Positions 1 to 45,916 of a stretch of 45,916 bases of DNA are shown one piece after another. A program made the position numbers and the translations under genes. Within the stretch, counting starts at the first letter, position 1; each line of letters opens with the position of its first letter. The notes under the pieces were generated by a model. It saw only the letters and a program-made list of their open reading frames with translations. It made no database searches and had not been told where the DNA came from. Source of the DNA: Chloroflexota bacterium (GTDB taxonomy: Bacteria > Chloroflexota > Dehalococcoidia > SM23-28-2 > RBG-16-64-32); contig JACZRQ010000007.1 of NCBI GenBank assembly GCA_022574655.1, positions 1,737 to 47,652 on the forward strand. Reading direction: 5' to 3'.

Positions 1-532
1 CAGCCTCGATTTCGGATACGGGTACGAGCCGTAACTCCATGCGTTGACAACGCGAGCGTATCGTTGGCAGCAGCGCCTCCCCGTCCGTGGCGATGAGGAC
101 GAAGACGACGTTCGGTGGCGGCTCCTCCAGCGTCTTCAGGAAGGCGTTCTGCGCCTGCGTCGTCATCCCGTCCGCCGGGTCGATCGTGACCACGCGCGTA
201 CGGCCCTCGTACGGGGCTAACGCCACGATGCGACCGACCTCCCGTATCTGGTCGACGCTGATCGCCGTTCGCAGCGGCCCGTCGGCGGTTGGCTCGACCG
301 TTACCGTGAACACGTCCGCGTGCTTGCTCTCGGCGATTCTTGTGCACGTGGAGCACTCGTTGCATGGGGGCTCGGCGTCGTCACAGTTGAGCGCCTGCGC
401 CAGCCACCTCGCCAGCGTGGCCTTGCCGACGTGCTCCGGGCCGACGAAGAGGTACGTGTGCTGGGTGGCGCCGTCAGCGACGGCCCGCTGGAGGGCGGTA
501 AGAGCGCGCTCGTTACCGATGAAGGCTTGCAT
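1..532 (-). CDS. holB: DNA polymerase III delta' subunit (partial, runs off left edge)
   Basis: Minus-strand translation MQAFIGNERALTALQRAVADGATQHTYLFVGPEHVGKATLARWLAQALNCDDAEPPCNECSTCTRI...TQAQNAFLKTLEEPPPNVVFVLIA: Walker A-like GPEHVGKATLA, Cys4 zinc module and LKTLEEPP motif typical of delta'/HolB. Confidence 0.9.
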   Translation of the reverse strand, partial: MQAFIGNERALTALQRAVADGATQHTYLFVGPEHVGKATLARWLAQALNCDDAEPPCNECSTCTRIAESKHADVFTVTVEPTADGPLRTAISVDQIREVGRIVALAPYEGRTRVVTIDPADGMTTQAQNAFLKTLEEPPPNVVFVLIATDGEALLPTIRSRCQRMELRLVPVSEIEA

Positions 533-535
533 CGC

Positions 536-841
536 TCAGGCCCAGTCGATCCTTGAAAAGATCCAGTACCAGAAGCCGATAAAGCCGACTGCGCCCCCAG
601 CCAGCAAGGGCCAAAGCAGCCAGCGAAACGAATAGCGCGAACGGTGCGCCAGCCAAAACGACGCAGTGGCCAAGCCCGCGACGAATCCCGCACCGACGAG
701 GAACCAGACGAACGGAGCGCTGGCCAGTAGCAGCGCGACGGCGATCGCCGCGCTCCATCCGGTCACACCAGCGAATAACGCTGCGGCGAAGGAAAGCCCG
801 ACGCGCTCTGTGGTCTTCTTCGTCACCGCCGCTAATCCCAT
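536..841 (-). CDS. small hypothetical membrane protein (about 101 aa)
   Basis: ORF from ATG at 841 (MGLAAVTKKTTERVGLSFAAALFAGV...FWYWIFSRIDWA), hydrophobic segments; overlaps the upstream stop codon by ATGA. Confidence 0.6.
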   Translation of the reverse strand: MGLAAVTKKTTERVGLSFAAALFAGVTGWSAAIAVALLLASAPFVWFLVGAGFVAGLATASFWLAHRSRYSFRWLLWPLLAGGAVGFIGFWYWIFSRIDWA

Positions 842-1110
842 CACCCAGATGCGACCGTCGCTAAGTAGAATGCCGCTAAAACGCCCCCAAACCCGGAGAG
901 CGCTTGCAACCTGCCCGACATCTTCACGTGTGGAGTCGCGGCGACCGTTGCGGTCCAGAAGAGCGCGATCACGGCTGGAGCCACTACGACGAGTCCAAAA
1001 TGGATGTTGAACAGGGACTGCGCAACGAACAGCAGTACCCCGCACAGGAACGCGGTTAGCAGACGCGCGGATACTCCAAGGCCGAGGCGTACTGCGTGGA
1101 CGGCAGACAT
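841..1110 (-). CDS. small hypothetical membrane protein (89 aa)
   Basis: MSAVHAVRLGLGVSARLLTAFLCGVLLFVAQSLFNIHFGLVVVAPAVIALFW...; hydrophobic; directly downstream of lysA. Confidence 0.6.
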   Translation of the reverse strand: MSAVHAVRLGLGVSARLLTAFLCGVLLFVAQSLFNIHFGLVVVAPAVIALFWTATVAATPHVKMSGRLQALSGFGGVLAAFYLATVASG

Positions 1111-1111
1111 C

Positions 1112-2449
1112 CTACTCTATCGGCCAGACTTCGCAGCTCATCAGGTCCTCGTACGTCTCGCGGCGGCGGATCAGCTTTGCCTCACCGTCGTTCGCCAGCA
1201 CGACCGCTGGGCGCAGCGAGGCGTTGTAGTTGCTGGCCATCGCCAGGTTGTAGCCGCCGGACGCCGGCAGCGCGACGACGTCGCCCGTCTCCAGCGGCGG
1301 CAGCTCCGCGTCCTTGATCAGCACGTCGCCTGATTCGCAGTACTTGCCGGCAAGAGTCACCGTCTCGCGCCGCTCGTCGTTCATCTTGTTCGCGACGACG
1401 GCTACGTACTTCGAGTCGTACATCGCCGGCCGGATGTTGTCCGCCATGCCGCCGTCGACCGATACCCAGCGCCGCAGGCCCGGCACCTCCTTCGATGCGC
1501 CGACCGTGTACAGCGCCACGCCCGCCCGCGCCACGATCGAGCGCCCGGGCTCGACCGTCAGCCGCGGCTCCGGCAGCCCGTGGCGCGCGCAGGCCTCCTT
1601 CAGAGGCGGCACGATCGTCTCAGCGTAGGCGTCGGGATCGGGTGGGTTGTCGTCCGGTGTGTAGGCGACCGCGAAGCCGCCGCCCGGGCTGAACTCCCGC
1701 ATCTCGAACGAGTACTTCTTCTTCATCTCCGCCGCGAACTCGTAGACGACGTCGACCGCCTTCGCGAAGGGCGCCAGCTCGAAGATCGGCGAGCCCAGGT
1801 GAACGTGCAGCCCCATCAGCTCGAGGCCGGGCATGTCTAGCGCCGTGCGTACGGCGGCTTCGCCTTGACCGCCGGCGGCGATCGGGATGCCGAACTTGTT
1901 GTCGGTCGTACCGGTCGTCGTGTGTGCGTGGGTGTGAGGGTCGATCCCGGGCGAGAGGCGGACGAGCACTTTTTGCTTCGTACCGCGTGCCTGCGCCAGG
2001 CCGTTCAAGAGCTGCATCTCGTGGAAGTTGTCGACAACGATCCGGCCGATGCCGTAGTCGAGCGCCTCGATCAGCTCTTCTTCCGATTTGTTGTTGCCGT
2101 GGAAGAAGATGCGCTCCGCCGGGAAGTTCACCGACGCCGCGATCGTCAACTCGCCGCCGGAGACGACGTCCATTTGCATCCCCTCTTCGGCGGCGAGCGC
2201 CGCCATCGCCCGTCCCAGGTAGGCCTTCGCGGCGTAGGCGACGCCCGTGTTCGGGTAACGCGACTCGAACGCCTTGCGGAAGGCGCGGCACTGCCCGCGC
2301 AGCGTCTCCTCGTCGTAGACGTAGAGCGGCGTCCCGAACTCGCGCGCCAGCTCCACCGTATCGCAGTCCGCGATCGTAAGGTGGCCGGCGTCGTTGACCG
2401 CTGCTGTCACGGGGAGCACGTGCGCCAGCGTGGTTTCGGTTGTAGTCAA
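1112..2449 (-). CDS. lysA: diaminopimelate decarboxylase
   Basis: 445 aa; PLP-lysine motif YAAKAY, HVHLGSPI, EPGRSIVARAG, full-length fold III decarboxylase; apparent TTG start. Confidence 0.95.
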   Translation of the reverse strand: MTTTETTLAHVLPVTAAVNDAGHLTIADCDTVELAREFGTPLYVYDEETLRGQCRAFRKAFESRYPNTGVAYAAKAYLGRAMAALAAEEGMQMDVVSGGELTIAASVNFPAERIFFHGNNKSEEELIEALDYGIGRIVVDNFHEMQLLNGLAQARGTKQKVLVRLSPGIDPHTHAHTTTGTTDNKFGIPIAAGGQGEAAVRTALDMPGLELMGLHVHLGSPIFELAPFAKAVDVVYEFAAEMKKKYSFEMREFSPGGGFAVAYTPDDNPPDPDAYAETIVPPLKEACARHGLPEPRLTVEPGRSIVARAGVALYTVGASKEVPGLRRWVSVDGGMADNIRPAMYDSKYVAVVANKMNDERRETVTLAGKYCESGDVLIKDAELPPLETGDVVALPASGGYNLAMASNYNASLRPAVVLANDGEAKLIRRRETYEDLMSCEVWPIE

Positions 2450-2475
2450 AGGGGACCTCCTGGGTCAGATTATAA

Positions 2476-2511
2476 GGGGCGGGTAGGGGGTGGTGGGTTG
2501 TGGGTCGTGGG
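2476..2511 (+). repeat. G-tract cluster (putative G-quadruplex motif) upstream of lysA
   Basis: GGGGcGGGtaGGGGGtggtGGGttgtGGGtcgtGGG: six runs of at least 3 G with loops of 1-4 nt. Confidence 0.5.
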
Positions 2512-2588
2512 TCGATGTCGAAGGTTGTTCCGGGCGTGGGTCCGCCGCTCATGGTGGCCCTCACCCCGATTGGCTGGGAGCGAATCAT

Positions 2589-2613
2589 CCCTCTCCCGCT
2601 CCACGGGAGAGGG
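2589..2613. repeat. intergenic hairpin CCCTCTCCCG-ctcca-CGGGAGAGGG
   Basis: Perfect 10-bp inverted repeat with 5-nt loop. Confidence 0.6.
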
Positions 2614-2799
2614 GGATCGTGAACGCCTCTGCGATGACCGGCGGATGGTACGAGATCCTTCCGCTATAGGCGGGCCGGCGCAGAATGACGGGAGGTGGGG
2701 CGCTGGTGGCTGGTACGATGAGCGCAGCGCGAACGTGGGTAATCACGGTGCGCGCGGAAGGAGGCGCCCAACGAATGCTAGCGAAGGTGGGAATGCTCT

Positions 2800-3117
2800 G
2801 TGTGCAGCGATGAATTGAGTTCGTCTGACGGTACACGCGGGTCGAGCGTCTCTCGGGCCGCGCCTGGGGCCGTCTCTTTTGCGATATGTGTCGTCGCCAT
2901 CGTGTATGCGCTTGCTACGATTATCACGATACTGTCGCTTGGGTTCATATTCGTCCCGGGAGCGTTGTTACTACTGATAGCAGGGGCTCTCGTGTCCGTA
3001 TTCGCTCGACCGATTCGGTTGGCTGTCATTCTGACGCTAGGGAGTGCGGTGTATACGGGCATCATAGTGATCGTGCTAGCGATTGACTCGTCTATCCTGG
3101 GTGTCGAATTCGTATGA
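2800..3117 (+). CDS. small hypothetical membrane protein (105 aa)
   Basis: MCSDELSSSDGTRG...SFAICVVAIVYALATIITILSLGFIFVPGALLLLIAGALVSVF...; several hydrophobic segments, flanked by similar intergenic repeats. Confidence 0.5.
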   Translation: MCSDELSSSDGTRGSSVSRAAPGAVSFAICVVAIVYALATIITILSLGFIFVPGALLLLIAGALVSVFARPIRLAVILTLGSAVYTGIIVIVLAIDSSILGVEFV

Positions 3118-3256
3118 GTTAGAAACGGACCGTAACGGTTCGACGTCGAACGTAGTTCCGCCGCTCCCTCCGGAGGCGGGCAGGCATGTACGACAGCCTT
3201 CCGCCACAGGCGGACAGGCACCATGAGCGGGAACGTAGGCTAGCGGAGCCGGGCTG

Positions 3257-4165
3257 CTACTCGACGGGCGCCCACTCGTCGCCGTCGCGGCGGACGCGGC
3301 CGTCCGCCTCCAGCTTGGCGAGGTGGGCTTCGATCTGGCGCAGCGCCATCGGCACGATGCGCTTGTCCAGCTCCATGTAGATCGTCTTGAGCTGGGCTTT
3401 CGGCGTCGTCTTGCCGTCTTTCAGCAGGCCGAGCACCTGCTTTTCGCGCTCCAGCCGGTGGTCGATCAGCTCCTGCAGCTTGGTCTTGACGGCGTTCACG
3501 TTCTGGCCGTGGCCGGGCAGCATCAGCGTACAGTCGTACGACTTCAGGTGCTCCAGCGACTGCAGGTATTGGCCCATGTCGCCGTGCGGCGGCGGTGAGA
3601 TCGCGACGGTGCCCAGGCCGAGCGCCGTGTCCCCCGTGAACAGCGCCTTCTCCTCGCGCAGGTAGAAGCAGGACGAGCCGACTGTGTGGCCGGGAGTGTG
3701 GACGACTTCCAGCGTCAGGTCGCCGATCTTCAGCTCGTCGCCGTCTTTGATCCGGACGTCGGGCGTGCCTTCCGCCGCCTGCTCGCGGAACTTCTGTACG
3801 GCCTTCGCGATCTCCTTCTGGTCTTTCGGGATCTCGATGTCCTGCGGCGCATCGCCGCTTGTGTCCATCAGCCACTTCTCCTCGTCGCCGTGGAGAACGA
3901 TCTCGGCGCCGCTGGCCTCGCGGAGCTGTTGCGCGCCGCTGGAGTGGTCGAAGTGGTGGTGCGTGAGTACGATGTAGCGGAGCTTTATCTTCGAGTGTTC
4001 GTTGAGGAAGTCGATCCGTGTCTTGATCGACTTTTCGTCGCCGAAGCCGCTGTCGATCAGCGCCGCCTCGCCGCCGTCGACGATCATGAAGACGTTGGGC
4101 GCCTGCGGGCCCGTGTAGAACGCCGGCTCGGCCGGGATCGAGAGTATGTGATCTGTTACTTCCAT
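3257..4165 (-). CDS. MBL-fold metallo-hydrolase
   Basis: HHHFDHSSGAQQ (HxHxDH-type), HTPGHTVGSSCFYL, ALFTGDTALG, PGHGQNV; C-terminal winged-helix-like extension. Confidence 0.9.
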   Translation of the reverse strand: MEVTDHILSIPAEPAFYTGPQAPNVFMIVDGGEAALIDSGFGDEKSIKTRIDFLNEHSKIKLRYIVLTHHHFDHSSGAQQLREASGAEIVLHGDEEKWLMDTSGDAPQDIEIPKDQKEIAKAVQKFREQAAEGTPDVRIKDGDELKIGDLTLEVVHTPGHTVGSSCFYLREEKALFTGDTALGLGTVAISPPPHGDMGQYLQSLEHLKSYDCTLMLPGHGQNVNAVKTKLQELIDHRLEREKQVLGLLKDGKTTPKAQLKTIYMELDKRIVPMALRQIEAHLAKLEADGRVRRDGDEWAPVE

Positions 4166-4192
4166 GGCTTGACCTCGCTGATCGGTGCGCTT

Positions 4193-4359
4193 AAGCCGCC
4201 GACTTCAGTCGGCGGTGTACGAAGCATACCCAAAGAACCGAGTCAGTTCTCGAGGTGGGGCTGCACCTCGAACTCCTCACTCAGAATGCTCATCACAATC
4301 ATATCCAGCGGCTCGCCGTGGCGCAGGCGCCCGGTAACGCCGACTGAAGTCGGCGGCTT
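4193..4359. repeat. REP/MITE-like element with perfect 22-bp terminal inverted repeats, each itself a TTCA-loop hairpin
   Basis: 4193-4214 aagccgccgacttcagtcggcg and 4338-4359 cgccgactgaagtcggcggctt are exact reverse complements. Confidence 0.75.
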
Positions 4360-4380
4360 GAGATCGGTTGGAGCGCAGCT

Positions 4381-4920
4381 TCATCGAGCCTTCCATTCGT
4401 GCGCCAGAATCGCCATCTGGATCGTGTTCGAGTAGCGATCGTCGATCCGCCGGTGATCGCGCAGGAGCCCTTCGCGGACGAAGCCGCACTTCTCGTAGCA
4501 GCGGATCGCGCGCTCGTTCTCTTCGTCGACCTGGAGTTCGATGCGGTGCAAGCCCAGCTCGCTGAAAGCGTACTCGACGATGAGACGGACCGCGTCGGTG
4601 CCCAGTCCTTGGCTCCAGCGGGTCTTGTCCTGGATGGCGATACCCAGCTCCGCGCGGTCGGCGTGCGGCGCCAGCCGCAGGTCGGTGTTCCCGACGAGTT
4701 TGCCGGCCAACGTCTCGATCGACCAGAGCACGCCATCGGGGTTGGCGCGCTGCTCCTCGTACCATTCGTGCTCGTCGTCCAGCGTCGGCGGTTCGCCGAC
4801 CGCCGCCAGCCAGCGGCTGACCTCGGGATCGGCGAGCCATTCGACGAAACGGGGGAGGTCGTCTTCGTTTACGGGTCGCAGGCGGACCCGTTCCCCTTCC
4901 AGAATGGACTCTGAGATCAC
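4381..4920 (-). CDS. GNAT family N-acetyltransferase (RimJ/RimL-like)
   Basis: ERVRLRPVNEDDLPRFVEWLADPEVSRWL...LGIAIQDKTRWSQGLGTDAVRLIVEYAFSELGLHRIELQVDEENERAIRCYEKCGFVREGLLRD. Confidence 0.92.
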   Translation of the reverse strand: MISESILEGERVRLRPVNEDDLPRFVEWLADPEVSRWLAAVGEPPTLDDEHEWYEEQRANPDGVLWSIETLAGKLVGNTDLRLAPHADRAELGIAIQDKTRWSQGLGTDAVRLIVEYAFSELGLHRIELQVDEENERAIRCYEKCGFVREGLLRDHRRIDDRYSNTIQMAILAHEWKAR

Positions 4921-4988
4921 AGTGGCGCTATGTTAGCGCGAGGAGGAGGGAAGATGGAAGGGTTTCTGGTTCCACCGGAGGAGCATTC

Positions 4989-5627
4989 ATGAACGTTCAC
5001 GAAGACGGCGACCTGCGAATCACCAAGTTCGGCGACCTCGGCGCCTACAGCAACAACGCCTACATCATCGCCGATACGGGCTCGAACGAGGCGCTCATCG
5101 TCGACATGCCGACGGGCAGCAAGGCCGTGCTCGATGCGCTGGGCGACCTCAGCGTCAAGGCGATTTTGTTGACGCACACCCATCCCGATCACTGGGGCGA
5201 CTACGACCTCGTGAAGGGCGCCACCGGCGCGCCGGTCCGCTGCAACGCGGCGGAGCAGATCATGCCCGCCGACAAGAACGACGTGCCGGTCTCCGACGGC
5301 GAGGAGATCTCGGTCGGCGGCCGGACCGTGAAGGCGATCTATACGCCGGGCCACACGCCGGGGAGCACGTGCTTCTTGATTGGCGGATACCTGTTCTCTG
5401 GCGATACTTTGTTTCCCGGCGGGCCGGGCCGCACGAACTCGAACGTCGACCTCAAGCAGTCGATCGAGTCGATCACGACCCGCCTCTACCCTCTACCGGA
5501 CGATACCGTTGTGCTCACGGGTCACGGGGACGACACCACGATCGGCGACTCGAAGAAGGAGTACGAGGTGTTCGCGGCGAACGAGCACCCCGCGGACCTC
5601 CACGGCGACGTGCTCTGGCAGTCGTGA
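4989..5627 (+). CDS. MBL-fold metallo-hydrolase (glyoxalase II-like)
   Basis: THTHPDHWGDYDLV, YTPGHTPGSTCFLIGGYLFSGDTLFPGGPGRT, LTGHGDDTTIGDSKKEY. Confidence 0.92.
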   Translation: MNVHEDGDLRITKFGDLGAYSNNAYIIADTGSNEALIVDMPTGSKAVLDALGDLSVKAILLTHTHPDHWGDYDLVKGATGAPVRCNAAEQIMPADKNDVPVSDGEEISVGGRTVKAIYTPGHTPGSTCFLIGGYLFSGDTLFPGGPGRTNSNVDLKQSIESITTRLYPLPDDTVVLTGHGDDTTIGDSKKEYEVFAANEHPADLHGDVLWQS

Positions 5628-5704
5628 CGGGCCCGCGTTGACCCTCTGAAAGCGGTCAGCCTACACTTATCTCCGAGCCACCACGGAGCTTTTCTGCAGA
5701 CGCT

Positions 5705-6979
5705 ATGAGCAACGACTTCTACGAACAGACCGTCCTCCCGAACGGGCTGCGCATCCTCAGTTCGACGATGCCGCACACGCATTCCGTCGCGCTCTCGCTT
5801 TACGTGGGCACGGGCTCTCGCTACGAGCGGGACGAGGAGGCCGGCATCTCTCACTTCCTCGAGCACATGCTGTTCAAGGGCACGGAGAAGAGACGCACCG
5901 CCAAGGAGATCGCGGAGGCGATCGACGGCGTCGGCGGCGCGATGAACGGCGGTACCGACCGCGAGTACACGATCTACTACATCAAGGTCGCGAAACCGCA
6001 CCGCGAACTGGCGATGGACATCCTGATGGAGATGGTGCGCCGTCCGCTGATGGAGCAAGACGAGGTGGAGAAGGAGCGCAAGGTCATCCTCGAAGAGCTG
6101 GCGATGGTCGAGGACAACCCTTCACAGATCGCCGATCTGCTGCTCGATTCGATAATGTGGCCTCAGAACCCGCTCGGCCGGGACGTCGCCGGCACGCCTG
6201 AATCCGTCGCCGCGATCGACCGCGAGAAGATGCTCACTTATCTCCACGACCAGTACCGTCCAAACAACATCGTGGTCTCGGTCGCCGGGAACGTGTCGCA
6301 CGCGGAAGTTGTCGAACAGGTGACCGCCGGGCTCGGCGATTGGGAGAGCGGCGGCGTGGCCGCGCTTTCACCGGCGCCGAGCGTCAACGGCAGGCGCTGC
6401 GCCGTCCAGTACAAGAAGACGGAGCAGGCGCACGTTTCGATCGCCACGCCGGGATTCCACCTCAACCACCCGGACAGGCACGCACTTTCGTTCCTGTCGA
6501 TAATCCTCGGCGAAGGCATGTCGTCTCGGTTATTCATTGAGCTTCGCGAAAAGCGGGGCCTCGTTTACGACGTCCACACATACGTCTCTCAGTTCCTGGA
6601 TGCGGGTGCGTTCCACGTCTACACAGGCGTCGATCCCAAGAACGCGGTCGAGGCGCTCAAGGTGATACTGGACGAATTGGCGCTGCTCGAGGCCGAGGGG
6701 CCCAGCGAAGAGGAGCTACACAAGGCGCGCGAGCTTTCCAAGGGCCGTCTGATGCTGCGCATGGAAGACACGCGCGCCGTCAGCGGCTGGCTCGGTGGCC
6801 AGCAACTGCTTCTCGGCAAGGTCCGCAGCGTCGATGATGCGGTCGCGGAGATGGAGGCCGTCACGATTGACGACGTCCGCCGCGTGGCCCACGACCTAAT
6901 CGTGCTCTCGGAGGCGCGCCTCGCCGTCGTCGGTCCTTACCGCAGCGACAAACGTTTCGCTTCGCTTCTCCCCGCGTAG
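5705..6979 (+). CDS. M16 family zinc metallopeptidase (processing peptidase-like)
   Basis: HFLEHMLFKGTEKR (HxxEH), EYTIYYIKV, downstream E of the inverted zinc motif, full-length 424 aa. Confidence 0.95.
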   Translation: MSNDFYEQTVLPNGLRILSSTMPHTHSVALSLYVGTGSRYERDEEAGISHFLEHMLFKGTEKRRTAKEIAEAIDGVGGAMNGGTDREYTIYYIKVAKPHRELAMDILMEMVRRPLMEQDEVEKERKVILEELAMVEDNPSQIADLLLDSIMWPQNPLGRDVAGTPESVAAIDREKMLTYLHDQYRPNNIVVSVAGNVSHAEVVEQVTAGLGDWESGGVAALSPAPSVNGRRCAVQYKKTEQAHVSIATPGFHLNHPDRHALSFLSIILGEGMSSRLFIELREKRGLVYDVHTYVSQFLDAGAFHVYTGVDPKNAVEALKVILDELALLEAEGPSEEELHKARELSKGRLMLRMEDTRAVSGWLGGQQLLLGKVRSVDDAVAEMEAVTIDDVRRVAHDLIVLSEARLAVVGPYRSDKRFASLLPA

Positions 6980-7023
6980 TTCGTCACCACAGACTCCCCC
7001 GGTTCTTGTATCCTTAGGTCGCG

Positions 7024-8361
7024 ATGGAACAAGACATCCGCTTCTGCAAGACATCAGACGGTGTTCGCATCGCATACGCGACACTCGGTAGCGGACCGCC
7101 GCTAGTCTGGCTGGTCGGTTGGCTGAGCCATCTAGAGCTTGACTTTGGCCTTCCGCCGTATCGAGAAAGATGCGAGCGGCTATCCGAGAACTTCACCCTG
7201 GTGAGGCTCGATAGAAGGGGTACGGGTTTGTCGCAGCGTGGGATAGACGACTTCTCGCTGGGCGCTCACGTACTCGACATCGAGGCGGTGATCGCGGACG
7301 TCGAGATAGGCGAGTTCGGTCTGTTCGGATATTCGGAAGGCGGTCCTATAGCAATCAGGTACGCTGAGAAGCATCCCGAGAAGGTCTCTCACCTTATCTT
7401 GGGCGGGACCTTTGCGGCCCCCGCCAGGATTGCCGGCGGGCCGGAGATGCAGAACGCACTGATGGCGATCATAAAGCAGCAATGGGGGCTCGGATCAGGG
7501 CTGATGGCTGAGCTTTTCTTCGGTGAGGACGCGGATCCAGCGATACATCGGGCGTTTGCGGTGTACCAGCAGCAGGCGGCGAACGCCGAGGATGCGCTGC
7601 ACAGCATGGAAGCCACGCTCGAGATCGACGTCACGTCGTCCTTACCGAGCATCACGATGCCCACCCTCGTGCTTCATGGCCGCGACGATCGCACATCTCC
7701 GATCGAAAACGGTCAGGAGTTGGCTGCCGGCATCAAAGGTGCACGGTTCGTGTCGTTCGAGGGTCACCACGTCCCCAACCGCAAACAGGCGGCACAGATG
7801 GACAAGGCGATCCGCGAGTTCATCCTTGGAGATGCGTCTGAACCTGAACCCCCGGAGAAGCCGTCAAGTGGTCTAGTCACCATCCTCTTCACAGACATGG
7901 AGTCGTCCACCGCCCTTACGCAGCGCCTCGGCGACGAAGCAGCGCAGGAGCTGGTGCACGAGCATAACCGGGTAGTACGGGAGGCTCTGAAGGCGAACCA
8001 TGGTTCCGAGATTAAACACACGGGTGACGGCATCATGGCCTCGTTCCCGTCGACGCGCGGCGCGCTCGACTGTGCTGTGACCATACAGCGTGGTCTTGCC
8101 GAGAGCGACAACCCGGTCCGCGTCCGCATCGGCCTCAACGCCGGCGAGCCAGTTGTAGAAGACGATGACCTGTTCGGCACGTCCGTCCAGCTCGCCGCGC
8201 GCGTCTGTGCGGAGGCGGACGCCGGAGAGATCCTTGTCTCGAACGTGGTGCGCGAACTGTCTGCGGGCAAAGGATTCCTGTTCAACGACCGCGGCGATGC
8301 CGTGCTACGGGGCTTCGAGGACCCGGTGCGGTTGTACGAGGTCTCCTGGCGCGAGTCTTAG
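7024..8361 (+). CDS. alpha/beta hydrolase - class III adenylate/guanylate cyclase fusion protein (paralog 1)
   Basis: N-terminal alpha/beta hydrolase (FGYSEGGP nucleophile elbow, RDDRTSP, GHH); C-terminal cyclase homology domain (ILFTDMESSTAL...HTGDGIMASF...RIGLNAGEP...DLFGTSVQLAAR). Confidence 0.93.
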   Translation: MEQDIRFCKTSDGVRIAYATLGSGPPLVWLVGWLSHLELDFGLPPYRERCERLSENFTLVRLDRRGTGLSQRGIDDFSLGAHVLDIEAVIADVEIGEFGLFGYSEGGPIAIRYAEKHPEKVSHLILGGTFAAPARIAGGPEMQNALMAIIKQQWGLGSGLMAELFFGEDADPAIHRAFAVYQQQAANAEDALHSMEATLEIDVTSSLPSITMPTLVLHGRDDRTSPIENGQELAAGIKGARFVSFEGHHVPNRKQAAQMDKAIREFILGDASEPEPPEKPSSGLVTILFTDMESSTALTQRLGDEAAQELVHEHNRVVREALKANHGSEIKHTGDGIMASFPSTRGALDCAVTIQRGLAESDNPVRVRIGLNAGEPVVEDDDLFGTSVQLAARVCAEADAGEILVSNVVRELSAGKGFLFNDRGDAVLRGFEDPVRLYEVSWRES

Positions 8362-8390
8362 GACGAAGGCGATAGCGTAGAATAGCGCCC

Positions 8391-9746
8391 ATGGAGCCGC
8401 AGGTCCAGTACGCGAAGACAAGCGACGGGGTGAACATCGCCTATGCGACGACTGGAGAGGGGCCGCCGCTGGTCGTCTGCCCCGACAGCTGGGAGCAGTT
8501 TTCCCTTTATCAACAAGTACCCTTCTATAACGCCCTGATGGAACGGCTCGGAAAGGGCCGGCTCCTCGTCCAATACGATGGTCGAGGCACGGGCCTTTCG
8601 GAGAGAAAGGTCGAGGACTTCTCGCTAGAGGCCCGCCTCCGAGACCTGGAGGCCGTGGTGCGGGCGGCCCGCATAAGGCGCTTCGCCCTTTATGCGACCA
8701 CAACATCTGGACCCGTCGCCATCGCCTACGCGGCCCACCATCAACGACAGGTCGGCCAGCTCATCTTGTACGGGACGTTCAGCCACGGGGCCGAAGTGAT
8801 GCCCCCGGAACAGCTCAACCCGCTCATCGAACTCTGCCGTAGCAACTGGGAACTCGCCTCTCAGGTCCTTTCTGACTTATCAAGCAGAGAACAGTACCCG
8901 GATGTGGGTGTCCAGATGTCGGAACTCTTTCGAGCGTCCTGCACCGGCGAGGTTGCGGCGGAGATCCTTGCCCAGGGTTTAGAGATAGACGTCGACGACC
9001 TCCTTCCACTGGTAAAGGCGCCAACTCTAGTCATCCATCGCCGGAGCGACTCCCTCGTTCCGTTCACTCTGGGTCAAAAGCTGGCTGCGGGAATCCGGAA
9101 AGCCCGATTCATACCCCTGGAAGGCACCCATCATGCTTCGTATCTGGGCGAATCAGAGCCGGTAATCCGAGCGATAGATGAATTTCTTGGCGAGGGCGCG
9201 GAGGCGGGCCTTAAGCTTGCGCCGGATGACGTCCACACCATCCTCTTCACGGACGTCGAAGGCTCAACCGCGCTGATGGAGCGCCTCGGCGACGCGAAGG
9301 CCCGCGATCTCCTCCGCGAGCACGAACGTATGGTGCGGGAGGCGCTGAAGAGCCACCGCGGCTCCGAGGTTAAGACCATGGGCGACGGCTTCATGACCTC
9401 GTTCGGATCGGCGACGGCTGCGCTGGGATGCGCGATCACCATGCAACGGGCGTTCGCCGAGCACAACGAGTCGGCGGACGAGCCGATCAAAGTGCGGATC
9501 GGTCTTAACGCGGGTGAACCGATCGCCGAGGACGATCCAGGCGGACGTGCTGATCTCTTCGGGACGGCAGTGAATATGGCGGCGCGAATTGCGGCGAAGG
9601 CAGAGGGTGGGGAGATCCTGGTCTCGAACGTGGTGCGGGAGCTTTCCGCCGGTAAAGGCTTTCTGTTCAACGACCGCGGCGACGCCGTGCTCCGAGGCTT
9701 CGAGGACCCGGTGCGGTTGTACGAGGTCTCCTGGCGCGAAAGCTGA
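8391..9746 (+). CDS. alpha/beta hydrolase-like - class III adenylate/guanylate cyclase fusion protein (paralog 2)
   Basis: Tandem paralog of 7024-8361; cyclase motifs ILFTDVEGSTAL, EVKTMGDGFMTSF, DLFGTAVNMAARI; hydrolase elbow degenerate (YATTTSGP). Confidence 0.93.
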   Translation: MEPQVQYAKTSDGVNIAYATTGEGPPLVVCPDSWEQFSLYQQVPFYNALMERLGKGRLLVQYDGRGTGLSERKVEDFSLEARLRDLEAVVRAARIRRFALYATTTSGPVAIAYAAHHQRQVGQLILYGTFSHGAEVMPPEQLNPLIELCRSNWELASQVLSDLSSREQYPDVGVQMSELFRASCTGEVAAEILAQGLEIDVDDLLPLVKAPTLVIHRRSDSLVPFTLGQKLAAGIRKARFIPLEGTHHASYLGESEPVIRAIDEFLGEGAEAGLKLAPDDVHTILFTDVEGSTALMERLGDAKARDLLREHERMVREALKSHRGSEVKTMGDGFMTSFGSATAALGCAITMQRAFAEHNESADEPIKVRIGLNAGEPIAEDDPGGRADLFGTAVNMAARIAAKAEGGEILVSNVVRELSAGKGFLFNDRGDAVLRGFEDPVRLYEVSWRES

Positions 9747-9749
9747 GGG

Positions 9750-10145
9750 CTAGCTAGCCGCCGCTAGCTTCGCGTTGACGCCCTTCATCCGCTCGAGGAC
9801 CGTCGGGTGCTGCCGGCTGGCCTCGTCAAGCTCGTACTTGTAGCCCCACTCGGCGATCATCTTCAGGATGGGCACCAGTCCGCGGCCCTTCTCCGTCAGT
9901 AAGTACTCCGCGCGCGGCGGGTGGTCGCTGTAGAACGAACGCTCTAGCACGTCCGCTGCTTCCAGCCGTTTCAGGCGCTGTGAGAGCAGGTTGGGCGATA
10001 TCCCGTCCAACGACTCGAGGAGATCGCTGTATTTCGTGATCCCGAACGTGATGTCTCTGAGCACGAGAATCGTCCAGCGGTCGCCGATGACGTCGAGAGT
10101 CCTGGCGACAGGGCACAACTCCTGGGAAGCGTAAGTCCGTTTCAT
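9750..10145 (-). CDS. HxlR family winged-helix transcriptional regulator
   Basis: CPVARTLDVIGDRWTILVLRDITFGITKYSDLLESLDGISPNLLSQRLKRLEAADVLER: canonical HxlR N-terminal Cys and wHTH. Confidence 0.95.
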   Translation of the reverse strand: MKRTYASQELCPVARTLDVIGDRWTILVLRDITFGITKYSDLLESLDGISPNLLSQRLKRLEAADVLERSFYSDHPPRAEYLLTEKGRGLVPILKMIAEWGYKYELDEASRQHPTVLERMKGVNAKLAAAS

Positions 10146-10153
10146 GACACTTC

Positions 10154-10198
10154 ATTATTAGATAGATGCTTGACAAAAGTCAAGAGACTACGTATCGT
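10154..10198. promoter_or_regulatory. overlapping divergent promoters sharing a palindromic -35/operator (CTTGACAAAAGTCAAG)
   Basis: Plus strand: TTGACA (10170-10175), 17 bp, TATCGT (10193-10198). Minus strand: TTGACT (10183-10178), about 18 bp, AATAAT (10159-10154). Palindrome at 10169-10184. Confidence 0.6.
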
Positions 10199-10242
10199 AC
10201 TAGCCAGTAGCTACTTAATTTGATAGTAAGGAGGTCTCTGAC

Positions 10243-10500
10243 ATGTTCGAGCTGTATTACAGCGAGAAGCTACGAGAGCTAGAGGTGGAACGACTAGGGC
10301 GTCTTTTGCCGCACCAGGTATCCGTGCTCGAGCAACCGCCGCCGCGGGCTCGCGATGAGGCCACGTTCCTCGGCGCCCTGTTGACCAGGCTCAAGGCGCT
10401 GACTATACGAAGGGTAGCAACCAATGTGCCGCTCGACGTCGGAAACTCAGCCAAGGAGAGCGCATGTTCAGGCGAATCGGCAACCTTGCGATCAAACTAA
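10243..10500 (+). CDS. small hypothetical protein (85 aa), overlapping the MMPL start
   Basis: Strong SD (aaggaggt) 10 nt before ATG; downstream of a good promoter; overlaps the next gene by 37 nt in another frame. Confidence 0.5.
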   Translation: MFELYYSEKLRELEVERLGRLLPHQVSVLEQPPPRARDEATFLGALLTRLKALTIRRVATNVPLDVGNSAKESACSGESATLRSN

Positions 10501-12728
10501 GGTTCCTTGCCCTGGCCAGCGCCGTCGTCGTCGTCCTGGCCGGCCTCGCCTATGGGTCGGGAGCGCCGGATGACCTCGTCTCCGGGGGCTTCGACGACCC
10601 GGGCAGCGACTCGGTTGAGGTCCAGCAGCGTCTCGTCCAGGATCTTGGCCTCGGTGAAGCCGACATCATCGCTGTTTTCGGCGACGAGTCTACGTCTGTC
10701 GACGATCTCACGTTTGCTACCTCGGTTCAGGACACGCTGGCGAGCGTCGCGGCGAACGAACGAGTCGCAAACATCGATTCGTATTACAGTACCGGGAGCG
10801 AGGCCCTGGTCTCGTTCGATCGCAGCCAGACGTTTGCCGTGGTCAACCTGAGGGGCAGCGAAGACGAGAAGATCGATGCGCTCCCTGAGATCGAATCGGT
10901 GCTGCGAGCGTCGTCCGTTCCGGTGCAGCTTGGCGGCATCACCTTCACTTTCGACAACGTCAGCGATCAAGTCGAGAAGGATCTGCGCCGCGCCGAGCTG
11001 CTGGCCTTCGCCATACTAGCGGTGCTCTTGGTCATCGTCTTCGGCAGCCTCGTCGCCGCGTTCCTGCCGCTGGTCATCGGCGGGCTGTCTATACTCTCGA
11101 CGATGATCGCCCTGCGGCTGATCGCTCAGTTCACGGACATCAGCATCTTCTCTCTGAACACCGTCGTTCTGCTGGGGTTGGGTCTCTCCATCGACTATTC
11201 CCTGATCATGGTCAACCGCTATCGAGAGGAGCTTAGCAAAGGTCTGGACCCGTCCAGCGCGATCGTGCGGATGGTATCGACGGCGGGAAAGACCGTCGCC
11301 TTCTCCGGTATCGCCGTAGCCGCCAGCATGCTCGGCCTTCTCTTCTTCCCGCAGCTATTCCTGCAGAGCATGGGCCTTGGCGGCGCCCTTGTCGCCTTCA
11401 TCGCCGTCCTGTGGTCATTGACGGTCCTTCCGGCGATTCTGGCGGTGCTTGGCACCCGGATCAACTCGCTTTCGATCCGGCGGGCCTGGATCGAGGGTAA
11501 CGGATCGGCGTTTTGGGCGAACACTGCGAGCTGGGTGATGCGGCGCCCGTTGCTGGTCGGCGGGGTAGTCGCAGTGATCCTGATCGCCGCCGCTTTGCCG
11601 TTTTTGCGCGTTGAACTCACGAACCCGGACCCGCGCGTGCTGGGCGAAGGTGCGGAGCCGCGACAGGTGTTCGAGCTGCTGCGTGACGGCGACCGCTTTC
11701 CTGCTAACGAGACCACGCCCGTGCAGGTCCTGGTCGATACACCTGGAGATTCCCTGGCGCCGGAGAGCGTCGACCTGCTCTTCGAGTACGTCGAGGAGAT
11801 AGAGGGCGTGGAGGGAGTCCAGCGTGTCGACAGCGTTGTCAGCCTCGATCCTTCGTTTAGCGCCGACGACTACAAGGTGCTGTACGCCCAGCCGGTGGAC
11901 CAGCTCGATCCGGGCGTAGCCGCATTCGTCGATCGCTCCACCAACGGGCAGACGACCCTTTTGACCGTGGTACTCGAATCGCACTCCTTATCGGAAGAGG
12001 CGTTGGACGCGGCGGGGGCGATCCGGGCGATCGATCCCCCAGCCGGGCTGAGGCCGCTCGTTGGCGGCGAAGGCGCAAGGCTCCTGGACTCTCGTGACGC
12101 CGTTGTACACGCTCTGCCACTTGCCCTCACGTTTATCGCGGTCGTGACGTTCGTCACGCTGTTCCTCGCGTTCGGGTCGGTGGTGATCCCGATTAAGGCG
12201 ATGATCATGAACTTCCTGTCCCTGGGAGCGGCTTTTGGGGTGCTCGTCCTGATCTTCCAGGACGGCCGTCTCGAAGGCCTGCTCGACTTCGAGTCCGTCG
12301 GAGCGATCGTTCTCAGTGTGCCGGTGTTCACATTCGCGGTCGTGTTTGGCTTGTCGATGGACTACGAGGTCTTCCTCCTCAGCCGGATCAAGGAGGAGTA
12401 CGACCTCACCGGCGATAACGAATTGAGCGTGGCACGGGGGTTGGAGCGAACGGGACGCATCATCACCAGCGCCGCGCTTCTGCTGGTGGTGGTGACGGGC
12501 GCGTTCGCCACCAGTCAGATCATCTTCATCAAGCAGCTGGGCGTGGGCACCGCGGTGGCTATCGCGTTGGACGCGACGATCATCCGGGCGCTGCTGGTGC
12601 CGGCGGCGATGCGTCTGATGGGCGACTGGAACTGGTGGGCCCCTGGGCCGCTTCACCGGCTGTGGCTGAAGCTGGGAGTGGGTAATCTGGAGGGCGGCCC
12701 GGGGGAGAAGGAGCCCGAGGCGGGATAG
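10464..12728 (+). CDS. MMPL/RND superfamily transporter
   Basis: 754 aa, repeated TM blocks, LGLGLSIDYSLIMVNRYREEL and VFGLSMDYEVFLLSRIKEEYD motifs typical of MMPL family. Confidence 0.95.
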   Translation: MFRRIGNLAIKLRFLALASAVVVVLAGLAYGSGAPDDLVSGGFDDPGSDSVEVQQRLVQDLGLGEADIIAVFGDESTSVDDLTFATSVQDTLASVAANERVANIDSYYSTGSEALVSFDRSQTFAVVNLRGSEDEKIDALPEIESVLRASSVPVQLGGITFTFDNVSDQVEKDLRRAELLAFAILAVLLVIVFGSLVAAFLPLVIGGLSILSTMIALRLIAQFTDISIFSLNTVVLLGLGLSIDYSLIMVNRYREELSKGLDPSSAIVRMVSTAGKTVAFSGIAVAASMLGLLFFPQLFLQSMGLGGALVAFIAVLWSLTVLPAILAVLGTRINSLSIRRAWIEGNGSAFWANTASWVMRRPLLVGGVVAVILIAAALPFLRVELTNPDPRVLGEGAEPRQVFELLRDGDRFPANETTPVQVLVDTPGDSLAPESVDLLFEYVEEIEGVEGVQRVDSVVSLDPSFSADDYKVLYAQPVDQLDPGVAAFVDRSTNGQTTLLTVVLESHSLSEEALDAAGAIRAIDPPAGLRPLVGGEGARLLDSRDAVVHALPLALTFIAVVTFVTLFLAFGSVVIPIKAMIMNFLSLGAAFGVLVLIFQDGRLEGLLDFESVGAIVLSVPVFTFAVVFGLSMDYEVFLLSRIKEEYDLTGDNELSVARGLERTGRIITSAALLLVVVTGAFATSQIIFIKQLGVGTAVAIALDATIIRALLVPAAMRLMGDWNWWAPGPLHRLWLKLGVGNLEGGPGEKEPEAG

Positions 12729-12760
12729 GGCTCGCAATCTGGATGCACGGTCCGGTCGCG

Positions 12761-12784
12761 TGGAGGGTTGAAGCCCTCCGCTAC
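12761..12784 (-). repeat. TTCA-loop intergenic palindrome (copy 1)
   Basis: Reverse complement gtagcggagggcttcaaccctcca matches 44575-44598 at 23/24 positions. Confidence 0.65.
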
Positions 12785-12795
12785 AACCTGAATAA

Positions 12796-12827
12796 AAAGC
12801 CCCCCCGGCCTCAAGGCCGGGGGGCTT
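12796..12827. terminator. bidirectional intrinsic terminator between convergent MMPL and groEL
   Basis: aaaaagccccccCGGCCtcaaGGCCGggggggctt: long GC hairpin between convergent genes. Confidence 0.8.
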
Positions 12828-12852
12828 CTCTGTTCCTTGGTTCTGGCTACTG

Positions 12853-14487
<1,635 letters not shown>

Positions 14488-14556
14488 CTAAATCGTCGAA
14501 CACGGAGCGTATATCAGGAAGCAAGAGCGGACTCTGCTCCCGCCGGGCTTCGCTAG

Positions 14557-14895
14557 CTAAGCCAGCTTGGCGAGGATGTCGCTCTCTTTGAGGACCATGT
14601 AGTCCTCGGAGTCGCCGTAGATGCCGGACGGGACCTCTTGGCCGCTGTACTTGGCGTACAGGACCTTGTCGCCCTTCTTGACATCGATCGCGATCCGCTT
14701 GCTGTTGTCGTCTAGGCGTCCCGGCCCGACGGCGATAACGTCGCCCAGCTGCGGCTTCTCCTGCGCGGTGTCGGGGATGACGAGGCCGCTGGCGCGGACT
14801 TCGTCCTGCCTGCTCTGCCTGACGACGATGCGGTCACCCAGAGGGACGACCTTTGGACTGGACTTCTTGGCGGCTTTTGCCGTCTTCTTAGCCAC
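14557..14895 (-). CDS. groES: co-chaperonin GroES (10 kDa)
   Basis: VVPLGDRIVVRQ...GLVIPDTAQEKPQLGDVIAVGPG...DKVLYAKYSGQE; N-terminal Lys-rich extension. Confidence 0.97.
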   Translation of the reverse strand: MAKKTAKAAKKSSPKVVPLGDRIVVRQSRQDEVRASGLVIPDTAQEKPQLGDVIAVGPGRLDDNSKRIAIDVKKGDKVLYAKYSGQEVPSGIYGDSEDYMVLKESDILAKLA

Positions 14896-14955
14896 GATGG
14901 CTCTCCTCCTTCTGTTCCGTAGAGCGCGTAATAGCGGTAGCTCTTGATGGGCGGG

Positions 14956-14982
14956 TTAGCACTCTCGAATGGGGAGTGCTAA
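14956..14982. promoter_or_regulatory. CIRCE operator (HrcA-binding site)
   Basis: TTAGCACTC-tcgaatggg-GAGTGCTAA: perfect 9-N9-9 consensus upstream of groES. Confidence 0.97.
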
Positions 14983-15078
14983 CAGTCGTCATCTTAAGAC
15001 AGGCGAGCGCGCTGGTGCAAGCCCTCCGGACATACTTCGTGCGCGCCTGGCGGAAATACCTACGCCGCCTTGTGGAGT

Positions 15079-15094
15079 TACACGAAACCGTGTA
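15079..15094. promoter_or_regulatory. palindromic candidate operator upstream of the XRE regulator
   Basis: TACACG-aaac-CGTGTA, perfect 6-bp arms, about 30 bp upstream of the GTG start. Confidence 0.4.
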
Positions 15095-15124
15095 GGATTT
15101 ACTCTGGGTGAGAGGAGCTCTGAA

Positions 15125-15379
15125 GTGAGCGACAGCGGCTCGAGACGGCAAGAACGCTATCCCTGGCGCGCCGCTGCCGTACGCTCCCTCCGCCGTCACC
15201 TGGAGATGAGCCAGAACGCTTTCGCGGACGAACTGGGAACGCGGCAGCAGACCGTCAGCGAATGGGAGACGGGGCGTTACCGGCCCCGAGGCACGTCGGT
15301 GCGCCTCCTCAGTATCATCGCTGAACGTGCGGGCTTCGAGTACGACCCCGGCGGCGGCAGCGGGGATGAGCGGGAATGA
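15125..15379 (+). CDS. XRE-family helix-turn-helix DNA-binding protein
   Basis: VRSLRRHLEMSQNAFADELGTRQQTVSEWETGRYRPRGTSVRLLSIIAERAGF; likely GTG start at 15125 after an SD-like gagagg. Confidence 0.85.
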   Translation: MSDSGSRRQERYPWRAAAVRSLRRHLEMSQNAFADELGTRQQTVSEWETGRYRPRGTSVRLLSIIAERAGFEYDPGGGSGDERE

Positions 15380-16611
15380 CCGGCGATCACGCCCTGATCA
15401 CGGAGCCCGGCGCGCGCTACAGTCCGGACGGCGGGCCGGCGCAGCCCGCGACGGCTCTCAGAGAGTCCGACCTCTCCCGGATCTGGGAGGGCCAGACGTT
15501 TCCTCCGGAGGCGATGACGACCAGAGGCGGCGACCGTCTGCGTGTGATCTACCGTGGCCGCCGCGGCCGGGGCGCCGGACCTGACTTTCGCGACGCGATC
15601 ATCGCCGCCCCTTCGGGTCTGTTGGAGGGCGACGTGGAGTTGCACCTGCGCAGCAGCGACTTTCGCCGGCACGGGCATCACCTTGACCCGGCCTACGACG
15701 GCCTGGCGATGCACCTCGTGCTCCGCCACGATGACGGCGCCGACACCCAGCTCTGCAGCGGCCGCCGCGTACCGGTCGTCGCCCTCGCCGATTGGCTGGA
15801 GGCGAGGACCGATCAGCTCATCGAGTGGCTGCAACGCGCGCCTGTCTGGCAGGAGCCCTGCCGCAGCGCCGTGAACAGGCTCGGGCAAGAAGCTGTCTCG
15901 CGGACGCTGGATCGGCTGGGCGAGATACGCTTTCGGCAGAAGACCGCCGCCTGCGGCAAGGAGCTGTCCGCAGCGGCGCCGGACGACGTCCTCTGGAGCG
16001 GCCTCCTGGAGGCACTCGGCTACGGCGGGCATCGCGAACGCTTCCGTGAGATCGCCGCCGCCGTCCCCTGGCGCCCATTGCGCGAGCGGTTGGCGGAGGC
16101 GGGTGGCGCAGCTTCGAGAAAGGCGCTGGCGACACGGCTGCTATCAGCGGCGTCCGCACGGCTATCCACCCCGACGCCTCAAGGCAGTTCCATCCGCCCG
16201 GCCAACCGCCTCGAACGGCGGCTCGCCGGTGCGGCGGCGCTCGCCGCTCGTTTTACGGAATCCGGGTTCACGGCGCAGTTGCTGCCGTTGCTCGAACCCG
16301 GCGGCAGCATTGCCGTCCGTTCCCTCATCCGTTCGTTGAGCGTCGAGGGGAGCATCGGCCGCAGCCGCGCCATCGAGATCGCCGCTAACGCTGTCTTGCC
16401 GCTGCTGGCAGCGCTCGAAAACGGCCGTTGGGAGCGTCCAGCGGAGCGCCTGTACGCGCTGCTGCCCCTGCCCGCTCGCTACGGGCCGGTGCGTCATCTG
16501 CACGACGCCCTGCCTGACGTCCGCATCGACTTCCGCCGCCAGCAGGGGATGCTTTACCTGCTGGGGCAGTACTGCACGCGCGGCGGTTGCGGACGCTGCC
16601 CCTTGTCTTAG
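15376..16611 (+). CDS. DUF2851 family protein
   Basis: DRLRVIYRGRRGRGAGPDFRDAIIAAPSGLLEGDVELHLRSSDFRRHGHHLDPAYDGLAMHLVLRHD... and C-terminal QYCTRGGCGRCPLS; overlaps the HTH gene by 4 nt. Confidence 0.85.
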   Translation: MTGDHALITEPGARYSPDGGPAQPATALRESDLSRIWEGQTFPPEAMTTRGGDRLRVIYRGRRGRGAGPDFRDAIIAAPSGLLEGDVELHLRSSDFRRHGHHLDPAYDGLAMHLVLRHDDGADTQLCSGRRVPVVALADWLEARTDQLIEWLQRAPVWQEPCRSAVNRLGQEAVSRTLDRLGEIRFRQKTAACGKELSAAAPDDVLWSGLLEALGYGGHRERFREIAAAVPWRPLRERLAEAGGAASRKALATRLLSAASARLSTPTPQGSSIRPANRLERRLAGAAALAARFTESGFTAQLLPLLEPGGSIAVRSLIRSLSVEGSIGRSRAIEIAANAVLPLLAALENGRWERPAERLYALLPLPARYGPVRHLHDALPDVRIDFRRQQGMLYLLGQYCTRGGCGRCPLS

Positions 16612-16678
16612 CAGGCGACAGGAGACACGGGACATGGGACACGTGTTATCCGTCGCTGGTTACATGGCGCCTCCCTCG

Positions 16679-17668
16679 TTAACCGATTTTGAGGCCCGGC
16701 TCGACGTCCAGATCGAGGTTCGAGCGCTCCCCGGCCGTCAACCGCCTGTAGGCGGCGGCGGCGATCATCGCGCCGTTGTCAGTGCAGAGCGCCGCCGGCG
16801 GCAGGATCACCGGCAGCGGCGAACGTGCGACGAGGTCCTTCCGCAGCAGCGTGTTGGCGGCGACGCCGCCGGCGAGCACGATCCGCCGCGCGCCGTGGTC
16901 CGTCGCGGCCTTGACCGCCTTCGTCACCAGCGAGTCGACGACCGACTCCTGGAAAGCGGCCGCCAGCTCCTCCCGGTTTGGGATATCGCCGTCCTCGCCG
17001 CGTGTGATCTGGAGCACCTTGGTCTTCAAGCCGCTGAACGAGAAGTCGTAGGGACGGTCGAGCCGGGCGCGCGGTAGCCGCAGCGAGGCGCTTTCGACGG
17101 ACGAGGCGAGGTTGTCGATCGCGGGCCCACCCGGAAAGCCGAGGCCGAGCAGCCGCGCCACCTTGTCGAACGCTTCTCCGGCGGCGTCGTCGACGGTCTC
17201 GCCGATTCGCTCGTACTCGCCGTGCCCCTTGACGAGCACGACGTCACTGTGGCCTCCGGATACGATGAGCGCTAACAGCGGGAACTCCGGTTCGTCGTCC
17301 GAGTCGAGCCAGGCGGCGTAGATGTGTCCCTCCAGGTGGTTAACGCCTAGGATCGGCACGCCGAGGTCGTACGCCAGGGCCTTCGCGAAGTTGACGCCGA
17401 CCAGCAGCGCCCCCGCCAGCCCGGGACCGTACGTCACCGCCACGGCATCGATCTGATCGATGGACACGTTCGCCGTACGCAGCGCTTCGTCGAGGATCGG
17501 AATTACGGCTTCGACGTGTTGCCTTGAGGCGATCTCAGGGACGACGCCGCCGTATTTCGCGTGCAGCTCGACTTGTGAGCTAACGGCGCTCGACAGCGTT
17601 CTGCGGCCGTCCTCGACGACGGCCATCGCTGTCTCGTCGCAGGAGGTTTCGATACCCAGTATCTTCAA
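16679..17668 (-). CDS. tsaD: tRNA N6-adenosine threonylcarbamoyltransferase
   Basis: MKILGIETSCDETAMAVVEDGR...VNHLEGHIYAAWL...VSGGHSDVVLVKGHGEYERIGETVDDAAGEAFDKVARLLGLGFPGGPAID; TTG start. Confidence 0.97.
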   Translation of the reverse strand: MKILGIETSCDETAMAVVEDGRRTLSSAVSSQVELHAKYGGVVPEIASRQHVEAVIPILDEALRTANVSIDQIDAVAVTYGPGLAGALLVGVNFAKALAYDLGVPILGVNHLEGHIYAAWLDSDDEPEFPLLALIVSGGHSDVVLVKGHGEYERIGETVDDAAGEAFDKVARLLGLGFPGGPAIDNLASSVESASLRLPRARLDRPYDFSFSGLKTKVLQITRGEDGDIPNREELAAAFQESVVDSLVTKAVKAATDHGARRIVLAGGVAANTLLRKDLVARSPLPVILPPAALCTDNGAMIAAAAYRRLTAGERSNLDLDVEPGLKIG

Positions 17669-18342
17669 GATTTGGTCTCGGGAGGCGGCTTCGCCGGTTC
17701 CGATTCGGCGGCGATGAGAACCGCTCCGCAGAGTTGCTCCTGGCGCAGGTGGCGAAACAGCTCCTTGAGAGCGTCGTCCGGTGGCAGCTCCAGGGCGGCG
17801 GCAAGCGTCTCCTCGCCTATCGCCGGGACGAGGCCCGGGGTCAGGATCACGAGCCGGTCACCAGCGACGAGGTCGTAGCGTGTGAACTGCGGCCAGATCT
17901 CGTCTCCGACGCCGAGCGTGCCTTGCGCCTCCGGCAGCGCCGGTACGATCTCGCTCGCGGCGAAGTCGCGGTAGAAGATCGCGCTCGAGGGCCCCGCCTG
18001 TCCGAGGTACGCTTCCCTTCCGCGAATCGCCAGAACGCTGGCGCCGGCGCCGATCTGGTGTTCGCGCATGCTGCGCTCGTTCCAATCGCGGAGGTTTTCG
18101 TGCGCCGCCTTGAGCGCTCTCAGCAGGCCGCCCGTTAACGAGACTTTCGTCTTGTGGAACGTCCGGCCGATCGCGTCACGCAGGTCGGAGCAGAACTCTT
18201 CGCTGCCGGGGAGCGCCGGGTGGACGATCACGTAGAGGTCGGAGGATTCCTCGTTGCGGGCCGGATCGGGAAAGGCGCCCACCCAGGGGCTATCTTCGGC
18301 GGCCTCTCCGTTGGCGATCCCGAACTTGCTCACCCACAGCAT
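17665..18342 (-). CDS. degenerate PP2C-like (PPM) domain protein
   Basis: GAGASVLAIRGREAYLGQAGPSSAIFYRDF and YDLVAGDRLVILTPGLVPAIGEETLAAAL resemble PPM cores; overlaps tsaD start (TTGA). Confidence 0.6.
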   Translation of the reverse strand: MLWVSKFGIANGEAAEDSPWVGAFPDPARNEESSDLYVIVHPALPGSEEFCSDLRDAIGRTFHKTKVSLTGGLLRALKAAHENLRDWNERSMREHQIGAGASVLAIRGREAYLGQAGPSSAIFYRDFAASEIVPALPEAQGTLGVGDEIWPQFTRYDLVAGDRLVILTPGLVPAIGEETLAAALELPPDDALKELFRHLRQEQLCGAVLIAAESEPAKPPPETKS

Positions 18343-18395
18343 TACGCCTCGATTATAGACGTGAGGCGGACAGCGTGGTTCGCCGGAGGTTGGTG

Positions 18396-19061
18396 TTAGC
18401 GCGCCGCGGCAGCGGTCGCGCGCTTGCCGGGCCGTTCCCTGATCCGGTAGGTGCAGGCGCGTTCGCCGCGCAGAAGGCTGCGCGTCAACTTCGTTTCGCC
18501 GCCGCTGAGGATTTGGACGAACTCGACGTGCAGCGCGCAGACGGCCCGGTCCTTCTCCGCCGTCTTCGGGAACGGGCAGGTGTACTCGTCGATAAAGAAC
18601 TCGCCGTTTTTCTCGTTGTGGTCGACGAGGCAGCCCTGTCCCTCAAGAATGAGCGCTGTCTCCTCCACGCGTTCTCTCAGAGGCCGCCCCTCAACGCGGT
18701 CGATGAACGGCTCTGCCAGCCGGCCGGCGACGTTCTGCAGGATCTCGTACAGCTTTTCGTTGCCCTCGCTGCTCCTGATCTCCTCGATCAGGAGGTTGGC
18801 CAGAACGTCGTACGCCTTCGGGAACAGCGAATCGGCCTTGTCGGTAAGCGAGTAGACCAGCGTCGGCCGTCCCACGCGGCCGCGCTCCTCATGCGCATCT
18901 ATCAGGCCGTCACGCTCGAGGACTGTCAGGTGCTGGCGGATTCCCGTGGAGGTCAGGCCCAGCAACTCGCCAAGCTCTTTGACGGTTCCCCGTCCATGTC
19001 TTTGCAGGTACTCTAGTATCTGTTGACGGGTAGATTGCATCTGTATGCCTGTGCCAGCCAT
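18396..19061 (-). CDS. SufR-like/ArsR-type HTH transcriptional regulator with C-terminal Cys cluster
   Basis: LEYLQRHGRGTVKELGELLGLTSTGIRQHLTVLERDGLIDAHEERGRVGRPTLVYSLT; C-terminal TCPFPKTAEKDRAVCALH...RGERACTYRI. Confidence 0.85.
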   Translation of the reverse strand: MAGTGIQMQSTRQQILEYLQRHGRGTVKELGELLGLTSTGIRQHLTVLERDGLIDAHEERGRVGRPTLVYSLTDKADSLFPKAYDVLANLLIEEIRSSEGNEKLYEILQNVAGRLAEPFIDRVEGRPLRERVEETALILEGQGCLVDHNEKNGEFFIDEYTCPFPKTAEKDRAVCALHVEFVQILSGGETKLTRSLLRGERACTYRIRERPGKRATAAAAR

Positions 19062-19131
19062 ACGGACAGTGTAGCATCATGAGTCCAGATTCGTAACTAG
19101 AGACAGCGTAAAGCGCGTATAGGTTCGGAGA

Positions 19132-19539
19132 ATGACAGAGACCAACCCTCTTCAGTACAAGCGTGAAGCGGATTCCGCTCTGGAGCGCACAGCCGATAGG
19201 CTGCGGGTCTTGCTGACCGAAGCGGCCCAGCAACTCGACCCGTTCCCGCCGTTCCCCGGCGCGTTTTTCTCGTATGGAATCGAGATCGACGCCCCTGGCG
19301 TCGAATCGGCGGACCGCGGCTGTGTCGTGCTTGCTGCGGACGGCGAACTTTACGAGCTGGAGATGAGGCAGCAGTTACCGGACAGCGATTTCGAGATGGC
19401 GGATCCCGTCGCGCTGCGTGATGAAGAGCTAAAGCCGCTCGACCTGCATCCGCGCGACTACGTCATCTACGCCTACAACGCGATTGCTACGGTGGCGGAG
19501 CTGCTGCTCGAACGTCAGGCGGAAGCCGAAGACGGCTAA
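19132..19539 (+). CDS. conserved hypothetical protein (135 aa)
   Basis: ORF divergent from the SufR-like regulator; coherent protein composition, no recognised domain. Confidence 0.7.
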   Translation: MTETNPLQYKREADSALERTADRLRVLLTEAAQQLDPFPPFPGAFFSYGIEIDAPGVESADRGCVVLAADGELYELEMRQQLPDSDFEMADPVALRDEELKPLDLHPRDYVIYAYNAIATVAELLLERQAEAEDG

Positions 19540-19934
19540 CGCGCTTCCGGCACGATCAGCGTCGTCGTAATCAACGCTACGAGCTTCCCCGCCTCGGATC
19601 GCACGTTCGTCTCCACCACCATCGTCGTTCGTCCCGGATGCACGACCCGTGACTCGGCGATGAGTTTTCCTTCGCCTGTGTTGCCCACGAAGTGGCAGTT
19701 CGATTGGACGGCAAGCGGAAACTTCGCTCGCTCTTGCTCCTTGTCCGGGTCGGCGAGCGACCACACGGCCATTGTCGCCATCGTGTCCGCCAGCGTGAAG
19801 ATTGCGCCGGCGTGGAAGACACCGGTCGCCTGGCTGAGGTCGGGCCGGTGCTCCATCTCGCCGACTGCGCGGCCGTCGCCGGACTCGATCGTCGTGATCC
19901 CCAGCGCGGGGACCATGTTGTTGAACTCGGTCAT
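19536..19934 (-). CDS. hotdog-fold thioesterase (PaaI/DUF4442-like)
   Basis: [57 protein letters not shown]...; ATG overlaps the moaC stop. Confidence 0.85.
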
Positions 19935-20425
19935 TCGAGGACGATGTCGCCGCTCTTGCCGCCGCTCTTGCGCACGAGCCGGATGTCGCTGATGCGGATG
20001 TCTTTCTGGGCGGCCTTCGTCATGTCGTAGACGGTCAGCGCCGCCACCGTTACGGCGGTCATCGCTTCCATCTCGACGCCCGTCTTCGCGGTCGTCCGCA
20101 CCGTCGCCGTGATGTCGATGGTGTTTCGCGAATCGTTGGGCTCCAGCGATACGTCGATTCCCGTCAGCGGTAGCGGGTGGCACATCGGGATCAGCTCCGA
20201 CGTGCGCTTCGCGGCCATGATCCCGGCGATCTGCGCAGTCGTTAGCACGTCGCCCTTCGCCGCCTTGCCGGAGGTGACGAGCGCCAGCGTCTCGGCGCTC
20301 ATGTAGACGCTGCCTTTCGCCGTCGCCTCGCGCGCGGTATCGGCCTTGGAGGAGACGTCCACCATGCGTGGCTTGCCGGATTCGTCGAGGTGGGAGAGTT
20401 TCGATACCGGATCGGGAGCAGCCAT
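19931..20425 (-). CDS. moaC: cyclic pyranopterin monophosphate synthase
   Basis: [31 protein letters not shown]...[25 protein letters not shown]...[23 protein letters not shown]. Confidence 0.97.
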
Positions 20426-20517
20426 CAGTCAGGAGCGCCGCTTAGCGATGTAATATTGGGAACCTGTCCACTTTAGGGGCACGCTCGGGAGGAGCAGGCT
20501 TGTTGCGTCTTTCATCA

Positions 20518-20997
20518 TTAGCTCACGCGCACAGAGTAGTCTATCAGCTTGTCGGCAGCCTCATCGAACCAGAAGTCCGCCTCGAATGTGTGTCCATCCA
20601 TTCGACCGGCTAACAGGTTGGGTAACCAGCACCGGTCGGATGGCCACATTTGATCGAGTGGCAGACGGTCGTCAGAGAACCAGCGGAGTTCGCCTTCCGG
20701 GCCAGACTCCGCACGGCCCGCAAACTGCGTAGCCGAGAAAACGTGGACTGTCCAGTTGGGATCCTGCCTCCGTCCGAAGTACACCCAAAACGTCCCGTGG
20801 AACGAAGGCTCAAGCACCTTCAGTCCCGTCTCCTCCTCAACCTCTCGCACGGCGCACTCCAAGGGCGATTCTCCGGACTTTACCTTGCCGCCCGGGGCAT
20901 CCCACTTCCCGCCGCCGAATCGTTCCTGTGACTTGTGCTGGAGTAGCAGGCGCCCGTCCCTTCGGACCAGGCAGATTGTGGCTTCCGTCGTGACCAT
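20518..20997 (-). CDS. NUDIX hydrolase (MutT/8-oxo-dGTP diphosphatase-like)
   Basis: WDAPGGKVKSGESPLECAVREVEEETGLKV Nudix box; start chosen at MVTTEATICLVRRDG. Confidence 0.93.
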   Translation of the reverse strand: MVTTEATICLVRRDGRLLLQHKSQERFGGGKWDAPGGKVKSGESPLECAVREVEEETGLKVLEPSFHGTFWVYFGRRQDPNWTVHVFSATQFAGRAESGPEGELRWFSDDRLPLDQMWPSDRCWLPNLLAGRMDGHTFEADFWFDEAADKLIDYSVRVS

Positions 20998-21016
20998 TGT
21001 GGACTCTCGTTCGCGA

Positions 21017-22009
21017 TCAGCCGCCGATGTACGACATCTCGACCTTGCCGTCGCCGCTCTCAGTCTGAGACGCCCGTAGCTCCGAGTAGCGGTCCTTGCG
21101 CCGCGACCACAGCGAGTCCAGGAATTCACCGATCTCCTCGTCGCTTTCTTCGCCCCGCACGAGCTTTCGCAGGTCGTGGCCGATCACTGCGAACAGGCAG
21201 GTGTAAAGCTGCCCGTCAGCCGAAAGGCGTGCGCGCGTGCAGTCGCCGCAAAACGGTTGGCTTACCGAGGCGATCACGCCGATCTCTCCGGCGCCGTCCC
21301 TATAGCCCCAGCGGTTGGCGACTTCGCCCTTGTACTGCGGGTCCAGGGCTTCGAGCGGGAACTCGGCGTCGATCGCCGCGACGATTTCCTTCGCCGCTAC
21401 CACGTCGTCCATCCGCCAGCCGTTGCTGGTGCCGACGTCCATGTACTCGATGAAGCGCACGATGTGCCCAGTGCCCCGGAAGCGGCGCGCCATCTCCAGG
21501 ACGTCGCCTTCGTTGACGCCTTTCTTGACGACCATGTTGACCTTAATCGGCGTCAGACCCACTTCGGCCGCCGCCTGTATCCCGTCGAGCACCCGCTGGA
21601 CCGGGAAGTCGACATCGTTCATCTCCCGGAACACGGCGTCGTTCAATGAGTCGAGGCTCACCGTCACCCGGTCGAGCCCGGCCGCCTTCAGATCGCCGGC
21701 CATATTCTTCAGAAGCGATCCGTTCGTCGTCAGCGTCAGGTCCTCGATGCCTTGGATGTCGCTTAGCATCTCAATCAGCGTTGGCAGGTCCCTGCGCAGC
21801 GTTGGCTCGCCGCCGGTGAGGCGAAGCTTCTTGACGCCGCCGGCTGCGAACACTCGGGCGAGCCGCCTAATCTCCTCGAACGTGAGGATCTCGCCCCGTT
21901 TCAGGAACTTGTAGTCGCGGCCGAAGACCTCCTTCGGCATGCAGTAGGGGCAGCGGAAGTTGCAGCGGTCGGTCACGGAGATGCGAAGATCCCGCAACGG
22001 CCGCTTCAT
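21017..22009 (-). CDS. moaA: GTP 3',8-cyclase (start possibly up to 22093)
   Basis: LRDLRISVTDRCNFRCPYCMPKE radical SAM motif; second cluster FCGDCTRARLSADGQLYTCLF; C-terminal GG. Confidence 0.97.
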   Translation of the reverse strand: MKRPLRDLRISVTDRCNFRCPYCMPKEVFGRDYKFLKRGEILTFEEIRRLARVFAAGGVKKLRLTGGEPTLRRDLPTLIEMLSDIQGIEDLTLTTNGSLLKNMAGDLKAAGLDRVTVSLDSLNDAVFREMNDVDFPVQRVLDGIQAAAEVGLTPIKVNMVVKKGVNEGDVLEMARRFRGTGHIVRFIEYMDVGTSNGWRMDDVVAAKEIVAAIDAEFPLEALDPQYKGEVANRWGYRDGAGEIGVIASVSQPFCGDCTRARLSADGQLYTCLFAVIGHDLRKLVRGEESDEEIGEFLDSLWSRRKDRYSELRASQTESGDGKVEMSYIGG

Positions 22010-22046
22010 CGTGTCCAGCACGTCGCCGTCTGGCGAGCGCCCGTCC

Positions 22047-22688
22047 TTACGACGGTTCGCGGGCGTATCCGGGGTCGGCTTCCGAGTGCTCATATAGCAG
22101 TTCTTTCAGAATCTCTCTTGCGGGGGCGGCGGCGCGTGCTCTGTGGCTAATTATATCCTTCTCGTGTTGCGGAACCTCTGCCATCGTAGCCGATCGCTGC
22201 GGTATCCAGAAGATCGGGTCGTATCCGAACCCCCTGTCGCCGCGCGGCTGCTGTGCGATCAGGCCACGCACCTCGCCCTCCGCGAAGCGTACGTTACCAG
22301 ATTTCGGGTCCGCCACAGCGATCACGCAGATGAAGCGAGCCCCGCGGTTGGCGGGGGGGATTCCCTCAAGCCTCCGCTCGATCTCGGCGAACCGCTGCTG
22401 GTACGTCGCGTCATCGCCCAGGAATCGTGCGGAGTGAACGCCGGGTTCGCCGTTCATCGCCTCGATCTCGATCCCGGAGTCGTCCGCTAGCGTCACCAGC
22501 CCGCTGGCCTCGGCGCCACGGCGCGCCTTCAGCTCGGCGTTTTCGGCGTAGCTGTCGTGCGGCTCATCGTCCCCGAGTTCAACGCCGACGTCAGCCGGCG
22601 TGACGAGTTCCCAGCCGCAACGGTCCAGCAGAGTCTGGAACTCGGCCGCTTTGCCTGGGTTGTTGGTCGCTATCAGCAGCTTTGGCAT
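22047..22688 (-). CDS. rdgB: RdgB/HAM1 family non-canonical purine NTP pyrophosphatase
   Basis: LLIATNNPGKAAEFQTLL, LADDSGIEIEAMNGEPGVHSARFLG, GDRGFGYDPIFWIP. Confidence 0.95.
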   Translation of the reverse strand: MPKLLIATNNPGKAAEFQTLLDRCGWELVTPADVGVELGDDEPHDSYAENAELKARRGAEASGLVTLADDSGIEIEAMNGEPGVHSARFLGDDATYQQRFAEIERRLEGIPPANRGARFICVIAVADPKSGNVRFAEGEVRGLIAQQPRGDRGFGYDPIFWIPQRSATMAEVPQHEKDIISHRARAAAPAREILKELLYEHSEADPGYAREPS

Positions 22689-22699
22689 GGGCAAAAGGA

Positions 22700-22724
22700 T
22701 ACCGCCCCGCATCGCGGGGCGGTA
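22700..22724 (-). terminator. strong hairpin (11-bp stem), candidate terminator of the 22751-23461 gene
   Basis: TACCGCCCCGC-atc-GCGGGGCGGTA followed on the minus strand by tccTTTT. Confidence 0.65.
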
Positions 22725-22750
22725 CTAGCTTGCTCGTGAAGTTTTGGGCA

Positions 22751-23461
22751 CTACGGAGCCAGTCGCACGTTACCGTTCAAGTCGGTGTGGTACTCGTGCT
22801 GCGACCCCTGTATATCGAGGACGATCACGAAGCCCGGTGTGATGACCTGAGCGCAGAGCTCGCCGTCCGTTGCCGCGCCCAGGCAGGCGTTGGACCACTC
22901 CTGGAACGAAGCGCTCTCGACGACGATCGCCGATAGGTCGACTCCGAACTGAGTCTCGGCGTCGGCAAGGACAGCGTCGATCGCATCTCGTTCGCCCTCG
23001 ACCAGTGCGATCGGGTCGGAACCAGGCTCGGCATCGTCGAGATCACCGTCGAGGTCGACCACGATCATGTCTTCGCAGTCCGGGAATCCCGGAGCGCAGA
23101 CTGGTTGGATGACCGGTCCGTCGTCCGTGTCGATTGAGTCGTCGGCTTCGTTGTCGTTGAGGACCGTGTCGTCACAATCCCGGTTGTCATGTGAGCATAC
23201 CGGGAAAACCATGTCGTCGCTGTTGTCGGCCGCGACGTTGCCTTCGTCATCGTCAGCGCCGTCAGCTACCAGCGTGTCTTCACAGTCCGGGAATCCCGGA
23301 GCGCAGACTCCGGCTACTTCCGTTCCGTCACCGTCGGTCCCAGAGGCGTCGTCGCTGTCAAACACGCCCGCCAGGAACAGCGTCAGTGCCACTACTCCGG
23401 CGACAGCCGAAAGTGACCCTAGTAGTGCTATCCATCGCTTCATCGATTCGTTCTCCTTCAA
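22751..23461 (-). CDS. secreted protein with three VC(APGFP/SHDNR)DC[ED]D Cys repeats and a C-terminal domain
   Basis: N-terminal hydrophobic signal; VCAPGFPDCEDTL, VCSHDNRDCDDTV, VCAPGFPDCEDMI; C-terminal CLGAATDGELCAQVITPGFVIVLDIQGSQHEYHTDLNGNVRLAP. Confidence 0.7.
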   Translation of the reverse strand: MKENESMKRWIALLGSLSAVAGVVALTLFLAGVFDSDDASGTDGDGTEVAGVCAPGFPDCEDTLVADGADDDEGNVAADNSDDMVFPVCSHDNRDCDDTVLNDNEADDSIDTDDGPVIQPVCAPGFPDCEDMIVVDLDGDLDDAEPGSDPIALVEGERDAIDAVLADAETQFGVDLSAIVVESASFQEWSNACLGAATDGELCAQVITPGFVIVLDIQGSQHEYHTDLNGNVRLAP

Positions 23462-23534
23462 GAATCTGTGGTTGTCGTTAGAGTGTTGACGGATGAAGCG
23501 GCGGAGAAGTTCCCTGCACTATAGAGGGTCAATA

Positions 23535-23572
23535 GAAAAATCGCGGAAGCCCCGCTTGAAGCCTCCGCGATT
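23535..23572 (-). terminator. intrinsic terminator downstream of FBP aldolase/phosphatase
   Basis: Minus strand AATCGCGGA-(16 nt)-TCCGCGATTTTTCT: 9-bp stem plus T-tract. Confidence 0.8.
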
Positions 23573-23604
23573 AGAGTTTCCGGGTGGTTGAGCCGTGCCG
23601 TCCT

Positions 23605-24747
23605 CTACTCGACCTCAGCCGTTGCTGCGGCTACCGCGCCGTCTGACGACTTCTCGACCGTTGCCTGCCAGCGGTCGGCGAGCTTCGCCGCTACTGCCGG
23701 CATTGTCGTGTACTCCATCTCTTCCAGGGGCAGGCGGTGCGGCTCGAACGGGCCGTGCAGGCGCAGGAAGCTGCCGATCTCGTTGGCCTTGGCTCGTGCG
23801 TCGTCGTAGCTCGGGTCGTCGAACATGTCGCGCGGGCCGATGAGCTTGCCGTTGGCAAGCTGGAAACCGAGCGCTACCAGCCGCGGCGGTCCGTCGAAGC
23901 GCGCCGGGTGCGCGTCTTTGAGCGAGACCGGCATCAGCGGTCCGTGGTGGGAGCCGCGCATCCAGCCCTCGACGATAAACGGTGTCGAGAACGGCTCGAT
24001 CACCTCACCCACGGCGGGGAAGCTGCCCTGGCAGCGTACGACCATCGTTGGGTCGTCCTTGCCGACGTAGCGGCCGGCGATTAGCGATAGCTTGTCCGTG
24101 CTGGAGACGGCGGCGATTTCTCCGTTCAGCCGGTTGAACACGCGCTTCACCGCGTAGCGGTTGGGCGCGCCTATGAAGACGAGCATGTCGTACACCTCTT
24201 CCGGCGCGTTCAACGTGATCTGCGTGTGCTCCTTAACGTCCTGAATCTCGAACGCGAAACCGCCGTGTAGCGGCTCGGCGATCACCAGACCCGGGGTGTT
24301 GAAGGCGTCCGCGAACATCTTGTACAGCGGCAGGTTGAACGCGCCCGCCGAAGTCTTATCGCCCATGAATACGATGATCGGCTCCGAGGGCCGCTCTTCG
24401 ATCTCCATCTCAGCGGAACCGGGGCCGGCGCCCTTGATGTTCCCCGAGAAGGCGTCGGCCAGGAGGTCCTGCCCCGCGCCGTAAAGCTTCAGCTTTTTCG
24501 CCACCTCGGTTCCCGTGATGAACGTGTCCCAGGCCAGCTTATGGACTTCTTCGTTATCCTCACCATGATCGTGAGTCATGATCAGGAACAGATCGTCGCC
24601 ACAATAGCTGACGTGGTAATCGATCAGCAGGCCGCGTTGCTTCGCCTTCTCCAGCTCTTCCTGGCCGACGGCCAGGATGTCTGGGTGCATCGCCGAGTGG
24701 CCTACGAAGCCGCCAATGTCGGCCTTGATTGAGCTTATCGTAATCAT
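23605..24747 (-). CDS. fructose-1,6-bisphosphate aldolase/phosphatase (archaeal-type bifunctional)
   Basis: ISSIKADIGGFVGHSAMHPDIL..., YHVSYCGDDLFLIMTHDHG, FMGDKTSAGAFNLPLYKMFADAFNTPGLVI, RGSHHGPLMPV. Confidence 0.96.
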   Translation of the reverse strand: MITISSIKADIGGFVGHSAMHPDILAVGQEELEKAKQRGLLIDYHVSYCGDDLFLIMTHDHGEDNEEVHKLAWDTFITGTEVAKKLKLYGAGQDLLADAFSGNIKGAGPGSAEMEIEERPSEPIIVFMGDKTSAGAFNLPLYKMFADAFNTPGLVIAEPLHGGFAFEIQDVKEHTQITLNAPEEVYDMLVFIGAPNRYAVKRVFNRLNGEIAAVSSTDKLSLIAGRYVGKDDPTMVVRCQGSFPAVGEVIEPFSTPFIVEGWMRGSHHGPLMPVSLKDAHPARFDGPPRLVALGFQLANGKLIGPRDMFDDPSYDDARAKANEIGSFLRLHGPFEPHRLPLEEMEYTTMPAVAAKLADRWQATVEKSSDGAVAAATAEVE

Positions 24748-24924
24748 GCGAAATCTACCTCCGGGTGGTGAATGGTGAGGGGGATACGGTTGGAGAACCG
24801 TACACAGGACGTAGTGTAAAGGCGTCCGTGCTGCGTTGCGCTGTGGGCAAGCGTGGGGCGGGTTCCAACACGTCTACGGAGTATAGCATAGGCCGCCGGT
24901 TGGGCCTTGGGCTGTGGGAATCGT

Positions 24925-25662
24925 CTACAGCGCGTTCAACACTTGGCGGGCCTTGGTCATCGCGCCCGGACCTGTGTCCTCGTCCGTCGCGTCCAGCCCC
25001 ATCGCCACGAAGTCGCTCAGGCGTTTTCGTAGCGCTTCCGTCTTCTCCCGCGCGATCTCATCGTTCCATGGTTTGAACCCCTGAAGCTTGCGCGGGCCTT
25101 CGCGCCCGCCCTCTGGGATGTACCAGTCGCGGTAGGAGCGACATCCCACCTGGAACATCAGATAGCCGATGTGCGACGTCGCCGCCGGGTAGCCGCGCGT
25201 CAGCACCTGCTCGCTCGGCTGCTGTGTCGGCGAATCGTACTCGACCATCATGTGCCCGCCCGCCGGTACGAGGTCCGACAGCAGCCTGAACAGCTGAAGC
25301 TCGAGACCGTTGGTTGTCAGATCGACCAATTTGCCAGCGATGGTCAGTCTCGAGTTGTAGCGGGTGAGTTCGACCCAGTTGAAGGCGGGGAACGGACCGG
25401 CGTTGTAGAGACCCAGCGCCAGCGGCTCATCGGCCAGTGCGCCGTTCGCGTCGGCGAGATACAGCTGGAAGTACTGCGACCCGACGTGGTTTTTGGGCCC
25501 CAGAAGGACGAGCAGCCGGTACACGCCCAACTTCCGTTCGTGTAGCCCCGAAAGCGGATGATCGCCGGGAAGGCGCCACTTTTTGGAAAGCAGCTCCTTT
25601 AACCGCGCTCGTGCGGACTCGTCAAGCGCTGTCGTATCTAGCGTCTCGTTAGCTGGGCTCAC
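24925..25662 (-). CDS. conserved hypothetical protein (possibly DUF1122-like)
   Basis: 245-aa coherent ORF; ...AGGHMMVEYDSPTQQPSEQVLTRGYPAATSHIGYLMFQVGCRSYRDWYIPEGGREGPRKLQGFKP. Family call from memory only. Confidence 0.65.
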   Translation of the reverse strand: MSPANETLDTTALDESARARLKELLSKKWRLPGDHPLSGLHERKLGVYRLLVLLGPKNHVGSQYFQLYLADANGALADEPLALGLYNAGPFPAFNWVELTRYNSRLTIAGKLVDLTTNGLELQLFRLLSDLVPAGGHMMVEYDSPTQQPSEQVLTRGYPAATSHIGYLMFQVGCRSYRDWYIPEGGREGPRKLQGFKPWNDEIAREKTEALRKRLSDFVAMGLDATDEDTGPGAMTKARQVLNAL

Positions 25663-25757
25663 GGCGCCATTATACGTATCCGTTTGATGAGTGCGGAAAA
25701 GCCTGCCCGCCCGGTGCTATAATTCAGCCGCCCGCCCGTACCGAAGGAGGTAGCCCA

Positions 25758-26552
25758 ATGACCTACGAGCAGATCCTCGTCGACCGAAACGACCGCGTCG
25801 GCATCCTCACCCTCAACAGCCCAGACCGTCTGAACGCCTGGACGAACGTCATGGCGAAGGAGATCCGCGACGCCATCGAGTCGTTCAACAACGACGACTC
25901 GATCGGCGCAGTGGTCATGACTGGCGCCGGACGCGCCTTTTGCGCCGGCGCCGACATCAAGGGCTGGGACAAGCAGATCGCCGAGAGCGAAGAGAACGGA
26001 GACCGGCCTCGCGCGAACGCTGCTGCGGAGAGCTTCGTTCACTTCATCGCACGCTCGAAACCGATTATCTGCGCGATCAACGGCGTCTCGATCGGCGTCG
26101 GCCTGACGATCACGCTGCCGTGCGACGTTCGCATCGCCTCGGAGGATGCGCGCCTGGCGATGCGCTTCATCCGCATCGGCGTCTTGCCGGAGCTGGCGAG
26201 TACGAAGATTCTGGCGCACATCGTCGGCATGACGCACGCGCTCGAGCTGATGCTCTCCGGCCGCATCATCCCCGCCGAGGAAGCGGGCCGCATCGGCCTC
26301 GTCAACCGCGTCGTACCCGCCGACCGGCTCATGGACGAGGCGATGGAGACAGCGGCCGAGATCGCTTTCAACCCGGCGGACTCCATCAAGGCCGTGAAGA
26401 GCATGTTCTGGGAGAACCTGCAGGAGCCGACCATCGAGGAGGCGATGAAGCGCGAGGGCCGCGAGTTCAACGCGGCGATGGAACGGCCCTACTTCAAGGA
26501 GGCCGTCCACGCCTTCCTCGAAAAGCGACAGCCGGACTTCCACAAGGTCTAA
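25758..26552 (+). CDS. enoyl-CoA hydratase/isomerase family protein
   Basis: ILTLNSPDRLNAWTNVM, GAGRAFCAGADIKGW, LPCDVRIASEDARLAMRFIRIGVLPE; SD aaggagg. Confidence 0.95.
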   Translation: MTYEQILVDRNDRVGILTLNSPDRLNAWTNVMAKEIRDAIESFNNDDSIGAVVMTGAGRAFCAGADIKGWDKQIAESEENGDRPRANAAAESFVHFIARSKPIICAINGVSIGVGLTITLPCDVRIASEDARLAMRFIRIGVLPELASTKILAHIVGMTHALELMLSGRIIPAEEAGRIGLVNRVVPADRLMDEAMETAAEIAFNPADSIKAVKSMFWENLQEPTIEEAMKREGREFNAAMERPYFKEAVHAFLEKRQPDFHKV

Positions 26553-26601
26553 CACTAAACACCGCTACTACGTTCGATCGGGCGGGTGGGACAATGTACC
26601 C

Positions 26602-27945
26602 ATGACCTACGAAGACGCCATCGAATACCTCCTCACCTTCGCTGACTTCGAACGCAGTGGACGATTCCAGGACCGCCCTGATGTCGCACCGATGTTGGCG
26701 CTACTGCGGGAGCTGGGCGACCCGCATCTAGGGCGCGTGACCGTGCACATCGCTGGTTCCAAGGGGAAGGGCAGCGTCGCCGCCATGGTCGAGTCGTGTC
26801 TCCGCGCCGCCGGTCACGGCACGGGCCTCTACACCAGCCCGCACCTGCACTCGTACTGCGAACGCATCCGTGTCGACGGTCAACCGATAAGCGAGACGCA
26901 GTTCGCGGCCCTCGTCGAGGCGGTACAACCGGCGGTCGAGCGGCTCACTGAGCAGCTTGGCGAGCGCCGTCTCGTCACGTTCGATCTGCTGACCGCAATG
27001 GCGTTCCTTGCCTTCCGTCAGAGGGAGGTTGACGTGCAGGTCCTAGAGGTGGGGCTCGGTGGCCGCGTCGACAGCACGAACGTCTTCGAAACAAAGGACC
27101 TGGCGGTCATCACGCCGCTCTCGCTCGAACACACCGCCATCCTGGGAGACGACATCGAATCGATCGCCCGTGAGAAGGCGGCCATCATCACGCCTCAGTG
27201 CACGATCGTGATGGCGCCGCAGACAGATCCCGGTGCAGGGCGTACGGTTCGCGACGCGGTCAAGGCTGCGTCCGCGAGGCTGATCGATGTCGCCGGGCAG
27301 TACCGGTGGCGGGTGCTGGACCACGACCTGCGCGGTCAGACGCTCCGGATCGAACGCTCTGAAGGTGCGGTAGAGGTTTGGTTGCCGCTTATCGGTGGTC
27401 ACCAGGCGGAGAACGCGGCGACGGCTGTCGCCTGCATCGACGCCCTACGCGGTAGTCGGGACACGGCGCTGTCTGGGACCGACGAAGACATCGCTCGCGG
27501 GCTTTCTGCTGTGCAGTGGCATGGCCGCATGGAAGTGCTGCGCGAGCACCCGCTCGTGATCGCAGACGGCGCGCACAACGGTGAGTCCGCCCGTCGCCTC
27601 GTGGAAGCGCTGCGGGAGTATGTGCGGGTCGACCGTGCGACGTTTATCGTTGCCTGCCTCGGCGACAAGGACGTCGCCGCTCTGGCGGCCGAGATTGCGC
27701 CGATGGCGGAACGTGTTTTCGCCACACAGACGGCGCACCCGCGCGCCATGAATCCGTCGCAAATCGTAGCGTCGTTTCGTGGCTCTGGCGTACCTACAGA
27801 CACGTGTGACAGTGTGAAATCTGCTGTTGATAAGGCGATAGATGTTACGCAACCTGACGGAGTAATATGTCTTTTAGGCTCGCTCTCAGTGGCCGCTGCA
27901 GGCCGTGAATATCTACTTCGGGTTGGCGTGCGGGCACGTGGCTAG
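26602..27945 (+). CDS. folC: bifunctional folylpolyglutamate synthase/dihydrofolate synthase
   Basis: HIAGSKGKGSVAAMVESCLRAAGHGTGLYTSPHLHSYCERIRVDGQPI; DGAHNGESARRLVEAL. Confidence 0.95.
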   Translation: MTYEDAIEYLLTFADFERSGRFQDRPDVAPMLALLRELGDPHLGRVTVHIAGSKGKGSVAAMVESCLRAAGHGTGLYTSPHLHSYCERIRVDGQPISETQFAALVEAVQPAVERLTEQLGERRLVTFDLLTAMAFLAFRQREVDVQVLEVGLGGRVDSTNVFETKDLAVITPLSLEHTAILGDDIESIAREKAAIITPQCTIVMAPQTDPGAGRTVRDAVKAASARLIDVAGQYRWRVLDHDLRGQTLRIERSEGAVEVWLPLIGGHQAENAATAVACIDALRGSRDTALSGTDEDIARGLSAVQWHGRMEVLREHPLVIADGAHNGESARRLVEALREYVRVDRATFIVACLGDKDVAALAAEIAPMAERVFATQTAHPRAMNPSQIVASFRGSGVPTDTCDSVKSAVDKAIDVTQPDGVICLLGSLSVAAAGREYLLRVGVRARG

Positions 27946-27963
27946 AGCAAATTGGAGGTGTCT

Positions 27964-29217
27964 ATGGGTGGCAGAAACGGAACTCGTGTAGTAATCACCG
28001 GCATGGGGGCGATAACCCCGATCGGTAACTCCGTGCCCGAGTTCTGGAAGTCGGCCTTGGCAGGCAAATCTGGAATCGATGTCCTTACTCAATTCGATCA
28101 TTCTCAGTACCCGGTCCACTTGGCTGGTGAGGTCAAGGGGTTCGACCCCCAGGACTACATGGAAAAGCGTGACGCCCGCCGCATGGGGCGCTTCAGCCAG
28201 TTCGCCGTCGCCGGCACCCGCGAAGCGCTCCAGCATGCGGAACTCGACCTCGATAAGGTTGACCGGACCCGCGTTGGCGTTCACCTCGGCAACGGAATCG
28301 GTGGTCTCGTGGACACGCAGGTCGCTGTTCGCACCATCGACAGCCGGGGCGGCATGAGGATCGACCCCTTCTTCTTCCCGAAGACTCTACCGAACATGGC
28401 TGCCGCGCACGTCAGTCTGATCTTCGGCGCCAAAGGTTATTCGAACACCGTGATCACCGCCTGCGCTGCGGGCACGCAAGCGATCGGCGACGCCATGGAC
28501 CTCGTACGGGCGGGACGTGTCGACGTTGTGATCACCGGCGGTACAGAGGCGAGCCTTGGAGAGGTCGGCCTCTGCGGCTTCGCGGTCATCCGGGCGCTAT
28601 CCAGGGAGAACGGCGAGGCGCTTAAGTCGAGCCGGCCGTTCGACAAAGAGCGCGACGGATTCATCGCCGCGGAGGGAGCGGGGATCCTCATACTCGAGAA
28701 CCTGGAGCATGCGCAGCGCCGAGGCGCGCCGATCTTAGCCGAGGTTGCCGGATTCGGCGCCACGAACGATGCTCACCACGTCGTAGCGCCCTGCGCGGAT
28801 GGTGATGGAGCCATGCGCGCGATGCAGTTGGCGATCGACGACGCTGGCGTTGCTCCGGCGGAGATCGATTACATTAACGCTCACGGTACCTCCACCCAGC
28901 TCAACGATGCTTCCGAGACCGCCGCGATCAAGCGAACTCTCGGTGAAGACGCCTATCGCGTTCCCATCAGCTCCACGAAGTCGATGATCGGGCACTCGTT
29001 CGGCGCCGCCGGCGCCGTCGAGTCCGTCGCAACGGTGCAGACTATCCGTAACGGAATCATCCATCCCACGATCAACTACGAGCACCCGGATCCCGACTGC
29101 GACTTGGACTACGTGCCGAACGAATCGAGAAAGGCCGACGTACGCGTGGCGATGAAGAACAGCTTCGGCTTCGGTGGGCACAACGCCTGCCTCGTCTTCA
29201 AACGCTTCGACGAGTAG
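27964..29217 (+). CDS. fabF: beta-ketoacyl-ACP synthase II
   Basis: RVVITGMGAITPIGNSVPEFW, TACAAGTQAIGDA, INAHGTSTQLNDASETAAIK, KSMIGHSFGAAGAVE, NSFGFGGHNACLVFKR; SD ggaggt. Confidence 0.97.
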   Translation: MGGRNGTRVVITGMGAITPIGNSVPEFWKSALAGKSGIDVLTQFDHSQYPVHLAGEVKGFDPQDYMEKRDARRMGRFSQFAVAGTREALQHAELDLDKVDRTRVGVHLGNGIGGLVDTQVAVRTIDSRGGMRIDPFFFPKTLPNMAAAHVSLIFGAKGYSNTVITACAAGTQAIGDAMDLVRAGRVDVVITGGTEASLGEVGLCGFAVIRALSRENGEALKSSRPFDKERDGFIAAEGAGILILENLEHAQRRGAPILAEVAGFGATNDAHHVVAPCADGDGAMRAMQLAIDDAGVAPAEIDYINAHGTSTQLNDASETAAIKRTLGEDAYRVPISSTKSMIGHSFGAAGAVESVATVQTIRNGIIHPTINYEHPDPDCDLDYVPNESRKADVRVAMKNSFGFGGHNACLVFKRFDE

Positions 29218-29280
29218 CGTTACCTTTCGCGTTGCGAGTTCTGGTTGTCGCCGCCATTCGGCCCGTCATTCTGAGCGCTG

Positions 29281-29300
29281 GAGACGTTCCTCAACGTCTC
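29281..29300. repeat. hairpin downstream of fabF
   Basis: GAGACGTT-cctc-AACGTCTC perfect 8-bp arms, no clear T-tract. Confidence 0.45.
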
Positions 29301-29385
29301 GGTCCCTCTTCGCGAAGGCTGTGGGGCGGGGTGGCGCAGTGAACCTTCATTGGGGGTTCTCTCCAACCTTCGGAAGGAGCCTCCC

Positions 29386-30366
29386 GTGCGGGTGCTAGTC
29401 GTTGGCGGCGCCGGTTACATCGGTAGCGTCACCGTCGATCAGCTCATCGTCGAAGGCCATTCAGTCACGGTCCTCGACAGCCTGATCTCCGGCCACACCC
29501 GAGCGGTCAATTCAGACGCCGAGCTTGTAGAGGCGGAGGTCCGGGATGAGGCGGCGGTGGGCCGCGTCTTCGCCAACAACGACTTCGATGCCGTCATCAA
29601 TTACAGCGGCTACATCCTCGCCGGCGAGTCCGTTCAGCAGCCGGGCCGCTACTTCGCGAACAACGTTGGCGGCTGCATCGCGCTTCTTAACGCAATGGTG
29701 ACATATGGCGTCACGCGCTTTGTGTTCAGTTCCAGCGCCGCCGTCTACGGGGAGCCGGAAGGTGTCCCGATCTCCGAAGACGCTCCCATTCGCCCGGTGA
29801 ACCCGTACGGCGAGACCAAGGCGATCGTCGAGCGGATGCTCCCCTGGTATGAGCGCCAGTTCGATCTTCGCCACGTGTCGCTGCGCTACTTCAACGCCGC
29901 CGGCGCGACCGAGGAACGTGGCGAGAACCACATGCCGGAGTCGCACCTGATACCGAACGTGCTGCAGGTAGCGCAGGGCGAACGGGAGGTGCTGACGCTG
30001 TTCGGTACCGACTACCCAACGCCCGATGGCACCTGCGTTCGCGACTACATCCACGTCTCGGACCTCGCCGATGCTCACCTGCGCGCTCTCAAGCGAACCG
30101 AGGATGGCAGCGGGGCCTACAACCTCGGCAACGGCCACGGTTTCTCGAACCGCGAAGTCATCGACGCTGCCTCACGTGTCGTTGGGGAGCAGATACCCGT
30201 CGAAGAACGGGAGCGTCGGCCAGGCGATCCGGCGTCGCTTGTTGCGTCCAACGCGCTGGCGGCGGCGGAACTGGGCTGGCATCCGGAAGTGACGGACATC
30301 GAAGAGATCATCGCCTCCGCCTGGCGCTGGCACTCGGCTCACCCCAAGGGTTACTCCCCGCCTTAG
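29386..30366 (+). CDS. galE: UDP-glucose 4-epimerase
   Basis: VRVLVVGGAGYIGSVTVDQL, FSSSAAVYGEPEGVPISE, NPYGETKAIVERML, GTDYPTPDGTCVRDYIHVSDLADAH; likely GTG start with ggaag SD. Confidence 0.96.
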   Translation: MRVLVVGGAGYIGSVTVDQLIVEGHSVTVLDSLISGHTRAVNSDAELVEAEVRDEAAVGRVFANNDFDAVINYSGYILAGESVQQPGRYFANNVGGCIALLNAMVTYGVTRFVFSSSAAVYGEPEGVPISEDAPIRPVNPYGETKAIVERMLPWYERQFDLRHVSLRYFNAAGATEERGENHMPESHLIPNVLQVAQGEREVLTLFGTDYPTPDGTCVRDYIHVSDLADAHLRALKRTEDGSGAYNLGNGHGFSNREVIDAASRVVGEQIPVEERERRPGDPASLVASNALAAAELGWHPEVTDIEEIIASAWRWHSAHPKGYSPP

Positions 30367-31475
30367 ACGAGAACGCCGACTAGGGCCGCTGCCGCATCGT
30401 ACGGCGCGGCTAGTGCCGGTTGTAGGGATTCCACCCAGATCCAGTCAAAGAACGGCTCCAGCGCTTCGTCCCAGAGCCAGAGGAACGCCGGCTTGAGAGC
30501 GATCTCCCAGAGGCTGCCGAGGACGATGCCGATCCAGAATAGTTGATGAGGGATGCTGCCCAGAACCGAGATAGTGTACGCCGGGATCCGAGGCACCTTG
30601 AGGGAATGGAATGTGATCGCTCGGGCGAACGGGGCCATGAGCATGATCGTGTATGGGATCGCGAGAATCCGCAGGAAAGTCCCGGTTCGGTCCGGCCGCT
30701 CCGCGATCGGCAGGATGAAACGCCTCACGAACCGCCGTTCGCGGATCCATCCGCTGAGGTCATGCATGACTCGCTCACCGTCAAGCAGAAATAGGTAGAC
30801 GGCGGAGCAGGCCGCGAACACTAGTCCCATGATCCATGCGGCGGGCCAGCGTCCGATCGTCTCGATCAGGAAGATCGCCAAGATCCCATCGACGGTGACC
30901 TGGACTCGCCAGAGCACGATGGCTGACGCCGATCGCCGTGTCAGGCGCGCACGCAGCTTCCTCCACCAATCGAGCGCCGACCAGCCGGCGGGACGAGCGG
31001 CGGTGCGCTGTCCGATGTGGAAGCCGTGATGGAACGTGAGGGCGCCAGCGCGTGCAACTGCGAAGGCCGCGACCGGGAGGAGGGAGAGCGTAGCCAGTCC
31101 AAAGACGCCAGCCTCTAGCGCGGCGTCATCAGCGAGCCGGCTGGCCTCACTGTTGGCGGGAGATACGTTTGCGGTGTCCCCGTGGTCGAAGTAGTCTGTC
31201 GCTGCTCCGTACGTGAGGCCGAAGAGCAGTACGAGCACGAATAGAACGGCCCATAAACCAAGGATCTTCTTCCAGAACCTCGTAACGCCCGGATGCTTTG
31301 CGGCGGATGTGTCCTCTATACCACGCCGGCGACCCTCTCGGTATACGGCCGCGAAGCCCGGTGGCCCGAGGCCGCTCATCCAGCCAACCCAGCGAGGGAC
31401 CGATGGAGCGGACGGCGAGGGATCACGAGTTTCTGAGGGCGGTTGCGTAGTGATAACGGCGTCTTCGCTGGCCAT
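30363..31475 (-). CDS. hypothetical multi-pass membrane protein (370 aa)
   Basis: Multiple hydrophobic segments; convergent with galE (4-bp 3' overlap). Confidence 0.75.
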   Translation of the reverse strand: MASEDAVITTQPPSETRDPSPSAPSVPRWVGWMSGLGPPGFAAVYREGRRRGIEDTSAAKHPGVTRFWKKILGLWAVLFVLVLLFGLTYGAATDYFDHGDTANVSPANSEASRLADDAALEAGVFGLATLSLLPVAAFAVARAGALTFHHGFHIGQRTAARPAGWSALDWWRKLRARLTRRSASAIVLWRVQVTVDGILAIFLIETIGRWPAAWIMGLVFAACSAVYLFLLDGERVMHDLSGWIRERRFVRRFILPIAERPDRTGTFLRILAIPYTIMLMAPFARAITFHSLKVPRIPAYTISVLGSIPHQLFWIGIVLGSLWEIALKPAFLWLWDEALEPFFDWIWVESLQPALAAPYDAAAALVGVLV

Positions 31476-31483
31476 CGCTGAGA

Positions 31484-32071
31484 TCAGTCTCCGTCAGGTA
31501 GTTCCACGGACATGAGGCGATTATAGACCGCACCGCTGGGGCCGAGCTTGCTGCGGATTAGCGCGATTTCTTCCACGAGCACTTCGGTGTCTGGTCCACG
31601 AACAGAGTCGATCGCTGTCCGGATCGGTTCCGCCATCTCTGCTGACGTTTCTGGCCTGACTCGTGCGAGCGTCAGGTGCGCGCTGAACTTGCGGTTCTCC
31701 CGCTTGAATCCAAGCTTCGATAGCTCCGCCTCCACCGCGCCCTGAAGCGCAGCAAGCTCCTCGATGTCTCCCGTAAGGTCCACCCAGAGCACGCGCGGGT
31801 GCCTTCCACCGAACGCCCCTATTCGCCCCAGCAACAGCCGGTGGCGTCGGGTCCCCGTGACTGCGCGAGACAGCGCCTCGCCAATCCGCGGTACCATCTC
31901 CTCGGGCGTGTCGCCAAGGAACTTGAGCGTGAGGTGGATCCCCTCGCCGCGCACCCAGCGCAGCCGCTCCAGCCCATGTGTTCTGAGATCGTCTTGCAGG
32001 TCGGCGAGCGCCTGCCGCACTCCATCGCCCAATTCCACGGCAACGAACAGGCGCAGTTCGCTCGTCGTCAA
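31484..32071 (-). CDS. thpR: RNA 2',3'-cyclic phosphodiesterase (2H family)
   Basis: LRLFVAVELGDGVRQAL..., two HxT motifs: IHLTLKFLG and AHLTLARV. Confidence 0.95.
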   Translation of the reverse strand: MTTSELRLFVAVELGDGVRQALADLQDDLRTHGLERLRWVRGEGIHLTLKFLGDTPEEMVPRIGEALSRAVTGTRRHRLLLGRIGAFGGRHPRVLWVDLTGDIEELAALQGAVEAELSKLGFKRENRKFSAHLTLARVRPETSAEMAEPIRTAIDSVRGPDTEVLVEEIALIRSKLGPSGAVYNRLMSVELPDGD

Positions 32072-32080
32072 TCCTTTGTC

Positions 32081-32914
32081 TTAAAGCCCCAGGAGCCGCT
32101 GCGCGTTCGCGCCCAGAATCAGGTCCAGATCGGAGGAGCGAAACACACCCGATCGCAGCTCCTCGATCTGGAGTGACTGCGGCACCAGCGGGTAGTCGCT
32201 GCCAAGCAGGATCCTCTCGGCGCCGATCAGCCCGATCAGGTGCTCGTAGGCCGTGTGATCGTACAGGAGCCGCTGCGCCGCCGTGTCGACGTACAGGTGA
32301 TCGAACGTTTCCCGTACCTCGGGCATCGGCGCGTAAAACGGCAGCCCTCCGGCCAGATGCGCGCCCACGATCGGTATCTCTTGGTGAGTCGTCGCGAACT
32401 CCGCGAAGTCGGTCAGCGCGCCGCCTTGCTTACCGGCGTAGTCGCGCCCTACCGGCTCCGTCACGTGGAACAGCAGGATAAGGTTCTCTCGTTTCGCGAC
32501 GTTCGCCAGCTCTTTGCCCGCTTCGCCCGTGAGGCTCCAACCCTGGCTGTCGGGCCTCAGCTCGCCGAGGCCCTTCGCCCCGGCCCGCGCAACTCGGATC
32601 GCCTCTTCCGCCGCGCTATCGTGCGCCGGGTTGACCGTGCAGAACGGAACGATGCGACCGTCACTCTTCGCCGCCTCATCGAGCAGGTAGTCGTTGTGAC
32701 GGACGTTCAGTTCATCATCCGTCCAGGCGAAACCGACGGCCACGCTGGCGCCGACTTCCGCTGCGTCCATCTGTTCCAGCAGGTCTTCGCTGGTGGCAAG
32801 CTTCGTTTTGGGGTCCGCGTACATCTCCGCGAAAGTGGCGTCACGGCGAATGTACTCATCCCGTTCATCTCGGACTTGGGGCGGGAAGATGTGAGTGTGA
32901 AAGTCGATGATCAC
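32081..32914 (-). CDS. amidohydrolase family protein (TIM-barrel metal-dependent hydrolase)
   Basis: VIIDFHTHIFPP, GLGELRPDSQGW, LLFHVTEPVG, AHLAGGLPFY, RILLGSDYPL. Confidence 0.92.
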   Translation of the reverse strand: MIIDFHTHIFPPQVRDERDEYIRRDATFAEMYADPKTKLATSEDLLEQMDAAEVGASVAVGFAWTDDELNVRHNDYLLDEAAKSDGRIVPFCTVNPAHDSAAEEAIRVARAGAKGLGELRPDSQGWSLTGEAGKELANVAKRENLILLFHVTEPVGRDYAGKQGGALTDFAEFATTHQEIPIVGAHLAGGLPFYAPMPEVRETFDHLYVDTAAQRLLYDHTAYEHLIGLIGAERILLGSDYPLVPQSLQIEELRSGVFRSSDLDLILGANAQRLLGL

Positions 32915-32966
32915 GCCGGAAGAGTACACTATTTTGGACCATGTTTTCGGGCTGAGGCCGCACTGT

Positions 32967-32996
32967 TTGCAGGGATTATTGATGCATTCCTATAAT
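32967..32996 (+). promoter_or_regulatory. candidate sigma70-type promoter of the transketolase operon
   Basis: TTGCAG - 18 bp - TATAAT, 34 nt upstream of the ATG. Confidence 0.5.
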
Positions 32997-33030
32997 GAGG
33001 TGCCATTCCGCTCCTTGGAAGGAGAGAACC

Positions 33031-33933
33031 ATGGTCGCAACTCAGACATCGGTCGATGAACTGAAGTCCATCGCCAAACGTGTCCGCCGCAATATCATCC
33101 GGATGGTCGTCGCCGCCAACTCGGGACATCCCGGTGGCTCGCTTTCCGCCGCCGACATTCTCGTCACGCTCTACTTTCGCGTTCTCCGCCACGATCCGAA
33201 GAACCCCGATTGGCCCGACCGCGACCGTCTCATCATCAGCAAAGGCCACGCGACGCCTGGAGTCTACGGAGTGATGGGCGAAGCCGGGTACTTCTCGACG
33301 GAGGAGTTCGACAACTTTCGTACGCCGAACGCGCTCCTGCAGGGACACGTCGTCATGGGTAAGCCCGCCGGCGTCGAGATGTCCGGTGGCGCGCTCGGAA
33401 TGGGCCTATCTTTCTCGCTCGGTCAAGCGCTCGCCGGCAAGCTTGACGGTAAGGACTACCACGTCTTCTGCCTCCTCAGCGACGGCGACTGTCAGGAAGG
33501 CCAGACCTGGGAAGCCGCCATGGCTGCTGGGCACCACAAGGCCGATAACGTGACCGCAATCGTCGATCGGAACCACATCCAGAACGATGGCTACTCTGAC
33601 TACGAGCACTTCCCGGACGGCGATCAGCCGGCGAAGCCCGGCGGCTGGGTCATGGCTGACAATCACACCGCGAACATCATGAACCTGGAACCGCTCTCCG
33701 CTAAGTGGGAGGCGTTCGGCTGGAACGTAATCCACGTCCGGGACGGACACGACTTCGAGGCGATCACCGCCGCGCTCGAGGAGGCGCGGGCTCACACGGG
33801 CCAACCCACCGTGGTCATCTGCGAGACGACGAAGGGCAAAGGGGTCTCGTTCATGGAGCACAACCCGGACTTCCACGGCAAGGCGCCGGACAAAGAGCAG
33901 ACCGAACAAGCGTATCGCGAGTTGGCGGACTAA
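33031..33933 (+). CDS. transketolase, N-terminal subunit
   Basis: NSGHPGGSLSAADILVTLYF, ISKGHATPGVYGVMGEAGYF, LLSDGDCQEGQTWEAAMAAGHHKADNVTAIVDRNHIQNDG. Confidence 0.95.
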   Translation: MVATQTSVDELKSIAKRVRRNIIRMVVAANSGHPGGSLSAADILVTLYFRVLRHDPKNPDWPDRDRLIISKGHATPGVYGVMGEAGYFSTEEFDNFRTPNALLQGHVVMGKPAGVEMSGGALGMGLSFSLGQALAGKLDGKDYHVFCLLSDGDCQEGQTWEAAMAAGHHKADNVTAIVDRNHIQNDGYSDYEHFPDGDQPAKPGGWVMADNHTANIMNLEPLSAKWEAFGWNVIHVRDGHDFEAITAALEEARAHTGQPTVVICETTKGKGVSFMEHNPDFHGKAPDKEQTEQAYRELAD

Positions 33934-33948
33934 CCGGAGGATCCCAGC

Positions 33949-34902
33949 ATGGTTCAAGCAACGAAGATGGAGGCGACCCGCGCCGCCCTCGGACCCACGC
34001 TCATCAAGCTTCGCAACGAGGGTCTCGACATCGTCTGTGTCGACGCCGACCTCGGCTACTCGACGTCCGCCGTTAAGTTCGGCCGCGAGTTCCCGGAGCG
34101 CTTCTTTCCGGTCGGTGTCGCCGAGCAGAACATGATCGGCGTGGCGGCAGGGCTGGCAGCGACAGGCAAGATCGCCTTCTGCAGCTCGTTCGCCGTTTTC
34201 GCGCCCGGACACTGCTTCGACCAACTCCGGATGGCTGTCGCCCAGCCGAAGACGAACGTCAAGCTCGTCGCCAGCCACGCCGGGCTCGTGACGGGTGAGG
34301 ATGGCGCCTCCGCCCAGTCTCTCGAAGACATCGGTCTCATGCTCTCGATGCCAACGTTCAACGTCATCGTTCCCGCCGACTCTGTAGAAGCGGCGCAGGC
34401 GATCGAAGCGGCGGCGCGCACCGACGGGCCGTTCTACATTCGCACGATGCGCGCAAAGACCGCGGTCGTCCACGATGAGTCGTACCGGTTTCAGCTTGGC
34501 AAATGGAGCCGGCTTCGCGAAGGATCGGACGTTACGCTCATCGCCATAGCCGACATGGTGAAGGTCGCGCTCGACGCTGCCGAACTGTTGTCCTCCGACG
34601 GAATCAACGCCCGTGTCCTCAACGCCGCCTCGCTGCGGCCGTTGGACCGCGAGGCGATCGTCGCCGCGGCGGACGAAACGGGTGCCATCGTCACGGCTGA
34701 AGACCACTTCGTCCACGGTGGCCTCGGTTCCCTCGTCGCCGGTGTGGTCGCCGAAGAGCACCCAGTGCCGATCGAGTTCGTCGGCATGCGCGATCGCTAC
34801 GGTACCAGCGGTACCTCAGAGCAGGTCCTTGCGTTCTTCAACCTCACGCCCGAGGCGGTCGCCGAGTCCGCCAAGAAGGCGATAGACCGTAAGTCTGAGT
34901 AA
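33949..34902 (+). CDS. transketolase, C-terminal subunit
   Basis: VDADLGYSTSAVKFGREFPERFFPVGVAEQNMIGVAAGLA, FCSSFAVFAPGHCFDQLR, VLNAASLRPLDREAIVAAA. Confidence 0.95.
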   Translation: MVQATKMEATRAALGPTLIKLRNEGLDIVCVDADLGYSTSAVKFGREFPERFFPVGVAEQNMIGVAAGLAATGKIAFCSSFAVFAPGHCFDQLRMAVAQPKTNVKLVASHAGLVTGEDGASAQSLEDIGLMLSMPTFNVIVPADSVEAAQAIEAAARTDGPFYIRTMRAKTAVVHDESYRFQLGKWSRLREGSDVTLIAIADMVKVALDAAELLSSDGINARVLNAASLRPLDREAIVAAADETGAIVTAEDHFVHGGLGSLVAGVVAEEHPVPIEFVGMRDRYGTSGTSEQVLAFFNLTPEAVAESAKKAIDRKSE

Positions 34903-34935
34903 CCGAGGCGGGTCTCCCGCCGTTCAACGTACGGC

Positions 34936-35862
34936 ATGACCGAGGCACCCGTACGTATCGCCGCGATCTCCCTCGCCATCACGGCAGCCCTGTTGATCGT
35001 CAAGCTTGTGCTCGGTCTGATCAGCAACAGCATCGCCGTCCTCTCCGACGCTGTGGATAGCGGCACCGACCTCGTCGGAGGTGCCGCGGCGCTCGTCAGC
35101 GTCCGCATCGCCGCCCAGCCGGCCGACCGCGAGCACCCCTTCGGCCACGGCAAGTCCGAAAGCATCTCCGCCGCCGTCGCCGCAACGGTCATCGCCCTTG
35201 GCGGCGGCTTCGTCACCTACCAAGCGGTATCGCGTCTGATCGGAGGCAGCCCGGACATAAACGTCGGCGTTGGACTGATAGCAGTGCTCATTGCCCTCGT
35301 TGCCAACATCGTCATGGGCTTCTTCATGCGCCGCGAGGCTCGGCGGTCGGACTCGACGGCCCTACGTGCCGAAGCCACCCACCTAACGACCAACGTCGTC
35401 CAGGCGGGAGCGATCATCGTCGGCCTCTCGCTCGTCGCCATCACCGACGAGAAGATATTCGACCCTCTCGTCGCTCTTGGACTAGCCGCGTACATGGGTT
35501 ACACGGCGATCGGTCTCATTCGGACTGCTCTCAGTGAGATGATGGACATGGCCCTGCCAGCGGAGGACATTCGCACCATCTGCGACGTGCTCGTTGCGCA
35601 CCGGTCCGACGTGCGTGGCTTCCACCGGCTGCGCACGCGCCGGTCGGGGTCCGAGCGTCACGTCGACATGCACATCATGTTCGACGCCGATAAGTCGGTC
35701 GAAGAGGCGCATCACGTCGCCGACGCTATCGACCACGAGATCCACACGAGGCTCCCGGGTGCCGTCGTCGTCATCCACGTTGAGCCGGACGTCGGTCAGG
35801 AGAAGCGCACGCTCGAAGAGCTTGTTGCGGAGCTGGCGGGCGGTTCCGTTAGCGACGATTGA
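34936..35862 (+). CDS. cation diffusion facilitator family transporter
   Basis: NSIAVLSDAVDSGTDLVGGAAALVSVRIAAQPADREHPFGHGKSESISAAV; C-terminal cytoplasmic HxxxD domain. Confidence 0.95.
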   Translation: MTEAPVRIAAISLAITAALLIVKLVLGLISNSIAVLSDAVDSGTDLVGGAAALVSVRIAAQPADREHPFGHGKSESISAAVAATVIALGGGFVTYQAVSRLIGGSPDINVGVGLIAVLIALVANIVMGFFMRREARRSDSTALRAEATHLTTNVVQAGAIIVGLSLVAITDEKIFDPLVALGLAAYMGYTAIGLIRTALSEMMDMALPAEDIRTICDVLVAHRSDVRGFHRLRTRRSGSERHVDMHIMFDADKSVEEAHHVADAIDHEIHTRLPGAVVVIHVEPDVGQEKRTLEELVAELAGGSVSDD

Positions 35863-35935
35863 TCGCGGGCCAAACTGGCAGGCCATAACCGCCCAGAACT
35901 TCCGATCTAGGTCGCTCCGTGGCATTCTGTGAAAC

Positions 35936-36595
35936 GTGAGTCGCATCAATCTATACGCGGACGAATCAGGCAACTTCGATTGGTCGCATCCGCCTAAGGG
36001 AAGTAGATACTTCATCCTCACGACTATCGCTGTCCATGACAGTCATGAGATCGCCCATGACCTATTGGCTCTTCGGCGACGTTTAGCTTGGGATGGTGTG
36101 GACATCGATCGAGCGTTTCACGCAACCGAAGACACTCAGGCAATTCGTGACGAGGTGTTTCGGGTAATCACGGGCCATGATCTGAGAGTCGATGCGACGA
36201 TCTTGGAGAAAGCCAAGGCCGAACCGCGCCTCAGATCGAGTCCTGAACGGTTCTACCAGTACGCTTGGTATTACCACATGAAACATATCGTGCCAGTCGT
36301 CTCGCAGAGTGGTGATGACCTCTTTGTTGTAGCTGCTTCAGTGGGGACGAAGAAGAAGAGGGAAGCGTTTTACGAAGGTGTGAGGAACGTTATGGAACAG
36401 GTGGCCGGCGACCGAACGATTCGGACAGCTTGCTGGCCGGCCGCGATCGACCCCTGCCTGCAAGTCGCAGACTATTGCTCTTGGGCTATCCAAAGACAGT
36501 TGGAGAGCGCGGATGACCGCTCGTTCGTTCTAATCAAGCCATACGTCAAGACGATGTTCGAATTGTTCAAGTCTGGCTCGACCTACTACTACTAA
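35936..36595 (+). CDS. DUF3800 domain-containing protein
   Basis: INLYADESGNFDWSHPPKGSRYFILTTIAV ... CLQVADYCSWAIQRQLESADDRSFVLIKPYVKT: N-terminal DESG and C-terminal QVADYCSWAIQR motifs of DUF3800; GTG start. Confidence 0.9.
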   Translation: MSRINLYADESGNFDWSHPPKGSRYFILTTIAVHDSHEIAHDLLALRRRLAWDGVDIDRAFHATEDTQAIRDEVFRVITGHDLRVDATILEKAKAEPRLRSSPERFYQYAWYYHMKHIVPVVSQSGDDLFVVAASVGTKKKREAFYEGVRNVMEQVAGDRTIRTACWPAAIDPCLQVADYCSWAIQRQLESADDRSFVLIKPYVKTMFELFKSGSTYYY

Positions 36596-36712
36596 AAGAA
36601 AAACGGGCCAGCTACCCTTGCGGGAGAGCCCGGGGGCTCTTATCACTGACCCCTAAAACGCACCTCTATCGTACACGTTCTGTATACGATAGTCCACGTC
36701 GGGATGTCAGTG
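36594..36712 (-). ncRNA. candidate structured RNA next to DUF3800 (nested stems, GNRA-capped hairpin, GC stem + TTTTTCTTTT)
   Basis: Minus strand: CACTGACatCCC...GGGGTCAGTG outer stem; CTATCGTATAC-agaac-GTGTACGATAG (11 bp with one U-G wobble); CCC-GCAA-GGG; CGGGC...GCCCG then TTTTTCTTTT. Confidence 0.65.
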
Positions 36713-36733
36713 GGATTTTATCCTCGTCGAACG

Positions 36734-37060
36734 CTAAGGCTCGTCGTCGCCGTCGAACTCGTCGCCGGCGACTTTGCCGAAGTCCTCGTCCGACAGGACC
36801 ACTGACTCGCGGCCGATCCACACCGTGATTACGAAGTCTTCGCGGAAAGGGTCGTTTGAGACGACGAGTCGCTCATCCACCTCGCTGATCAGCTCTTTCA
36901 CGTCGTCTTCGCTCAATCGCTCGATGACGCAGAGCGTCCCGTAGCTGACCTCGGGCGTGAAGTGCAGGTCGATCCGCCCAACCTCCTCGTCATCGAGTTC
37001 AACGATGTACGACTCGGAGTTCTCCGTGCGGCACTCTCGTTCGAACGTATATCCACTCAT
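36734..37060 (-). CDS. hypothetical acidic protein (108 aa)
   Basis: MSGYTFERECRTENSESYIVELDDEEVGRIDLHFTPEVSYGTLCVIERLSEDDVKELISEVDERLV...; ends just upstream of the structured RNA. Confidence 0.65.
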   Translation of the reverse strand: MSGYTFERECRTENSESYIVELDDEEVGRIDLHFTPEVSYGTLCVIERLSEDDVKELISEVDERLVVSNDPFREDFVITVWIGRESVVLSDEDFGKVAGDEFDGDDEP

Positions 37061-37086
37061 AGCTCAACTCTTAGCGGGTAGCGAGG

Positions 37087-38370
37087 CTACTTCGGCCGTG
37101 TCTGGCCGCTGCCGAACACGATCCACTTGTACGTGGTGATTTCGCGCAGTCCCACCGGACCGCGGGCGATCGTCTTCTGGGTAGAGTCGATGATCTCGGC
37201 GCCCAGCCCGAACTGAGCGCCGTCTGTAAACTGCGTGCTGGCGTTTACATAACATACCGCGGAGTCCACTTCGTCGAGGAAGCGCATTGCGGCGCTGTAG
37301 TCTTCGGTGATAATCGCGTCCGAGTGGCCGGTGCCGTAGCGGTAGATGTGGTCGAGCGCATCGTCGAGCGAGTCCACCACCTTAACGGAGGCGACGAGAG
37401 CGAGGAACTCCGTGCCGAAGTCGTCTTCCCCCGCCGCCACCACGTTGGCGCCCGGTATATCGGTGCCCTGCACGATCTCGAGCGCCCGTTCGTCGCAGCG
37501 GATCTCCACGCCTGACTCGGTCAGGGCGCGCGCGATGTCGGGGAGGATCGACGGCGCCGCCTCGCGATGGATGATTACCGTGTCGAGCGCGTTGCAGATG
37601 CTGAAGCGGCGCGTCTTGGCGTTGTGGGTGATCGCCACGGCCTTGTCGGGGTCCGCCGCCCGGTCGACGTAGGTATGGCAGACGCCGGTGCCGCCGATGA
37701 GCGTCGGCATCGTCGCGTTCTCCTTGACGAAGTTGATCAGCGCCGCGCCGCCGCGCGGGACGACGAGATCGATGACGTCGTCCATCTTCAGAAGCTCGCC
37801 GATGAGCGCGCGGTCTGTGTTCTCGATCAGTTGTAAGGAGTCGACCGGCGCGCCGGACGATGCGATCGCCTCGCGTAGCACCTGCGCTATCGCCCGGTTC
37901 GACATTATCGTCTCTTTGCCGCCGCGGAGGATGCTCGCGTTGCCCGACTTCAGACAGAGCGACGAGATGTCCACCGTCACGTTCGGGCGGCTCTCGTAGA
38001 TCGCGGCGATGACGCCGAGCGGGACGCGTCGTCTCCCGACCTTCAGCCCGTTCGGCAGAGTACGCATGTCGATCATCTCGCCCACCGGATCGGGGAGCGC
38101 TGCCACCTGCCGGACGTCAGCGGCGATCGCTTCCAGCTTTTCGGCGCTGAGGGTGAGACGGTCGACGACGGCATCAGAGAGACCGGCCTCGCGGCCGGCC
38201 TTTACGTCGTGTTCGTTGGCGCTGAGGATGTCGGACGATCGCTCGATCAGCGCTTCAGCGATGTTGAGAAGGGCCTGGTTCTTGACCTCGGTCGAGACAC
38301 GAGCCAGTTGGCGGGCCGCCTGTTTCGCGGCCGCGCCCTTGGTCTTAAGCTCGCTCGTCGTAGTCGTCAC
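37087..38370 (-). CDS. proA: glutamate-5-semialdehyde dehydrogenase
   Basis: VGRRRVPLGVIAAIYESRPNVTVDISSLCLKSGNASILRGGKE, CNALDTVIIHREAA, GLREITTYKWIVFGSGQTRP. Confidence 0.97.
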   Translation of the reverse strand: MTTTTSELKTKGAAAKQAARQLARVSTEVKNQALLNIAEALIERSSDILSANEHDVKAGREAGLSDAVVDRLTLSAEKLEAIAADVRQVAALPDPVGEMIDMRTLPNGLKVGRRRVPLGVIAAIYESRPNVTVDISSLCLKSGNASILRGGKETIMSNRAIAQVLREAIASSGAPVDSLQLIENTDRALIGELLKMDDVIDLVVPRGGAALINFVKENATMPTLIGGTGVCHTYVDRAADPDKAVAITHNAKTRRFSICNALDTVIIHREAAPSILPDIARALTESGVEIRCDERALEIVQGTDIPGANVVAAGEDDFGTEFLALVASVKVVDSLDDALDHIYRYGTGHSDAIITEDYSAAMRFLDEVDSAVCYVNASTQFTDGAQFGLGAEIIDSTQKTIARGPVGLREITTYKWIVFGSGQTRPK

Positions 38371-38401
38371 GTTTAGTTCCGCCTAGAACGGCCGCGTTAG
38401 G

Positions 38402-38497
38402 CTACTTGTGTCGTCGCTGCCAGCGCGTCTTCTTCAGCATCTTGCGATGCTTGTGCTTGCCTATCTTTTTGCGGCGCTTTTTTATGACGGAACCCAT
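38402..38497 (-). CDS. AURKAIP1/COX24-domain ribosomal mini-protein (bS22-like), 31 aa
   Basis: Minus-strand translation MGSVIKKRRKKIGKHKHRKMLKKTRWQRRHK*; GGAGG SD directly upstream; not in the supplied ORF track. Confidence 0.92.
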   Translation of the reverse strand: MGSVIKKRRKKIGKHKHRKMLKKTRWQRRHK

Positions 38498-38563
38498 CTA
38501 ACCTCCGGTGGTTGTTCCAAGGATAGAGACGAGACAGGGTGTTACCACCTGTCCCGTGCCGCA

Positions 38564-38980
38564 TCACGCGGGCTCGAACTTGAGAAGCGTTATCTCAGCC
38601 GTGACATCATCGTACGTGGCCTGAACCGGCATGTCCACCTTAACGTCCTCTAGGGCGCAGTTCACGATGTTGGTCGGAACCCGAGGCCCCTCGTCCAGCT
38701 CCACTATCGCGAACACGTATGGCGCGTCCGCTTGGAACGCCGGTATCATCGCCCTTCGCACCACTGTGTACGTGTACACCTTCCCGCGTCCGCTCAACGG
38801 TGCCCAGTCCAGTTCCTGGCCCATGCAGTAGGGGCATAGCGTTCGAGGGTAGAAAACGAACCGGTCACACGGCCCGCAGCGCTGCAGCCTCAACCCCCCG
38901 TCTTTCAGAGCGTCCCAGAACGGCCTCGACAGCTCGGACGGCCGCGGCAGCGGCTTCGCGTACTCGCTCTGCTGCGTCAT
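38564..38980 (-). CDS. Zn-ribbon/OB-fold (DUF35) protein, thiolase partner
   Basis: PFWDALKDGGLRLQRCGPCDRFVFYPRTLCPYCMGQELDWAPLSGRGKVYTYTVVRR; CxxC...CxxC zinc ribbon. Confidence 0.93.
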   Translation of the reverse strand: MTQQSEYAKPLPRPSELSRPFWDALKDGGLRLQRCGPCDRFVFYPRTLCPYCMGQELDWAPLSGRGKVYTYTVVRRAMIPAFQADAPYVFAIVELDEGPRVPTNIVNCALEDVKVDMPVQATYDDVTAEITLLKFEPA

Positions 38981-40149
38981 TCTGTCCCCAGCACGAGCGA
39001 CGCTTGCTCGCTCAAGATGCCGCCGTTTCCGTTCACGAACGCCAGCTCGCAGCCCGTGACCTGCCGCTCGCCGGCGCGCCCCTGTAGCTGGCGCACCGCC
39101 TCCGTCACGTGGGACGTACCGCCCGCAAGCCCCGGCTGGCCGAACGAAAGCTGCCCGCCGTGCGTGTTTACCGGTAAGTCGCCCTTATAAGTCAGGTCGT
39201 GCTCCTCAACGAACGGTCCGCCGCGCCCCTTCTCGCAGAACCCGGCGTCCTCCAACGTGATCAGCACGGTGATCGTGTAGCAGTCGTACACGGAAGCCAG
39301 GTCCATATCCCTGGGCTCGACGCCCGCCATCTCGAACGCCGCTGCCGCCGACTCCACGATTGGGGAGGTCGTGATGTTCGCCATCTGCGACAGCATCGCC
39401 CCCCGCGACGCCTCGCCAGCCCCGAGCAGCCACGCCGGCCGCTGAGACGACTCTTTTGCTAGCTCGGGCGATACGACAACCATCGCTGCACCGCCGGTGC
39501 AAGGCCGCACGATCTCGTACAGGTGCAGCGGATCGACTATCAAACGCGAATCGAGTACATCGTCGACGGTCAGCGGCTTGTCGAAGAACAGCGCGTCCGG
39601 GTTGGCGTTGGCGTTCGTTCGTTGATCGGCCGCCACCTTCGCCAGTTGGCGGCTGGTCGTGCCGTACTCGTGCATGTGGCGCATCGCGATCTGCGCGTAA
39701 CCGGAGTTCACGCCCATCGGCCCGTACGGCACCTCGAACTCGCGGTAGGGGAGTTGTGCGGCCGGCTTCCGGGCGCGCGGGGCGTAGAACGACTCGATGT
39801 CCGAAGCTTCCCCGCTCACGCAGAGCACGGCGCGACAGAGCCCGGCATCGATCGCGGCGGCGGCGCGCCAGACCATAGCGGTCGCGGAAGCGCCGCCCAG
39901 GTCTACGACGTCGCCGTACTTCGGGTGGACGTTGATGTACTCGCCCAGGATCGCCGGCCACATCGCCACTGCCTCCGTGATCGGCGGCGCGATCAGCAGG
40001 CCGTCGATGTCGGGCAGGGTCAGTCCCGCATCCAGTACCGCCTGGCGTGACACGTCCGTCCAGATCCCGAGCGTCGTCTTGCCTTCTGCGGAGCCGGTCG
40101 GCTTCAGCTCGCCGATGCCTGTTATTGCGGCCGACCGTTTAAGCGTCAT
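38977..40149 (-). CDS. thiolase family protein (acetyl-CoA acetyltransferase / SCP-x-like)
   Basis: AAITGIGELKPTG..., AVLCVSGEASD, DLASVYDCYTITVLITLEDAGFCEKGRGGPFV, LPVNTHGGQLSFGQPGLAGGTSHVTEAVRQLQG. Confidence 0.92.
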   Translation of the reverse strand: MTLKRSAAITGIGELKPTGSAEGKTTLGIWTDVSRQAVLDAGLTLPDIDGLLIAPPITEAVAMWPAILGEYINVHPKYGDVVDLGGASATAMVWRAAAAIDAGLCRAVLCVSGEASDIESFYAPRARKPAAQLPYREFEVPYGPMGVNSGYAQIAMRHMHEYGTTSRQLAKVAADQRTNANANPDALFFDKPLTVDDVLDSRLIVDPLHLYEIVRPCTGGAAMVVVSPELAKESSQRPAWLLGAGEASRGAMLSQMANITTSPIVESAAAAFEMAGVEPRDMDLASVYDCYTITVLITLEDAGFCEKGRGGPFVEEHDLTYKGDLPVNTHGGQLSFGQPGLAGGTSHVTEAVRQLQGRAGERQVTGCELAFVNGNGGILSEQASLVLGTE

Positions 40150-41313
40150 CTACAGGAGCGCTAGGTTGTCGCGGTGTACGAGTTCATCGCCGTAGTGGTG
40201 CCCGAGCACCGACTCGATCTTGTCGGAACGCATGCCTCTGATCCGCAGGATGTCCTCCGAACCGTAGTCCGCGATCCCGCAGGCGATACGGGTGCCGGCG
40301 CTGTCGACAATCGCCACCGCGTCTCCGCGCTGGAACGAGCCTTCGACGTCCTGAACGCCGGCGGCGAGCAGGCTGCGGTTGTCCTCGCGCAGCACCTTCG
40401 CCGCACCAGCGTCGACGACGATGTTCCCCTTGATCGAAAGGCCGGTCAGGATCCAGCGCTTGCGGCTTTCCATGCGGTCCGCCGCGGACGGAAAGAAAGT
40501 GCCAACGTACTCGCCCTCCGCCGCGCGCACGAGCGTTCCCGGCGCATTCCCCGGTGCGATCACAACGTCAGTGCCGCCGCCCAGCGCCAGCCGCGCGGCC
40601 TGGATCTTCGTTTGCATGCCGCCTACACCAACGCCGTCGGTGTTCGTGCCGGCAAGTGATTCGATCCGGTCGTCGATCTTGTCGACGACTGGTATCAGTT
40701 CAGCCGAGTCATCGTGGCGGGGGTCGCTGGTGTACAGCCCGCCGGTGTCCGTCAGCAGCGCCAGCAAGTCGGCGTCGACCAGGTTCGCCACGAGCGCCGA
40801 CAGGTTGTCGTTGTCGCCGATCGTCGCATCTGCGATCTCGTCGACGGCGACGACGTCGTTTTCGTTGACGATTGGCACCACCCGAAGTTCAAGGAGTGAG
40901 ATCAGGGTGTTTCGTGCGTTCAAGTAACCCTGTCTGTCGCTCAGGTCCTGCTTCGTCAGCAGCGCCTGGGCGATCGTGATGTCGTGCTTAGCGAACAGGT
41001 CCTGGTACGCCTGCATCAGGTCCGTTTGCCCGATCGCCGCCAGCACCTGCCGGAACGGCAGGTCCTTTCGATCCTTCGCCATACCCAGGCGATGCCTTCC
41101 CGCCGCGATCGCGCCGGACGTGACGATGATGACCTCCGCTCCCCGGGCGTACAGGCGCGCCACCTGCCCCACCAGCTCTGACATAACGTCTTGGTTCAGG
41201 CTTGCGGTACCGGCCGTCAGCACGTTTGTACCGATCTTGGCGACGATACGGTGGTACTTGAGCGCTTTGGCGGCGTCGCCCTGCTTCGGCGTCGATGCGG
41301 CGTTCTCAGCCAT
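40150..41313 (-). CDS. proB: glutamate 5-kinase with PUA domain
   Basis: VAKIGTNVLTAG..., VTSGAIAAGRHRLG, VPIVNENDVVAVDEI, FGDND-like IGDNDNLSALVANLVDADLLALLTDTGGLYTSDP. Confidence 0.97.
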   Translation of the reverse strand: MAENAASTPKQGDAAKALKYHRIVAKIGTNVLTAGTASLNQDVMSELVGQVARLYARGAEVIIVTSGAIAAGRHRLGMAKDRKDLPFRQVLAAIGQTDLMQAYQDLFAKHDITIAQALLTKQDLSDRQGYLNARNTLISLLELRVVPIVNENDVVAVDEIADATIGDNDNLSALVANLVDADLLALLTDTGGLYTSDPRHDDSAELIPVVDKIDDRIESLAGTNTDGVGVGGMQTKIQAARLALGGGTDVVIAPGNAPGTLVRAAEGEYVGTFFPSAADRMESRKRWILTGLSIKGNIVVDAGAAKVLREDNRSLLAAGVQDVEGSFQRGDAVAIVDSAGTRIACGIADYGSEDILRIRGMRSDKIESVLGHHYGDELVHRDNLALL

Positions 41314-41428
41314 GATCTCGGGGGTTAGCTAGCATACGTTCGGATTATACAGCCGCTCACGTCATGAGCAGCCTCGGAATTGCCGGGTCTACGACGTAGC
41401 AGCGCTCTGTGATAAATTGCGCAATAGT

Positions 41429-42160
41429 ATGACCCGACTAGCCGTCAGCCGCTACATAGTCACGATCTCGGTCGCCTTCCTCGCCGCTGTACTTGGAGCT
41501 TTTCTGATCGCCGGCTCGCCGCACGAGGCTGCCGCGGACGAGCCGGAGATTACGTTCCAGTACCCGCCGCCCGAAGGTGGCGTATACGCGGAGACCCTGC
41601 AGGTGATCCAGATCTGTTTTGCGCAGCCTGTCGATGTGCGGGACAAGCCGCCAGCGGGTGACGGTGCGTTCGAGTTTGACATCGATCGCCCAGATGGCCT
41701 TGGCCTTGGCATGCGGATCGTCTTCCAGGCCAACGGCTACGGCGTCGCGATCTACCCGGGGTTACTTGATGAGGGGTTCGAGGGGCCGTGGGCGTTGAAC
41801 TTCGAAGTTCGGGACGCGGGAAGCCTCGACGTGCTCAGTGGCCGTCTCGCCTGGGAGATCCAGACCGGCGGCGATCCGGTCATCACACCCACTCCCGCTG
41901 TCTGCCCAACGAGTGGCGACCCGCCCTCAACCCCGATCGACGATCCGGACGGCACTCCCGGCGCCAGCGAGTCGCCGGACGGGACTGACGGTCTCGACGA
42001 AGACGACGATGTCGACGTCCTGAAGTTGGTACTCTTAACGCTCGGCGCCGTTGGTGGTGCGGGTGTGATTGCGTTGATCGGATATCTCATCCGTAACCGT
42101 GTGGGCTTCTGGCTCCATCGTCCGCCCGAGGACGATGGCTCAGCCGACGACGAACACTAG
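41429..42160 (+). CDS. hypothetical secreted/membrane-anchored protein
   Basis: N-terminal signal-like TM, beta-rich ectodomain, Pro/Asp-rich linker, C-terminal TM (VLKLVLLTLGAVGGAGVIALIGYLI) and acidic tail. Confidence 0.7.
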   Translation: MTRLAVSRYIVTISVAFLAAVLGAFLIAGSPHEAAADEPEITFQYPPPEGGVYAETLQVIQICFAQPVDVRDKPPAGDGAFEFDIDRPDGLGLGMRIVFQANGYGVAIYPGLLDEGFEGPWALNFEVRDAGSLDVLSGRLAWEIQTGGDPVITPTPAVCPTSGDPPSTPIDDPDGTPGASESPDGTDGLDEDDDVDVLKLVLLTLGAVGGAGVIALIGYLIRNRVGFWLHRPPEDDGSADDEH

Positions 42161-42200
42161 GCTCTTAGAGTAGGGCAGTCAAGGAGACGCGTCTTCTGGA

Positions 42201-42683
42201 CTAGGCGCCCGCGACGGGGGCCTTGTCTTCCAGACGTTCCAGCTCGCCGCTCCAGCGCTCGAACGTTTTGAGCCGCTCTTCCAGTTGGCTCTTCATCTCG
42301 TGCAGATGTTCCATCTTCTGCTGCACGATCTTGTACTGCGCCTCGACGACCTCGATCGCCTTCTCCAGCTGACGTCTCTTCTCGGAAATCCCAGACTCCG
42401 GATCGTACTGCGCGCGTAGTTCGCGCAGCATCTCTTCAGCGTCCACCATCTCCTTGATGTCGGCGAGAGCTACGCCCAGCAGATCCTGGAGGCGGCGGAT
42501 CTGAGTTACACGCTTAACGTCTGCTTCCGAGTACAGCCGGAAGCCGCCATCCATGCGGCTTGGTGGCTTGAGCAGCCCCTTCTCCTCATAGAAGCGAAGG
42601 GTCCTCTGGGTGACGCCGGTGCGCTCGGCGACTTCGCCGATCTGTAGGTAGGGATCTGTACGTTCAGGCAAGGCAGTCTCCAA
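42201..42683 (-). CDS. MerR family transcriptional regulator
   Basis: YLQIGEVAERTGVTQRTLRFYEEKGLLKPPSRMDGGFRLYSEADVKRVTQIRRLQDLLGVALADIKEMV. Confidence 0.95.
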   Translation of the reverse strand: METALPERTDPYLQIGEVAERTGVTQRTLRFYEEKGLLKPPSRMDGGFRLYSEADVKRVTQIRRLQDLLGVALADIKEMVDAEEMLRELRAQYDPESGISEKRRQLEKAIEVVEAQYKIVQQKMEHLHEMKSQLEERLKTFERWSGELERLEDKAPVAGA

Positions 42684-42780
42684 TTTGGCGAGTTGGACTG
42701 CGGTAGTTTGTTGCTCGAATTGGAGTATAGGCAGGTCTAACGCCTACGTCAAGGTTATAGTGCAGATTTTACCAGTGTCG

Positions 42781-43566
42781 TTACTCGTAGTCGCCTTCGT
42801 CTTCGTCGTCCTCTTCGTCCTCGCGGCCACCGTCTGTGCTTGCTCGCACACCCATCGGAAGCGATACCTCTCGATGGTCTTCGCGCTTCGGCTCCCTCGA
42901 CGGCAACGACTCGATCGTCTTGCGAAGCCTTGCCAGCTTTCCGATCGCTGATTCATCGACGATCACCCCGACGACGCCGGCGCTTCGTAGCGCCTGCAGC
43001 GCCGAGACATCGATATCAGAGTTCGCTTCAATGAACAGCGGTGTTCTCGCCAACGTGGCGATCCGGCGGAGGCTCAGCGCGTCGCCCAGGGTAAGCTTTC
43101 CCTTCGGCGGCGGCACGATCAACGCGTCTATCGGCAGGTCGCCGATCAGGCGCAGCTCTGAGTCCTTCGCTTCGAGGCCGATGGCGAGAACGTAGCCGAG
43201 GTTCTCCTCTAGCATCGCCTCTGCCAGACCCGACTCGAAGTCGATCTCTACGAAGTCGGCGCCGGCCTCCGCCATTGAGACAACCGCTTCTCGATCCGCG
43301 TTATCGATCGCTGCGCCGCACAGCGCTTCGCCGGACTTTCCGGCCGCACTCTTGAACTTAGAGATGTTGGGGTTCTCGACGATGATCGCGTCCGGGCCCT
43401 TTTCGGCAGCGTCTTCGGTCTTGCCGACGTCACGCGAGGATAGCCTCACGATGATCAACATGGTTCGCGCGGGCGCGCTCGCCGCTGCGGCGGTGAATCC
43501 TATCGGCTTCGGCGCCGCGAGTCTTGTCTTTCGTATCCGGTCAGATAGTTTGCTCATCACGGTCAT
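42781..43566 (-). CDS. hypothetical TIM-barrel-like protein with acidic C-terminal tail
   Basis: Repeated beta/alpha-type segments (GPDAIIVENPN, GADFVEIDFE, YVLAIGLEA, DALIVPPPKG, TPLFIEANSDI, GVVGVIVDE); tail GREDEEDDEDEGDYE. Confidence 0.6.
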   Translation of the reverse strand: MTVMSKLSDRIRKTRLAAPKPIGFTAAAASAPARTMLIIVRLSSRDVGKTEDAAEKGPDAIIVENPNISKFKSAAGKSGEALCGAAIDNADREAVVSMAEAGADFVEIDFESGLAEAMLEENLGYVLAIGLEAKDSELRLIGDLPIDALIVPPPKGKLTLGDALSLRRIATLARTPLFIEANSDIDVSALQALRSAGVVGVIVDESAIGKLARLRKTIESLPSREPKREDHREVSLPMGVRASTDGGREDEEDDEDEGDYE

Positions 43567-43720
43567 TATCGGGGCCGGTCATTGTTCGCGGCAAGGTGGC
43601 GCGGCAAGGCTGGTCGCGGTACGTCGAGCGTCGACTCCACCGACCGCTTGTAGTACGATTCCGCCCGCCCCGATCGAATTGGGATCAGAGATAAGCGACA
43701 GAAGGGCGAGGAGGCCGGGA

Positions 43721-44485
43721 ATGGCGCAGGATGGCAGACTAAACGGTAAAACGGCACTCGTGACGGGTGCCGGTTCCGGGATCGGCAAGGCGATCGCGAT
43801 CCTGTACGGGCGTGAGGGCGCCAGCGTGATGGCGTCCGACATCAATGAAGACACGGCGAGCGCCGTCGCGGCGCAGATCGAGGACTCCGGCGGCGAGGCG
43901 AAATCGCTGCGCACCGACACGACGAGCGAGGAAGACGTGAAAGCCGCGATCCAGACAACGGTCAGCGCTTGGGGCAAGATCGATATCGTCGTCAACAACG
44001 CCGGCATCGGCGGCCCTCAATACACCTGGGAGCAGGTCATCGCCGTGAACGAGACGGGCGTCTACTACGGGTGTCTGCACGGGCTTCAGCAGTTGATCAA
44101 GCAGGGCCACGGCGGCGCCATCGTCAACATGTCCTCGATGATGGGTATCATCGGTGCAACGAACCCCATCGGTCCCGGCGGCGCCGGCCACGCCTACCAC
44201 GCCTCCAAGCACGCCGTCATCGGTCTCACCAAGCAGTTCGGCCTCGATGGCGCTCCTCACAACGTTCGCGTCAACGCCATCTGCCCCGGCTGGATCGACA
44301 CGCCGCTCGTCGATCTCATCAAGTCCGCCGAGCCGCTGCTCGAGTGGACTGTCGGCGGCACGCCCATGGGCCGCCTTGGCCGGCCCGAAGAGATCGCCAG
44401 CGTCGCCCTCTTCCTCGCCAGCGACGACTCCTCATACGTGAACGGGACCTACATACTTGCCGACGGCGGCTGGACCGCCAAGTAA
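43721..44485 (+). CDS. short-chain dehydrogenase/reductase (SDR)
   Basis: [97 protein letters not shown]. Confidence 0.96.
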
Positions 44486-44574
44486 GCGCCAGCTGTCATG
44501 CCGGCCGAAGCGAAGTTGTCCACCGCTGGACGCAGAACGGCGTCCGCGACACAGCCCGAGCGGGTCCGCTCGTC

Positions 44575-44598
44575 GTAGCGGAGGGCTTCAGCCCTCCA
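44575..44598 (+). repeat. TTCA-loop intergenic palindrome (copy 2)
   Basis: gtagcggagggcttcagccctcca; 23/24 match to the reverse complement of 12761-12784. Confidence 0.65.
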
Positions 44599-44609
44599 TA
44601 CCCGCGTCC

Positions 44610-45374
44610 CTACAGAATCCGGCTCAAGAACGCCTTCGTCCGTTCGTGCTGCGGCGACTCAATCAACTGGCGCGGCGGCGCCTCCTCCACGACCACGCCC
44701 TCATCCATAAACACCACCCGGTCCGCCACCTCACGGGCGAAGCCGATCTCGTGTGTGACGACGATCATCGTCATGCCGTCGCGCGCCAGCTCCTTCATCA
44801 CGTCCAGCACCTCGCCCACCAGCTCCGGGTCCAGCGCCGACGTCGGCTCGTCGAACAGCATCAGCTTCGGTTGCATCGCCAGCGCCCGGGCGATCGCCAC
44901 GCGCTGCTGCTGACCGCCCGAGAGCTTGTTCGGATGTTCGTCGATCTTGTCTGCCAGCCCGACCTTCTCCAGTTGCGCTCTTCCCAGTTCTCGGGCGTCT
45001 CTCTTCGTCATCTTCTTCACATGCACCGGCGCCTCGATCACGTTTCCCATCGCCGTCAGGTGCGGGAAGAGGTTGAACCGCTGGAACACCATACCGATCT
45101 GCGACCGCTTCCGGGCGATCGCCGACTCCTTGTCTTCGACGATCCGACCCTTTTTCTCTCGGTACCCCACCAGTTCGTCGTCGACGTAGATGCGGCCGCC
45201 GTCCAGCGTTTCCAGGTGGTTGATGCAGCGCAGCAGCGTCGTCTTACCGGAACCGCTCGCGCCCAGTAGCACGACCACCTCGCCGCGCGCGACGTTCGTC
45301 GTCACGCCACGTAGCACTTCCAGCTTGCCGAAGCGTTTGTGCGCGTCCTCGATCCGCACCATCGGACCCGTCAT
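44610..45374 (-). CDS. polar amino acid ABC transporter ATP-binding protein (GlnQ-like)
   Basis: [65 protein letters not shown]. Confidence 0.96.
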
Positions 45375-45916
45375 TCTCGCCTCCCGCCCATCACGCTGAT
45401 AACCCGCGAGAGCAGCGTCTCCGGCTGGGCTCGCTCACCGACTGCCAGCATCCGCTCCAGTTCCGCCTGCGCGATGCTGAACACCGTTACCACCATCAGG
45501 TACCAGAACGCGGCAACGCTGTACAACTCCATGATCTTGAAGTTCCGGGCCGCCTGGATCCGTGCCGCGTTCGTCAGTTCGACGATGCCGATCGCGAAGA
45601 GCACGGACGTGTTCTTGAGCAGGGCGATGAACTCGTTTCCCGTAGGGGGAATCATAATCCTCACGGCCTGTGGCAGGATGATGCGCCGCATCGCCTGCAG
45701 GTTCGTCATGCCCAGGCTTTTGGCAGCATCCGTCTGGCCGGACTCCACCGACAGGATTCCGGCACGGGCGATCTCCGCCATATATGCCGCCTCGTTCAAT
45801 CCGAAGATGATCACTGCTGCACGGAACCGAGTCCGGTTGTCGCGAAAGATGTCCTCGTCAATCACCTGCTTCAGGCCGAAGAAGAACATCAGTAGCTGGA
45901 GGATGACTGGCGTTCC
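45371..45916 (-). CDS. amino acid ABC transporter permease (partial, 5' end off right edge)
   Basis: [73 protein letters not shown] loop. Confidence 0.95.

What the first reader, a model, noticed from the sequence alone, without database searches (positions are those of the whole stretch)
35936..36712. DUF3800 gene converging on a candidate structured ncRNA
Seen: the 3' flank of the DUF3800 gene holds nested inverted repeats that fit transcription on the MINUS strand best. (a) Outer stem CACTGAC(at)CCC / GGGGTCAGTG. (b) Short ACG/CGT helix. (c) 11-bp inner stem CTATCGTATAC-agaac-GTGTACGATAG, whose one non-Watson-Crick pair is U-G on the minus strand but C-A on the plus strand. (d) CCC-GCAA-GGG, a GNRA-capped hairpin inside CGGGC...GCCCG. 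(e) TTTTTCTTTT immediately after, ending at the DUF3800 stop codon. Knowledge (from memory): comparative genomics has described several conserved RNA motifs named after neighbouring DUF3800 genes (DUF3800-I and onward), with function unknown. Inference: this is a DUF3800 protein/RNA pair, either a member of those motifs or a new one. DUF3800 proteins are predicted nuclease-like, so an RNA partner or substrate is plausible but unproven.
Basis: partly seen in the sequence, partly recalled or inferred. Interest (0 to 1): 0.82.

Follow-up and report, generated by a model that had tools for sequence, protein, structure and literature searches.

The report
DUF3800 nuclease with dedicated small RNA
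Next to a nuclease-like gene of unknown function (DUF3800) lies a gene for a small structured RNA, on the opposite strand, which occurs beside this gene in many bacterial phyla and almost nowhere else, so the pair looks like a mobile two-part nuclease/RNA module that Rfam does not model yet.

Summary
Related sequences define a ~48-nt RNA (minus strand, 36652→36605): a three-way junction (P1, P2, GNRA-capped P3, conserved UAG) ending in a U-tract at the DUF3800 stop. Among 83 distinct copies, 94% of pair cells are standard and 17 of 18 pairs change on both sides (0/500 shuffles). The same RNA, convergent in the same way, sits just 3' of essentially every relative of this DUF3800 in about nine phyla, on plasmids and in a Gordonia phage. 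In three cyanobacterial-lineage loci it lies 5' of the gene, same strand. A sigma70-like promoter precedes it. In 25 genomes all 26 hits were at DUF3800. Rfam does not recognise it; DUF3800-IX has the same architecture, so this is an unmodelled sister. The protein model resembles RNase HII. Relatives have the empty site, so the cassette was gained. Most likely it is a nuclease-RNA module in which the RNA restrains the nuclease; that step is inferred. Novelty: new variant of a known kind.

The parts
35936..36595 (+). DUF3800 protein gene, 219 aa, predicted RNase HII-like nuclease; residues near-invariant across relatives: D9 E10 G12 H62 R71 K92 D179 Y180
   Evidence: PF12686; conservation; AF2 pLDDT 84, Foldseek RNase HII 1eke E 1.5e-7
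36605..36652 (-). conserved three-way-junction RNA element (48 nt), R1 61.8 bits, R2 57.8 bits
36646..36652 (-). P1 5' arm GGGUCAG
   Evidence: covarying helix
36605..36611 (-). P1 3' arm CUGGCCC
   Evidence: covarying helix
36625..36640 (-). P2 hairpin AGAGCC-CCCG-GGCUCU
36615..36624 (-). P3 hairpin CCC-GCAA-GGG (GNRA cap)
36612..36614 (-). conserved junction UAG before the P1 3' arm
   Evidence: alignments A2 and A6; shared with DUF3800-IX consensus
36594..36603 (-). U-tract TTTTTCTTTT after P1 (terminator-like), overlapping the DUF3800 stop codon
   Evidence: sequence; T enrichment across loci
36668..36673 (-). candidate -10 TACGAT at the family's usual distance from P1 (15 nt); start predicted near 36661
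   Evidence: family promoter geometry; position
36691..36696 (-). candidate -35 TGGACT, 17-nt spacer
   Evidence: geometry; position. The alternative pair CTGACA (36705-36710), 18 nt, TATACA (36681-36686) scored higher in the naive scan
   Evidence: z -5.3; no other copy in own genome; not found in the 3' flanks of relatives

Best explanation
This is a compact, mobile two-gene module: an RNase HII-like DUF3800 nuclease plus a dedicated ~65-nt trans-acting RNA made from its own promoter on the opposite strand and ended by a U-tract. Shown here by comparison of sequences: the conserved fold, its strand, a promoter signal, near-exclusive pairing with DUF3800 across phyla, and cassette insertion into a core locus. 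Inferred: the RNA folds into its three-way junction, binds its DUF3800 partner through the conserved junction (GANAAG and UAG) and holds the nuclease inactive, as an RNA antitoxin would. Phage infection, or loss of the RNA, would release nuclease activity. Confidence that it is a dedicated RNA partner: about 0.9. That the RNA inhibits rather than activates: about 0.5.
For: Covariation: 94.0% of pair cells standard against 72.6% in shuffles; 17/18 pairs with two-sided changes; slides by one column fall to about 50%. P1 is 100% paired on a structure-blind MAFFT alignment. Strand: 75 G-U cells against 10 that would be G-U on the other strand; GNRA in 20/41 four-nt loops against 3/41; U-tract 4.2 T in 10 nt against 1.9. 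Promoter: mean score 8.2 against 4.3 shuffled and 4.3 on the opposite strand, -10 mostly 12-17 nt before P1, 17-nt spacer commonest. Pairing: at 75 of 79 evaluable genome contigs relatives at E<=0.01, the other 4 with marginal hits in the right place; 26/26 hits in 25 genomes at DUF3800; 14/16 in 396 class genomes. In L053, L064 and L077 the RNA lies 5' of the gene on the same strand. RNA and protein distances correlate, Mantel r 0.47, 0/2000. Insertion: relatives have proA-p108 abutting cation efflux (gaps 13, -4, 65 bp) where the window carries 871 bp. Prophage, phage and plasmid copies with the RNA. For inhibition: the closest PADLOC model is DUF3800_VII; tandem RNA copies at several loci; the Gordonia phage copy lies directly downstream of the immunity repressor.
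Against: No transcript or binding data. The window's own promoter match is weak, and an alternative overlaps it. Inhibition is not distinguished from activation by any computation here. Two orphan RNAs without a detected DUF3800 exist in the class (L131, L134), which fits either gene loss or a role beyond DUF3800.
Confidence: 0.5

Rival explanations
1. The RNA is a required cofactor that activates or positions the DUF3800 nuclease, for example an RNP effector that recognises foreign nucleic acid.
For: Obligate pairing and co-divergence; DUF3800 proteins accompany Cas12a2 and type VI-F CRISPR loci as suspected accessory nucleases (PMC10910872; PMC12669027).
Against: The RNA is almost wholly base-paired, with no constant-length unpaired variable segment that could be a guide. 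Architecture alone cannot exclude activation without a guide.
Confidence: 0.3
2. The element acts as DNA: a recombination or transposition site that mobilises the cassette.
For: The cassette is a clean insertion, and the module is patchy in the class (28/396 genomes).
Against: The element is at one side of the cassette and is not repeated at the other end. G-U pairing, GNRA loops, promoter and U-tract all favour RNA on one strand. Usually a single copy per genome.
Confidence: 0.06
3. It is an ordinary terminator or 3' UTR hairpin shared by two convergent genes.
For: Position between convergent genes and a U-tract.
Against: Conserved sequence in junctions, own promoter signal, conserved across phyla whatever the neighbouring gene, and found 5' of DUF3800 in cyanobacterial-lineage loci.
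Confidence: 0.03
4. It is an antisense RNA that silences DUF3800 mRNA from its 3' end.
For: Convergent layout, with the U-tract overlapping the DUF3800 stop codon.
Against: Almost no overlap with the coding region; fold rather than complementarity is conserved; three loci have it 5' and on the same strand, so not antisense.
Confidence: 0.06

Closest known systems
DUF3800-IX RNA (Rfam RF02968)
   Same: Three-way junction of P1, P2 and P3, UAGG at the foot of P1, U-tract, convergent just 3' of a DUF3800 gene
   Different: Conserved P2 and junction differ (CCGAACUGUC... against YGANAAGAGCC); the window scores nothing at E<=10; my model R2 does not hit the RF02968 loci L110, L111 or L113. L102 and L103 match both (RF02968 below its gathering score) and bridge them.
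DUF3800-III and DUF3800-V RNAs (RF02962, RF02964)
   Same: Convergent sRNA beside a DUF3800 gene (L112 and L109)
   Different: Different, longer structures
Type III toxin-antitoxin systems (from memory)
   Same: Nuclease paired with its own structured RNA from a compact locus
   Different: RNase HII-like fold, not the ToxN type; no RNA repeat array; RNA usually convergent 3' of the gene
Retron type VII, RT plus DUF3800 (PADLOC DUF3800_VII; retron assignment from memory)
   Same: DUF3800 effector paired with an ncRNA
   Different: No reverse transcriptase among the neighbours examined

Membership tests
Rfam DUF3800-IX (RF02968) | score at or above the gathering score 36.8 bits | tested here: not met
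   no match at E<=10 in window 36400-36900
Rfam DUF3800-IX (RF02968) | three-way junction with UAG at P1 foot and terminal U-tract | tested here: met
Rfam DUF3800-IX (RF02968) | conserved P2 and junction sequence CCGAAcuGUC | tested here: not met
   window and relatives have YGANAAGAGCC instead
DUF3800-associated RNA motifs as a kind | conserved covarying structure consistently next to DUF3800 genes | tested here: met
DUF3800-associated RNA motifs as a kind | not identical with a published motif that is absent from Rfam | tested here: inconclusive
   I, II, III, V and IX identified in Rfam by name; the source paper is not held
DUF3800 protein family PF12686 | score over curated cut-off 21 | tested here: met
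   31.8 bits, positions 1-148 of 149
RNase HII fold | RNase H fold with DE-x-G motif | tested here: met
   Foldseek 1eke E 1.5e-7, TM 0.56; D9 E10 G12 conserved at 0.97-0.99; activity not tested
Type III toxin-antitoxin | RNA neutralises the toxin in vivo | not testable with these tools
   needs experiment
RNA-guided nuclease (OMEGA/TnpB-like) | RNA with a variable guide segment | tested here: not met
   no unpaired variable segment of constant length; RNA ends at U-tract
Retron type VII | reverse transcriptase in the same locus | tested here: not met
   neighbours are cation efflux, p108 and proA

The most novel reading that the evidence does not exclude
A widespread, so far unmodelled class of minimal immunity modules: one RNase HII-like nuclease and one ~65-nt RNA that controls it, carried as a mobile cassette in about nine phyla, prophages and plasmids, and sharing ancestry with DUF3800-IX.
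Probability: 0.4. Interest if true: 0.85.

Novelty: new variant of a known kind. Interest (0 to 1): 0.63.

Why it matters
DUF3800 proteins and their RNAs have been known for years as a conserved pairing of unknown function. This variant is small and cleanly laid out (own promoter signal, U-tract, usually one copy, fixed partner), occurs in culturable bacteria and a laboratory phage, and now has a covariance model and a predicted nuclease fold. The open question of what DUF3800 RNAs do becomes directly testable with a two-gene clone.

Tried and rejected
Rfam at gathering and at relaxed thresholds on the window and relatives: no model fits. DUF3800-I and DUF3800-II models searched directly: nothing. 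Single-protein scans of genome and viral contigs found no relatives; the alignment A1 was needed. Sequence search of solved structures: no hit; NCBIfam: none; PHROGs: an unknown family. MAFFT alignments misplace P2 and P3 when loop lengths differ, so the structure count rests mainly on CM-fitted alignments, with one structure-blind check of P1. The idea that palindromes over the promoter are a general operator: 17.7% of RNA promoter regions against 6-8% in controls, p 0.04 against random windows, too weak to claim. The MFE fold of the whole flank prefers the palindrome and hides the conserved fold; it was rejected on covariation. The guide-RNA reading was rejected for lack of a variable unpaired segment.

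Full report
WHAT IS THERE. The window carries a DUF3800 gene at 35936-36595 on the plus strand (PF12686, 31.8 bits), between a cation efflux gene and a 108-aa gene followed by proA (named from its sequence; Pfam Aldedh). The minus strand of 36590-36725 folds better than its shuffles (z -3.9) and better than the plus strand (z -2.4). No Rfam family gives a meaningful match, even at E<=10.

CONSERVATION DECIDES THE STRUCTURE. A DNA search of 60 related genomes found one partial match, and it lay directly 3' of a DUF3800 gene. An alignment of five such proteins then brought in 80 loci from the GTDB species set, others from the class, and 9 viral contigs. Printing the 3' flanks showed one shared element. 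A covariance model from 8 copies (R1), searched over 735 kb, gave 90 matches, nearly all at the DUF3800 3' flank and on the opposite strand. A second model from 80 copies (R2) recovered most of the rest. Counting both, 75 of 79 evaluable loci have it at E<=0.01, and the other four have marginal hits (E 0.06-0.17) in the right place; the 80th contig ends at the gene.

The fold is a three-way junction: P1 (7-8 bp), P2 (AGAGCC/GGCUCU), P3 (variable, often GNRA-capped), and UAG before the P1 3' arm. On 83 distinct rows 94.0% of pair cells are standard, 17 of 18 pairs change on both sides, and no shuffle of 500 reaches this; sliding by one column nearly halves the pairing. That alignment was fitted to the model and holds three weak opposite-strand rows. 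As a check, P1 on a plain MAFFT alignment of 20 copies is 100% paired, against 69% in shuffles. RNAalifold on A6 predicts the same helices. The window RNA taken alone (36594-36661) also folds this way.

GGGGTCAGTG belongs to P1 and GGGCTCT to P2. The 11-bp inner stem and the outer stem form a strong palindrome (36644-36712, z -5.3) with no second copy in the genome and no counterpart in the relatives' flanks. It covers the predicted promoter. It could be an operator, or a hairpin that would compete with P1 in read-through transcripts; I cannot tell. Palindromes there are only modestly enriched in general.

STRAND AND TRANSCRIPTION. G-U pairs: 75 on the strand opposite DUF3800 against 10 that would be G-U on the other; the CM favours its own strand somewhat. 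GNRA loops: 20 of 41 against 3. The ten bases after P1 average 4.2 T, against 1.9 on the other side. Upstream of P1 a sigma70-like promoter score averages 8.2, against 4.3 in shuffles and 4.3 on the opposite strand, with a 17-nt spacer in 44 of 79 and the -10 usually 12-17 nt from P1. In the window the geometry picks TGGACT-17-TACGAT, a weak match; CTGACA-18-TATACA is an alternative. In three cyanobacterial-lineage loci (L053, L064, L077) the RNA lies 5' of DUF3800 on the same strand, followed by a U-rich tract. This speaks against a mere shared terminator or antisense role.

SPECIFICITY. In 25 whole genomes (about 113 Mb; 24 chosen because they carry such loci, plus the window's own), R2 gave 26 hits in 24 genomes, and every one coincides by coordinates with the DUF3800 locus. 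In 396 genomes of the class, 14 of 16 R1 hits are at DUF3800; two are orphans (L131, L134). RNA and protein distances correlate (Mantel r 0.47, 0/2000). The RNA is also found beside DUF3800 in Gordonia phage Kenna, where the gene lies directly downstream of the immunity repressor, and on Phaeobacter and Ruegeria plasmids.

PROTEIN AND MOBILITY. AlphaFold2 gives pLDDT 84 and pTM 0.85; the best solved match is RNase HII (E 1.5e-7, TM 0.56). D9, E10, G12, H62, R71, K92, D179 and Y180 are near-invariant; DE-x-G resembles the RNase HII active-site motif (from memory). Genomes of the same family and order lack the module: in three of them the flanking convergent genes abut (gaps 13, -4 and 65 bp), whereas the window has 871 bp there. 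The simplest reading is that the module was inserted.

RELATION TO KNOWN RNAs. Distant DUF3800 loci in the same class carry Rfam DUF3800-IX, -III and -V RNAs, likewise convergent. DUF3800-IX shares the three-way junction, UAG and U-tract, but R2 does not hit those loci and RF02968 does not hit the window. L102 and L103 match both. I therefore call it an unmodelled sister of DUF3800-IX. The defining paper is not held, so a published but unmodelled motif cannot be excluded.

MECHANISM. A dedicated RNA partner of a predicted nuclease is close to shown by comparative evidence. What the RNA does is inferred. I favour restraint of the nuclease, because DUF3800 is the closest PADLOC defence-model match (DUF3800_VII), the module is patchy and mobile, and RNA copies are sometimes tandem. 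Activation remains a serious rival, since DUF3800 accompanies some CRISPR effectors (PMC10910872; PMC12669027).

Noticed in passing
L107 and L108, just 3' of distant DUF3800-like genes: A different shared structured element (CCCCGTGGACCCGAGTGGTTACGGGAGGCT...GCACGGGG, DUF3800 strand) with no Rfam match, possibly another DUF3800 RNA type.
   Followed up: no
L131 and L134, 1501-1554: Orphan copies of the RNA without a detected DUF3800 gene, in genera where other genomes have the pair.
   Followed up: partly
L031, L028, L057, L100, L114: Two tandem copies of the RNA beside one DUF3800 gene.
   Followed up: partly
L165 (Gordonia phage Kenna), 2375-3185: DUF3800 gene 54 directly downstream of the immunity repressor, in the repressor-to-integrase stretch, with the RNA element directly 3' of it.
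   Followed up: partly
window 36734-37060: 108-aa gene with no Pfam match, next to proA, conserved in 27 of 31 related genomes.
   Followed up: partly
alphaproteobacterial loci such as L079, L080, L058: The RNA has an extra outer stem (GTGGCCC/GGACCAC type) and often a further hairpin outside P1.
   Followed up: no
L166 5299-5376: Subthreshold Rfam istR match (32.9 bits, gathering 45) on the Phaeobacter plasmid.
   Followed up: no
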